Source: Buxus sempervirens (Eukaryota; Streptophyta; Magnoliopsida; Buxales; Buxaceae). Taken from it: a stretch of 64,000 nt of DNA. This document shows positions 1 through 64,000 of this stretch, piece by piece. The notes under the pieces were generated by a model that saw only the letters and a list, made by a program, of their open reading frames with translations, did not search any database and was not told the origin of the DNA. Positions within the stretch are counted from its first letter, which is position 1; each line of letters starts with the position of its first letter. Position numbers and translations under genes: made by a program. The DNA lies in contig OX387185.1 of NCBI GenBank assembly GCA_947561395.2, positions 44,340,602-44,404,601 of the forward strand. The letters are read 5' to 3'.

Positions 1-608
1 CGGACTTGATCCTGAATATTTAATGTAAATGAATTTTATGGTTTTGGATACTCCTTTTACTTTGTGATGAATGTGTTTGAGTTGAAACTTAGCACGTATA
101 ATGAGGTCATCATGTATACATACATGTAAATTAATTCCCACTGGTTTCTTAATGTGGTGCATTTCACTAGTGAAGCCCGTCACTGTTTTCATAAAAATTA
201 ATTGAGAAAATGACTTCTCAAAATTTTTTTTGAATACCCTTTTTTTTTGTGAAGCAGCTTTTTGCTTAATTAGAAAAGAAATTGATTTTGATATATTTCG
301 AATTAAAAAAAAAAAACTACATTTTCTAAGTGCAATCAACATTTAATACCACTCTACATCACATATTCATTTATAATTGGTAGATCACAGTAGTGCATGT
401 ATGTCCCCCATTTAGAGTGTCAATTCACACAAAATTGTTCAAAAGTTAGGAATCTATGACCTTGACCCATCAACCTGCCCCCACCCACACTTAGATGTAT
501 CCGTATGAACTGGTTTTGACTCCCTATTTGATGTAGGACAAGTGGGTCCCACGTTGTAGAATAATTAGTTAAAAGTATCATTCTTATTTGAGTTTTTTAG
601 AATTAAAT
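1..608. other. AT-rich intergenic DNA
   Basis: No gene or recognisable element. The stretch is AT-rich, with several short poly-A and poly-T runs. No open frame shows a familiar protein motif on either strand. Confidence 0.6.
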
Positions 609-651
609 TTGTTTCCCTTACTTTTTTTTGGTAACATTGTTTCCCTTACTT
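609..651 (-). mobile_element. Ultra-short L1-like insertion stub with 15-bp target duplication
   Basis: The 15-bp sequence TTGTTTCCCTTACTT occurs at 609-623 and again at 637-651. Between the copies lie only about 13 bases: a T run followed by GGTAACA. Read on the minus strand this is TGTTACC followed by poly-A, the same 3' end as other L1-derived stubs here. A target duplication around an A-tail is the mark of target-primed reverse transcription, so I infer a retro-insertion truncated to its last few bases. Confidence 0.6.
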
Positions 652-684
652 ATTTGAGTTGTATTATGTCTGTAAGTAGTTTTA

Positions 685-858
685 GGTTGCGTTTCAGATT
701 ATTGCTTAATTAAGCACTTAATTTCAACTTATGACTTATTTAACCATTTTTTGTATGTAAAAAATAATTAAATAAATTATAAATTGAATATAAAAAAAAT
801 GGTTAAATAAGTCATAACTTGAAACTAAGTGCTTAATTAAGAAATTCCAAACGCAGTC
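685..858. mobile_element. Tourist-like (PIF/Harbinger) MITE
   Basis: A 174-bp element bounded by TTA at 682-684 and 859-861, the 3-bp target duplication typical of PIF/Harbinger. Its ends are inverted: GGTTGCGTTT at the left and, reverse-complemented, GACTGCGTTTGG at the right. The arms, including the shared AATTAAGCACTTA block, pair over most of the length. The subterminal sequence matches the right end of the larger element at 2765-4805, so both belong to one TIR family. Confidence 0.75.
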
Positions 859-861
859 TTA

Positions 862-2761
862 GACTTTGATCTTGACTCTTAGTTGTTTACTATGACTCCT
901 AATTTAGTAGGTTTCTATCATGTCTTGGGTCTTTAGGTTGTATTTGGAACCTTGGATTTGGGGAGAAAAGAAAAGAAAATGCGAAAATTTAATTTTCTCT
1001 TGTTTGGTTTAGACGAAGGAAAATGAAATTTTCTTTCCAATGTAAAAAAATTTTTCTCCAAAAAAGTAGGAATTTTGAAAGAAAAGAAAATTCCCCATCA
1101 CTTATCATTATTCACACGACCCACCCACCCCACCACTAACTAATTATATAGAACAGTCAACACTGAACTTTCATTACAGCCGTAATCGCCCAAGTGAAGT
1201 TACAATGTCCGAAAGGTACGTGGAGATATCTTTGTCAATTCCCTGTTGAAGGCACGTCCAGATCCTCCGAACCTGCAACATCAAAGCTGCAAGTGGTCCT
1301 GGGATCCTATTGTCCATGGGGTTCTGGGTGTCGCTGCATGCATTCAATCGATACTAGAAAAGCCCGAAAGGAGAAAAGAAGAGTCCCATCCTGCCTTGCG
1401 TCTCTGTCGAAGGCCATGTGAAGCTTGTCTAAACAAATGCAGTTTTTAATGGCAGTGTTCGAAACCAGACCTTTCCAAGGGGCCCTTTGATGGCTGCTTG
1501 AGCAAAAATGGAGTCAAAATACTTCTTTGCAGCGATAGCCATAGATGGCTTTGATGGCTGCTTGAGCAAAAATGGCTTTCAAGCATGAGGGGAGGCCCGG
1601 TACTTGGTTTTTCTTCGTTGATCACATGCATGTTGTCAGTTCTAGGAGGGGGTTGGAACCTTTGAGTGTGTGGCCCAGAAAATTGTTGTGTTAATTCGTT
1701 TGATGAGAAATTAATCTGGGGAATGTGCATGTCACGTCGGATGGTAGGAAAGACATGTAACATGTAATGATGTACTTGATGTGTTGAGATCTACTTCTAA
1801 AATGAATTTCTCTTTTAAGGGTTTTCCCCCACCTGAAGCTCAAGGTTTGAACGAGGGAAGCTTCAATTGCTGAGTAGTTTCACACTCAGATGGGGGTTTT
1901 CATTACTTTCGGTTTTGTTTTGATTCCGAAAGTAACAAATCGAATTAATTAGTTCGGTTCGATTTTGGGTTGAAGGCTCAGTTAAAATTAACTGAACAGA
2001 ATATATACTATATGATGTATCAGTATCTATTTATCTATACTATATTTAACGAGAGAAGCTTCCTTGGGAAGCGTGCCAAGCTTTGGGCACTAATTTGCCA
2101 AAAAACCCATATATTAAATTGTTAAGGTTTCATTAATATAGGGTTTCAACAATCACAACTCTGCCTCTTCTTTTAGAACCCAAGCAATTACAGCATCGTT
2201 TCCTCTCTCCACGTGTATAGTACTGCACGTGCACCTATGCTAGTTACTTTAATAAATTTATATTAATATATAATATGTCATATACATAGTAATGATCCAA
2301 TGACTGACAAGAGATGATAGTTACAATTTATTGTTTTTGTACCTATTGGTTGAAAGCAATGGAAATAGGTGAAATTAATTGGCCAACCCAAACCAAATCA
2401 AACTGAATGTGCAATTTGGGTTGGTTTGGGTTTAGGGTTTTACATTTTTTTTAGTTTAGTGTTCGGGTTGGTATAATCGGTTCTCAATTCGGATTGATTT
2501 GATTTTGGGTGGGCAATCAGAAACCTCAGTTTGGTCTTAGGTTGAATCAAACCTGAACCAAACCGGACCAAATTGCACCCCTAGATGCCAAAATGGCAAT
2601 TACTGAGCTCAATCAAAACACGTTTCTGACAGAAACAAGCCTGGGTTGAGGTGGCCCCAAGTTTAGCCCAGCCTAAACGTCTCTGGTGCGGATTGGGCCT
2701 AGAACATGTCGTAACCCATAATCAGTCACTTAGTAAAGTCTAGTTGCAGGTGCCACAGCAC
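862..2761. other. Intergenic region with degraded repeats
   Basis: No supported gene. About 932-1090 resembles one end of a small transposon (AGGTTGTATTTGGA followed by AAAGAAAA-rich sequence). A 26-bp unit containing GATGGCTGCTTGAGC is repeated at about 1487 and 1551. Around 1900-2000 and 2370-2586 the sequence is full of GGTTTGGGTT/CCAAACC-type motifs, ending in GCACCCCTAG, as in old hAT-type MITEs, but I could not fix both ends. Open frames of 67-105 codons here show no recognisable protein. Confidence 0.4.
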
Positions 2762-2764
2762 TAA

Positions 2765-4805
2765 GGTGGCGTTTGGGATTGCTCATGCTTATGGGTAAGT
2801 ACTTATTAGATAAGTTGGCTTATTCAAGTACTTATCCGTAGTGGTAAAAAAGTGCTCATTTTAAAAAATTGATGTTTGGTAAACATATTTAGTTAAGCAC
2901 TTAATAAGATAATAAGTACTTTTTAATTAAGAAAGGTGTTTGGTAAACATGTATCAAAGCACATACATTTTCACTAATGGTAAACACTTATAAAAATATA
3001 TTATATTTATGTATATGTATGGATAGGGATCATAATGGGGCAAGTTACCCATTTAACCCGCTTTAACCCTAATGGTTAAGGTTTGGTATTGCCATTTTTG
3101 GGTTAGGGGCAATTTCGGGTTTAGCCCAACCTGCTTGAGTCTGTCCCAAATCCGACCTTATTGTATTAAAATATCCTTTTTATATTTTAATAAAGAATTC
3201 AAGTGCTTTATCCCAACAACCACTTTCTACAAACCCCCAAATAATACTGTTCCATGAAATTATATCTTTTTTTTTTCCATGGAATTGAAGATTTCAAAAG
3301 CTTTATCAATCATGAGGTGATGAACATAAGCTATCATCATAATGTTCCATGAGATTAAATCTTTCCACTTTAGTCCATTGAAAATTTTCTCTGCAACATC
3401 CAAGTGTCCTAACTTAGAGTACAAATTCATCAAATAATTCGAGACAAAAATCAAAATTTTTTTGTCCTTCCTCTAGAAGTTTTACCATCAAAGAGTGAAT
3501 CTACATTGCATTTACTAGCGACATCACATCGGAACACAATTTTACAAGAATAGTGAAAGTATAAGAATTGGGTAATATCTTTAATGAGAAAAAATCACCA
3601 TAGAGACTTGCGAAGAGCTTCAGAGCATGCAAAGGCTGAGAATTCTTTGAATAACAGGAAATCATGGCTGTCCATGTGATTACATTCTTACACCGAATCG
3701 GAATCGTATCAAATATCCCATGCGCTTCCGAGATGAAACCCAATTTCAAAAATCCCACAATCATCAATGTATAAGATGTCGAATTCTTTTGGGGCATTCT
3801 TTCAAACAACTAGTGAGCAGAATTTAACTTACTGGATTAGATAAGAACCTTCAACATTGCATTCCAAGACGCTTGATTTCAGTGAGACATTTTTTCAAAC
3901 ACCTCCTTGGCTTTGTTTATTTCCCCAACTTGGCCGTATTCTGTTATCATCTTTATTTGGGAGGTGGCCGATCCTTCAAAAGAGTAACCAATCAACATAT
4001 ACCAAAATGAATTAAAATAGGAACGATCGTTCCACACATAGATGAACAATATTCCCAATTGGCATTCGGCCATTGCAGTAAATGATCTGAGTATGCGAAT
4101 GACAGAGCATTTGGGAGGTTGTTATGTTCTTCATCTCTGTAATAGCCACGTCATCTCTCTCTCTCTCTCTTTGAAAATCGTATTCTGAACAACCATGGCA
4201 AACACAAACCCAAAGCCTCACGCCATCTTGATTGCCTACCCTCTCTAAGGCCATCTAACTCTGTATGTCTGTCTCGTCCTCAAGCTTGCATCAAAGGGCT
4301 TCATCATCACCAGACAACCAAAGCCCATCCTGGTAGTGGCGATGATCTCTTTACAAAAATCCGTAAGTCTGTTCTCCGGGTCCATTACCACGCCATAAGG
4401 GACGGCCTTCCTCTCGACTTCAATCGGTAACTCAAACACTGTGACAATTGAGGAAGAAGAGAAAGATGACAATAGGAGAGAGCGCGATCGATATCATCGG
4501 CCTTTATTCGGATCATTGAACAAGGCGATTGAAAGATGTGAACAAATCTTCAATGGCTACAGGTGGTTGAGTTGGGAACGAAGATAAAGAGCACGAGCTT
4601 GAATCTGTCGGGAAGCAGCAGCTTCCCGCATAAGTGGAAGGAGAAGCTCTTGAAAGGGGCTTCTCCTTATGGATCTTGTTCCTCTACTGCTTACGGGTAA
4701 GCAATTAACCATTTTATATAACCAAACATATTTTTAACTTAAGAAAGCACTTAAATAAGTTATAAGTTGAAATAAGTGCTTAATTAAGCAATCCCAAACG
4801 CAGCC
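2765..4805. mobile_element. PIF/Harbinger-type non-autonomous element carrying a PPR gene fragment
   Basis: A 2041-bp segment flanked by TAA at 2762-2764 and 4806-4808, the 3-bp target duplication of PIF/Harbinger read on the other strand. The left end GGTGGCGTTTGGGATTGCT and the reverse-complemented right end GGCTGCGTTTGGGATTGCT match at 17 of 19 positions. Subterminal regions share the AAGCACTTA motif with the MITE at 685-858. No transposase is visible. The interior holds a broken pentatricopeptide-repeat gene piece on the minus strand (3255-4075), so this looks like a Pack-type element that took up host coding sequence. Two short hairpins near 4610-4670 (arms GGGAAGC/GCTTCCC and GAGAAGC/GCTTCTC) are unexplained. 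Confidence 0.65.
3255..4075 (-). pseudogene. Pentatricopeptide-repeat (PPR) protein fragment, broken
   Basis: Three minus-strand blocks (about 4073-3879, 3809-3501 and 3454-3260) read as consecutive PPR motifs: GEINKAKEVFEKM, then MPQKNSTSYTLMIVGFLK and NVITWTAMISCYSKN, then LGHLDVAEKIFNGL and DLISWNIMMIAYVHH. Intact PPR proteins are organellar RNA-binding proteins of many 35-residue helical repeats; the alternating motif lengths suggest the PLS class. Here only about 270 residues survive. A TGA follows the EKMSH block and the pieces lie in different frames. The fragment lies inside a transposon with inverted ends, so it was probably captured. The open frame at 4245-4472 on the same strand is not PPR and I do not recognise it. 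Confidence 0.75.
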
Positions 4806-4808
4806 TAA

Positions 4809-5206
4809 ACTTTCCTGAATGCGCCTTCTTAGCCTTATTCAAAGGGCCCCAATATATGCAGCATGGAGCATTGAATGGGACTATGGAATGGAAGAAGAAA
4901 ACTAATCAATATAACCTGAGAATGATTGGTACATGGAAAAGAAAGCAACAAATTAAAACATGCATGTACCAGCAATTCGGATTTGGCAAATAGGGGAGGA
5001 CAAAGGTGGATGGGTTGGCAATATGTGGAACATTGTAAAGATGATGAGATGACCAATCTGTGGTAGGTGGACCTGTCTGGGTACTGGCAAAGGATATTCA
5101 TGTGTCCACCATTGAATTGGGTCTATGTTCCTCCCCCCTGGGCCTTTCATGGTGGTTAGATTTTGGACAAAGGCAGTCACACCCCTGATTCATGAAGTGG
5201 GGGAGC
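4809..5206. other. Intergenic DNA
   Basis: No gene recognised. Overlapping minus-strand frames at 4835-5180 show no known motif and look like chance frames. The stretch ends at the poly-T tail of an L1 fragment. Confidence 0.5.
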
Positions 5207-5700
5207 TTTTTTTTTTTTTTTTGGTAAGACCTGGTAGAAGGAAATATAGTCTCAAATCCCTTCAAAGGAAATATTTAATGAGAAAAAGAGCAATAAAATA
5301 TTTAAAAAACCCAAATAAATTAATGGAAGAAATCAGGACACAATCTATCCAGAAAAAGTCTGTCCATGATTAATTACATCAGAAGATGTTATGTTACAGA
5401 CCTAAGACTTCACTTGTTCCATTTGCAAGAGAATGGCAAAAATGATATTATAATTTAATAGTCTCAAAATCCCTTCAATTTATCAAAAGGAAATATTTTT
5501 ATGAGAAACAGAGTACGAAAATATTTTGAAATCCAAATAGATTAATGGAAGAACTCTGGGCTTCCGCCATTTTCGCATTTGTATTGCCAATCTTGTGTGC
5601 GATTGCACTAAGCAAATTCCCATCATCATCTCTAACTACTGCACCAATTGCAGGAAACCATCTTTCCTTGATTACATCAGAAGATACATGAGTCTAGATT
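5207..5700 (-). mobile_element. L1 retrotransposon 3' fragment with RNase H piece
   Basis: A run of 16 T at 5207-5222 followed by GGTAAGAC is the reversed 3' end of an L1-type element (sense TTACC plus poly-A), as in the longer copy at 32.6 kb. About 5545-5660, read on the minus strand, gives IGAVVRDDDGNLLSA and NAKMAEAQS, the start of the RNase H-fold domain found at the C-terminus of plant L1 polyproteins. Blocks near 5250-5390 and 5458-5700 are similar (TAGTCTCAAA...CATCAGAAGAT), suggesting an internal duplication. I see no target duplication beside the tail, so the 5' limit is uncertain. Confidence 0.55.
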
Positions 5701-5785
5701 CAGAATTCATGAATTTAAAACCTTAAAAAAAAAAAAAATCTAAATTGCGCCATCATTGATGACAATGATAAAATTCCAAATCATT

Positions 5786-5845
5786 ATCTATTCCATCAAG
5801 TTCCGATCCCATTACCAAAAAAAAAAAAAAAATCTATTCCATCAA
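5786..5845 (+). mobile_element. Ultra-short L1-like insertion stub with 14-bp target duplication
   Basis: ATCTATTCCATCAA occurs at 5786-5799 and 5832-5845. Between them are 32 bases, a short unique piece ending CCCATTACC and then a long A run. The tail follows TTACC, as in the other stubs. Confidence 0.65.
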
Positions 5846-5854
5846 TGTGGATGG

Positions 5855-5893
5855 CCCATTGGTTTTTTTTTTTTTGGTGGACTCCCATTGGTT
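5855..5893 (-). mobile_element. Ultra-short retro-insertion stub with 10-bp target duplication
   Basis: CCCATTGGTT occurs at 5855-5864 and 5884-5893, flanking a T run plus GGTGGACT. On the minus strand it ends CCACC plus poly-A. It lies only about 10 bp from the preceding stub and has the opposite orientation. Confidence 0.5.
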
Positions 5894-6677
5894 CATAATG
5901 GTTAATCAAAACATTACTCATTGAATCCAACTCTATATTAGTTGCCTCTATGGATGGCAACAGTTCTCGTTTGGTTTTGAAGGAAACTGAAACTGAAACC
6001 GAACCAAAAGTGCATCAGTTTTTTTAGCATATATAAAACAAAAACTGAACCAAAATCAATTAATACAAACCCAAAACTAACCCCAATAAATTGGGTTTGG
6101 TTCGGTTTGGTTACCATTCTTAATTGGTGGCCTAACTTAAACATGTGTATATGTATAGTTTGACCTTAAATTAACTGAAAATCGAGCTGAAACTGTATTA
6201 GCTCTCCTAGTATAAAACCTAAACAATTGATTAATATTAACCCAAAATTGACCCTCTATATGGGTTCTGGTTTGGTTTATTGGTTTTAACTGAACTGTTT
6301 CCGTCGCTACTTGCTTCTACTCTTAAATGAATGCAAAGCAAGAACCAGGACCAAAATCATCTACAAACACATTTCATCAAATCGCATCTCATTTGGTGAT
6401 TGTTTCATACTGATTTGATTCTTTTTTTCTCTAGAAGAAACAGAACCTCATCATTAATTTTAAAGATTGATAATTATGACAACCTATTGGTGGTGTTAAG
6501 TCAAAGTCCACTATCTTGCTTATGTATAAAAAAGATAAAATTACTTATCAATAACTTAAGTTATTAGTCTAGTGATAAACACTTTACACAACCACCAAAG
6601 ATATTTTACAAATTGCATAGTTGGATTCAAATCAGACCTTGAAATGCGTAATTGTTGTGCACCTGAAGACTAATTAG
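5894..6677. other. Intergenic DNA with possible hAT-type MITE
   Basis: Between about 5945 and 6310 the sequence is rich in GGTTTGGTT/AACCAAACC motifs, with ATGGATGGCAACAG near the left and CTGTTTCCGTCGC near the right, as in old hAT MITEs. I could not identify a target duplication. The remainder is plain AT-rich DNA. Confidence 0.3.
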
Positions 6678-6685
6678 TCAAGAAC

Positions 6686-7390
6686 CAGTGTTTAAAAACC
6701 CGGAAAGGCCTAGTAATTAAATCGGAAAGTTACCTATCCTTGTAACTCGGCAACTCAGACCTAGTTACTAGCTTGTAATTACAAAATTAATATTAATATT
6801 TTCAAATAGAAAAATATTAAAAAATTAAACAAAAGTTTGAACGTTTTTATATTAAAAATATAAGTTATAAAACCAATATTTATAAAAAGTGTTTTAGATT
6901 TGAGTTTTTATTCTCCTTAATCTTATCCATGATTAAGAGTTTTAAATTTTTAAGAGCCTTGTTCATGATACTCTTACTCTTACAAATCAAGATCCAAAAA
7001 TGTAAGTTTAGATTCAAAAGAATTTTTAGATTTTAGAATTCCTTTGGAAAGGAAACCTCTAATTATAGACTGTTTTAATGAGATATTTTCCAAAAATATA
7101 GTTTAGATTTAAAGAAGTTTGTAGATTTGAGATTCTTTAAGAAGGAAACCTCTCATAACGGAACCTTAAGTTAAAGGAAACATATTTGTTTAACGGAAAA
7201 TTCAATTTAGACCTTGTTAATTGGACGAGTTTCTTAAAAACTCGAACAAGTTTTCAGGTAACTTGTCCTTATAATCCGGTTAAAAGCTAGTTAAACTTGC
7301 CCTAGTTTTTAAGGCGAGGTTACCAGCACATCCACCTTTCTGAGTTAATCGGCCGTGTATTCCAAATAACTGACTGGTTTTAAAACACTA
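6686..7390. mobile_element. hAT-type non-autonomous transposon
   Basis: A 705-bp element with inverted ends: CAGTGTTTAAAAACC at the left and, reverse-complemented, TAGTGTTTTAAAACC at the right. It is flanked by 8-bp near-identical repeats, TCAAGAAC (6678-6685) and TGAAGAAC (7391-7398). An 8-bp duplication with CAGTG-type ends is the hAT signature. No transposase frame is visible, and the interior is AT-rich. Confidence 0.65.
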
Positions 7391-7470
7391 TGAAGAACTG
7401 TACAAACATTGAACGATGTCACACGTGTGTTCTACACGTGCGAATATACACACTCCCACACAAAGGAGTT

Positions 7471-7723
7471 GAAATCATCTGCCATGCTTCCCTCAATTGC
7501 TTCCTGAAGTGGTCGTGCATGAGATGCTACGATGTGGAGCATCTCCCAACCACTGTTTTTTGCTTGTCATAAATGCAATCAAGTGGGCTCCATATGAAAA
7601 AACAGTGGAACCCATTTGATTGCATTTATGACAAGCAAAAAATAGTAACCGTGAGATACTCCACATGGCAGCATCTCACGGCCATTGCAGATACCAATTT
7701 AGGCAAGCATGGCAGAAGATTTC
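7471..7723. repeat. Fold-back repeat (long hairpin) upstream of the BG1-like gene
   Basis: Two arms of about 110-120 bp are inverted around a short centre near 7590-7600. The best-matching stretch, GCTTGTCATAAATGCAATCA, appears forward at 7563-7582 and inverted at about 7617-7636. Outer blocks CTGCCATGCTT and GGAGCATCTC also recur inverted. A diverged partial copy is at 10401-10492. It behaves like a fold-back MITE; a transcript would form a long hairpin. It ends about 600 bp before the start codon at 8339. Confidence 0.65.
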
Positions 7724-8338
7724 ATTCCCACACGAAGGTATATAAGTGCCCACTACTTCCTACACGACACGATGGGTTTCACCATCATTCCCACAACGTA
7801 CGCCATTGTGAGAAACCCGACACCACAAAAAGAAAAAGATAAAGGGAGGGAGAGGTGGTAATAATATTCTGGTTCCAGGGATTCAAAAAGCCTTCTTGGA
7901 TGTAATAAAAATTATATCTTTATACAATTTGAACCCATTTCTACGTATAAGTTGACCACAAATGCACAAACCGAGAATCCAAGGATACAAAGATCTCCGT
8001 CCCTACCACCCACCATAGCACAAGCTCTGTTCACGGCAGCTGGTATACCAGATGGCCGAAATCAGATCCTATCCTCTTCCTCTTCTCTCCACTGTTAGAA
8101 AGGCAAAGCAGACATGAACATGAAGTGGGTCTCGCCAAAATCTGATGTGATATTCTGTATCATTCAAATGATAATTAAAGGTCACCTCCAACCACTCTCA
8201 ATCATCTCCACAAGTCTCTCCCAAACCTCACAATTATATCTCATTTTAAGCTTCTCTCCTCCTTGTGTCTCTCTCAGCTAGCACAATCCAGTAACTCACT
8301 TACAGTCTTCAAATCCCATCTCAGAAACAACCCTAACT
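7724..8338 (+). promoter_or_regulatory. Upstream region and probable 5' leader of the BG1-like gene
   Basis: About 600 bp between the fold-back repeat and the start codon. The last 150 bp are CT-rich (CTTCTCTCCTCC, CTCTCTCAGC), as is common in plant 5' leaders. AATTATATCTC near 8230 could serve as a weak TATA-like site, but no canonical TATA box is obvious, so the promoter position is inferred. Confidence 0.35.
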
Positions 8339-9262
8339 ATGCCCATCTTAGGTTTTTCAGACACCAATAAACTTTACAAGAAGTCCACCCACAGGAGGAA
8401 GGATTCTTGTCAACTCAACGTGTTTGAGGCTGAACGGTGCGTTGGCAGCATCAATGGCGCTTCCGTCTGTTATTCAGGCACGGGTTTTCATCAGAAGACC
8501 ATGACAGGAGAAAAGCTAGTGTGGGGAGGAGGAAGAACAAGCTTTGACATGCGGCCCATGAAGAGCTCTTTTCCTTCGCAGTCTTATACGGCCGAAAAGC
8601 AATTGAAGGAGAAGAAGCAAAAGCAACCCAGCTCGCCAGGTGGGAGACTTGCCAGTTTCTTGAACTCCATTTTCAATCAAGCAACTTCTAAGAAGAAGAA
8701 ACCAAAGTCTACAACACCGTCTGTGAAAGATGAAGAGGAGAGCCCGGGAGGGAAGAGAAAAAGGAGGAACAGCATCAGTCATTTCCGAAGTGTCAGCGCT
8801 GGAGATTCCAAGCCATTATATTCTTCTTCAAGCTCCGGTTTTAGAACACCTCCCCATTATACAAACACTGCAACAAAGGTCTATAAGAACATTAATGGAG
8901 GATATCCAGATCAGAAGCAAGTTGTGTCCCAGTCCAAGTGCAATGTGGGATTAAAGAAGGAGGTCATGGATTATGGAAATGGTGGCCTGGATTTGGCATG
9001 GCTGGATGAGAAATTTCTTGCCAAGAAGAACTTCAACGATAGGATTTCCGAGAAAGACAGGACTTGGGTTGATCACTATCCATCAGAGAAGAAGGGTTTT
9101 GGTAAGTTTGATGACGGTGATCAATGGAGTGATTCAAGCTCTGATCTGTTCGAGCTGCAGAACCATGATTTCGGTTACTACTCGAGAGACCTTCCAGTCT
9201 ATGAGACCACCCATATGGACAGCATCAAAAGAGGAGCAGCCATTGTTAATGGCTGCGTTTAA
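8339..9262 (+). CDS. BIG GRAIN 1-like protein
   Basis: An intact single-exon frame of 307 codons. The N-terminus (FSDTNKLYKKSTHRRKDS, residues 6-23, then VFEAERC) matches the LYxKSFHRRxDSGELDVFEA block of the plant BIG GRAIN 1 family, and SPGGRLASFLNSIF (99-112) is its second conserved block. A basic patch KRKRRNS lies at 138-144. The C-terminal part has SDSSSDLFEL (264-273) and LPVYETT (285-291), also family hallmarks. BIG GRAIN 1 proteins, first studied in rice, act at the plasma membrane and promote auxin transport or response and organ size; they have no known catalytic activity. The length and the short N-terminus suggest the E-type members. ATG 8339 is the first start in frame and opens directly into the conserved block. 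Function is by family only. There is no adjacent partner gene. Confidence 0.8.
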   Translation: MPILGFSDTNKLYKKSTHRRKDSCQLNVFEAERCVGSINGASVCYSGTGFHQKTMTGEKLVWGGGRTSFDMRPMKSSFPSQSYTAEKQLKEKKQKQPSSPGGRLASFLNSIFNQATSKKKKPKSTTPSVKDEEESPGGKRKRRNSISHFRSVSAGDSKPLYSSSSSGFRTPPHYTNTATKVYKNINGGYPDQKQVVSQSKCNVGLKKEVMDYGNGGLDLAWLDEKFLAKKNFNDRISEKDRTWVDHYPSEKKGFGKFDDGDQWSDSSSDLFELQNHDFGYYSRDLPVYETTHMDSIKRGAAIVNGCV

Positions 9263-9566
9263 TACTCCATAAATATTCCCTTTAGATTGATCGTTGTTTT
9301 GGATCGATGTTCGAAGCTATTAATGTAATCCGTTCTTCAAAGATCTTTTTCTTTGTTGGTTTCGTTCTTTCCGTTGCTAATTAATGAGTAATAAGACCAA
9401 AAATCCTTTTTCCTGTAGAATTCACGTTTCCCAGAAAACATTTGTGGAAAGGTGTTAAACGATTTCCCATAAATTGGGAGACATGCACGGAAACACATCA
9501 GGTGCACCATTCTGCTGAAATTTAGTATGTTGTTTGTCGTTTCTTAACCAGTATTCTCCCAAGGTC
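9263..9566. other. 3' flank of the BG1-like gene
   Basis: Probable 3' untranslated region and downstream DNA. TTAATGTAATCC near 9320 and TAATGAGTAATAAG near 9380 could act as plant polyadenylation signals. No other gene is visible. Confidence 0.4.
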
Positions 9567-9618
9567 GTCCACATGCATCTCTTTTTTTTTTTTTTGGTAA
9601 TGTCCACATGCATCTCTT
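9567..9618 (-). mobile_element. Ultra-short L1-like insertion stub with 15-17-bp target duplication
   Basis: GTCCACATGCATCTCTT occurs at 9567-9583 and 9602-9618. The insert is a T run followed by GGTAAT, i.e. ATTACC plus poly-A on the minus strand. The repeat is perfect, which suggests a fairly recent event. Confidence 0.7.
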
Positions 9619-9802
9619 GCTGTTTCCCATCTGTCTCTAAGATATTGTTGTCCCATGAAATTCTCTCATTTAGGATCATGATCCACTCATGGCATATAAT
9701 TCATGTTCTATCTCAATTTTAGCTATATACCCTTCAAATATTAAGACCACCACAAATCAGGAGTTTAAAACACAGTGATAGATAGTTACAGGGTAGTATT
9801 AG

Positions 9803-10191
9803 CACTACAAAAAAAAAGGTGAAATAGCAACGCCTCTTATAACAGCATTAATATAAAAGTGCAGTTACAAATGCCTTAATATGGCATTTCAATAAATTAT
9901 CTTATAGCGGCATTTTTCTCTAAAATGCCATAATAAGTATTTTAATAATAATTTTTTATAACACCATTTGTCTATAAATGTCGTAATAAGTTACTTTATA
10001 GCGGCATTTTTCTATAAAATGCCGTAATAACTCATTTTATAATGGCATTTCTTATAAAATGCCATAATATATTATTTTCTGCAGATGAAATGCCGTATTA
10101 AGGCACTTATTACGGTACTTTTGTACGGTACTTTTGTACAAGTGCCGTTATATGAGGTGTGGCTATATCACTTTTTTTTTTTTTTGTAGTG
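9803..10191. mobile_element. CACTA-type MITE
   Basis: A 389-bp element whose ends read CACTACAAAAAA on both strands, flanked by TAG at 9800-9802 and 10192-10194. CACTAC termini with a 3-bp duplication define the CACTA (En/Spm) superfamily. The interior is made of about five related units of the type GCATTTTTCTATAAAATGC, each itself palindromic (GGCATTT...AAATGCC), from about 9880 to 10150. These resemble the subterminal repeat arrays that CACTA proteins bind. No coding sequence. Confidence 0.85.
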
Positions 10192-10400
10192 TAGGTTAAT
10201 TTATAAATGCAAATGTTCATTTGTACTATTTTATAAAACCAACACCAGGGTTCTATCACATTTTATATTCAAAACGCCTTTCAATTTTATTTTATTTTGC
10301 CAATTTACTCTAATACCAATGTTTGTTATTGCCATGTGTAGGAGTATCATAACTAACAGAATGATATCTTCTGCTACGTTATCCTGAATTGGTCTATGAT

Positions 10401-10492
10401 TTGACCGTGAGATGCTGCCATGTGGAATGTCCTTCAGGCTCATCTCACAGACAAAGCAGGGACCGATTCAGGCTAGCATAGCAGAAGATTAA
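10401..10492. repeat. Partial copy of the 7.5 kb fold-back repeat
   Basis: GACCGTGAGATGCTGCCATG and, further on, AGCATAGCAGAAGATT match the right arm of the hairpin at 7471-7723 in diverged form. Only one arm is present. The two copies lie on either side of the BG1-like gene. Confidence 0.5.
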
Positions 10493-12250
10493 TTTCATCC
10501 CCATAGCTAACTGGCTACATAATATTCTATTCTAAAAATGTCCTTATTTGTTTATGTTTCTTTTGCTACGTGTATAGCGCATACATTCCCCTAGTGTGCA
10601 AAGAAGCAAAGTATGTTGGTGTGCCTGAAGATTAAATATTACTGAAACATTTTGATCACGAACTCACACAGGGATTTAATGGGGGCTGATGTGGCTAGGG
10701 TTGATGATGTTTTTGTATATGTATACTAGAACAAATGGCATGTCCAGCAGGCAAATGGTGAGGCCTGAAGAAAACACGTCAGATTTGATAAGATGCAGTA
10801 CATGATCTTAATGTAGAGCACGGAAAATTTGGACATTGTTTGAGAGGGTACAGTAAATCTTTTTATTGGGACCAAAGTAAAGGCAAACCAATTCCACTCA
10901 AGAATAATCAAAAAGATAGATCAGGACAACTCATCTTTTTATGTCGAGACAAATTTAGCAAAAATGGTGGGGGGAATTATGAACTGATTATTCAAGAATA
11001 AGCGTATAATTAAACTTTCTTAACTCTCTCTCTTTCTCATGTAGTTATTCACTGAGCACTATTGATGCTTTTTGCAAAGGTTTGGGCAAGCAAGAAAACA
11101 GGATAGTGTGGAGGGTCAAGATGTTTTTTCTTCTCTCTTTTTCTTTAACACCCTTTTCTTCTTTTTTATTTTTATTTTTATCCTTTTTCTCATATAATAT
11201 GTGGTTCTTAAGGAACTGACTTGTAGAAATCTACGTGCAAGGGAGGGATCCGAGGTAACAAGTTGGCCCATTGATTTGGATAAACCTCCTTTTTTAATGC
11301 CAACCAAAGAGAGGCACTTGCAGCAGGATATAGTTGAAAACTCTTTTTTGACAACTCATTTGACAACTCATTGGATTAACCTCCTTTTTTTGACAACTCA
11401 TTTGACAGTGAATGAAGTAGATTTATACTTCCTCTTACGTTTGAAGTGCCCTCAATAGAAGATAAATATATTAGCTTTGATTTTAACCCTCAAGTTTCAA
11501 TTTAATTTAATTCCTTTAGATAGGTGAATGACTTCGGCCATGATGTTCAAAGTTTATATATTTCATCCTTTGGGTTGGATGTACAACTAGGCCTGGATCA
11601 ACTTGGAACCATTGTCCAGCACATACATCACCGGAACCCAAAACAGTAGTAGTGTGAGAATCACCCACCACAACCACCCCAACCCATCTTCTTATTAAAA
11701 TATATATTTCTTTTCTTCTCATTTTTCATCTCATCCAAATAATGGAAAAGAAAAGAAAATCATTATTTTTATTTTCTTTTCACTTCTCTTTTTTTTTATT
11801 TTAGGGTTCTTCTCTTTCTCCCCAAATCCAGGTTTCCAAACACAGCCTAAGGGAATGTTCTGATAGTATGAAAAGAAAACAGAAAATGCAGCTTCACTAT
11901 TGCTTCAACATACAGGATGCTAGCTAACCAAGCCTAGTAGAGACAAACACAAAATCATCAACTGGCTCAAGTTCTGAAATATTTATGTTGCACAAAATAT
12001 AAAGTCTTTTATGTGGAAAATTATACATAATGGTATTACTACTGGCGATTTTGCCACAATATTAAAGAAACCAATCTACACATGCTCATTAATTGAAAGT
12101 GCATATAATAATGTTCACTTAAATCCCTTGATCTAACTTTAGTTTGATTCATTGATGTGCAGGGAGGACTCAAGAAACTGAGTAGAAAGCAAACTGAATT
12201 CAAAGCATAAGGAAGAAGAGGTGATCTATATCAGATAGGAATTACCAAAG
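10493..12250. other. Intergenic DNA with minor repeats
   Basis: No gene recognised. A short direct repeat, TTTTTTGACAACTCATTTGACA without its last bases, occurs near 11345 and 11386. The stretch at about 11740-11855, AAAGAAAA-rich and ending CCAAACACAGCC, looks like one end of a small transposon related to the sequence at 932 but in the opposite direction. The other frames here are short and without motifs. Confidence 0.4.
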
Positions 12251-12329
12251 GAAGCTTGGGTGAAGATCATCACTGATGGGGCAATTAGAGGAGACCCAGA
12301 AAAAGCAGCAATAGGAGTTATTTGTCGCG
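12251..12329 (+). pseudogene. RNase H-fold fragment (LINE- or RVT_3-derived)
   Basis: The plus strand reads EAWVKIITDGAIRGDPEKA followed by AIGVICR, matching the first beta strands of the RNase H-fold domain in plant L1 elements and related RVT_3 proteins (typically VKINTDGA, then AAIGGVCR). A stop follows shortly after. It is an isolated fragment about 26 residues long and its source element cannot be delimited. Confidence 0.55.
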
Positions 12330-12471
12330 TGTGGATCTTTTGAGAACAAACTCACATTGGTTGGGGTATATTAGTTTTCTCATGAGAGGTCACATTCATT
12401 CGCTAACAATTACTTTAATCAGAAGCATTTTTATAAGCAAAATTACACCAAGTTGATCAGTTGAGACAAAA

Positions 12472-12563
12472 AATCCCTTGGTATTCATTTGGGCCACGGC
12501 TTTTGAGGGCTCTCATCTGTTTAACCGTGTTCCATATTTCCTCATTAGTCCAGGTCTTGGGAG
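12472..12563 (-). pseudogene. L1 reverse transcriptase fragment
   Basis: The minus strand reads TWTNEEIWNTVKQMRALKS and then RGPNEYQGIF, the conserved segment just before the reverse transcriptase palm in plant L1 elements (family form: ALKSPGPDGYQGIFF). It is only about 30 residues long. Together with the RNase H piece just upstream it marks remains of one or more L1 insertions. Confidence 0.6.
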
Positions 12564-13228
12564 ATAATCATTACCCTCTTCAGTGATAGTTTTAGACATG
12601 GTTTCAATGATTTTGAGATTTATATCCTGACTCTGGTTTCTCTGTACATATTTGAGAAAAATTTTATATAGGTGTTGCCTTACATTCATTCTCCTCATTA
12701 TCATGGCTCTTGCAATCATTTTTTTTTTTAAATGTTTTCAGTTTAAAAGTGGAGACATGAAAGAACATGGTTTTTTGAGTCTTGATCACTTGGCCACTTT
12801 ACTTGAAACTTTTGAGCCCACATAATTTCTTGCTATTTGAGAATTTGAAATTAGGATTTATGAAGGTTTTGCTCTCCAATAATAAGATTTTTACCACTTG
12901 TGCTCTACTTCCTCTAGGATCTTTTATCCAAAACATCTTCTCCAATTCGTCAAGACTTAGGAGATGAAACCAATATTTATAATTAAAAACATTTAAATTA
13001 TCATTTTTACCTTTAATTGCACAATTAAAGGAAATCTCACAGAGAAGATGACGCTCACAGAAGACTTTGTTATGGTGATTACAAACTCTGCTTCTTAATT
13101 TATTTAAAATTTGCTGAAACCCAGCAACCAACTCATCAAGAAGACATGGAGGAACAATAACATACACATACATGATGACAACCACATGAACGCAGTTACG
13201 TGTTATGGTATACCCAATACCCATATTG
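12564..13228. other. Intergenic DNA downstream of the MYB gene
   Basis: A 141-codon minus-strand frame at 12799-13224 contains no motif I recognise and has low-complexity character. I treat it as unsupported. Nothing else is visible. Confidence 0.4.
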
Positions 13229-13251
13229 GATCACGTGTTATGCACGTGATC
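13229..13251. promoter_or_regulatory. Perfect inverted repeat with two G-boxes just past the MYB stop codon
   Basis: Arms GATCACGTG and CACGTGATC are separated by TTATG. Each arm contains the palindromic G-box CACGTG. It lies within 10 bases of the stop codon of the MYB gene, in its 3' untranslated region. It could be a bZIP/bHLH binding pair or an RNA hairpin; the sequence does not decide. Confidence 0.45.
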
Positions 13252-13258
13252 ATGTACA

Positions 13259-13758
13259 TCAAGCAAAGTTCCACAAGTCATCCCATAAACCCTCATCCCC
13301 CAAAAGAGCTGACAAGGAGCCTGCACCATCTTGATACATCGCAGGTATGTATTGATCTTCAAATGTGGGATACATTAAAACCATTTCTTCACTTCCTCGT
13401 GCTTGAGACACTTTGTCATCACCATCTCCATGGACTACTTGAGTTATGATCCTTTGCATTTCAAGTTCTTTTTCTATTGTTTGCAGCTGCTGCTTCTGTT
13501 CTTCCATTTGTTTTTGTTGTTGTTGTTGCTGCTGCTTTCTCTGTTGTTGGAGAATATTCAGGCTTTGAGTTGCGTGATTTTGTTGACACTCTGGCTTTTT
13601 GTCTTTGTTTTTGTAATGGGTTCTCCAGTAGTTCTTGATCTCATTGTCTGTTCTTCCAGGCAAGTATCTCGCTATCATCGACCATCTGTATTTCGCTTAT
13701 TTTGTTAATTAGTTGCTCAATAATAACCAAATTCCAGAACAATGATACATAAACATGC

Positions 13759-13792
<34 letters not shown>

Positions 13793-14197
13793 GTAGCTAC
13801 TTGTTTCCCCACAAGGCATGAAGTTCTATGATGATGCTCTCTTCTTGAGGTGTTAGTTGGCCTTTCTTGAGACCAGGCCTAAGATAATTCACCCATCTAA
13901 GTCTGCAACTTTTCCCACTCCTCTGCAACCCTGAATCCCAAAAAAGGTATCGAAATCCTAGATCTGATCAAATTTAAAGACAGAATAACAAGTACTTCAC
14001 TCCTAATTAAACAATATTGAGCTACTTCTAAACAATGGGTATAATAACGGCTCACCTGCATTCCTAGACACAGAACTCCATCTTCCTTCCCCATTGAGAC
14101 TAACATATTCAGCGAGCAACTTATCTTCTTCAGCCGTCCAAGGCCCCTTTCTCCTCCACCCTTGATTTGGGACACTCCACCCCATCAACCCAACCAT
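13259..14197 (-). CDS. R2R3-MYB transcription factor (three exons)
   Basis: Exons on the minus strand are 14197-14056, 13930-13801 and 13685-13259, with GT-AG introns of phase 1 and 2 at the two standard R2R3-MYB positions; together 232 codons plus stop. R2 starts at [16 protein letters not shown] (about residue 13) and contains [16 protein letters not shown]3 contains [20 protein letters not shown] and ends [15 protein letters not shown]. The R2 and R3 tryptophans needed for helix-turn-helix folding are present. The tail is glutamine-rich and ends [10 protein letters not shown], an acidic/aromatic motif that may activate transcription. An upstream in-frame ATG at 14251 would add 18 residues, but it lies only about 13 bp from the TATA box, so I prefer 14197. 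It is probably a nuclear DNA-binding regulator; the MYB27-like group is my best guess, not firm. Confidence 0.85.
13761..13789. repeat. (GA)n microsatellite in MYB intron 2
   Basis: About 14 uninterrupted AG units sit in the second intron, some 30 bp before the exon 2 donor in genome order. It is probably length-variable between individuals. Confidence 0.9.
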
Positions 14198-14263
14198 TGT
14201 TTCACTTTTAGTTCCTATGTTGTCGTCCAAATGTGTGGCACAAGTTTGCAATGTTCGTGCAGC

Positions 14264-14273
14264 TATATATATA
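14264..14273 (-). promoter_or_regulatory. TATA box of the MYB gene
   Basis: TATATATATA, preceded on the minus strand by GGACTC. Transcription would be expected to start about 25-35 bp downstream, near 14235-14240. That places the ATG at 14251 outside the message and supports the start at 14197. Confidence 0.65.
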
Positions 14274-14280
14274 GAGTCCA

Positions 14281-15347
14281 GCTTGGGAAGTCACTTCAGT
14301 GACCTCATCAAATATCACCCCTTCCACTTCTGCAAACCAGGTTGAAAATTAAAGTGATGTCCCTAATACTAATTAGATCATAAATTCTTAATAAACAATT
14401 TGCCCAAGCTCTCCATCATGGGGTTGAACCACATTCACCCAGTGGCTACAGTGCAGGTTCAGCTACATTCAAATCCAAAAGAAAACCCAATTCTCAAAAC
14501 CAAAATTTAACTGTTTTTAGAACTATTGTCATTAAACATGAGACAGCAGCGATAGCATATCGTGATGTCATGATCACATTTTTCTAATTATAGGATTGAA
14601 GAAAGTATAATCTCGAATTAATATAATCTCAAACGAGCCGAAAGGAGTAGTGGGTTGTTGATGTTCCCCTGAAAATGGCTTCCGAACCAGTGGTTGTGCA
14701 ACAGCTATTTGCAAGCTTTAGAGAAGATTAATTATATAGTAGGTTAGGATACTATACTGGGTAATGGCTAATTGAATCAAGCAATTAAGCATGGACAACT
14801 TTAATGACTCGCCTAACAGACACATGGCACTTGGGTTTTAGTCGTATTTTAGATTTGGAATGTTGAGGCATTGTTTTACTGGTTAAGCTCATTTATTTAT
14901 GTGGGTATTGCACCGATATATAGGTACTGATGGACAATAAAACCCTAAAATACTATCACAATCACAATCTTATAAGATTGCGAAGAATGTTGAATGTGGT
15001 CAAAGATCTTGTAGAATTTGAAACCATCACACTATCATGCTTTGATTTGGTTTTATAAAATAAAATGGAATCCAAATTGCCTTTTGGGTCTTCTCCTTTT
15101 GAACAGATATATAATGCTGGAAGATACTATGGCATTCCAATGCTTCTAGACGGATCTAGTTTATCTAAATGGAGTACTTGGGCTAATTTTTTATAGCTAA
15201 TGCTCGACGATATCTGCATCTTAAGGCCTCTAGATGGATCTTAGTTCATGACAGCTGATATCATTCAGTCATGGTAATCATGGAACAAACTCACACTTCA
15301 TCCCTTTTGGAAAGACTTAACTGAGTGTGAAAGCTCACTTCAAACCA
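14281..15347. other. MYB upstream region and intergenic DNA
   Basis: No gene recognised. It presumably includes the distal promoter of the MYB gene. Composition is ordinary and no repeat structure is obvious. Confidence 0.5.
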
Positions 15348-15394
15348 AGTAGAGTGAGTTGTTATTACCAAAAAAAAAAAGTAGAGTCAGTTGT
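15348..15394 (+). mobile_element. Ultra-short L1-like insertion stub with 15-bp target duplication
   Basis: AGTAGAGTGAGTTGT at 15348-15362 recurs at 15380-15394 with one mismatch. The insert is TATTACC followed by an A run, matching the 3' end of the L1 at 32.6 kb. Confidence 0.65.
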
Positions 15395-15544
15395 GCAAAG
15401 CAGAAAGACGGTGGAGACAAGTATTGTGCCTAGGAACTTGATTGGGTTATGTCTTTTATTTTTAGGTTTGGTTTGATTGAGTTGGTTCAGATTCACACAT
15501 AACTGGTAGTCGACACGTATCTACAAGCAATCGTCAGCAAGGAC

Positions 15545-15589
15545 GTAATAGACGATTTTTTTCTACCCAAAAAAGTAATAGACGATTTT
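15545..15589 (+). mobile_element. Ultra-short L1-like insertion stub with 15-bp target duplication
   Basis: GTAATAGACGATTTT occurs at 15545-15559 and 15575-15589. The 15-base insert is TTTCTACCC plus six A. Its end resembles TTATTACCC of the L1 at 32.6 kb. It directly abuts the MITE at 15598. Confidence 0.6.
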
Positions 15590-15597
15590 CCTTAGGC

Positions 15598-15954
15598 AAA
15601 ATGGGTTTTTAGTGATACTTTTTGGAAAAAATTCTCATTCAGTCCTTCAATTCTTGTAAATTGATAATTAGTGATACTTTTTAAAAATAATTAGAAATCA
15701 GTGTTATTTTAATGTACATGAAAAACATCTTCCAAAAATGCCCTCAAAAGACTTGTAAACTTCAATGGTAACAAAATGAGTAACAAGGTTTTCAAAGTCT
15801 TTTGAGGGCATTTTCGGAAGATATTCTTCATGAATAGTAAAATAACACTGATTTCTAATTATTTTTAAAAAGTATCACTAATTGTCAATTTATAAGAATT
15901 AGACGACTGATTGAGAATTTTTTCCAAAAAGTATCACTAAAAACCCATTTTCCC
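15598..15954. mobile_element. Long-TIR MITE (possibly Mutator-like)
   Basis: Two inverted arms of about 155 bp (15598-15755 and 15795-15954) share blocks such as GGTTTTTAGTGATACTTTTT and AAAATGCCCTCAAAAG. Flanks TTTTCCTTAGGC (left) and TTTTCCTTAAGGC (right) look like a 9-12-bp target duplication with one added base, in the Mutator size range. A diverged second copy is at about 39315-39655. Confidence 0.65.
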
Positions 15955-16041
15955 ATTTTCCTTAAGGCGGTACGGATTTAGATGTCATGAGCCATGAAGA
16001 TGACTCACGTACTTTTGGATTTCGGTGCTATGTCTGCCCTA

Positions 16042-16931
16042 GGCATGCGCGGCGGGCCGGCCCGGCACGGCTCGGCACGCCTCAGGTGTGCTTGGGCGGG
16101 CCGCGGGCCAGCCGTGCCGCGGGCCTGACGTGCCGCGGGCCTGGCCGCGGCCCGCCAGGCCCATTTGCCCAAAACCCCAGCCCGGCACGGCACGCCCCAG
16201 CAGGCGTGCCGTGCCGGGCCTAGCCCACCGGGCCGCCGGCGGGCCAGGTATTAAACTTGATTTTTTCTAAAAAAATAAAGAAAAAATTCAAAAAAAATCA
16301 CCAAAAAATCCAAAAAAATCATTAAAAAATTCTGAAAAATATTTTTATTATTCACAAAATTGTTTTACACATATTTAGATAGATTTTGCTCAAAAAAAAT
16401 ATAAATTACACCCATTAAAGACTTAAAGTAGTCTAATTAAAAACCATGGATTTAACAAATATATTTAATTAGAGATTTTATAACAGCTTTTTCGGCTTAT
16501 TTATACTTAGTAATTTTCTTAGCTTTAAATGATTATATAAGAGTTTCAACAATCATGGAAATCCTTAATTTTTAGGTAAAATATTTTAATTATGATATTA
16601 TTGTTGCAAGAAGTCAATCTGTCCTGGTGGTTAAAGAGATAGGTTTTCAGCCTGTTGGACAAGGTTCAAATCTTGTTATCAAAATTTTTTGGGTTATTTA
16701 AACTAATTGGGCTTGCTGGCACGTGGGCCTGCCATTGGAGCGTGCCTAGCGGGCCTGCATGCGGGCCAGTCCGCGCCGTGCGCGGGCCTGGGCCGGCACG
16801 CGAGCCCGCGTGCCCTGGCGGGCCGTGCCCAAACGGGCCGTGCCCCCAGGGCCCTAGGGCCAGCCCAGGCACGCCACAGGCGTGCCGGGCCGTGCCGTGC
16901 TCGAGCCGGCACGGCCCGTTGCTCATCCCTA
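16042..16931. mobile_element. hAT-like MITE with GC-rich ends and a tRNA-derived segment
   Basis: An AT-rich core lies between two very GC-rich terminal blocks of GGGCCG/CGGCCC and GGCACG/CGTGCC motifs. The outermost bases are inverted: GGCATGCGCGGCGGGCC at the left and, reversed, TAGGGATGAGCAACGGGCC at the right. CTGCCCTA (16034-16041) and CTGCTCTA (16932-16939) form a 7-of-8 target duplication. The interior shares long blocks, inverted, with the element at 48321-49734. High-GC open frames on both strands here come from the terminal repeats and are not genes. Confidence 0.65.
16613..16680 (+). pseudogene. tRNA-Ser-derived sequence inside the MITE
   Basis: TGGTGGTTAAAGAGATAGG followed by CAGCCTGTTGGAC and the box-B-like GGTTCAAATC follows the tRNA-Ser layout (TCCGAGTGGTTAAGGAGACAG, then CTGTTGG, then GGTTCGAATC). 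The acceptor stem is not preserved, so it is not a functional tRNA gene. The same segment occurs in the related MITE at 49198-49266. Confidence 0.6.
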
Positions 16932-17257
16932 CTGCTCTACTTATCTAGGCATTACTAAAGCAAAGGTATATTCTCTAGGATTTTGGCCCTCTTTTTATTT
17001 TACCATCACAAATCCATTGAAAATCCCTAAAAGACTATATGTCCAATATAAAACATCCACCCAAAATTTTCCCTTTTTTATCCAGCGATTACCCGTTCAT
17101 TATTCTCTAAAAAAAACTACCTACTAGAGAGAGATGCGTAGTATCTGTAGACACCCCAAATTGTACTAAAACATAAGAAAATAATAAAAATATGTTTAAA
17201 ATATCTTAATTGAATTTTGACATGTATCAAAACCTTAAAATCGGCAAAACATGTGTT

Positions 17258-17339
17258 GTCCGTATTTATTATACGGATTTCTCCATTTTTGTTCTATCCG
17301 TATATAGTATACGGACACACCCGAATTTAATATACGGGC
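17258..17339. repeat. Three CCGTA...TACGG palindromes in solo LTR D
   Basis: Palindromic units begin at 17258, 17296 and 17319. They have half-sites TCCGTAT/ATACGGA or CCCG/CGGG around an AT centre, the same design as in the 2.4 kb LTRs. The 28-bp spacing seen there is not kept here. Confidence 0.65.
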
Positions 17340-17465
17340 AAATTCATACTTTTCTCATGCGCGCAAGTGGCCGCCACGTGTTGACCAAAAGCTTCGACCG
17401 TTACACCAGGTTGGCAACGCACATGGGTACGTAACTAAATCTCATTTGTAGCTATTGTGCGGATT

Positions 17466-17798
17466 TGTTAAAGAATGAGCTTGAAGAAGTAAACAAAAAG
17501 AATGAAGTTGGGAAGAATGATTTCATTCCTTGTTTCTGTGTTTACAAAGAAAAGAACAGTAGAATTTATACAAGATTGCAGCTAATCAAAAGAAAGAAAG
17601 AATAACTAATTACCAAAATCATAAACAAATATTTATAGAAAGAAATCTTAATTAACTGTGCTGATATCTAAGAATATTCATAGAAGAATCTGGAAGATTT
17701 AAATGGATATTCTGAAGGTAAGTTTCCCTTTTGATGAGGTTACAGCTATGCTGGAGCTATATCCTCCATATTCTTCTGTTTGTCCTTTAATTTCTACA
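17466..17798 (-). repeat. 3' LTR of the copia element
   Basis: On the minus strand it begins TGTAGAAATTAAAGG and ends TTTAACA. It is nearly identical to the LTR at 22465-22794. A purine tract (GAGGGGGAGT, about 17809-17818) lies just internal to it and should prime plus-strand synthesis. Confidence 0.95.
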
Positions 17799-20700
17799 AT
17801 TCTTGAGACTCCCCCTCAAGATGGGCATATATGTTCAAAGTGCCCATCTTGGATAGTAGAAAATTGAATGTAGCAGCAGGTAAAGCCTTTGTTAGAATGT
17901 CTGCAAGCTGGAATTTTGAAGCTATATGCATTGGTGTAAGGATTCCAGCTAGTACCTTTTCTCTAACAAAATGGCAATCTAGTTCTACATGTTTGGTTCT
18001 TTCATGAAAGATAGGATTTTTGGTAAGATGGAGGGCTGACTGGCTATCACAGTAGAGAAGTGCAGGCTGTGAATGATCAGTGTTAAAATCTTTCAGCAAA
18101 GAGAGAATCCAAACAATTTCACAACTGGTATGAGCCAAAGCTCGATACTCTGCTTTTGCAGAAGATCGAGAAACAGTAGCTTGTTTCTTGGACTTCCAGC
18201 TGATCAGAGAATCACCAATGAAAATGCAAAAACCTATGATTGATCTTCTTGTTTCTGGGCAAACAGCCCAATCCGAGTCACTGAAAGCTTTGAGGTGCAG
18301 GGGTGAGTGTGAGGAGAAGAAAATTCCTTGCCCTATCGAGCCTTTTAGATACTTCAGAATTCTGTGTGCTGCATGTAGATGAACTTGGGCTGGTTTATCC
18401 ATGAATTGGCTGAGGATGTTGACAGCATACGTGATGTCAGGCCTTATGATTGTTAGATAAATAAGCCTACCAATCAGTCTCCTATAGCTTGTAACATCAG
18501 CAATCAGATCTGTAGAAGCATGAGAAAGCTTATGATTGATCTCTATTGGAGTAGTAACAGGTTTGCAGCCGAGGAGCCCAGCATCCTCAAGAATCTCAAG
18601 ACTATATACTTCCTTTGACAGAGATGAATGCCAGCTGCTGATCTTGCAATTTCGAGGCCCAAGAAATATTTTAAGGACCCCAGATCCTTAATCTTGAATA
18701 TTGAGTGCAGATAGGACTTAACAGATTCGATCGTTGCTAGACTTGAGCTTCCTATGAGGATGTCATCCACATAAACCAAGAGGGCTAAGTAACCATGTTT
18801 ATCTGATCGTGTGAACAAGGAGTAGTCAAACTTTGATTGTTGAAAACCAATGGCAGTAAGAGAGGAGGAAAACTTTGAATGCCATTGCCGAGAGGCTTGT
18901 TTCAGTCCGTATAAGGACTTATGCAATTTGCAAACCAGCTTGTTGTTGCCATGAAAGGACTCCCCCTTAACTTGGAAGCTTGGAGGTAGTTCCATGTAGA
19001 TTTCTTCATTGAGATCACCATGGAGAAAAGCATTGTTGACATCCAATTGGCAAAGATGCCAACTATGAATGGCGGTTAGGGCTAAGAATAGTCTAACAGT
19101 AGTGATTTTGGCTATAGGGCTGAAGGTTTCTTGATAGTCAAAACCTTCCCTTTGTGTGTAGCCCTTCGCTACCAAACGAGCCTTGTGCCTATCAACTGTC
19201 CCATCTGATTTAAGTTTGACCTTGTACACATATTTGCACCCAATAGCAGTTTTACCAAGAGGTAAGGAGGCGATTGTCCATGTCCTATTAGCCTCTAAAG
19301 CTTCTAATTCAGATTGCATTGCATCTTTCCAATGTTTTGACATCACAGCTTCATTATAGCTCTTGGGTTCATGGGTGAGAGAAAGGGAAAGGCAGTAGGT
19401 TTTATGGGATGAAGAGAGGTGGTCATAGGACAAATGTTTGTGTAAAGGATGGATAGTGGATGATTGGGCTGAGTGCGGAATGAAAGTGCTAGTAGTTAAT
19501 TGACAGTGATAGTCCTGCAAATAAGTGGGTGGTTGTCTGATTCTATCAGACCTCCTGAGGTGGATAATGGAATCATGAGAAGGCCTGATAGTAGTGTCAT
19601 GTAATGATGAGGTAGCAGGATGATTTGCAGGTGAGGAAGGAGAAGGTGGTGGAGAGGCTGTACCTCCATCAGGAGAAGAGTTGGTATCAATTTGAGTAGA
19701 AGGATTGATGATGGAAGGAAAAGTGGAGGAAAAAGGACAGGATGAGGGAGACAGATCTAGTAAGGCTGGAGGCAACACCAGATCAGTTGGAGCTGAAGAG
19801 GAAGAGGTAGCATTGGAGGACTGAAAAGGAAATGTTGACTTGTGGAAAATTACATCCCTAGAGATGAAGGAAGTTTGTGTTTCCAGGTCAAAGACTTTGT
19901 ATCCTTTGACTCTTGCTGGATACCCAATAAAAATACACCTCTTGGCCCTTGGATCGAATTTGGTTCTTTCATGGTTGAGGGTGGAAGCAAAACATAAGCA
20001 CCCGAAGACTTTGAGGTGATTGTAGGATGGTATGGATAAAAGAAGGACTTCATAAGGTGATTTATTATTGAGGATTTGTGTAGGAATTCTGTTGATCAGA
20101 TAAGTCGCAGTTAAAACAGCATCTCCCCAAAACTTGATTGGAAGGGATGCTTGGAAAAGGAGGGCACAGGCAACAGAAAGAAAGTGTTGGTGTTTTCTTT
20201 CAACAACTCCATTCTGTTGTGGAGTATAGACACATGATCTTTGGTGCAAAATACCATGGACATTGTAGAAAGTAGGCATTTGGAATTCCAGTCTATTATC
20301 TGATCGAAGTTGTTTGATTTTTTCATTGAATTGGGTTCTTATCAAATGGACAAAGGATTGTAAAAGAGGCCTAACTTCTGACTTAAATTTCATGAGAAAA
20401 ACCCAAGTCATTCGAGTATGATCATCAACAATAGTTAAAAAATAATGATGGCCTTGAATGGATGCTTGTGAGTATGGTCCCCATATGTCACAGTGAATAA
20501 GATCAAAGGGGGAAGAGGAAGAAGAATTACTCGAAGGAAATGGTTTTCTCTTTTGTTTAGCCAAATGGCAAACAGTACATTGCATTTGTTCATCAACTTT
20601 AACATTAGGAGCAAGAGATTGGATTATATTCAACCTCTGATGAGACAAGTGTCCTAATCTAAAGTGCCAAAGATCGAAGTTCTGTTGTGCATTGGCATTA

Positions 20701-22446
20701 AAGACTTTGAATGGTGAAGTCTGACGGTTGACAGCAAGGCTGGAGGAAGAGGAAAGATTGACAGTATTGCAGCAAAGGGAGCTTGGAAGAAGAAAGTAAA
20801 GACCATGTTGAACTTTAGCAAGCCCAATCGTCGTCCATGTTGAGAGGACCTGTATGAAACAAAAAATTTTAAAAAATATAAGACATAAAGAAGAGTTGTG
20901 AGTGAGTTTGCTGGCAGAAATGAGGTTGAAATTAAATGAAGGAATGCAAAGAACTCCAGTAAGAGTAAGTGATTTTGAGAGCCTGACAGTGCCAATATGT
21001 GTGACTCTGGCCCTAGTTTTATTTGGAATTTGAACATAGGCATGAGTTACACAAGTGACAGATGTGAGAAAAAAGGTAGAACAAACCATATGATCTGTAG
21101 CTCCAGTGTCAATGATCCAAGAAGTGATGTGTGAATTAGGTGGTGTGTGGTGATAAAGTGAATCAAAATGATAATTGGCAGAAAAGACAGAGGAATCTAG
21201 AATATCAGTAAGGCTAGAGAGACAGAAATTTATACCTGCCATGTTGGAACAAGAAGGGGTGATGTCTGCAGTGTCCATGGATGTGGTAGGTAGGAGTGGT
21301 TGAGGGGTAGGTTCATTAAACTGTGAGGTCTGAGCATTAGCAAGAGCAATAAGCTGCTGAATCTGAGTTTGAGTGAGAGGCAGCTGAGATGAAGTCATGG
21401 ATCCTTTCTCCTGGCCTTGAGATAAAACTTGATTTGCTGAGAAACTAGTGGAATGTGCAGGTTTACTCTTGGTGAACTTGAAGTTGGGTGGAAACCCAAT
21501 TAGCCTGTAGCACTTCTCCTTGGTATGCCCAACCTTTCCACAATGATGACAGGTGATGTCATTCCAATCCTTTTTCTTGACCTGATTATGGAAAGCAGCC
21601 AATGCTGAGGATTCAAGGGCAGGTAGGAGTACGAGTCTGTCTTTGTCTCTCTTCTTGCAAAACCAAGGAGAATGTCTTGTCTAGTGAAGGCATGGGACTC
21701 ATAAGAATAACCTGCCCTCTAATACTGTCAAATGAATCGTTCAACCCCATTAAAAATTTGAAAACATAGTCTACCTGTTGAGTTTCACCAAGATCACTCA
21801 AGGCATTGCAAGTACAGTGTCCACAAGAGCAATGAGGAAGAGGGCGATAATTGTTCAGTTCCTCCCAGATAGCATTGAGCTTAGTGAAATAATCACTCAT
21901 AGATTGAGTCCCTTGCACAATGGAACTAAGTAGGTGCTGCAGATGATATATCCTGACATTATCTGGTTGAGCAAACCGAGCCTTGAGCTTCTCCCGTATT
22001 TCCTTTGCAGAATTGATGTATAGAACGTTTGAGGCTATTTCCTTGGATATAGAGTTAAGGATCCAAGATAAGATTAGGTTGTTACACCTTAACCATGGGA
22101 TGTAAAGAGGGCTGCACAGATCAGGCGTAGGTATGGTCCCATCAAGAAAACCAAGCTTGTTCTTAATGGAGATAGCCAGAGTAAAGGACCTACTCCATGA
22201 GAGATAGTTAGCACCTGTTAAAGGAGGGGTGACCACCACAGTGTTGGCACTGTCGCTATGGTGAAGGAAGAAGGGACTATTAGGATCTTCAGAGGGTGAA
22301 GGTATATGAGAGGGTGCATTTGTTGGAGGGACAGAATGTGAGGACCCTTCATCAACCATTGAGGAAGAAGCAAAGAAGATAGAAGGATGAAAGAGGAATC
22401 AAAAGAATCAAAGGAGACAATTGGCAGCAGAAGAGTGCAGGTCACA

Positions 22447-22464
22447 AACCTGGCTCTGATACCA
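22447..22464 (-). promoter_or_regulatory. Primer binding site (initiator tRNA-Met)
   Basis: TGGTATCAGAGCCAGG immediately follows the 5' LTR on the minus strand. This is the classic complement of the 3' end of initiator tRNA-Met, as used by plant copia elements. Confidence 0.9.
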
Positions 22465-22794
22465 TGTTAAAGAATGAGCTTGAAGAAGTAAACAAAAAGA
22501 ATGAAGTTGGGAAGAATGATTTCATTCCTTGTTTCTGTGTTTACAAAGAAAAGAACAGTAGAATTTATACAAGATTGCAACTAATCAAAAGAAAAAAAGA
22601 ATAACTAATTACCAAAATCATAAACAAATATTTACAGAAAGAAATCTTAATTAACTGTGCTGATATCTAAGAATATTCATAGAAGAATTTGGAAGATTTA
22701 AATGGATATGCTGAAGGTAAGTTTCCCTTTTGATGAGATTACAGCTATGCTAGAGCTATATCCTCCATATTCTTCTGTTTGTCCTTTAATTTCA
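22465..22794 (-). repeat. 5' LTR of the copia element
   Basis: A 330-bp direct repeat of 17466-17798 with about seven base differences. It should contain the promoter for the minus-strand transcript. Flanking 5-bp target duplications are not perfectly resolved. Confidence 0.95.
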
Positions 22795-23057
22795 ATTATA
22801 TTTGTCATGTCTGTAAATATCATACAGTTTGGATAAAACCGTATGGTATATACGAATACGGCTATTTTGATCAATTTTGCAAAGACCCGAAATCTTAACC
22901 TTATTTACCCTTCGTACCTCTCTCTAGGAGACTTGATCTACCCTATTTGCCCTTCAAAACTTATAGATTTACTTCAATTCATGCCTTAGGCTTGAATTGG
23001 AAGAATCTAGAAGGGAATTTTGACATACCCTTGGATCTTTTCTACCCTTGCCCTTGC

Positions 23058-23067
23058 TTATAAATAG
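23058..23067 (+). promoter_or_regulatory. TATA box of solo LTR D
   Basis: GCTTATAAATAGAGG closely resembles the TATA context of the other LTR family in this window (CCTATAAATAGAG). It would drive rightward transcription through the rest of the LTR. Confidence 0.65.
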
Positions 23068-23837
23068 AGGACATCTCTTGCAAAAGGCTAATAATCTGAA
23101 GATTGAGAACTCTTGAAGAAGAAGCAAAACTCTGCCCAACTCTCAACTCAAGCACTCAAGCAACCAAGGTAAGCTACTAAGCTTTTCTTCTTCATTTTTA
23201 CTTCATTTCAAGCACTCTCTCCTTATACCTTTATGTAAATAAGGCCTTCTTTGTGTTTGAAACCCCAAAACCATACTCAAAGTACCTTAAGCATCCTCTC
23301 TAACTGTAAAACGTGAAAAGAGAGCTAGGGGAAACAAGTATTGGAATGGATACTAAGGTTTAGAACTATTTTTGGATGAGATAATTGCATGATTTGTTTA
23401 AATTCGTGTATGATTGCTGTTTGTGCTTGATTTTGTGTCAAATCTGAGGGAATTACATAGATCTATGCTCTCTATAGCATTGGATCTCAATTCTCTCTTT
23501 AAAATCTGATTTCCTACACAATCCCATGTACACATCACTTGATTTTTGTCAAAATAGGCATTGATCTTAGATCTACTATGCTCAATATAGTAGATATGAG
23601 ATCAGAGGCCTTAGAACAATTTCTCAAGACTTTTTGAGTTGAATTTAACTATTTTTAATCCTCTAGAGAAGACCTCGTGGTCTTGTCTCTCTTATTTGAG
23701 CAAATTTCATTAAATGTGAGTAGATTTGGCTCTTCCTCTCCAAATAATGAGAGATCTGAGCCAAATCTATGCCCTAAATGTTTATGGATGTTTTTCAACT
23801 TATTTCAAGTGATTTCAATTCAGATCATATGAATCAA

Positions 23838-23838
<1 letters not shown>

Positions 23839-23887
<49 letters not shown>
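23839..23887. repeat. (CA)n microsatellite
   Basis: About 24 CA units inside solo LTR D. Confidence 0.95.
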
Positions 23888-23889
<2 letters not shown>

Positions 23890-25707
23890 TTTTGGCTTGA
23901 TTTTCACTCAATTTTACAGATCTGTACAGAACCTGTACCCTATCTTGGATCATTCATAACTTCATCATATGAATGAATTTTTGAGTGATTTTAGAAGCAT
24001 ATGAAAGGTGAAGGAGTCTAGGTTATTCCTGTAAAATTTGAGCAATTTATATGGAGCCAATTCTTCAAACCATTTGATTAAAGTTGATAGGTCAGATTAG
24101 ATCAAATTGCTGAACTTGTCACTTTGATTGAGTACCAAAGGCTCATTTTAACTTTGATTTGAATGATTTCAATTTCTGAGTCTTTCTTTATGAGTCTACT
24201 TTCAAATCCAATTAGTTTCAAGAGTTTTCATTTTAATTTGAGTTTTGTGTGTTTGATTGACCATGTACTGTTCAGTAGCAGATTACAGAGTCAATCTATG
24301 ATCCTCTAAGCATGTTTGAGAGTGCATACAAGCTACAAATGGATGAAGTTTCAAATGAAGCCTATTCCATTTGAAAGATGGCACCTCATATTTCATTCAC
24401 ACCAATTTTCAAGGATTTCTATGAAGCCAATCTCCACGAATAGGCTTTCAAAATTGGATACTCATCGTTTTTACTGTTTTACAACAGCAACTTTGAACAA
24501 GTGTATTTTTTTTTTATTTCAATCGGATTTAATTGAAATTTTTACTGAGTCTTATATTTAATATAAGCTTTTAAATGGCTTTGGTTTCACTCAATTTGAG
24601 CTTAAATTGAATGACTTATGGTTGTTTGAGTTTTCCAAGCTTACATGGTTTAATCTTAAGTTGATTTTTCTAGATTTGTTTTTAAGTTTGCTTTTCTTCA
24701 AATTTTACTATGAATTTTACTTGATCATGAAGTCCTAGAGGGATGCAGGGGAATTCGAGAAAGAGGATGTTGAGCTCTCTAATTGCGTGTTGACAGCGTT
24801 GAGATACCATGAGATGACGGATCAGCACAAAGGCAGGAAGTGACAGGGATACTTTCCAGATTAGGGCGATTTCGAATGCGTTTTCAGTCTTTTGGACATA
24901 ACTTTGGCTACGGTTATCGGAATCACGCATATGACCCCAATTCGGAAAGCTCTCTTCGGTGCGCACGCTGTGGACACCTAGCTTAGCTTGGTGGGCATCG
25001 TTTACGCCCTCAAATTCTGATATTTACCCCTCCGAATCACCGCTTTTAGTTTTTTTGCTATTTTTGGTAAGTCTTGGATTGTCAATTAGGAGGTTATTTT
25101 AAACCTAATTTGGGCCAAATTTTTGGCAGAATGCTTATTTTATTATGTACTTCCTTTTAAGGCCATGTTGCTATTTTTGGTTTCAGACAAGTTTTGGCTA
25201 TATAGTCCGGCTTGTGGACTATTTTCATTATTACTTGATTATATAGAATTCAATTGAATCTAAGAAATGTTTCTATTCGTTTCTAGGGCAAACAAACTGT
25301 GTTCTTCCCTGTTAAATCGTCTGTTCTATCTAGCCTACAGAGTAATCGCTACTCTGTCCGGCGTCATAGAGGTGATACATCCACACACAGAGTCCAAGAT
25401 CTATTTGACTACTCATATGGAAAAATCACACATATGTTTGTCTTTTTTTAAGTACTTTTATGGCAACCATCTTGTATGGATGGGTAGTTGTGCCTAACAC
25501 CTTCTCCTATTCATAACTTAACCCCCTTACCCAATCTCTAGACAATACCATATAGTAGAGCTATTTTAGCTCTATTTTATTCTTTTTATGATCACTTTGG
25601 TGTCCATTCATACCTTAAATTGAATAGTTGCAACTCCAACATTATTTGTGAACCCCGTGTGATGATCAGGAGATCACATAGGTGATTTTTCCATGTCTCA
25701 CAGTATC

Positions 25708-26720
25708 CCCTAAAAAACTACCTACTAAATGGTCCCATACACCTTAATTGCATATGCACACATGCAATAATGCACATGCATCCACTAGTCAGAGAAAACA
25801 ACAAGTGTCCACCCCACTGCTATTCTATATATTTATAAAATCTCTTTAGCAATTTTTAAGCCTTTTGATATTCCAAATAATTATTTATATGCAATTTTTT
25901 AATCATCTGCATGCAATACTGCTTGTGCCACCTACTAGTTTAAGCGAATGGATACTATCAGGGTTGTGTTTCAGTAAACAATGACCATGAGCTAGAGATA
26001 GAAACAATGAGTGGCAACAAGAAGCCAGCAATGGTCTTTAACAATCTTTTTGTTAGAATTTTAGGTTAACAAAATTGATGGAAAAAGATTATAGAACATA
26101 AAATAAATAAAAAAAACAGATCTAATTATAGCTTAAAGAAGAAAATCAACAAAACCTGGCTTTAATTCTAAAAGTCAGAGGTGAATATAGGTTTTAATTA
26201 TACTTTATCAAATAAACTAAGATTAGTGGCTTGGACAACATATATTATAGTTGGTTATGTACCAAATTATCAGATAGAGCACACCACATCATTATGTATC
26301 TTTGTAAGGCACAAACCATATTATGTACCTTAATTAGATGAATGTGGTGTGTCCCCTACAATGAATTTATGTGTGCCCCTATAATGAATGGGCAATTCAA
26401 TCTAAGTAAAAAGTTATGACAACATATTACCATCTTCTTTTAAATATTTTTAAAACGTATCTTTTATTTTTTTTAATTATTTTAGAAGCATCATTTAACT
26501 AACAGCTAAAAGCCAACCAAATAAAGAGAAGATAAACTCTAAATTTTATCCACTAAAAGTGGCAACGATGACCTCATACAAAAATCTATGCTATATATAA
26601 AGAGAACACATGCTTGGGAAGTTTGTCACAAAAAATACCCTTTTTACTTATAATAGCCTAATAAACCATAATTGTTTTATCCGATTAAGATCACCTCCAT
26701 TGCCATATCCCAACACCCAC
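25708..26720. other. Intergenic DNA
   Basis: AT-rich, no gene recognised. Just after the D target duplication, CTAAAAAACTACCTACTA repeats a near-copy found at about 17107-17126, left of the LTR, so the original site already held a short tandem duplication. Confidence 0.5.
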
Positions 26721-26726
26721 CCCCCC

Positions 26727-26786
<60 letters not shown>
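26721..26786. repeat. Poly-C followed by (CT)n microsatellite
   Basis: A run of about 17 C followed by about 24 CT units. The overlapping open frame is an artefact of the repeat. Confidence 0.95.
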
Positions 26787-26790
<4 letters not shown>

Positions 26791-27124
26791 TCCATAATAA
26801 CAGCATAAATATATGCCCCTTTGCTCTCCCCAACACTTCAAATGGATGAGATATCAATATTTGGTATTTTTCTGCCGACCATCCCAACATACATACAACC
26901 TTCCACTGCTATTGATTCCAAAACTCATCACCACCTCATCACATTGAAGCAAGAATATATGGAAGCCTACAATGACTCACGACACACCTTAACGTTCCTG
27001 TTAAATAAATCCGAAAGTAAAACAATTGTGGACTCATCAGAGAACAAATGTGCAATTCAAATACCCTCTAAGTTCACAATAACCTCTTTACTACAAGATA
27101 TCTCCTCCTTTTCATTTAACAACA

Positions 27125-27290
27125 TGGGGCCTGCACACACTACGGCCATAAAAAACGTGGGTCCACTTAAATAAACAACCCGTTTAAAATAGTGGGAGAT
27201 TATTTTATTTGAGGGCAATGTTTGGAAAGAGAAAAAGAAGGCCAAAATCTAGAGGGAATATTCCCCCCTCTTATGCGCATCTCGCATGCC
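27125..27290. repeat. Dispersed repeat, copy 1 (Helitron-like fragment)
   Basis: About 170 bp including TTTAAAATAGTGGGAGATT, GGCAATGTTTGGAAA and GGGAATATTCCCCC recur in diverged form at 30066-30240, and partly at about 30340-30420. The left end of copy 2 has a GCACGCGCTACGCGCG hairpin, so a small non-autonomous Helitron read on the minus strand is possible, but the ends are not certain. Confidence 0.4.
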
Positions 27291-27639
27291 TTTCCGCCAG
27301 TAAGATAAACTCCAAAACGTGAAAGCTTTGAAAATGGTAGATGAAGACTAATTAAAACCTCAAATGCACGACAAAAAAGAATATACCTTGCGTTTGATGC
27401 ACTAGTGCCCTCAAGCCTTCTTTTTCTTTCCTTCACATAGACTAATATGGATTTTAGTAACTTTATTTTTCCATATTCTTTTTCTATGTTTTTAGTATTC
27501 ATTTCTATGTTTTTTCCTTGAATTGCTACTTACAAGAGTAGAAGTTCTTTAGATATAACATCTCGAAACCTGAAATTTTATGAAACCAAGTAATAGCCAT
27601 TAGGGTTTGACTTGCAACTTACAAGAGTCTTGGTGGTTA

Positions 27640-28010
27640 ATCAGACGGTCCTTTGTTCTCCGGAACCAATCGGACGGTCAGAAACCGAGTCATAGCTTAT
27701 TAGGGTTTCTGGTTTCTTCTTTTCGGTTTGGGCCGAACGAGTTTAGGGTTTCTGTCTATATAACAGGGAGACGGAGGTACATAATTGAAACTTAGGGTTT
27801 CTGGTTTCATCATCATCTTTCTGGTTTTGGATTATGCGAGATGAGCCATGGAAGCCTTTGGTTTGGGCGTGGATTGGAAAGGAGATCTCAATCAATCGCT
27901 GATGGTGGCGAAAGGCATGATATCCTTTCCAATTCCGCCCATCCCAATGGACACCAGTGGTTCTTCCCTTCAATCGCTCCACGTTCCGCGTATTGCTCTT
28001 GACTGACTTA
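27640..28010 (+). other. Gene-promoter-like module, copy 1
   Basis: Contains AATCGGACGGTC, GTTTAGGGTTTCTGTC, the TATA box TATATAA (27757-27763) and, downstream, GAGATGAGCCATGG followed by TTTGGTTTGGGCG. The same order of blocks occurs at about 30860-31100 and 43300-43800. It looks like the promoter and first exon of one gene copied several times, perhaps by Helitrons. I do not recognise the gene: the possible peptide includes MISFPIPPIPMD, and the 43.7 kb copy reads PFPSPPIPKD at the matching place. Confidence 0.4.
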
Positions 28011-28880
28011 AGCAGGAGGGGGGATTTCCTTGTCTTGTATGTTAAACTTTAACATTTCTCTGTTTATGTTGCAGGTCTCAAAACAGATCAAAGGCACAGT
28101 AAGGAACTACTTATGTTTTCCTTTTTCTTTTGACTAATAATTCCTTATGATGAATATAAAATTGACATCGCACTCGTAGGGATGCAACGGAGGTGGTTAT
28201 GAAGGACAAGAAGGAGAAATTGGAAAGAAGAGTCAGCTTCACTGTTTGAGATTGGGGAGTAACGGTCGTTGCCGTTTTTGATATCTTAGACTGTGAAATT
28301 CCTTGCCACTTTCGTGTTTTCGTAAATCACCATTTTGATTGTGATAGGTACGTCAAGGTATCCAATTGTAACAGTTGGATGTTGCAGCTATGGCCATGGT
28401 CGTTTTTGGAGAAGACGAACGTTAGGAGGAATTTGGGAATAAAAGGATGAAAAGAAAGGCAAAATGATGGGAAAGACCTCCTTTGAGAAAGATTTTTCTC
28501 TCAGAGCTAGGGCTGTCAATGGATCGGCCCTTGATCTGGTTTCAATTAAATTTATCCGATTTAATATACATATATCCTTGTATTCTACCATAATATTTGT
28601 ATTTTCGTATGATTATATCTGTATCTTGTATGATTTGGAAATTGGTGTTTACATGTTATTCATTTGAGGGTTTTTTTAAATTTCCATCAAAAGGAGGTTT
28701 GCAGAATTCTAAGTTTGAGGCATTTCCTATAATCTCGGCATCCATTGAATTTGTGAAGTGGTTATATACTACATATAAATCTCATTTACCATTTGGGAAT
28801 TTTGAGATGGTTGGCAACATTAGTATCTATCGGAACCACAATCTTTCCTGTTTCTTCAGGAAAATAATCTGAAACAAGAA

Positions 28881-29520
28881 TATACTAGTCTCGAGGCAAG
28901 GGATTCAGAATGAGGATCACTTGTGGCTTAAATTTCTAAAATCCTTAGCCTCAAAGTAAAACCTTTGGTGGAGAAACTCATCTCTCCCTTCCAGGCGACC
29001 TTTGTCACCAACAGGTTTATCCGAGATAACATCATGCTCAACCATGAAATTGCCAATCTCTTCAAGAAACGAAAAAACAGGGAATAAGAAGGCAAATACG
29101 GTTGTTTTGATCTTAAACTAATCTTCAACAAAGCATATAACAAATTGAGTTGGCCTTTTTTACATACTTGTCTAAAGGATCGTGGGGTTCTTTCAACAAG
29201 TTCTGACTCTTATTATGAATTTTATTGAACTGGTCTATTGTAGTGTCTTATTTAGTGACAAACCTATTGGATCCATTGAGGCCTGATGGGATATTAGGCA
29301 AGGGGAATCGTTTTTACCATGTCTATTAATAGGAAGGTCATATGACTGCCCGGCTTCTTCATCAATTTTGTACGGAATTGGACCGCCTGATTAACCCCAA
29401 CAAGTCTGTGATATACTTCAGTGACAATGTGAACAGGCTGACTAGGACCCAATTCCAAAAAATGTTTAATGGCAAAAATCTTCTTATCAGGTAGTTCTGG
29501 AAGCGAAGATTGTGATGAAT
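28881..29520 (+). pseudogene. L1 reverse transcriptase fragment
   Basis: The plus strand reads, with stops and frame changes, LKPLVEKLISPFQATFV, IRDNIMLNHEIANLFKKR, FNKAYNKLSWPFL, GIRQGE and, further on, LINPNKSVIYFSDNV and RTQFQKMFNG. These follow the fingers, palm and thumb order of plant L1 reverse transcriptase. The catalytic YADD part is not seen, so the copy is deleted as well as mutated. I see neither a tail nor a target duplication. Confidence 0.75.
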
Positions 29521-29796
29521 TGAGTTTCAAGAAGGCATTCTCGTTTTCACCTTTTTTCCAAACCTCTAGTTAAGATTCTTCATCGATCATCAAGATTGCT
29601 GGTTGAAATCGTCTACGGCAAGGATTCTGCGGTAGACCTTTCGCATTTTTCAATGTGAAGTTTCATCCCCATGATTGCATACTCAAGTTTTGATATATTA
29701 CCACCATGGCGGCTTAGAGGCCTAATCCTACTAGTACATCTTCTCTTTAAGACCTTTCTTAAAGCGTTTTTCTCACGTTTATAAAGAGGCCAATTG

Positions 29797-29940
29797 AAAT
29801 CTGTAGGATCTTTATCTACAATCTTATTTACAACTTATATTGGGATCATGCCATATGTACAATGAATGGTATTATTATAAATTTTTAAACAATCCTATGA
29901 AAGCTACAAATAAGGTTGTAGATAAAGACCCTACACGATT
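29797..29940. repeat. Small inverted-repeat element
   Basis: GTAGGATCTTTATCTACAA near 29801 pairs with the inverted TTGTAGATAAAGACCCTAC near 29917, arms of about 28 bp around an AT-rich centre. It may be a short MITE; no clear target duplication. Confidence 0.5.
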
Positions 29941-30065
29941 CAAAGAAATCACTAGCGGAATGCAGGCGCGATTCAAAAAAACAGAGAAACCCCGACAACA
30001 AGGAACAGTGTCTCACTTTAGGGTTTGCACTCCTTTAGTTCCCACTCCTTTAGTTCCCACTATTC

Positions 30066-30257
30066 ACGGGGGCTGCACGCGCTACGCGCGTAGAAAATGT
30101 GATGTGGGCCCATTAAGATAAACAGTTCAAGGTAGTTACAACATGTTTAAAATAGTGGGGGATTGTTTTGTTTGGGGAGGGTAATGTTTGGAAAAAGAAA
30201 AAGGAGGGCTAGAATCTATAGGTAGGGAATATTCCCCTCTCTTTTCTTTATTAATAA
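30066..30257 (-). repeat. Dispersed repeat, copy 2, with Helitron-like ends
   Basis: Related to 27125-27290. The left end has GCACGCGCTACGCGCG, a hairpin; the right end CTTTATTAATA, read on the minus strand, resembles a Helitron 5' end. It is followed at once by CTAG (30258-30261) and a second hairpin (ATGCAGAACTGCAT), as if another minus-strand Helitron 3' end begins there. CTAG at 29952-29955 and 31358-31361 are similar isolated ends. Confidence 0.35.
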
Positions 30258-30572
30258 CTAGTAGGGTGCACATGCAGAACTGCATGTAGGGGAGAGAAAA
30301 GTTACAGGGTTTTAATTTAAAAGTGAGAGGTGGCTGGGGTGGTTATATGTTGGGATTGTTTTAGTTGGGGAGGGTAATATTTAGAAAAAAAATGGAGGCC
30401 AGAATCTAAAGAGATAAACTCATGGAAGTTTATGAATATGAGACTATTCCTATCACAAGAGACAAAACACTAAAAGACAAACACAAAAGAAGAAATTTTT
30501 AGCCCTTTAATAAATCAATAAAATACAACATGATTAACCAAGAAAACTTATACCAGGAATTTGAAACCCCAC

Positions 30573-30624
30573 CACTTCTCAATTACCTTTTTTTTTTTTT
30601 TGGTAGAACACTTCTCAATTACCT
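30573..30624 (-). mobile_element. Ultra-short L1-like insertion stub with 16-bp target duplication
   Basis: CACTTCTCAATTACCT occurs at 30573-30588 and 30609-30624, perfectly. The insert is about 13 T plus GGTAGAA, i.e. TTCTACC plus poly-A on the minus strand. Confidence 0.7.
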
Positions 30625-30859
30625 GTTGAATCTTTAATGTAAGAGGGTTTTTAATTCGCTATCTTTCGTCTAAAAAAATTATTAAAATTATCGCTCCTCA
30701 GAAAAAAGAAAAAGGAAAAAGTACTTAAATGACTTTTGCTTTATGACGGCATGGTCCGGTCCCTATGAGAAAATTGTTGACGGCACGTTATAACACAGGA
30801 TGGTATCCTGAGGATACCATTCCACCTTATCTGGCACGAAGTTGTAAAGCTTATCGAGA

Positions 30860-31075
30860 ACTGCCACGTTACAAAGGTTAATCGAATGGTTGTTTTGAAG
30901 TCAATCGGACGGTCCAAAAGTAAAAGCGCGTTAGGGTTTTCTGTCTATATAACGTGACTGCAATGGAAACAGACAAGAAGAGCAATAGAAGGGAAAAGCA
31001 GCCTTTGCCGGTGGCAGCCACCTGCTCACTTTAATTGCTTTTTTGTCGTGGCAGGTTTTAAATAAAATTGGGTGG
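30860..31075 (+). other. Gene-promoter-like module, copy 2
   Basis: GTCAATCGGACGGTCC, then TTAGGGTTTTCTGTC and TATATAA (30946-30952), as in the copy at 27640. Sequence after the TATA box differs from copy 1 until GATGAGCCATGAGAA near 31091. No supported protein. Confidence 0.4.
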
Positions 31076-31088
31076 AGATGAGGAAGGG

Positions 31089-31152
31089 AAGATGAGCCAT
31101 GAGAAATTAAGTTTTTCCATAAAAAAAAAAAAAAAAAGATGAGCCATGAGAA
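31089..31152 (+). mobile_element. Ultra-short retro-insertion stub with 17-bp target duplication
   Basis: AAGATGAGCCATGAGAA occurs at 31089-31105 and 31136-31152, perfectly. The 30-base insert is ATTAAGTTTTTCCAT plus about 15 A. The 3' end differs from the TACC group, so it may come from another retroelement or from a cellular RNA. Confidence 0.7.
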
Positions 31153-31357
31153 GCAGGGGTGAATGCCGGATTTTAACCGAGGGGTAGATCTATGAAGCAT
31201 AAAAATATTAAAATTTAATTTAACCAAGAATATATAATGAGAAATGGGGATTTGTTGTAGGGTTTGTTGATCATTTGAGTGGAGGGGCAAAACAGAGATT
31301 TCAGAAAGGGCAACAAATACTTTATGTGCTATTTATTTACAGGCTCTTAAAAAATCA

Positions 31358-31385
31358 CTAGTGGGATGCACGCGCTATGCACGTG
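31358..31385 (-). mobile_element. Helitron-like 3' end (fragment)
   Basis: ACTAGTGGG followed by the hairpin TGCACGCGCTATGCACGTG has the reversed layout of a Helitron 3' terminus (hairpin, short spacer, CTAG). No matching 5' end was found to the right, where the DNA is AT-rich until 32.3 kb. Confidence 0.35.
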
Positions 31386-31389
31386 TTGA

Positions 31390-32368
31390 AATAAAAAAAA
31401 ATTTTGTTACTATTTATTATTATTTTTTAGATTACATGACTTGTTAAGACAAAGCACCATAATTTTTTTTTAAATTTTGATTCCGTAGAAAATAATATCA
31501 TTATGTTTTAAGAAATAATTTTACTATATTTCAAAAAATGAAATATAACTATAAATAGATTAAGAGTGCGAAGAAAATAATTATTTATTCAATAAAAATT
31601 TAAAATACATATCTTTTTGAAAGATATTTAATTAATCTCTACATTTAAAATATCCATATCCTATTAAAACGCTATCATATTAAGAGACCATCCTAATCCA
31701 ATAGACATCCATATCCAATTCTAAATGCGATAACAGAACTCTAAATTCGTAAGCAAAGAAGTAAAATTATATTTATAATTATATAATCAAAATTAAAAAA
31801 GATATGTATTTTTAATTCTATTTATAATTATTTGAATAGATAATTATTTTCTTTGCATATATATAGAGAATCTTAATCTATTTAATTGAATAGATAATTA
31901 TATTAATTATCAAAATTATATAGAGATTAATTATAAAAATTGTATTTTATATTTTATAATTGTATAATTGTATTTTATATATTGCATCTTTGGAGAAGTA
32001 TTATCAAAATTGTATTTTAATTTGATATAAAATTATAGAGCTCATACATATCGCATTTGATATATATTATTGTAACCATTTTCTTGGAACATTATCCCAA
32101 TATTTGTGGAGTTCGCTTATTAGTAGTCGAAAAGATGGTTAGCAATACATATGGACAAAAGTTACCTTCATAAGCTTAGAAATTAATGTAAAACACCTCA
32201 CCTTTTCATAGGAGAATGGTCCGCATTATTTCATTGTAAATACATATTTTTAGCGGGGGTAGTTTCAACACAAAATATCATACCAGAATCTAGCCAATTC
32301 GCTTTAAGACATGACTCATAGCCCAAATATCACCCAACCCATCCCATCTTCTTTGGCACCAAGCGTGT
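31390..32368. other. AT-rich intergenic DNA
   Basis: Very AT-rich with many short inverted repeats such as ATAGATAATTAT. No gene or element boundaries recognised. Confidence 0.5.
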
Positions 32369-32419
32369 AGAATTGAATCAATTTTTTTTTTTTTTTTTTT
32401 GAAGACCAGAATTGAATCA
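32369..32419 (-). mobile_element. Ultra-short retro-insertion stub with 12-bp target duplication
   Basis: AGAATTGAATCA occurs at 32369-32380 and 32408-32419. The insert is a T run of about 19 plus GAAGACC, i.e. GGTCTTC plus poly-A on the minus strand. Confidence 0.6.
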
Positions 32420-32555
32420 TTTGCCTTAAGACCGTCAATTATAACAATACAAATTACTTTGTAACGCGTGTTGACTTAAGATGAATGTGAAGGGTCCCAT
32501 CCACTTTTACTTTTTTATTCTTATTCCCGCACACCCGCTCACTCCCCGGCCGAGT

Positions 32556-32599
32556 TACCGATTCCATTTTTTTTTTTTGTTGGAATACCGATTCCATTT
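32556..32599 (-). mobile_element. Ultra-short retro-insertion stub with 14-bp target duplication
   Basis: TACCGATTCCATTT occurs at 32556-32569 and 32586-32599. The 16-base insert is a T run plus GTTGGAA. Confidence 0.6.
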
Positions 32600-32977
32600 C
32601 CCGAGTTAGATATCTACTTTTGAATTAAATGCTACGTGTTTTTTTTTTCTTTTTGGGTAATAAACTTAGGCTGCGTTTGGTAACGCTTTTGTTTTTTTGC
32701 TTCTAAAAGCAAGAAAGTAAAAAGCAATTTTATACTTTTTTAAAGATCTTTTCTTGAAGCAAATGCGTTTGGTAAACTTTTGCTTTGCTTCTAAGAAGCA
32801 AAAAAACATGTTTGGTAATTGCAGTAACATAAAAATTGCTTTTTGCTTCCATAAAAGTATTGTAGACAATTTATGTATTGTACTTAGAAATATACTCAAA
32901 AATATAATTCCAATATTATAAAAGATTCATAAAATAGTCATTTAATTACATTCAAATAACTAAACAAGTATCTAATA

Positions 32978-33650
32978 TCACCATTGTGCTAATCCATATG
33001 CACTAGCTAGTCTACGTGCAATTGAGTCTCTTAGTTCTGACATCTTTCGTCGAGATCTAGCCGTCACATCAATCTCTATGGGTTGTTCTGAACTTGAACT
33101 TACTAGCTCATCTTCGACCACCATTTCCTCATCTTCAAATTCTATGAATAAATTATCTTCATGTGCTTGCATTATGATAAAATTATGTAATGTACAACAA
33201 GCAATAACTAGAACTGGCAACGGGTCGAGTTGGGTCGGGTCATAATCGGGTTTGACTAACTTAAGGCGGGTTGGAAAACCTCCAACCCTCCAACCCATTT
33301 ATTATTATTTTTATTTTTTATTTTTCAAAAAATATTATTAAAATAAGGTTGTGGGGTTAATTGGATCGGGTTGTACCGGGTTCGGGTCGGGTTTTGGGGT
33401 TAATCGGGTCGAAACATGATACTTTTGCCATCTTTTTTTTTAATCGGGTTACCCGTCAGGTTGGTGGGTCATAATCGGGTTGACCCGATTACTGGCGGGT
33501 TGGGGAAACCCCAACCCAATTAATAAACGGGTCAACCCAACCCATTTATAATTGGGTTGACCCGTCGGGTCGGGTGGCATTTTGTCGGCTCTAGCAATAA
33601 CAATACGTTGTTGCTTCTTAAGTGAGTATGGAGGCATCATCTTTAATATA
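32978..33650 (-). pseudogene. Harbinger (HARBI1-like) transposase C-terminal fragment
   Basis: Two minus-strand blocks flank the hAT MITE: one near 33650-33602 reads SLKKQQRIVIA and the other, from 33208 down, reads CCTLHNFIIM, then an acidic stretch FIEFEDEEMVVEDELV, then RRKMSELRDSIARRL and a stop after GLAQW. The phrase (I/V)xACCxLHNF is a hallmark of the DDE domain end of plant PIF/Harbinger transposases, and RDSIA near the end is typical. The N-terminal and most catalytic parts are absent. Confidence 0.75.
33209..33593. mobile_element. hAT MITE inserted in the Harbinger transposase
   Basis: A 385-bp element with ends TAGAACTGGCAACGGG and, reversed, TAGAGCCGACAAAATGCC, flanked by the perfect 8-bp duplication GCAATAAC (33201-33208 and 33594-33601). 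The interior is dense in GGGTCGGGT/ACCCGACCC motifs. It splits the transposase reading between IVIA and CCTLHNF. Confidence 0.85.
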
Positions 33651-33906
33651 GGAATAAAGCAATAGGTTATCGAGGGGTTTTGAAAGCAATAAAGCAATTT
33701 TGTAAAAAAATTGAGAAGCAACGTTTTGTTGCTTCCGGTGAAAAGCAATAAAATTGCTTTTTTGCTTTTAGTAAATTGCTTCTCGTGTGTGTTACCAAAC
33801 GGTACTTTTGCTTTTAAAAGCAATTTTTTGCTTTCAAAAGCAAAAAAGTACTTCTGAAAAGCGTTACCAAACATAGCCTTAGAATTATAATGAAACTAAG
33901 AGTTTC

Positions 33907-34287
33907 TTACAAATACAGTTCCTCTAGCATCCTCAAAAAGGTATTTCCCCAGCCCCGGAGGTGGCGTATTTCTCCAAAAACAAGAAAAAAGTTCGTAATA
34001 CAAAAATTAGCAAGAAAGTCCGCTACTTGATTCCCTTCTCGCAATACATGCAGAACTTGAACTTGTTTGAAAGACGACCATTTTTGTTGTATAGTAGAGA
34101 TTGTAGGCAGTAAACACCAAGGACATTTGTGCAAGAGGATGTGACCTTGAGAAGATTTTTTAAGAAGAGAGATTAGGACCGCAGAATCACCTTCAATCAC
34201 CACTTTTGTGCAACCTGTGGCCACAGCGAGGTTAATTGCTTCCAGAGCCGCTTGTGCTTCTACATGTGGGGCTGAATAATGCCTCAT
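33907..34287 (-). pseudogene. L1 RNase H-fold domain fragment
   Basis: Reads VEAQAALEAINLAVATGC, VVIEGDSAVLISLLKK and LREGNQVADFLANF, the second half of the RNase H fold at the C-terminus of plant L1 polyproteins, with the catalytic glutamate and aspartate contexts (EAQAAL, EGDS) and the final NxxAD. It belongs to the L1 at 32639-40807. Confidence 0.8.
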
Positions 34288-34338
34288 TCATAACATCAGA
34301 CTTCTTGAAATTTAAACCACCATTGCGCCATGGTTAAG

Positions 34339-35074
34339 TTAATTGTTCCCAGCAGATTGTATGAAGTAATTCGGGATTGCTGATAACACAAATTGAATGA
34401 GAGTGGTGTGACCCATCTGTGATAATAAGACAGCCTTCCATCCAGCAAGTTTATTAGCTACTCTGTTTATCAGCTCAAAACAATCTTTTGGAGCTGGTTT
34501 TTTGTGTAAACCAGGTAACCCCAAGTATTTATCAACACTCCCAACCCTATTGATATTCCATATTTGTCTTATGGTAGAGAGATTCCCCGAAAACGACCAT
34601 CAATCTCAGCTCGGCATATGGCTAAACTTAAAACCTGCTGACAGAGTATAAACAAGTATGGAGATAGCAGATCTCCTGTCGTAGCCCTTTACTAGCCTTA
34701 TATTTCCAATTGGGGTACCATTGAATAAGATAGAATAAGTGACAGATTGAACACAAGCCATGATTAAATTGATATTGTGAGAGCTAAAACCATACCTCAA
34801 TAAGACTGATCTCAAGAAGCTCCAATTCACTTTATCATATGCCTTTGTAAAGTCTAATTTCACAGCATAATAACCCGACCACTTGCTGTATAATTTGGCT
34901 TGATTCCTTATCCTTCTTTTCCTCTTCTTCTTCAATTTTTTCTTGAAAAGATGAACTACTTCATGGTGGATAAGGATGTTATCCCTAATATTCCTTCTAG
35001 GGATAAAGGCAGACTGATAAGGCCCAATCAATATAGTAAGAAGGGGTCTAATCCTTTGAACCAAGATTTTAGAA
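34339..35074 (-). pseudogene. L1 reverse transcriptase fragment (fingers, palm start, thumb)
   Basis: From 35074 downward the minus strand reads ISKILVQRIRPLLTILIG, PYQSAFIPRRNIRDNIL, HHEVVHLF and AVKLDFTKAYDKVNWSFL, the conserved palm start of L1 reverse transcriptase. A second piece at 34524-34339 gives LGLPGLHKKPAPKD and LAGWKAVLLSQMGH of the thumb. The YADD catalytic block between them is lost, so the copy is dead. It ends abruptly at the Helitron insertion at 35075/35076. Confidence 0.85.
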
Positions 35075-37003
35075 ATCTATTCTCTTAAATGAAACGGCTT
35101 CGGGCTGACGTGGCCGCCTCGCGCGGCCTCGCCGGCCCGAGCCTCTAAATGTTTTACAAAAACCAAAGCGTTCTGTTTTTTTCTTATCCTTTTTTCTTCC
35201 CTAACCCATTTCTCTCTTTCTCCCACTCGTCATTCTCTTGGCCACTCTCTCATCAATCTACAGTGTATTAGGTGCGATTGCAGGTCATGGATGTTCTAAT
35301 GAGTCGGCGGTGAAAAGGCAATTCTGTTTTTTTCTTTTTTCTCTTTTTTCTATCCTAACCCATCTCTCTCTCTCACCCGTCGTTCTCTTGCTCACTCCCT
35401 CATCTATCTATAGTGTATTAGGTGCGATTGCAGGTCACCTTCTCGAATGTTCTAATGAGTCGGCGGTGAAGAAGGCAAATCATGGGGATTTTTTGTCACT
35501 CTAAAAGCTGAGCCCCAAAACAGCTCTTTTCCACCGGTTCCTTGATTTCCGAAGTGCAAATCAAGCTGTCCGCCATTAAAGGTGCGAAGAAGAAGTCGGC
35601 GAGGATCTATTTGTACAGGCAGCCGTAGGAGTTTCCGAGCTCGAGAAATGTCGGTGTCTGAGTCGTATGGAGGTCGAATATAATCTCAGCCCTGGAGTGA
35701 CTCAGCTTCATCGTCGGTTAACCGTGGATGAAGTTTGTTTATTTGTACAGCATTTCAGCCGATATAACCAATTAGAAGCACCTCAATCCAGATCAATGCG
35801 GTAAGGGAGAATGGAAGACGAAACCCTAGGTACACCCCCTCAGTTAGCTCTATCTGATTGAGCAGACCAAGGAGACCCCATATTCCGGCCTTCCGTGATT
35901 TTCAGAGGATTGGTAAGGAGACCCCATCTGTCTCCTCTAATATCTCTATTTCTTTTATTTTAAATATTTCTCTATTCTCTAAATCTGATTTTTTCCCTCT
36001 ATTCTCTCAAATTCTTTTATTTTATTAGGAGCCATCGGCCGCGTAAAGGGAAGAGATACTCTAAACAATTCTTCTCTTCAATGAACAACCCTAGGTGAGA
36101 AACTCAACCCCATATTTCTTCTCTAATCTCTATCTCTTTTATTTTTTTTCCTCTGTGCTCTAAATCCCCATATTTCGGAGAGCTTGAGCTGAGCAAAGCA
36201 TGGCTTTGAGAAGTGCGATTTTCAAAGGATTGATCAGGAGACAATCGGTGTGGGTTCAACACAATAATATGCAGATAGGAAGGTTGAAATAGACATGGAT
36301 GGCATTTTGTTTGTCTAATTGATGATTTTGTTATGGATTGGTAGATCTTGATTCTTCTTGCCAAATTCCAGAAGGTTCGAATCGAAATAAAAATTAACCC
36401 ATGTTTTGTTTGTTTTTTGTTTTTTTCTTTTTTCGTTTAGGTTTTAATCAGTTGTGTCATTTGTTTTAGACCTCATTGTTATTCTGTTTTCATTTTGAGT
36501 TTGGTTGTATAACGGTTCTTTGATTAGTTTTTCCTTTTTTTCTGTTAATCTGTTATTGTATTTACTGCGAAAATTTTGTTATTAGTCATGTATTCATGTT
36601 GTGCTGAATTTGTTTATTGATGAATTACATATGTAATTTGATTTAGGAGTTCAAATTTTGTTTCTTTGCTAATGAATTTCCAGGTTAAATCATTTAGATT
36701 TTATGACTCTACTGTTGTGCCCCTGGTAGTTCACTGTGTAAGAGTCCAGCTTTTCACGATGGGTTGCTAAATCCATCTGTTCTTGGCGCTTCAAATTGGT
36801 AACGAGCCTTGGCATGAGCCTTGGGCAAATATTTCTCTATTCTCTCAAAACATGTAAGCATTTCAACATTTTCCGCACCGTGTTACTTTACAGCTGATTT
36901 ATTGATTGGATGAATTGATCTAGGATTTGTTTGATTTAAGTTTAGCAATTGGTTTGGTAGACTTCTTCAAATGCTTGATCTCCAGCCTTGATGGTTTTTT
37001 TAG

Positions 37004-38032
37004 GTGGATGTTAAACTATCAAATTGTTGCTTAGCTAGAGCTGCTCTTCAAAGCGGTGGATCCACAGGTAACCAAAAGATCTCTAATTCCATCATCAAAA
37101 TTTCAGGTTTTTTATAAATGATCCAGAATATTTTGGTGTTAAAGTGTTTCCAAATTGAAAGATTTGTGGCGATGAGTAGAGTAGTTATGTTAAAGTTTTT
37201 GGAGTTGCATATAATGTGATAAAAGTTAAAAACCGCATATATAAGTAAAGTTCTTGCTGATGGTGTAATTGTTTAGCTTACACTCTATCTTTACTTCGTG
37301 GATTGCTCATAGCTCATAGACAGCATTAGTTTTCAGGAACTTATGAAGCACTTGAACTGCGAGATGGAGGGTCTGACTACCTTGGAAAAGGTGTATTGAA
37401 GGTCTGTTCTTTTATTTTTTTTTTCTTCAACTCGAGATTGTGATGGTACACAAATCCTTATCGGCCATGTTTGTTTATAAAAAGATAATTAACATTGTTA
37501 GTATTCCGATCAAATGTTTCATCTAGATTTAAGCTGATGCTTTTAATTTTTATACATGCATGTGCTGGCTGTTGAGAATGTCAGTACAATTATTGGACCT
37601 GCATTGATCAGAAACGTTTGTTGGTGGATCATTTTTCTTTTTTAATTTCTCCCATCAATATTATTATAATCAGACATTGAGAAGCCAGCCCTCATGATCA
37701 AGTTTTAAGGGGCATACTGACTTGAGAAATTATTCTCAATTTTATGGTGTTCACTTCAAACTTGGCACTTGGATCTCTCCAATCATAATTGGCTTGGATA
37801 ACTTCCAACTTGACCAGTGAAGTGTTTTAACTTTTGTGGTATTTGATTGAAAGTTACGAAGTATATGATTATGTGAAAATTTTCATTTTACAATTAATTT
37901 GTGTCTTTTGATCCACTTAATGGCAAAGTCTCTTTCATTAAGCAGGATCCAACTGAACAGACCAGTATTGACAACTTCATGGTACAAAAGCTTGATGGAA
38001 TCGTAAATGAGTGGGGTCGATGCAAACAGAAG
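37004..38032 (+). pseudogene. Enolase gene fragment captured by Helitron 1
   Basis: Four exon-like blocks: 37004-37067 (VDVKLSNCCLARAAL, SGGSTG), 37337-37401 ([20 protein letters not shown]), about 37568-37612 (AVENVSTIIGPALI) and 37946-38032 ([27 protein letters not shown]). These match cytosolic plant enolase (2-phosphoglycerate to phosphoenolpyruvate) in order from its N-terminal domain; introns between them keep GT and AG at most borders. The third block has lost its normal AG acceptor, and the next expected segment (LGANAILAVSL) is absent. Only the small N-terminal domain is present, without the metal-binding catalytic barrel, so no enolase could be made. Confidence 0.85.
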
Positions 38033-39314
38033 GTAAATGACTATACTACTCTTCCTTCCCCCATCTCCAATTCGATCGCCTTCCTTCTTTAATCTTCTCA
38101 CATTTCCATATCCCTTTCAACTTTGTTTTTCAGAGTTTTTGTTTTTACTGTTTTTGTTTGTGCTGCCTTTGTTGGTTCTGCTGTTCTTTCCTTTGTTTTG
38201 CAGGTTGTTGTGCACACAATCGGGCATATCGCTACGCGATGAGTATGTCAAAGGTGGCGGTTTCTTTCACTCACATCATCAAGAGTGGTGAGCCTGCCTT
38301 AAGTGTTTTGGTCTTGAGGTTTCTCTTGCCTTCAGTGTTTTTGGTTTTATCGACAAAGACAGAGATGGTAAACTTCTCCTTAAAGTGACGGTTCCAGAAT
38401 GGCAAAGAAGGGGCTGCTAGAGTGACTGAACAGTTGTTTCCAGGAGCCTCCACCCAAACCTGTTTCCGAAACAACCAAACTAGAACCAGAAATTCCAGCA
38501 CAAGTGAATAGTGGAGCTCATCCTAGCTGAGGTTGAAGACTCTCGCCCTTTGAATGAAAATTTTGATTTTGATTTTGATTTTTGTTTGAATGTTTTTTTT
38601 ATCCCTTTTTTTAAGGAGTCCTTTACTTAGTTGTTGATGAAGATCAAAGATATGTGTGAATTGAGGAGATTGGGATCTCAGGGAATAGCATATGGTGCAG
38701 AAATTCGTTCTATCTATGGAAGGTATTTAATTCTTTATCCAATCTTTATGGTTCTTATATTTTAGAAATTTAAATTAAAGACCAGAAGAGGTTTATTTAA
38801 AATATATTTAAGTTGTATTGCTTATGTGATGTAATAAAAAAAAAGGTTGGGAAAGAAGTGAAAACAATGACAGAAAATAGGTAGGGGAAAGAAATAAAAT
38901 ATAGGTCACTACAATAAAAACATTGAGAGGGAAAAAAAAAGGCATAAAGACGAAGTAGCATTGATAAAATGATGTGAGTCCATACTATTTTAATTTGGTT
39001 ATGTAATTTACACAAGTTAGTCTATCATTAATGACCAACTTAATCTATGGTGAATTTGTGTATATCAATTTAAAATACACATTTTATTTTCCGTTGGAAA
39101 TACTTAAGTTATACATTACTTTTAACAACATTTCCTATTATTTCCTTCTGTATATTTATATCAACATTGTTATCTCAATTAGATTGGTTCTTTATCATAA
39201 AAAAATAAAGAAATTAGATGTCACATAAAATTAGGAAAAATAGAATAATGAGAAAAAAGGGCGCGAAGCTATAAGAGAAAATACATAGGAAAGAAATAAA
39301 AGATTAATAAAGGG
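38033..39314. other. Helitron 1 interior, unrecognised segments
   Basis: Segments at about 38200-38290 and 38385-38525 have a coding look (for example EPPPKPVSETTKLEPEIP) and may be further captured exons. I cannot assign them. The rest is AT-rich. Confidence 0.35.
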
Positions 39315-39655
39315 GGGAATTGGTTTTTAGTGGTACTTTTTAAAACTAGCTTTGATTCAATCATTAAATTTTTGATAATTAGGAATTAGTAATACTTTTT
39401 AAAAATATCTGAGTCTAAGAATCATTTTAATGTTTACATAGGACCTCTTCCAAAAATGCCCTCAAAACACTTCTTAACCAAATTAAAACATGATAATAAA
39501 CAAATCATTTTACAAGTATGTTGAGGGCATTTTTTGAAGAAGTCCTTCGTCAACAGTAAAACAATAGTAATTCACAATTATTTCTAGAAAAGTATCACTA
39601 AATTTCAATTACTAACAATTTTGTGATTGAATCAAGATTATTATTAAAAAGCATA
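39315..39655. mobile_element. Long-TIR MITE, second copy
   Basis: GGTTTTTAGTGGTACTTTTT at the left and the inverted AAAAGTATCACTAAATTT near the right, with central AAAATGCCCTCAAAAC and GAGGGCATTTTTTGAAG, match the element at 15598-15954 in diverged form. It lies inside Helitron 1. Confidence 0.55.
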
Positions 39656-40934
39656 AAGAGACACAATCTGTTAATGATAATGTGAATTTTGTTTCCAGCT
39701 GAAGCATTATTTCCCATTGAACATGGTCTTTTTCATTTTCACAATCTCATTCAAGTTTCTATGGTATCTTTATTCCTAGAAATAAAGGAACTATATCTCT
39801 ATTCTCTTATTTGATCATAGTCTACAACACTAAGCATTTTTCATGACTTCTTTGTGCTAAGAATCATGAAGATGGATTCTTCTTTCAAGTGACAATATAT
39901 GTTAGTTTTTCTATCTTTATTCAGTTACTTTTAGAGGATCAGTTTTTTTAATTGAGTTACTTTTATGTACTATAGGCATATGGTAACAAGGCAAAACTGG
40001 GAGCATGAACTGAAGGTATGAAGGATGCTGAGAAGTGTATTGTGCTTCATCTAACACTTTCTGAAGTTTGCAGAGGAAATTAGTCCAGTTTTGCATGAAG
40101 TTATATGACAAAACTTTGGAGACTTATCAGGAGTGACTGAATGATGTCTTACTAATCAGGAGCTGTTGGATGGTGTGAAATTGTAATATTGATTGAGTAT
40201 GCATTACAGTTATTAGACTTTTACTATTCTGGATATGGTGTTTGAATCATTAATATTGTAATATTTTCACAAATCTGAATTTTTTTTTATGTCATATTAA
40301 ACTCAGAAAAAGTCACGCAAAGATTTTTAGGACTTAATTGGTAAGTTCATTTGACTTGAATGTCATATTTAAACCTGTAAAAATGACAAAATTATGACGG
40401 TTATAGAAGTGTCGTGTGCTTTTTCGAGCCCACCTTTAATTAATTCTTTTATTCCTTTGCTGAATATGTGATATGCGTTGCCTTTCATCATGTTACTTTA
40501 AGCATTTATATGTTTATAGTTGAAAGATAATTTTTATATAGATCCAATTTCCTCTTAACCCAGCAACCTTTAATTAGTTCTTTCACAAAATTGTCTTGCC
40601 TTTTATCCAAGTATAAACGATAAATACTTGAATGTTGATTATCTAAAAATCCCAATTTTTTTTGGAAAATTAAAGAAAATTTATACAAATGTCTATGTTA
40701 ATAATTGCTTTTTCTATAGTTCTTAATATTTATAAAAAAATTTCTTAAACTATCATATATATTAAACGTATTTCCCGTGCAAAGCACGGGTTTCAATGCT
40801 AGTTATCTTAAATGCTACGTGTTGGATTAGATCTGTGTACCATATATATTTAAACTTTAAATGCCTCTTTTTCGTTTTCTTTCAATGGTAAACGCCTTTT
40901 CTAAGGTTTCTAATTCTAAAATGACATTAGTATC

Positions 40935-42294
40935 TGTTTACACCCGCCGTAGCCCGACGGTAGTGTTTTACGGTCACGTATATCTTTTGGCCGATTTGTG
41001 TCCTATCACATACGGGTCAAGTGAAACCCATATTTACACCCGCCGTAACTCGGTGAAATCGGAGTAAACAGGGGTCTAAGTATAATATATATATATATAT
41101 TGGGTAAATGATGGTGAATGATTTTGCTATTAAAGCCATTAAAGGAGTTATCATGGCATGTGCTACTTTATTGGGTTTGAGGAAAATTGCTGGACGCTTG
41201 ATCAACCCCATGATACTTTTATTTGATAAAAGGTATGTTCAGTTGCCTTCTATTTATGAAAAGGTGCATTTGACCAATTATGCCTTTTGGCCGATTACGG
41301 CTCATTGAAGATACTCCGGTAATTCTCTAAAGACGTGGAGAGTGGGGTCCCCCACTTTCTAAAAACGTGGAGTGGTTATATAAGGTGGGTTCAACTTCTT
41401 AAAAGTGGGTCGTTGAGAGACTTTGTGGTAAAGCAAAACAGACCTGCAGACATGGGAAAGGGGTTCCTCAAAGATCGTGCAAGAATGGGACGTTGAGCAA
41501 CCGTCAATGATTGATCATAAAAAGCACAAACTCGAAGAGCTCGAGGACACAATCCATCCAACTACAACCGGTTATTATATTATTTTGATCATCCGTGATC
41601 TTTATCCCCTCTCCTACATTGTAGTCAGAAGGATAAACTAGGACCTCTCTCACTGCTTCCAGTGGTAGTGACATCTTAGACCCCTATTTACTCCGATTAA
41701 TACTAGAATCCTGCCACCGGAGAGTAAGTTGAGGCCGCCCCTGATTCGCAGTTCTGTGTTTACAGAATCCCGAACAGCCGGTCCCGAGACTCGCTCTGAT
41801 CACGCCAGGTGACGTGTATTTTGGGTAAGCAGCAATCCAAGGTGAACCCCCTGAATTGGCTTTGCTAGCAGCCGCCCCTTCCTCCTGTCCTTATACCCGA
41901 TTACGGTTATAAGATCAGGACAGGCCGGTCCTGCAAGTCCTGTCAGTTTTCTTTTTACTTTTTGTTTCTATTTTTGAGGATTATTTGTTGTCGCTTTCAG
42001 CCCGTCGGCCGATTTTATAATAAAGGATTTGTGTGCCATTGGTTGTTTTCGCTTTCAAACACTTACAAGAACCCAAACGAAGACCGAACCCCTAGTCTTC
42101 ATAACATTGCCTGACCGATTTTATTACAGGTGACTTGCAGTACGACTGAACCGATCCCGGTTTAGATTCGGAACAGGTGCCCGGGGTCAAGGCTCGACCC
42201 GAAATCATTTGTATCAAACAATACTGGCACACCCGCGTAGAGACACATCATCAACACCGACACGTGTCCACACCGGCCCAATTTCGGAGCAACA
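40935..42294 (+). mobile_element. Solo LTR (family E)
   Basis: A 1360-bp segment beginning TGTTTACACCC and ending GGAGCAACA, flanked by the perfect 5-bp duplication GTATC (40930-40934 and 42295-42299). A TATA box, TATATAA, is at 41377-41383. TTTACACCCGCCGTA occurs at the start and again near 41035. An inverted pair, TCGGAGTAAACAGGGG near 41058 and CCCCTATTTACTCCGA near 41681, lies inside. No internal region remains, so the superfamily is open. Confidence 0.75.
41377..41383 (+). promoter_or_regulatory. TATA box of solo LTR E
   Basis: GGTTATATAAGGTGGG, a good plant TATA context, 440 bp from the LTR start. It suggests the element was transcribed rightward. Confidence 0.55.
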
Positions 42295-42308
42295 GTATCC
42301 TTTCTTCT

Positions 42309-42540
42309 AATGTTATAACCTACGATGGTTACTTGCTTGGTAAAGGTGGGAACTGGAATGAACTTTAAACCTAGATGTCCTGGGTTCAAACCTCCTCCTG
42401 GAGTTGCTGTATCCTAACTTATCTGATATATGTGCTTGTGAGTGAGTTTATGGATGTGGGGTTTACTCCCTTTGGTTGGGTCCAAAAGACCCTTGCTTAG
42501 GGTAGGTTTCACATTACAAAAAATATAAATATATAAATAA
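42309..42540 (+). mobile_element. SINE-like sequence
   Basis: GGTTACTTGCTTGGTAAAGG resembles a tRNA-derived box A region and GGTTCAAACCTCC (about 42389) an RNA polymerase III box B. Downstream comes TTTGGTTGGGTCC and then an A-rich tail (ACAAAAAATATAAATA). This layout fits a plant tRNA-derived SINE of about 200 bp. No target duplication was found, and it may be an old copy. Confidence 0.45.
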
Positions 42541-43299
42541 AATAAGGGAATGTTCTTTTAAGTACAAAAATTTTAAGATTTTGAGAGTGTAGAGTATGAA
42601 CAATGATTTTTTTTTAAGGTCTATACAACAATATAATCAATTTAAAAATCATGGGTATTTTAGTCATTTAAAATTTTAAATTTTTATTTGTTTTGACAAA
42701 ATTAATGAGGGTAAAAAGATGATATCCCTATTTTTTTAATAATTTTAATTTTATAACTTTGACAAAAGGATGGTCAATGTCGTTTTAGAAATCTTGCTGA
42801 AGGTATTATATTTGTTAAAAAACATAACGGAGGAAAGTGTAATTTTCTTTAGATATGCGAATTCACTTGTATACATGCCCCTAGTGGCTGGGTAGTGCAC
42901 CCTTAACCAAACTAATTAAATTATCAGGTAGCACGTGCATAATTAAATTTTGTTAGTTATTAAGAGATTTGTGAAGTTATCATCAAAAGAGTTAGAAAAA
43001 AAAATCAATTTTAAGTAGAAGATAAGATCCAAAACAAAAAAATTGGAAGGGATATTGGAATAAATATATAGAAATAGATAATAGTTAAAAGTATTAAGAT
43101 TTATGTGTCTGTTAATATTTTTTAAATCGTTAAAAGTGTTAGGATTTATACGTCTTTTAATATTATTTTTAATGGATATTTTGGTAGAAGCAATTCTGAC
43201 ACCAAGTTAAAAAAAAAAAAAATCTTACCGGTTATTGACAATGACATGTGATGTCTGGAACGTTCACGTGGAAGAGAATCACGCGGACTCGTGCTTGAA
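42541..43299. other. AT-rich intergenic DNA
   Basis: No gene or element recognised. Confidence 0.5.
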
Positions 43300-43838
43300 C
43301 AGTTAAACCTCGCTAGTTGGACGTTTGGTTTCGGTAACCAATCAATCGGACGGTCTGAAGCTGAGCCCCAAACTTTGCGTTAGGGTTTTGGGTCTATAAA
43401 GCGAGATAGCCGGCTGAGGACATGGAAGCGTGAAAGAAGGGAGAGATGGTGGCGTGAAAGGGATGCGAGAAGCGGTGGGAAGCTCTGGGTGTGGGATGGA
43501 TGGGAAAGGTAGTCTGGTTTCTGAGGAAGAAGACCTTTCCTAAGCCTCCCATGCCTATGGCTCCCCATCCTCGTTCCCTTTCCTTCTTTCTCTGTCTTAT
43601 TTTGGTTGGGGACGGAAGATCAAGAGTGGATCAGGAAGGGGAGATGTGCCATGGGAAGCTTTTGGTTTGGGCGAGGCTCGGGAAAGGCCGTGTGATTTGC
43701 ACAATCGCTTTGGAAACGGCGGTGATGCTGCCCTTTCCCAGTCCGCCCATTCCTAAGGATTCCAAGGGTTTCTCCCTTTACTGCAATCTCTCAAGGAGGA
43801 CTGCTTCTCCAGTAAGCCTTTTGGATTTCTCTTTTTGA
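43300..43838 (+). other. Gene-promoter-like module, copy 3, with open frame
   Basis: AATCAATCGGACGGTC, then GTTAGGGTTTTGGGTC and TATAAA (43395-43400), then GAGATGTGCCATGGGAAGC and TTTGGTTTGGGCGAGG as in the copy at 27640. A 115-codon frame (43491-43838) covers it, with two similar proline-rich stretches (TFPKPPMPMAPHP and LPFPSPPIPKDSKG). Earlier ATGs after the TATA box open only short frames. I do not recognise a protein and cannot say whether it is a gene or a copied gene start. Confidence 0.35.
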
Positions 43839-45285
43839 TTTTCCCCTTGATATCTCTTTGCTTGTGTTTGATCTTACAGCCGTCAGCATTTTAGCAGCTG
43901 CCCTGGTCGAATCTCTTTCTGGAGTAAGCTTTACTTGTCTGTGGATGGGGAAGGAATCAAGTATATTTTCAATTGTTCCTTGTATATTTACCTTTTTAAT
44001 TTCGTTAAGCAGTTGTATTGTTAGGGCTTTTGTTAATTTCATTTGTGATAGTTGTTTATGCTGGTAGGATTTTTTATGATGGGATTTGTAGTGGTTGATT
44101 CTGCTGTGCTGTGCTGTGCACATATATGCACGTACATATATACGTTTCAATATGTTTTATGATTGAGATTCCTACCTTCAGCAAATCAGAGGTTTGAAAC
44201 TTTTATGATAATCTACAGAACAGGATTGAGAAATGCATCTGAATGGAATATAGGGGTGAGTAATGGTGGCACTAGAGTTGTTGGAGGATTTATGCTTGTA
44301 TGTTTGTTACTTGTCAAAGCAAGATGATGAACTGCTCCCTCCTCAGTCACGTCATTTTTTTTCCGCCGAAGTAAAACCCTTCTACTTAACAAAATTTTCT
44401 GCTTATTTTATTTTATTTTTATCAGTTTAACTGAATGCAACTTCTTCCAGCGATTATCACTTGCAGTTTTTATTGTGTAATTTCATGATATTTAGTAGCG
44501 ATTCATCTGTTACTTATATATGATTTCCAATAGCATTTTTTTTAAAATCTTTTCTTTTGGGAAGAATGCAGCCCTGCTGCTCGTGTCGGGGTTCAGGGAA
44601 TTTGGGATAAGCTCAGATCCCCGCTTTTGAGCCGTAACTTGCCACAGTTCTCTTTTCTTTTTTTTTTTCAAGTGAATCAGTTTTAGAACCAAACCCACCT
44701 GGTTGGTGTTAGAACCCTTATAGTTTACCCCCCTTGAGGTTCCAGGGAATCCCACCTTACCTTCTTCATGTTTGTTGTACATGATAGTCTCTCTTTGGTT
44801 TGCTGCTGTATGTAACAGTCTCTCCTTTTTAGAAGGGAAGAAATTGTTTGTCGCAAGACTCCTTTGGTAGACTCATCTATGCTGTCACGCGAATCATCTC
44901 TTGTGGGTTATTTTACATTTTTCAATGTAAAATTTCAGGACTATTGATCATTTCACATTTTCTAATGGGAACTATTGTTTCAATTGGCATTTCACATTGG
45001 AAAGGAATAGTAGATGATGCACATGGAAGCATGCCATAGGATTTGCCATAGCATAATTTCAATCCTTTATTTCAAGTTCCTATTGCCTGTAGCGTGAGGT
45101 GTAAACAGAAGATCACGTTATGGTATGGCTTACCATTCATTTTTTAAGGGGTTCCATGCATTCATGTGTGTTTTTACAAAGATACATGAATAGTATGAGA
45201 TTCTTCAAAAGTGAATGGTGGGCCTCACCATGATATGTCTTTGCTGTTTGCATTAGACTATGGGCACTGTGCGAATGTTGTCTAG
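43839..45285. other. Intergenic or intronic DNA
   Basis: Follows the module above; GTAAGCC at about 43812 could be a splice donor, but no later exon is recognisable. The short frames here have no known motif. TGTGCTGTGCTGTGC near 44104 is a small tandem repeat. Confidence 0.35.
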
Positions 45286-45833
45286 AGTAGGGGTGTAAAT
45301 GGGTCGAATTCGGACAGGATATAAGAGAATACGAATTCGAATCCGATTATTTATTAAGATATCCATATTCGATTAAGTATCTGACGAATATTACATGTAT
45401 GGTATTGAGTCTGAATCTGATTGGAGTTTTCGAATCCGATTAGTATTCAAATTAGATAAATAATCCAAAAATCCAACTAAATTAAGATCCTCGACCAAAA
45501 CAGAAATAAATTGAAGATAAAAAGAGAAGCTTTTTCAAAATAATACAGCTCAAACTGCAAGTGGGCAGAATAACGAAAAGAAGACAATAAAATTATAAAA
45601 ATTAATAATAAGAAAAGATAAAAAGATCTACTGGACTATTTTAAGTAAAATAAAGGAAATTGCATAGGAAGAGCAAATTAGAATTTGTTGAATAGAAAAG
45701 AAACGAAAAACACAGGAAAGAAAATCTACCTTGAATAAGAGAAACCACATACGTGAAACCAAGCAAGAGATGATAAGATAGCCAAAAAAAAAAAAAAAAG
45801 GATGACAAATGAATCACAAAAAAAACCAAAGAA
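45286..45833. other. Degraded hAT-type MITE start and AT-rich DNA
   Basis: TAGGGGTGTAAATGGGTCG at about 45292, followed by CGAATTCGAATCCGATT motifs, is typical of a hAT MITE left end. A matching right end is not found before the LTR at 45839. The remainder is AT-rich. Confidence 0.35.
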
Positions 45834-46040
45834 CCCCATGTGCGCACCAAAATCTGCCTTGATTGCACACGAGGCGCACGTGGGATCGTGCGTGCCTCGG
45901 GACTTTCGGAGTCGCTACTGCCTGAGAGGTGCAGGCAGACACGGGAATTGCCTATTCGGATCTAAGTCTGGTCTGCGGTTTATTAGAGATCTAACTAAAT
46001 TCTTGATTACATATGGGGAAGTCTGAAGACAACCACCACC

Positions 46041-46072
<32 letters not shown>

Positions 46073-46600
46073 TCGGTTTGACGGGTCTCTTGGGCCTAAT
46101 TGGTTTTTGAGTCAGTTTTCACTCTTCCTAGACCAGCATGTGTCTTTTTGGGTCTAGCGGGGTCCTCTGGAGGTGTGAGCCCCTTTTTATTTCATTTTTT
46201 TTATCTTTTTATTTAAGTGAGATGGGTCGAGTACAAGCCCCTTTGGAAGGCATGTGGGTTGCCAAGTTTGGGCTTGGGCCTAGTAGGGTTATTGGGTAAC
46301 CCTCATTGTTTTGTTCATCTAATTTCACAAGGTTAAAAGGTTCAATGGGATTGGCTTAGGCCCATGAATTGCTACACAAGTGGCCTTGGGCCCGTTTGTT
46401 GAAAACGGGTCTGGTTTGGGCCGGTCAATATGTGGGCTCCGTAGGTGAGCCCAGGAGGCCTTGGTGGGCTTATTTAGGCCCATGGTCCATAATGGGGTTA
46501 AGAATAGCCCAAAGCTGCCAAAAAGTCAGGTTAGGCCGGTTCGGCTCGGATCAAGTCCAACCGGGCCGAAAAAGTTAAATTTTTAGTTACTTTATCAAAT

Positions 46601-46705
46601 GACAGTATTTACTATACGGTCTAGTCTAGACCGTAAATGAAATACGTTTCAGGCCAGACCGTATATCAAATACGGGCTCGCCTGGATCGTACAAAAAATA
46701 CGGTT
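46601..46705. repeat. Palindrome array A2: four units at an exact 28-bp step
   Basis: 21-bp units start at 46601, 46629, 46657 and 46685. Each has the form GACCGTA, seven variable bases, TACGGTC, with some drift. The spacers are 7 bp. The array lies about 0.8 kb downstream of the TATA box of LTR A. Confidence 0.9.
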
Positions 46706-47473
46706 TCTACCTGATTTTTGAGTTTTTGGCCGATTTCGGCCAATCTTCTGGGATCTCCGGCTGCTTCTATTGGCCTTCTCATCATTTTTGCTGTGGTACA
46801 AATGCTTCACATTTGCTCCTAGTCTTCATTCTTCTTCTTTAATACACCACCATTTACAAATTCACATGCATGGAGATCTCTAAAAGAAGATGAAGTGGGG
46901 AGTTCACAGGATACAACACATTTCTAAAAGTGCAAATTTCTCTATGATGGTAGACAAAATGAGTTGGTCAGATTAACTTAATGGTTAGTTAAAATGTCCT
47001 TTTTAGCTTAAATTTGCTTTCCTCCTTTTTTATAGAAATCACCACCTCGAATCAAATCTCTCATGACGTATCACAGATAACAAACAGGTTAGAAACGATG
47101 TAGTAAAAGCAAAATATAGACAAGAAAATTGGAAAGATATCAAAGTAATTACATTCCACTTATGTTAAATGCGAAGTTATAGAAATACTTACAGTATCGC
47201 CACTTGCTTGTTTTGGTATGATGTAGTTCTCCGAATGATTTCGGTAGCGCTTCCACACTCTGGTTGATTCTCCAAAGTTGATTCAAACAGGGGTTCACTG
47301 GGTTTTCATGCTCAAAGGGTGAAAAGGAAGAGTTTAGACAGGGTTTAGGGGCAAAACAGACATTTAGATTGGAAGCAACGGAGGTTGGGCAGGGTTTGGA
47401 CGTGGAAAAGTCGAGGAAGGAAAGGGAGAGGGCTTAAAGGGGCCAGCTTACCCAAATGGTGAGGGCTGGCCCT

Positions 47474-47483
47474 TTATTTATAG
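47474..47483 (-). promoter_or_regulatory. TATA box of solo LTR A
   Basis: On the minus strand TTTTGCCTATAAATAAAGG; the same context (TTTTGCCTATAAATAGAG) occurs in LTRs B and C. The first palindrome begins about 12 bp upstream of it. Confidence 0.75.
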
Positions 47484-47495
47484 GCAAAATTTTCT

Positions 47496-47712
47496 GACCG
47501 TATTTGTTATACGGTCACGGTATGCCCGTATTACAAATACGAGCATGACACAACAATAAATCAAGTACGGCCGCGCCGCCCTCGTGCGTAAATTCCGCAC
47601 GAATCCTCCGTACGGGACGCGTGTCGCTCCGTACAGCGATGCGTGTCCCCTTCTAGAAGCCATGACCATATTTATTATACGATCATACCTTGACCGTAGA
47701 GGAAATACGGTC
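47496..47712. repeat. Palindrome array A1: two pairs of units
   Basis: 21-bp units start at 47496 and 47524, and at 47664 and 47692; within each pair the step is exactly 28 bp. Half-sites are mostly GACCGTA/TACGGTC. Between the pairs lies ACGCGTGTC and CTTCTAGAAG, conserved in all three copies. Confidence 0.9.
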
Positions 47713-48355
47713 ACGCACGTTTTTTAAAATGTTGGATTTGAAAATTTTTGTTAAATTTGACTTATTTAAAGATTTTATTCGATTTTCTTATTATTTTATT
47801 AAAAAAAATCTTAAGATTCTTCATCATTACCATATTAAAATATTAAAATATCTTTTATTGAATGGTTTTTATTTATTTGGCTTTTTGCAGCTGTTTTTGT
47901 CACATGGGCAGTTTTTCTAAAACTTCAGCTTCTAAAACTTCAGTTGCACATAACTTCTTCGTCCGACGTCCGATTTCAACAAACTTGGTGTTGTTGAAAT
48001 CGGCTCGGAACCCACTATCCACTGGGATCAATTTAGGCAATTGTATTAGGGTTGAGCAAAAAGTCAACTTTTCACTCTCCAAAAGTTTGACCGGTTCATA
48101 ACTTTCTCATTCGGACTCCGATTCGAGCAAATTCAGTTGCGTTGGAACCGGGTAAAAGTGCTCTTTTCAATGAGATGAAATTTGATGGCAAAATTTGCTT
48201 GAATCAAAAAGTCAAATTTTTTATCCCCTCAGGGTTTGACTTTTCACTTTTCTTCATTTTAGGAGTACAAAAATCAAGTGCTAACACCCCAATCAAACGG
48301 AAGTTAGCTTATCCTGATAATAGGGGTGCTTATCGGATCGGGCCTTGGGTGGCAC

Positions 48356-49032
48356 TAGAGGTGGCAATGGGTCGGGTTCAGGCGGGTTCGGGTTGGGTTG
48401 ATGTATGGGATTAACAAGCCATGGCTCAACCCGAACCCGCCCGTTTAATAAACGGGTTGGAATATCCCAACCCGCCAACCCGTTTAAATAATTTAAATTA
48501 CTATTAAAAATTTTAATCCATTCTAATATCAAAGTCTATACAAATTCTATTTCTTAATTCATTTTAATATTAAAGGACACCTAACAAGCATAATAACACA
48601 ACAATCATTAAAATATAACTAAAATAACATGAAGAAAAGAACTAAAACATACTAATAAAGTTTTAAAAGACTTTACTTGTCATCAATGCGTCAATTTATT
48701 TTAGTAGATGCTAAGAAATTTGAAATATTTATACGTAAAAAGTATTTTTTCACTTTATCCTTTGTCATTATTTATATTAAAAGAAGAAAGATTGAATAGC
48801 CACAAGTATTGTTATTATAATTTTCCAAACTTTTATTACACAAAAAATTAAATGGGTTGTAATCGGGTCATTTCGGGTTGAGAGGTCAAACCCTAACCCA
48901 ACCCGTTTATAATTGGGTTGAGAATTCATGACCCTAACCCAACCCGTTTGTTGAAATAATCAACCCTAACCCGCCTAAGACTGGGCGAGTTCGGGCGGGT
49001 TGGCAGGTCATGGGTCACAATTGCCACCTCTA
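48356..49032. mobile_element. hAT MITE with perfect 8-bp target duplication
   Basis: 677 bp, ends TAGAGGTGGCAATGGGTC and, reversed, TAGAGGTGGCAATTGTGACC, flanked by GGTGGCAC at 48348-48355 and 49033-49040. Terminal zones are full of GGGTTCGGGTT/AACCCGAACCC motifs, the core is AT-rich. It is related in style to the MITE at 33209. Confidence 0.85.
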
Positions 49033-49197
49033 GGTGGCACGGCACGCTTATTGTACCGTGCTGGGCCTGGGGCCGCGGCCTATTTAGGCACGGCTTGCCA
49101 GGCCGCGGCACGCATGCCCACGGGCCCACGGCGAAGCAGGCCGCGGCAGGCCGACCCGCTATGGGGCACGCCCAGGTTAAATAAATCCAAAAATTGT

Positions 49198-49266
49198 TGA
49201 TAACAATGTTCGAATTTGGCCCAACAGATTTGAAACCTGTCTCCTTAACCACTCGGACATAGCAAC
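49198..49266 (-). pseudogene. tRNA-Ser-derived sequence inside the second MITE copy
   Basis: The minus strand reads ATGTCCGAGTGGTTAAGGAG, then ACAGGTTTCAAATCTGTTGG, then ATTCGAACATTGTTATC. The first block is the D-arm and surroundings of plant tRNA-Ser almost unchanged, the second its anticodon arm, the third a decayed T arm. The anticodon loop and acceptor stem are altered, so it is not a working tRNA gene. It is better preserved than the copy at 16613-16680. Confidence 0.7.
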
Positions 49267-49487
49267 TTCTTACATCAATATCATAATTAAATTATTTTAG
49301 CTAAAAATTAAGGATACCCTCACGATTGTTGGAAAATATAATTTTAGAAACTCTTATATAATCAATCAAAACTAAGAAAATAATTAGGTATAAATAAGCC
49401 TAAAAAGCAGTTACAAAATTTCCAATTAAATATATTTGTTAAGTCCATGGTTTTTAATCAGACTACTTTAAATCTTTAATGGGTGTA

Positions 49488-49490
<3 letters not shown>

Positions 49491-49555
<65 letters not shown>
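49491..49555. repeat. (TA)n microsatellite
   Basis: About 32 TA units inside the MITE; the copy at 16042 lacks the expansion. Confidence 0.95.
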
Positions 49556-49557
<2 letters not shown>

Positions 49558-49734
49558 AGCAAAATCTATCCCAATAAGTATAAAACAATTTTTTGAATAA
49601 TAAAAATATTTTTCAGAATTTTTTGTGATTTTTCATGATTTTTTTATTATAAAAAAAGGGTTTTAATACCCTGGCCCGGCACGGCACCTCAGGCATGCCT
49701 GGGCCGTGCCAGGCCAGCCCGCCGAGCACCCCTA

Positions 49735-50385
49735 TCTGAAAAGATCAAACGATAAGAAAATTTTGATAGAGGTGGGATGACGAAATGCATAAACAAAAAT
49801 ACACTGCAAATGTCCCAAATATTCTCATTTTTTTTTTAATGGATTGAAACAATATATTCCTTACAACAGAAGGGGTCCATAATCGATGGACTCTTGTCAT
49901 AATCACGTGATGACCTTAGGTTGAGAGAGAGATAGAGATTGCCGGAGGTTGATGATGGACTCTTGTCATAATCACGTGATGACCTTAGATTGAGAGGGAG
50001 ATAGAGATTGCTGGAGGTAACTACCAACCAGCAACTAGGAATGTCGTCCCACAGTGAGCTTGCCGGAAAATCACGAAGGATCATGGTGAAGGTGAATGAC
50101 AGAAGAGAAGAAACCCTTTAAAAACCCAAAACCCATTTTTCTCCTTTGTCAGTTTCTTCTACGAGCAGATAGTAAATACCCTTGGGAAGGCAACTCTTCT
50201 CAAAACTAAGACCTGGCGGCTGGTGATCGAAATGATCATGCCAAAGGAAATGCAGGCGAGCAGATAACAATGAAAGAGGCGAACTTCTACGGTAGCAAAT
50301 GAAAGAGGTGTTGAACCCTTTAGGGTTGTAGGGTTAAATACAATCAAACAGAAACTCTTTTAGGTGGCTTGTCTATTATAATCTA
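49735..50385. other. Intergenic DNA with a 68-bp tandem duplication
   Basis: GATGGACTCTTGTCATAATC followed by ACGTGATGACCTTAG and AGATAGAGATTGC occurs twice in tandem, about 49884-49950 and 49952-50018. No gene recognised. Confidence 0.55.
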
Positions 50386-53300
50386 TCTATTCTCTTAAGG
50401 GAAACGGCCTCGGGCTGACGTGGCCGCCTCGCCCGGCCTCGCCAGCCCGAGCTTAAATTTTATTATATCATTTTGTAGAGACTTGGGAGACCTTAAACCT
50501 CCAAATTTTATTATATTATTTTATAGAGAAAGTTTCTACTTTGAGACCTGGCGACTTGAAAGAGAAAATTTCAGACCTGACACTTCTACTTTGGAGACCT
50601 GACACTGCTCTCTTTCTCTCGCTCTCTCCGTTCTATTGATCCATCACCCGTCTACAGTACATAGGTGGGTTTGAGTATCAAGTCTATTTTTGCGGTTGCT
50701 TCTCCAGCAAGCTTCGTTTCTTTGTCTCTTTTTACGCTGCCGACCATCTTCCTTCTCGAGCAATCTTCCGCTGACTGTCGACACGTGGAAGGGAAGACGG
50801 GAGAGGGGAGTTCCTTCTCTAGAAGCTTCCACCTGCAGAGACGACCATCGTCCTCTCTCCCTCTCAATCCTTTCTTCCCCCACCATGTGTCACCCCACCA
50901 CCACCTAATCTGAGGGTTTTACTTGAAGAAAGCTCCAGAACGCTCCCGAATCCTCTCCTTCCACCGCGTCCAAAGCCTCTAACCTGTCTTCCTTCTCCAT
51001 CTCCTCCTCATCCGTCTCCGTCTCCAGTGTCGTTTATTATCCTTAAACGATTTCCATTCAGTTTCGATTTTATGCTATATAAACCGGCTCTGTTTTGCTT
51101 ATCACCTGCGATGGAGGGGTTGGAGAGTTCGGACCACCTGAGAATAAACGTCGCAGTCAAGGTAATGGAGATTCTGACTCTGGCTCAGACGGTGAGACTC
51201 CTAGCCACCGTTGCTCAATCAAATTTCAGGATTCGTAGATGGGGTTTACAAAGAGACACACAGACACGAGTTGCTTAAAATCCTCGGTGAGTCTCTACTA
51301 CGGTTGTGTTTCGAAGTAGGAGTCTGGAAGATAATAAAAAAAGAACACAGTATGGCAAAACAAAAAGAAGAAATGCAACGGAATCTGAACGCTCGTTCAT
51401 TGACTTGATAAGATGAGAAATATGGAGAGAGAAAAAACACAAACACGTACATAGAAGGCCTCTGCTGAAACATGTAAACAAAATGCAAGTTTGGCCATCT
51501 GTCTTCCCAAATGGAAGGTAAGTGAAGGGGTAGACCATATATATATGAGACTAGCTTTTTAGGTTTTTGGATTCTGCCACTTTGGGTTTTTTAATGTTCT
51601 TCTCTCGATTCTTTGTGTAATTGTGTAAAGTAGTTGTTTTCTTACCTAATACCGGATAGAACTGATGATATTTCTTACCTTCTGTTAAAGTTCCTGTGTT
51701 GATGTGCCTTCTGTTAAAGTTTGTCTTCGGTTGCAGCATTTTTTGTTTCATAATTTATTTATTTTTTAGTGTCTCTTTTCCAACAAATGGCCTATTACTA
51801 ACTCCTCCACTCTCTGCTTTCATGTCTAGGTTTTCTAATCTCAGAATCAGGTGGCATCCAAATCTCTCGCAATCATAATCTTTCTGCATCTAACGACGCG
51901 AAGCCCATCTGAACTCCTCTTAAACTTCCGATTCAGCCAGTTCTGCGTAAGTTCTCTTCTTCTTCTCAGATGGAGTTTCGAATTTTTTTCTATTCTGTTT
52001 TTGTTTGTTTGGTTTGTGTTGATCAATTAAAGGGGGTGAAGCAAATGTTTGCGTATTGAAGAATCGTATATCTTTGCCTCATTTCTGTTTCTGTAATTCT
52101 TGACTTTTTTATGTTAATTTTCAGTGTTGACGAAGTCTTCAAGTTCTTGATCTTAATTTATAACCTACACACAAAAAATGAAAAAAAAAAAAAGATAAAG
52201 ATTTTTATTTTAGTTTCCATGTTCTGCAAGGCTCAATTGCATAGCTTAAGGCGACATAGTTACATGAGAACAAATTTATAAAAATACTCTTGAAACTTTC
52301 TTTTTAGTGGAATAGGTTACCATTTAACAAGGTTAGTTCATTTTGACATTTCACCATTATGAAGTTTCAATTCTCATGCAAAATCTGCAATATTGTGGTA
52401 ATTGATACTGAAACCAAAATTGAAAATTTACCTCGCCTAATTGAAAATTTTCCTCGCCTAATTCATTTTGAATCTTTCCAGTTTCAATCAAATGTATGAT
52501 GAACCTGATTCTGTTTTTGTTATTGACTTGCATGTTTCATTATGTTGTTTTGCCAAGGATGGTAGTCGAATTGTCTGCCTGCTCGTCTTTTGGTTTCTTT
52601 TATTTATAATTTTTATCGAAGTCAAAATCGATTAGATGATAAATAGCATCAGAACTTGATGCTTTGGAATCCTCTATGAAAGTTCTACAATGATGTTTCA
52701 TACTTTTTTCTGTTGTTCCATATTTTGAACTCCATTCATCTCCACGGTGAGAATAGTACACTCTGGAGCTTGATGGGACCTATACAACTAGCAAGTCATA
52801 TTCTCGAGTAAATTCACCTAGCAGTTTAAGGACTTCCTATGTAAGGTGAGGATGTATGATATGTATAATGTCTTAGTAAACATGGTAATATGGCTTTCCT
52901 TAATTTCATATTGTACTCCTATTTAGGTTCAATTTTAGAATTTATGGTTGATACATCTACTTCTGTTTACATGACAAAGCTGTACCATTCCAACCACATA
53001 TTCATGCTTGGATGTATTAGTAGAACGATTGCATTTTAGTTTAGATTCTTTGTTATTACACATGAATAGGTGTAGTCAATTTGTTGAATGGTATAAATTT
53101 TAATATTGTAGTGATCTTTTTTCTCCCCTAACAAGTTAAAAACCAAATTCGTGATTAAAAATTTGCAGAACCCTCTCAACTATAACTCCAAGTGAGTTTA
53201 CAATTAAAACCAAATTTACTACACTACTGTTAACTTAATTTGAAGTATTATCTTAGTGGATTTTCCTAGTTTTAATACAAATGGTTGGAGTAGGTTTTCA

Positions 53301-56079
53301 ATTTTGCAAAAACAAAGAACCAGAAAAAACAAGAAAAAGGAAAAAAGAAAAGAAAGGACCATTAAAAACTGAACGATAAAATTGACTTTGTTTAAGAAAA
53401 AATAAAATCAACAAAATCATTTCAATAAACCATAGATCTCCTCTACTGAAATTTTTTATAAAATAATATATAGAACTTCTATCCATCCCTATGCATCGCA
53501 CGGGATATTTGTAGCATGTGTTGAATATATATCTTAAGAGAAATTTATGTTTTGCTTTCTATGTTTAATTCTTCCTTCTAACCACCAACTCTTTCTTTTC
53601 TGTTTTAGCCATACTATTGAATTGCATTATTTCATTAAATTTTTGTGTTTATTTGGATTTTCCTCTCTTATCTACTTTTTACGATTGCTCTGTTTGGATT
53701 CACTTGATTTCATGAAGCTATGTTGTTACATATGGACAGGTTGGCTACACCGTCGCAATTGATGCAATGAAAAGAATAAGGTATTTTTTTCCCTTCGTTA
53801 TATATTGACTAATTCTGTGACTTTCTTTTTGGTTTTTCCTTGCATTTATTTGACTATTTTCACAACTCTGTTGTTTGAATTTTCAGCCATCCTTTTGTTT
53901 TTTTCCTTAGTTGAGCTTCGTTATATATTGAAATGAATGCAGTTGTCTTTCATTTGTAATAGAAGTGTTGGTAAGTTCATGGTTTTAAATTCTTTTTATG
54001 ATACCACAATTAATGTTTAATTTGCCTCTCCTAGCAATAAAAAATGCAAAGAAAAGGACCAAATAACCTACAAATTAGAAATTATGAAATTATGAGATCT
54101 CTTTTTCAATAAACAACATGTTTAATATTAAATAGCAGTCATGTCTATCTCTTTTATTTTTTTCTGAGTTGAGCCGAGTGCCTCAGTGTGGATGCAAAGG
54201 CTAAGCAAGAAAAATAAAGGAAAATCATAGAACCAAAATATAGTTTTAAAATGTCGAATGACTACTTTTTGTTATTAAAAAAAAATTCTAAATTGGATTT
54301 TATTGTGTGCAGTGCTGTTAAATAATTGGCAAATGCCAACATTTGAAGTCCTTTTGAGCTAATGAACTTATTAATTGGGATAAAACAGCTTCGTTGTGAA
54401 ATTAACAATGGTGGGTGTTGGAAGAAAAACTATGATGGAAGGACTTACTCTCCTTGCATAGTATGTGTTTGTCCATTGAATATTATCTTTCATTTTCTCT
54501 TTATAATCTTTTATATTACATTTTTATATTCTGTTTGAAATGATCCAAGAAATTGCAAAACTGATTGTTCAGGAGGATCATACCAAAGGCTGCAAATTTC
54601 CGCCAAGATTAAAGGGTGCTGGAGTGAATAGTTGTGACGGTATTTTTGAATTAATTGTTTTTGTTAACATCACTACACTTGAAAATAGTTTTATGGTGTA
54701 ATGATGCATATTTAGCTTTTTTATGTTTCATTTCAGAAATATTTGAGAGTCATTACATTGTTGTTATAGCTTGGAAAATTGTCAAAATAGTAGGAGGCTA
54801 CTTGATCATCTCTTTTAAAAATTTATTGGTTTTCTTTCTGTGTTTGCATCCCTTGATAATTTCAGATTCGCTGAAACCAAAAAGACACATGGATTTCATC
54901 AATCCTTGAACCCAATCTCAAGAGGAACCTTCTTTGGGATGGAAGCTAGAAAGCTTAGAACCTGGGTAACCTTCAGTCCTTAAGATGAATCCATAGCAAT
55001 TTCTAAAATGGCCTTTTACAAGACCATCGGCCCTTCTATGTCATTTTGAGTTGTGCTCTAATATACCAGTTTTAAAAAACTCAGGTCTCACTAACCTGAT
55101 ATGTGAAGTAGGCAAATAGATCATAAGAAAAACAATAAGAATTTCCAGCTAACAATGTGTGCTGTAAATTTAACATCTACCCTGGTGGTCCACTTTTCAA
55201 TCCTGTTGGGTTGGCAAAATATATTAGAAATCACATTCTTGGAAGCTCAAACTTCAAAGAGGTCAAGAATGGTTTTTTAATCAAACTTCAAAGAGGTCAA
55301 AAATAATTGTCAATTTTTGACCAATTTTTTGTTTCTATCTTTTTCTCTACATTTGAGATTATTGCTCTCTGTAGTAGCAGGGTGCACATGTAATACTACA
55401 TCTCATGGGAGGGAGGGAAATTGCGTAACTGATAGGCAGTTTTTAATATAATGATAGGGAAATTACATTTGAGATTATTGCTTTTTAATATAATGATAGA
55501 CTGTTTTTTCCATTGAAGTTTTGATACTTAAATTTCAGGTGATCCAAACTACTATAAGCTTACTTTTATGTTTACCAGTTGTACACAGTTTTACTTATAT
55601 TCACATTAATGTAAATATGTAAGGTTTGTCACTAGACTCACCACCGATAATAAGAGAGAAGAGAGTATGATATTGTATATCTACTTTATAAGATTGCTTT
55701 TCCTTACAATAGAAAAAGCAAAAGAAAAGAAGCAAATAACCTAAAAATAAGAAATGAAATTATGAGATCTCCTATCAATAGATAACCTGTTTAATGTTTA
55801 AGAGAAGTCTGGTTTGTTGGTTTCACCTCATTCTTATATTCGTTAATTTTGTTTCAAACATCTTTAACTAATTCTAATAGCTGAAAAATCTAGAAATGTG
55901 GTACACAAAAATATTTACAACTTATAAAAATCTATTTTTTTAGAAAGTGAAAAAAAATTATACAAATGTAAATGTTAATAATTGTTTTTCTTATATTTTC
56001 TAATATTTATAAATAATTTTCTCAAACTATCATATGTATTAAACGTATTTTCCGTGTGTAGTATGAGTTCCAATACTAG
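50386..56079 (+). mobile_element. Helitron 2 with captured vacuolar-sorting-receptor exons
   Basis: Starts TCTATTCTCTTAAGGG and continues with the same GC-rich 5' block as Helitron 1; ends CAATACTAG after a decayed hairpin, with the last 130 bp matching Helitron 1. It lies between A (50385) and T (56080). No replicase is visible. It carries two EGF-like exons of a vacuolar-sorting receptor (54389-54639) and other unrecognised pieces, such as an exon-like block at about 53741-53779 (VGYTVAIDAMKRI). A second, decayed hairpin (GCATCGCACGGG) near 53490 suggests a nested older Helitron end. Confidence 0.75.
54389..54639 (+). pseudogene. Vacuolar-sorting receptor (VSR) EGF-domain exons captured by Helitron 2
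   Basis: Exon 1 at 54389-54460 reads LRCEINNGGCWKKNYDGRTY then SPCI; exon 2 at 54573-54639 reads EDHTKGCKFPPRLKG then AGVNSCD. Both have AG acceptors and GT donors. The pattern xCxINNGGCW...DGxxYSACxD...KGCxCPPGFKGDGVxxC is that of the EGF-like repeats of plant vacuolar-sorting receptors, Golgi/prevacuolar membrane proteins that sort cargo to the vacuole. Two cysteine-region residues are changed (F for C and R for G in CPPGF), so this copy has drifted. No other VSR domains were seen. Confidence 0.75.
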
Positions 56080-56080
56080 T

Positions 56081-57817
56081 ATATATTAAGCGAAGCGGGG
56101 GTGGCTGCTGACGTGCCCACTTCGCGTACTTCGCGTGCTTCGTAATAACAAAGGCTCGGGATAATAACAAAAAATAGCAGGCTCGGGCAGGTTCAGACTA
56201 CAAACCTGCCGTAACTTTGGACTTTTTTTCTTCGGTTTTTAAAAGTAATCTAGATTTAGTCATTTAATTTTTACAATAATTCCAAATAAGGTATAAGGAA
56301 AAACAATTTTTTACTCTTTCCCGTTTCAGTTTTAAAGTAATTTAGATTTAGTCATTTAATAATAATAATTCGGTTTTTAAAAGTAATCTATATTTAGTCA
56401 TTTAATTTTTACAATAATTCCAAAGAAGGTATAAGAAAAAACAATTTTTTACTCTTTCCGGTTTCAGTTTCAGTTTTAAAGTAATTTAGATTTATTCATT
56501 TAATAATAATATAAAAACCTGCTGCAACTTTTGACTTTTCGGTTTTTAAAAGTAATTTAGATTTAGTTATTTAACTTTTATAATAATTCCAAATCAGGTA
56601 TAAACAAAACAATTCTTTACTCCTTCGGTTTCAGTTTTAAAGTAATGTAGATTTAGTCATTTAATAATAATAAAAAAACCCTGCCGCAACTTTTGACTTT
56701 TCGGTTTTTAAAAGTAATTTAGATTTAGTTATTTAATTTTTATAATAATTCCAAATCAGGTATAAACAAAACAATTGTTTACTACTTTCGGTTTTCAGAT
56801 TTAAAGTAATTTAGATTTAGTCATTTAATAATTAAAACAAAACGAAGAAGCTATTGTTGAGGGATTTGAGAACCCTCGTGAACCGTCCCTCTCCGCCTTC
56901 TCTTTCTATCAGACAGTCTCTCTAGTGTCGAGGGGGTTCGAGAACCCTCTTGAATCGTCCCTCTCTGTCTTCTTTTTCTAACAGTTCCTTAGTCCTGTTC
57001 ACCCTCCCCTTCCCTCCCTTTTTTTTCTCTCTCCCATTGAAAACCCTAAAACCAAATCGACCCCTCCCCTTCCCCCCTCTCTTTCCTCCACTCTCATCTT
57101 CTCTCTCTCATCAACCCCTTCGATTTTGGTTGCTCAACCAAAATCTTGGAGGATTGGCACATGAACGTGAACAGTTGTGGCCATACATTATGAAATCTCA
57201 TTCTTTATTTGTCTGTAGATTCTTGCTTTTAAGTTTTTTTAATTTGCAACTGATTATGGTTTTTTCAAACCTACTGCCTGTGCAACACATGGACCACATT
57301 ATTATGAAACACAAAGTTACAAATTAGAGTAGATGAAATTTCAATTGGTGCCTTTTTTATATAGCTTTTGGTTAAGAGCCTTTTTGGCAATTCCTTAGGA
57401 AACTCTAATGGTTATTCCCTTTATTGGTATTTTCTAGAAGACTTTTTACTTCTAGCTTTTGTATTCTTCGTTCTTTTCCCTCATTTCTTTTATCCATTTA
57501 ATCTTCTTTTTAAATATGAATATTTAAAACTGTTTGATGATATTTGGATTATGCATTTTGTTTTGAATAGGAAACATTTTGTAACCTCGATGGTTTATCT
57601 TTTGTATGTGCATCCATTTTGAGTTCTCTTTTTTTGTTTTGTGTGTGTGTGTTTTTTTTAAAATAAACCCTTTGCAAGTATTGTTCAGTATAACGATACA
57701 TTATAAAATTTCATTCTTTATTTGTCCGCAAATTCTTGCTTTTAAATTTTTTAATTTGCAACTGATTATGGTTTTTTCAAACCTACTGCCCATGCAACGC
57801 ACTGGCCACATTGCTAG
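56081..57817 (+). mobile_element. Helitron 3, abutting Helitron 2
   Basis: Begins right after the CTAG of Helitron 2 with TATATTAAGCGAAGCGGGG and GCTGACGTGCCC, a Helitron-type 5' block, though the first bases are not the standard TC. It ends TGCAACGCACTGGCCAC then ATTGCTAG at 57817, followed by T. The interior holds a tandem array (56233-56835). A 120-bp stretch containing GCAACTGATTATGG occurs at both 57185-57305 and 57703-57817, so the 3' end is duplicated. Confidence 0.6.
56233..56835. repeat. Tandem repeat array in Helitron 3, about four units
   Basis: Units start with CGGTTTTTAAAAGTAAT at 56233, 56371, 56540 and 56702, i.e. steps of 138, 169 and 162 bp. Each unit holds the motif TAGATTTAGTCATTTAAT twice, so it is built from two half-units. 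Confidence 0.85.
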
Positions 57818-58568
57818 TTATCATATTATCAAAAACCATTGACACGTGCCTAACAATCCAGCCCTTCCAAGTCCAGGCTCTGTTCTACTTTGAAACAGGT
57901 GTTACTTCAAATGTAGTTAATAGTTATGCAACTTAATTTCTTTTCTGAGTCTTCTCGTCTTTCTTCCCTGCCGCTCTTCGCTAGTTCCCGATTTCTACTA
58001 CCTCCTGCGAGCTACAGGCTTCGAATCGTTCTTGGCTTTGTTTATCTACTCAATCGTGGGGGACAGCATCATCTTGTGATGGGAGATACCACGTTTCTGA
58101 GGTGATTTAATCGGGCAAGCTGGTTTATATAGTGGTGGTTTCAACTGCCCTTTCCTTGGTTTGTGATTTCGTGCTCTATGCTCGGTTTGTGATTTCGGGT
58201 TGAGTTCTTGAGAGAGACCGGATTTGATTATTTTGACGGTTGGTGATTGTGGCTTGCATTCGCCGTGAATGGCTGTGGCTACTAATGATACTACAGATGC
58301 ATATGACCCTGATGGGGACGAAGACGGGGAGGAGTTGCATAGTTTTAAGCTTTGATGGTTCGTCAGGACCTGGGGTTTCGATGATTTTGTTGCAGCAACT
58401 TCTTGCCCTTGGAATCGATTTTTTGGTGTTTTGTTTTGTTTTCATTTCTAGCGCAATCAATTTTATTGTGCTGTCTTTAGTCTGGTTTTGTGTTGTTAGG
58501 TACTGGAGGGCCTCAACCCCCATAGTCCAGGTGCAGTTCTGGGTCCGGACGTGCCTCGGTTTACCGAG
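57818..58568 (+). other. Unrecognised transcript-like segment, left part
   Basis: After Helitron 3 the sequence has a non-repetitive, GT-rich look. A short frame starting at 58268 reads MAVATNDTTDAYDPDGDEDG and ends soon after. I recognise no family. It appears continuous with 61042-61385 on the other side of LTR B, where it ends in an A run, so the whole may be a retro-copied transcript or a LINE 3' end. Confidence 0.35.
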
Positions 58569-59143
58569 CACTCTGTTAGCACCTGATTTTTGCACCCAAA
58601 AAAATGCAGAAAATGAAAATTTCAACTAAAAAGTCAAACCCTGAGAGGGCCAAAATTTGACTTTTTGATCCAAAGAAAATTGGCCATCAAACTTCCTCTC
58701 ATTGAAAAGAGCATTTCGACACGGTTCTAACGCAACTGAGTTTGCCAGAATCGGGGTCCGGATGAGGAAGTTATGAGCCGGTCAAACTTCTGGGGAAGCG
58801 AAAGTTGACTTTTTGCTCGACCCCAATTCAACTGCCCAATTTGATCCCAGTGGATAGTGGGTTCCGAGCTGATTCCAACGACACCAAATTTGCTGAAATC
58901 GGACATCAGACAGAAAAGTTATGGGCAGTTGAAGTTTCAAGAAAGCTGCCCATGTGGCAAAACAGCAGCAAAAAGCAGAATAGATAAAATAAATAAGTAA
59001 ATAAATCATATCTTTATTTTTTTAATAATATTTTAATAAAAGAATCTCGTTTTATAATATAATAATCAAAAAATCGGATAAAAATCTTTAAATAAGTCAA
59101 ATTTAATAAAGCATTTGAAATCCAACATTTTAAAAACGTGCTG

Positions 59144-59330
59144 GACCGTATTTGAAGTACGGGCGAGGCATGCCCGTATTTCAAATACGGGCAAGTTTCT
59201 AGAAGGGGACGCGTGTCGCTGTACGGCGGGACACGCGTCCCGTACGGCCGATTTTGCGGGATTTGAAAATGTGCGTTTTTCGCCCGTACTTGAAGTACGA
59301 GCAAGGCATGCCCGTACTTCAAATACGGGC
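59144..59330. repeat. Palindrome array B1: two pairs of units
   Basis: 21-bp units start at 59144 and 59172, and at 59282 and 59310; the step within each pair is exactly 28 bp. Half-sites are GCCCGTA/TACGGGC, whereas LTR A has GACCGTA/TACGGTC. Spacers are GAGGCAT and AAGGCAT. Between the pairs lies another inverted pair, ACGCGTGTC and GACACGCGT. Confidence 0.95.
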
Positions 59331-59344
59331 ACGAAAATTTTGCC

Positions 59345-59353
59345 TATAAATAG
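59345..59353 (+). promoter_or_regulatory. TATA box of solo LTR B
   Basis: TATAAATAG in the context TTTTGCCTATAAATAGAG, 14 bp after the last palindrome. Transcription would start near 59375. Confidence 0.8.
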
Positions 59354-60135
59354 AGAGGCCACCCCCCTCATTTCAACAAGCTGGTCCCTTTGGCCTTCCC
59401 CCCTCTCCTTCCTTGGCATTTTTACGCCGAAGCCCTGCCTCCACTCTGTCAGCATCTATCCCAATGACCAAAATGCCCCTGTGCTGCCCAAAACTTGCCT
59501 AAATCTTGCTTTTTCACCCTTTTAGCATAGGAAACCCAGTGAACCCCTGTTCAAACCAATTCGTGAAATCCAACAGGGGTGCGGGAGCGCTGTCGAAATT
59601 CTCCGGAGAACCACAATCAAGAAGGTATTTGTATGGTAAAGAGTTCTTTTATATCTATACAAATCCTTCTTTCTTTTGTTAATTTCTTTACTTGATATTA
59701 CACTAACCTGTTTATTGAAGTTCTGCATGACTAGAGATGCCTCATGCACCTCTATACGAGAAGAAGAAGAATGGTTTTAGGAAAGCCTTAAAGGCTACTT
59801 GGACTAATACAATTTTCAGGGCTTCATCTTTCTCATTCATTTCGGAAGAGTTTGATTTCTTAATAAGTCTATTGTACCCCAAATTCTAAATCCCTCTTTC
59901 CTATTCTCCTTGATTATGGTCGTGCATCATGAAGGTTGATCATATAAAGCGGGGAAGAATGTGAAACCGATCCTCTTGGCGAGCATTGAAGAAGGAAGCC
60001 ATGCAAGTCTAAGAATAAGACATTTTCGTCACTGTAAATAGGCTGCAAAACCTTGACAGACGTTGCAGAACATCCCAAGAGGACCATGGAACTGATTCCG
60101 GTCGAAATTGGCACTAAAATGCAAGTTCGGATGAA

Positions 60136-60240
60136 AACCGTATACTCAGAGCGGTCCAGGCGTGCCCGTAGTTAATCTACGGTCTGGCCTGAACCGTATT
60201 AAAATTACGGTTCTGACCAGACCGTGAATTAAATACGGTC
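60136..60240. repeat. Palindrome array B2: four units at an exact 28-bp step
   Basis: 21-bp units start at 60136, 60164, 60192 and 60220. Half-sites vary from unit to unit (AACCGTA, GCCCGTA, AACCGTA, GACCGTG) and their partners vary with them in most cases. It corresponds in position to array A2. Confidence 0.9.
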
Positions 60241-61041
60241 ACTCGATACAATAACTTAAAAAATTAATTTTTCGGACCCGGTTGGACACAATCCGACCCA
60301 TTTAAACTTGATCCGACTAATTGGGCTTCTTGGGTAATTCCAAGCCAATTCTTGAGACTGTGGGCCTAAGTGGGCCCACCAAGGCTTCATGGGCCCTCCA
60401 ATGGGGCCCACATCCCAACTGGCCTAACCAAAGCCCGTTTTGATAAACGGACTAAAGGCCACATGATTAATTGCCCATGGGTCAAATCCAAGCCCATTGG
60501 GCCCTAAAAGACATCAATCCACTAACTTTGTAAATATAAATAAATCTTTAAACCAAATAGCTATAATCCAATAAGGGTTACCTAATAACCCGGACTGGGC
60601 CTTGGGCTTGACTTAAGCTCAATTTGGAATCCACTGGGCCTTCCAACGGGGCCCATACCAGACCCACTTCACTAACTTAATAAAAAGATAAAATCAAATA
60701 AAAAGGGGACCCACACCATCAACGGTCCCCACCAGACCAAATAAGTGTGCATGCTGGCTTAGGAATTGGGTGAAAACTAAGTTGACTCAAGACCAAGGAG
60801 ACCCACGGGACCTGTCAATCGACGGGGCGGGCTAGGGTATCTTCGGGCTTCCCTAGACGTAACCGAGAACTTACTCAGAACTCTAATAAGCCGCAGACCA
60901 GAATCATTAGGCCCGAATAAGTGCCCCTTTTGTGTCTGCCTGCACCTCTCAGGCAGTGGCGACTCCAAACCAGTCCCGAGGCGAGCATCACATCAGCATG
61001 CACCTCGTCGTGCGGCCCGAAATCGTGGTGCGCACACACTC

Positions 61042-61385
61042 CTTTCCTGGCTTCCTTGTCTCCGACGAAGTCTTTTCTCCCATTTCTGGGAATTTCAATT
61101 CGTGTTCCGACGGACCCTCTGTCCGACTTTACCCCTGTTTTTCAGGCAATTTCATGCTGCTTCGGCTCAAGGTCAAACACTTTCACTCAGAACTGTTACC
61201 AAATTATTGGTGTTCATGCCTCCCCTGTATCCTGGCTACTTTTGCTTGCTTCTAGGCTTTTATGGGTGTTTTTTTTGTGCTTTCTGGCTTGTAGCCATAG
61301 CTCTTGTAACTTTATGTTCATATAATGAAAAAGAGCCTAGCTTGGCTTTTCATAAAAAAAAAAAAAAAGAAAAAGAAAAGTTGTG
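61042..61385 (+). other. Unrecognised segment ending in poly-A (right part)
   Basis: Unique-looking sequence that ends GGCTTTTCATAAAA with an A run at about 61354-61368. TATAATGAAAAAG precedes the tail. This is the look of a LINE 3' end or a retro-copied mRNA. Its left part lies before LTR B (57818-58573), joined across the CACTC duplication. Confidence 0.4.
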
Positions 61386-62176
61386 GTTGACATTGTTTCC
61401 GACTAAGAATGATTTTTCATAAATGACATTGTGCGCACCTAAACCTGGCCTAGATCGCACACCGGGCGCACTTTCAGTGCGTGCCTCGGGACTTTAGGAG
61501 TCGCCACTGCCTGAGAGTGCAGGCAGACACGGTTTTGCCCTAACCGGGTCTAAGTCTGGTCTGCGGCTTATTAGAGATCTAGCTAAGTCCTCGGTTACGG
61601 TTCGGGGAAGTCCTAAAGACACCCCGGTCCGCCCCATCGGTCTGATGGGTCCCTCGGGTCTCCTTGGTTTTTTGAGTCAATTTCACCCTTTTCCTAGGCC
61701 AGCATGCTATCTTATTAGGTCTGGCGGGGCCCTCTGAAGGTGTGGGTCCCCCTTTATCTTGATTTTATCTTTTTATTTATCTAAGTGAAGTGGGTCGGAC
61801 CCGGGTCCCGTTGGAAGACCCGTGGGCTGCCATGGTTAGGCCTTGGGCCCAGTTGGGTTATTGGGTAACCTATTTAGTTATTTTATTAAGTTTTATTTAT
61901 TTACAATTTTAGTTTGGGCTCAATGGGCTTGGAATGGGCCCATTAGCCAAAGTCCAGTTTGGGCCCGTTTTATTGAAAACGGGCCGGGTTTGGGCCGGTC
62001 TAAGATGGGCCCCACAAGTGGGCCCAGGGTGGTCTTAGTGGGCCTGTTTGGGCCTATAGTCCAAATAATGGGCTTAAGATAGCCCACATTATTTAAGGAA
62101 CTGGTTCAGGCCGGTTTGGGTTGAATTGGGTTCAACCGAGCCACATAAATTAGTTTTTTAGTCATTTTTCTAATCT

Positions 62177-62225
62177 AACCGTACTCTTAGTGCGGTTTGG
62201 TCAGAACCGTTCTGTGTGTGCGGTT
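62177..62225. repeat. Palindrome array C2: two units at a 28-bp step
   Basis: 21-bp units start at 62177 and 62205, half-sites AACCGTA/TGCGGTT and AACCGTT/TGCGGTT. It corresponds to arrays A2 and B2 but has only two units. Confidence 0.85.
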
Positions 62226-63020
62226 GCTGCTCAGTTTCACTTGTTTGCGCCGATTTCAATCTGGATCACTTTGGTGACTTCTCTGGGACTTCTGGTAACC
62301 TCCACCGGGCTTCTGCTTTCCTTCCAGGTCTTACATTTTCTTCATTTGGCTTATAAAGCCATTTCTTCTCTTTTTCACTTTCTTTGGAGTCATGGGCTTC
62401 CTTCTTCTTCTTTTTTTTATTTGCTCAAACAACCACAGCCATTATTCAAGAGGAAAAGGGGAACTTACAGGGATGTGACTGATCTTAAGAGGGCAAAATT
62501 TTCTCATGAAAATTGGTTAATCCAATAAACTTAAAAGTTAGTCAAGGTGTCTTGTCTTCCTTTGAGACACATTCTTCCCCTTTTTTTTGTTCATGGGACC
62601 ATCACCCTGAATCGAGATCCTTGTAGCTTTAAACAACTACTAAGATGGTTAGAGCAAAATGCATAAAAACTTAAAAGGAATTGAGGATAATCTCATTGTA
62701 AAAAAAAATACTTACAATAAGACTACTTGTTAGTCTTGATAAGTTGTGGTTCTTCCAAGTAAATTTGGCAGCGCTTCCGCGTCCCGTTGGTTTTCTCAGA
62801 TTGAATTTGAAAAAGTTTAGTTAGGTTCTTTGTATTCCAAGGGTGAGAGAAAAGGGTTTAGGCAAGTAAGGGTATTTTGGGGATTTGAGGTTGGGTTTAG
62901 GAGGTGGCAGAACCTGGGCAGGGTTTCGGCCAAGTAGGAGACAGAGGGAGAGAGTGGGGACCAAAGGGGGAAGGCTTGTTTCAAATGGGGGGGGGGGGGG
63001 GGGGGGGGGGGGGTGGCCCT

Positions 63021-63030
63021 CTATTTATAG
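63021..63030 (-). promoter_or_regulatory. TATA box of solo LTR C
   Basis: CTATAAATAG on the minus strand in the context TTTTTTGCCTATAAATAG, as in LTRs A and B. Confidence 0.75.
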
Positions 63031-63045
63031 GCAAAAAAGTGTCGG

Positions 63046-63297
63046 AACCGTACTTCAAGTGCGGTTTGGTCACAACCGTACTTGAAGTGCGGTTGTGACA
63101 AAATTGTACTAAAAAATCAAAAACCGCACTTTAAGTGCGGTTGGCATTCAACACGTGCAAATCTGCGCGAATCTGCCAGCTGTCGCCGTACAGGACACGC
63201 GTCCACCTTCTAGAAGATCGAACCGTATCTGAAGTGCGGTTTGGATCAAACCGTATCTGAAGTGCGGTTTGGATCAAACCGTACTTTAAGTGCGGTT
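63046..63297. repeat. Palindrome array C1: six clear units plus one decayed
   Basis: 21-bp units start at 63046, 63074, (63102, decayed), 63122, and at 63221, 63249 and 63277. The steps 63046-63074 and 63221-63249-63277 are exactly 28 bp. Half-sites are AACCGTA or AACCGCA with partners TGCGGTT. CTTCTAGAAG and ACACGCGT lie between the two groups as in A and B. Confidence 0.95.
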
Positions 63298-63905
63298 TCG
63301 CACGTTTTTTAAATGTCAGATCCGAAATCTTTTATTCAATTTGATTTAATTAAAGATTCTTGCCCGATTTTCTTAATATTTTATTAAAAAATCTAAGATT
63401 GTATTATTAAAATATTAAGATACTTTTTATTTAAATGTTAATATATTAAGATATGTTTTATTAAATGTTTTTTTATTGATTTTGTTAATTCATTTTGCTT
63501 TTTTGCTGCTATTCTGCCAAACGGGCAGTTTTCTTGAAACTTCAACTGCCCATAACTTCTTCATCTGGTGTCCGATTTCAGCAAACTTAGTGTCGTTGGA
63601 ATCAGCTCGGAACCAGTTATCTATTGAGATCAATTTTGGCAGTTGGATTGGGGTCAAGCAAAAAGTCAACTTTTTGCTTTCTAGAAGTTTGACCGGGCCA
63701 TATTTTTCTCACCTGGACTCCGATTTCAGCAAACTCAGTTGCGTTAGAACCGTGTCGAAATGCTCTTTTCAATGATATAAAGTTCGATGGCCAAATTTCC
63801 TTAATTGGAAAAGTCAATTTTTTGACCCCCTCAGGGTTTGACTGAAAGTTTGACTTTTCATTTTTTGCCATTTTAGGAGTACAAAAATCAGGTGTCTACA
63901 GACAT

Positions 63906-64000
63906 GTTTATCTTTGTTTTATAAAGAAGTCTTTATTACTAGTTTCAAGAATATACTTTAGAGGTTTTTAATATTTAAGTTTGCTATTGTACTTTTGCAA
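63906..64000. other. Window end, AT-rich DNA
   Basis: Short AT-rich flank after LTR C; nothing recognised. Confidence 0.5.

Follow-up and report, generated by a model that had tools for sequence, protein, structure and literature searches.

The window (the entire 64-kb stretch of DNA analysed) carries on its plus strand a solo LTR of 2463 bp, LTR B (58574–61036), with TG...CA ends and the TSD CACTC at 58569–58573 and 61037–61041. Its 3' end gave 40 scored matches at 93%–100% identity, the self-match being among the 40. Eight palindromic dyads are distributed over three arrays within this LTR: upstream array 1 (59144–59192, dyads at 59144 and 59172, which include exact pattern matches), upstream array 2 (59282–59330, dyads at 59282 and 59310), and a downstream array in what is presumably the transcribed portion of the LTR (60136–60240, dyads at 60136, 60164, 60192, and 60220, the middle two exact). 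Every one of the eight dyads claimed in the initial annotation was found where it had been placed. The form then ascribed to them, CCGTA-N7-TACGG, is exact in five (cores at 59146, 59174, 59312, 60166, and 60194), while the other three have one damaged arm, with 59282 ending in TACGA, 60136 ending in AGCGG, and 60220 beginning with CCGTG. Similarly, the claim that every adjacent step is 28 bp holds within each of the three arrays only, as the step from one upstream pair to the next is 110 bp. CCGTA-N7-TACGG is matched exactly 10 times in the window, whereas shuffled sequences led us to expect 0.01 matches. The LTR B body also contains, at 60957–60966, the sequence TGGCGACTCC, which resembles the tRNA-Arg primer-site sequence located after the LTR of a full-length copy.

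Two further solo LTRs in the window, both on the minus strand, belong to the same broad family as LTR B and carry arrays, to which the initial annotation does not refer. LTR A (61430–63900, TSD ATGTC) adjoins LTR B in reverse orientation, with dyads at 62177, 62205, 63046, 63074, 63122, 63221, 63249, and 63277. Dyads are more damaged in LTR C (45839–48286, TSD TGGGG), where arrays span 46601–46705, 47496–47572, and 47664–47712. Three other dyads, at steps of 38 and 23 bp, lie at 17258–17339 in a piece of an LTR that resembles the second LTR group described below (group II), with TGTAGACACCCCAAATTG at 17146. Long C and G homopolymer runs were also observed, at 46042–46071 in LTR C and 62987–63013 in LTR A.

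The upstream arrays occupy a fixed position relative to the TATA box. A TATA box, CTATAAATA, is located on the plus strand at 59344–59352, 32 bp beyond the point where the last upstream dyad core of LTR B begins, and this distance was 31–34 bp in nine of the 12 related LTR stretches over which the architecture was compared (LTRs A, B, and C, plus nine loci). Of the three exceptions, L004 shows a damaged dyad where the last one would be, L001 has lost the dyad, and L095 is without a TATA box in the stretch covered. A TTCnnGAA site, TTCTAGAA (59197–59204), which we take to be heat-shock-element-like, lies 23 bp beyond the point where the last core in array 1 begins, and an equivalent site at 23–24 bp was found in eight of the 12 stretches. 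Between the two upstream arrays of LTR B lies a palindrome built on ACGCGTGT / ACACGCGT (59209–59238), and at least one of these two words occurs in 10 of the 12. The segment at 59197–59238, with the heat-shock-element-like site followed by the palindrome, and its equivalents in related LTRs suggest a possible heat response.

In a pattern scan over the 676.5-Mb genome, in which counts of repeats can be lower bounds, CCGYA-N7-TRCGG was found 44,439 times, compared with 2,113 for the reversed pattern. When gaps of 0–30 bp were allowed, the forward pattern occurred 53,285 times, so that gap 7 accounts for 83% of all matches. The reversed wide-gap pattern was in fact commoner than the forward one (61,557 versus 53,285), and the enrichment is therefore specific to gap 7 rather than general. 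A dyad followed by another CCGYA within 0–30 bp was found 18,322 times genome-wide (control 56), with the next half-site at gap 11, equivalent to a 28-bp step, in 15,501 of these (85%; control 0). The tabulation of dyads and step sizes across the genome that the initial annotation had proposed as a check thus returned a sharp peak at 28 bp. Among the dyad pairs listed (n = 50, the first places on C1), 48 were at step 28 and the other two at 23 and 38, respectively, and among 100 listed places of a dyad with a following CCGYA, again the first on C1, 90 were at step 28. CCG-N11-CGG-N11-CCG occurred 28,546 times genome-wide, versus 2,450 for its control; given these counts and the 28-bp step, RMCCGYA half-sites flip orientation every 14 bp. 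We kept 66 distinct arrays of at least two units, a set biased to 28 bp because arrays were chained at that step, and these comprised two units in 32 cases, three in 11, four in 23, and more than four in none.

Collapsing the 66 arrays to 19 non-redundant ones left 124 half-sites, with the consensus R-M-C-C-G-Y-A. Positions 3, 4, 5, and 7 are nearly invariant (C in 117, C in 116, G in 119, and A in 110), the remaining positions being divided between G and A (87 and 36), A and C (70 and 46), and T and C (80 and 39), and most letters of the linker and N7 vary. The N7 is A/T-rich, with A or T at positions 2 and 6 in 102 and 105, respectively, of the 109 distinct sequences outside the upstream arrays of group I (the LTR B group), where it is close to YTTSAAR (20 distinct sequences from 19 arrays, assigned by position and homology). 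The linker often reads KYNNGNCNNRM, with the G in 76 and the C in 74 of the 96 distinct sequences among 100 listed 31-mers, which were the first listed places on C1 and retain a few chance matches. Half-site flavour is common to a whole array: within-array identity compared with permuted identity was 0.73 versus 0.57 at X1, 0.65 versus 0.46 at X2, and 0.73 versus 0.51 at Y. In one small family (17258–17339 in the window, L084, and L085), the dyad is kept at steps of 38 and 23 bp in three copies, the first dyad of L084 being degenerate, an indication that the unit is the CCG..CGG dyad, with a linker particular to each family. Besides this small family, some group II arrays also depart from the 28-bp step, their middle step being 27 bp.

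The composition of the half-sites bears on whether the arrays might serve silencing rather than activation, as a chromatin platform whose sites, dense in CG and CHG, would be recognized by a repressor of the host, a methylation reader, or a heterochromatin factor. Each half-site contains CCG, and of the 20 changes seen at its three core positions, 15 are C-to-T or G-to-A, the mark expected of decay in methylated copies. Such decay, however, strikes any CG of a silenced copy, and the fixed distance upstream of the TATA box suits promoter use instead, which leaves a silencing platform unlikely in our judgment.

With dyads masked, the array-bearing LTRs fell into two groups, with alignments within each: group I (LTRs A, B, and C, L001, L004, L022, and L034) and group II (L018, L030, L032, L036, L037, and L049). 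No alignment was found between the groups, except for ~430–600 bp of L037, which aligned with all but one of the seven group I members (E up to 1e-8). The array layout is thus common to LTR groups that, beyond the arrays themselves, have little or no homology. Group II LTRs start with TGTARACACCCCAAATTG, and the array lies ~104–206 bp from the start in five loci (L018, L030, L032, L037, and L049). LTR B, LTR C, and ten other group I copies have four dyads in their downstream arrays; LTR A has two. When 12 group I and eight group II arrays, picked for having four units, were compared, the first unit of the downstream array in group I, read antisense, and that of group II, read sense, were 0.55 identical over N7 plus linker; other cells of the matrix gave 0.28–0.40, and the opposite orientation up to 0.49. 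This similarity hints, without amounting to proof, at a common origin of the two arrays, one inverted relative to the other. Deep homology of the group I downstream (antisense) and group II (sense) arrays was considered and set aside, as only unit 1 stands out.

Within group I, conservation of N7 plus linker across the 12 four-unit downstream arrays, with self-comparisons excluded, was 0.70, 0.76, 0.73, and 0.49 for units 1–4, whereas different units were only 0.25–0.36 identical between copies and 0.31 within a copy, which is the background level. Being kept across copies yet unlike each other, the units look old and not re-duplicated, with the step still exact. Adjacent N7s are barely more alike than random ones (0.463 versus 0.411, sd 0.040, 29 pairs). 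Several observations speak against a passive relic, in which an ancestral 28-bp tandem duplication would have been inherited by many LTR families and have no present function: units within an array differ at their free letters while CCG/CGG and the spacing persist, upstream and downstream arrays have the same step under different N7 rules, and the distance from array to TATA box is fixed. It is true that 28-bp tandem units can arise by duplication, that one pair of adjacent units in LTR A has the same N7 and linker sequence, and that groups I and II may share the one unit noted above, but overall we consider a relic quite improbable.

We consider it probable, with moderate confidence, that the arrays serve in cis as regulatory lattices for protein binding on double-stranded DNA, made up of cooperative dimer sites that form a promoter-proximal enhancer and a second, downstream element. 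Each dyad, RMCCGYA-N7-TRCGGKY, would be one candidate site for a dimeric DNA-binding protein, and the linker, which is particular to each family and measures 7 bp in the majority of arrays seen, would let neighbouring dimers touch and bind cooperatively, a 7-bp linker giving the 28-bp step and the alternation of half-sites every 14 bp. A promoter-proximal enhancer is the most likely role in the LTR B group because its two short arrays flank the TTCnnGAA/ACACGCGT core and stop at a fixed distance before the TATA box, while the downstream array, with up to four dyads ~0.8 kb further on in the presumed transcribed leader, may act as a second, intragenic enhancer or as a boundary. We infer the protein itself, its dimeric nature, its cooperativity, and the activating sign of its effect. 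A half-site flavour shared across an array is what would be expected of a single factor reading all of it. Nonetheless, 28 bp does not correspond to an integral number of helical turns, and descent of the arrays from a single ancestor could preserve spacing and flavour without strong selection. Contact between neighbours need not be rigid, since the step is not universal (38 and 23 bp in one family, 27 bp midway through some arrays).

The initial annotation had left two readings side by side, cooperative protein binding and RNA hairpins. Under the latter, the dyad or the whole four-dyad array would fold in the transcript, or as single-stranded DNA, and feed small RNAs or packaging, as proposed for maize Sirevirus LTR palindromes. 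The downstream array of LTR B does fold well as RNA (−49.7 kcal/mol, z −6.5, with none of 200 shuffles as good), as does, less markedly, the downstream pair of LTR A (z −2.4, 7 of 200 shuffles as good), and palindromes in maize copia LTRs have been described as small-RNA mapping hotspots (PMC5311732, citing Bousios 2016). A good fold alone is not decisive, however, because palindromic sites fold well whatever their use. The arms were complementary in a global test (X2, 41 of 62 versus 28.2 expected, p 0.0003), but this global covariation vanished when arms were permuted within each of the 19 non-redundant arrays (X1, 47 versus 46.2; X2, 41 versus 41.0; Y/R, 40 versus 42.5, each of 62). As within-array permutation gives the same number, the apparent pairing reflects array-wide flavour rather than dyad-level compensation, and the N7 likewise showed no pairing excess over permuted letters. 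This lack of dyad-level pairing is a direct observation, as are the sites, their spacing and position, and the coherence of each array. On the sense strand, with 60 of the 66 arrays oriented, G-U-type wobble cells numbered 27 against 40 C-A/A-C mismatch cells (171 units), and there is therefore no RNA bias on that strand. Upstream arrays at a fixed distance before the TATA box also speak against hairpins, although U3 is present at the 3' end of retrotransposon RNA as well. Hairpins as the basis of the arrays are accordingly doubtful. Of the two initial readings, cooperative protein binding gains from the kept spacing, the freedom of most N7 and linker letters, and the fixed TATA distance, while the fold of the LTR B downstream array speaks for hairpins; a protein lattice on DNA is favoured.

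Several known types of site were considered as candidates for the reader of such a lattice, including Gal4-like CGG-N11-CCG sites and LOB-domain 'calipers', as well as VOZ (GCGT-N7-ACGC), NAC, SBP, MYB, and TCX sites. Among the papers listed by a literature search, no plant factor with the site of the arrays was found. The 'DOWN' promoter motif associated with MAIN/MAIL1 is CATGCAGTTT-like (PMC9899485), and was rejected as it bears, by eye, no resemblance to RMCCGYA.

LTR B-family ends that pair 9–10 kb apart mark probable full-length copies. One of these, on C8, has past its 5' LTR a primer site complementary at 18 of 18 bases, including CCA, to a host tRNA-Arg(ACG) gene. Non-chromoviruses use tRNA-Arg among other tRNAs (PMC6317226), and a non-Met primer site, for instance one fitting tRNA-Arg, is the feature of non-chromovirus Ty3 elements (OTA, Tat/Ogre/Retand) that was found here; placement of the LTR B family in Tat/Ogre is likely. 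The C8 copy encodes a gag domain (Retrotrans_gag, PF03732, 2.4e-13), with a Ty3_capsid match below its cut-off, and no pol domain was found in its 34 frames of at least 60 aa, in pieces covering ~88% of the interior; the few weak domain matches in these frames were all below family cut-offs. With gag found and no pol domain in the frames scanned, this copy looks gag-only, as judged from that portion of its interior. Such an interior may recall TR-GAG elements, in which LTRs surround an interior with only gag, or gag and protease (PMC6022998), the likeness coming from one copy scanned in pieces. The published class differs in being defined by its content and not by LTR arrays.

Repeated regulatory boxes are familiar from other plant elements. 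BI/BII of tobacco Tnt1 and other repeated U3 enhancer boxes lie upstream of the TATA box, bind host factors, and drive stress-induced transcription; they share with the arrays here the repetition of short boxes upstream of the TATA box, but belong to copia elements and have other sequences. VANDAL DNA transposons carry arrays of short motifs with a family-specific flavour, bound by VANC, their own anti-silencing protein, and are similar in that a transposon family keeps motif arrays of a family-specific flavour. By analogy with VANC-type proteins, the arrays might represent the DNA half of a co-evolving recognition system, in which a dimeric trans factor encoded by the host or by an autonomous partner would read all half-sites at once, and families would switch from RM-CCGTA to RM-CCGCA array-wide. 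We see a slim chance of this. VANDALs are DNA transposons with their own anti-silencing gene; none was identified for the LTR family here.

The closest known system is that of the Sirevirus CGG-CCG palindromes. Sirevirus LTRs contain palindromic CGG-CCG repeats, many of them upstream of the TATA box and at 8 to 32 copies per element, which have been called Sirevirus-specific (PMC2829016). In both systems the LTR contains a palindromic CGG/CCG motif many times over, with eight occurrences in LTR B. The Sirevirus core has the form CGG-(0 to several bases)-CCG, with no fixed step described in section 9 of PMC2829016, while the LTR arrays here are CCG-N11-CGG on a 14/28-bp lattice. The short-spacer CGG-CCG core is absent from the arrays, CGG-N11-CCG being present as the linker dyad, and Sirevirus motifs cluster, according to the same section, at no fewer than eight copies in the upper half of the LTR; LTR B also has eight, but four of them fall in the second half. 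Furthermore, the LTR B family has a Ty3-type gag and a tRNA-Arg primer site, and so falls outside the Ty1/copia SIRE lineage. The initial annotation knew of no described plant LTR with this layout, and our literature search, with most subscription journals outside its scope, similarly found none for the 28-bp dyad lattice. Palindromic regulatory repeats in plant LTRs are thus already known, and it is the exactness and abundance of the 28-bp lattice that are unusual. A site repeated ~44,000 times, mostly at exact spacing, constitutes a natural assay for the reader protein and for linker length versus cooperativity, and the existence of families at steps of 28, 27, 38, and 23 bp allows a direct test of the spacing rule. 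If the factor is host-encoded, these LTRs scatter thousands of multi-site platforms that could rewire nearby genes or titrate the factor; if it is encoded by the element, the arrays would represent a new kind of retrotransposon self-regulation.

A plant mobile domain (PMD) has been reported in 57% of Ogre elements (PMC6317226). One broken PMD/DUF7745 frame lies between two array-bearing LTRs at C1:41800–45800 (L005), where eight of the 12 listed frames were scanned. A link between PMD and the arrays was considered and rejected: the two flanking C1 LTRs are 82% alike in their best block, compared with 81% to LTR B, and, being no closer to each other than to LTR B, are not shown to be a pair. 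Among ten PMD places checked, none had a direct repeat joining its flanks, and three had a strict dyad within ~6 kb. Across the genome, a first look gave 8,448 candidate PMD genes, of which 117 were scored, and many of these are open frames of 575–590 aa, some in pairs ~3.4 kb apart.
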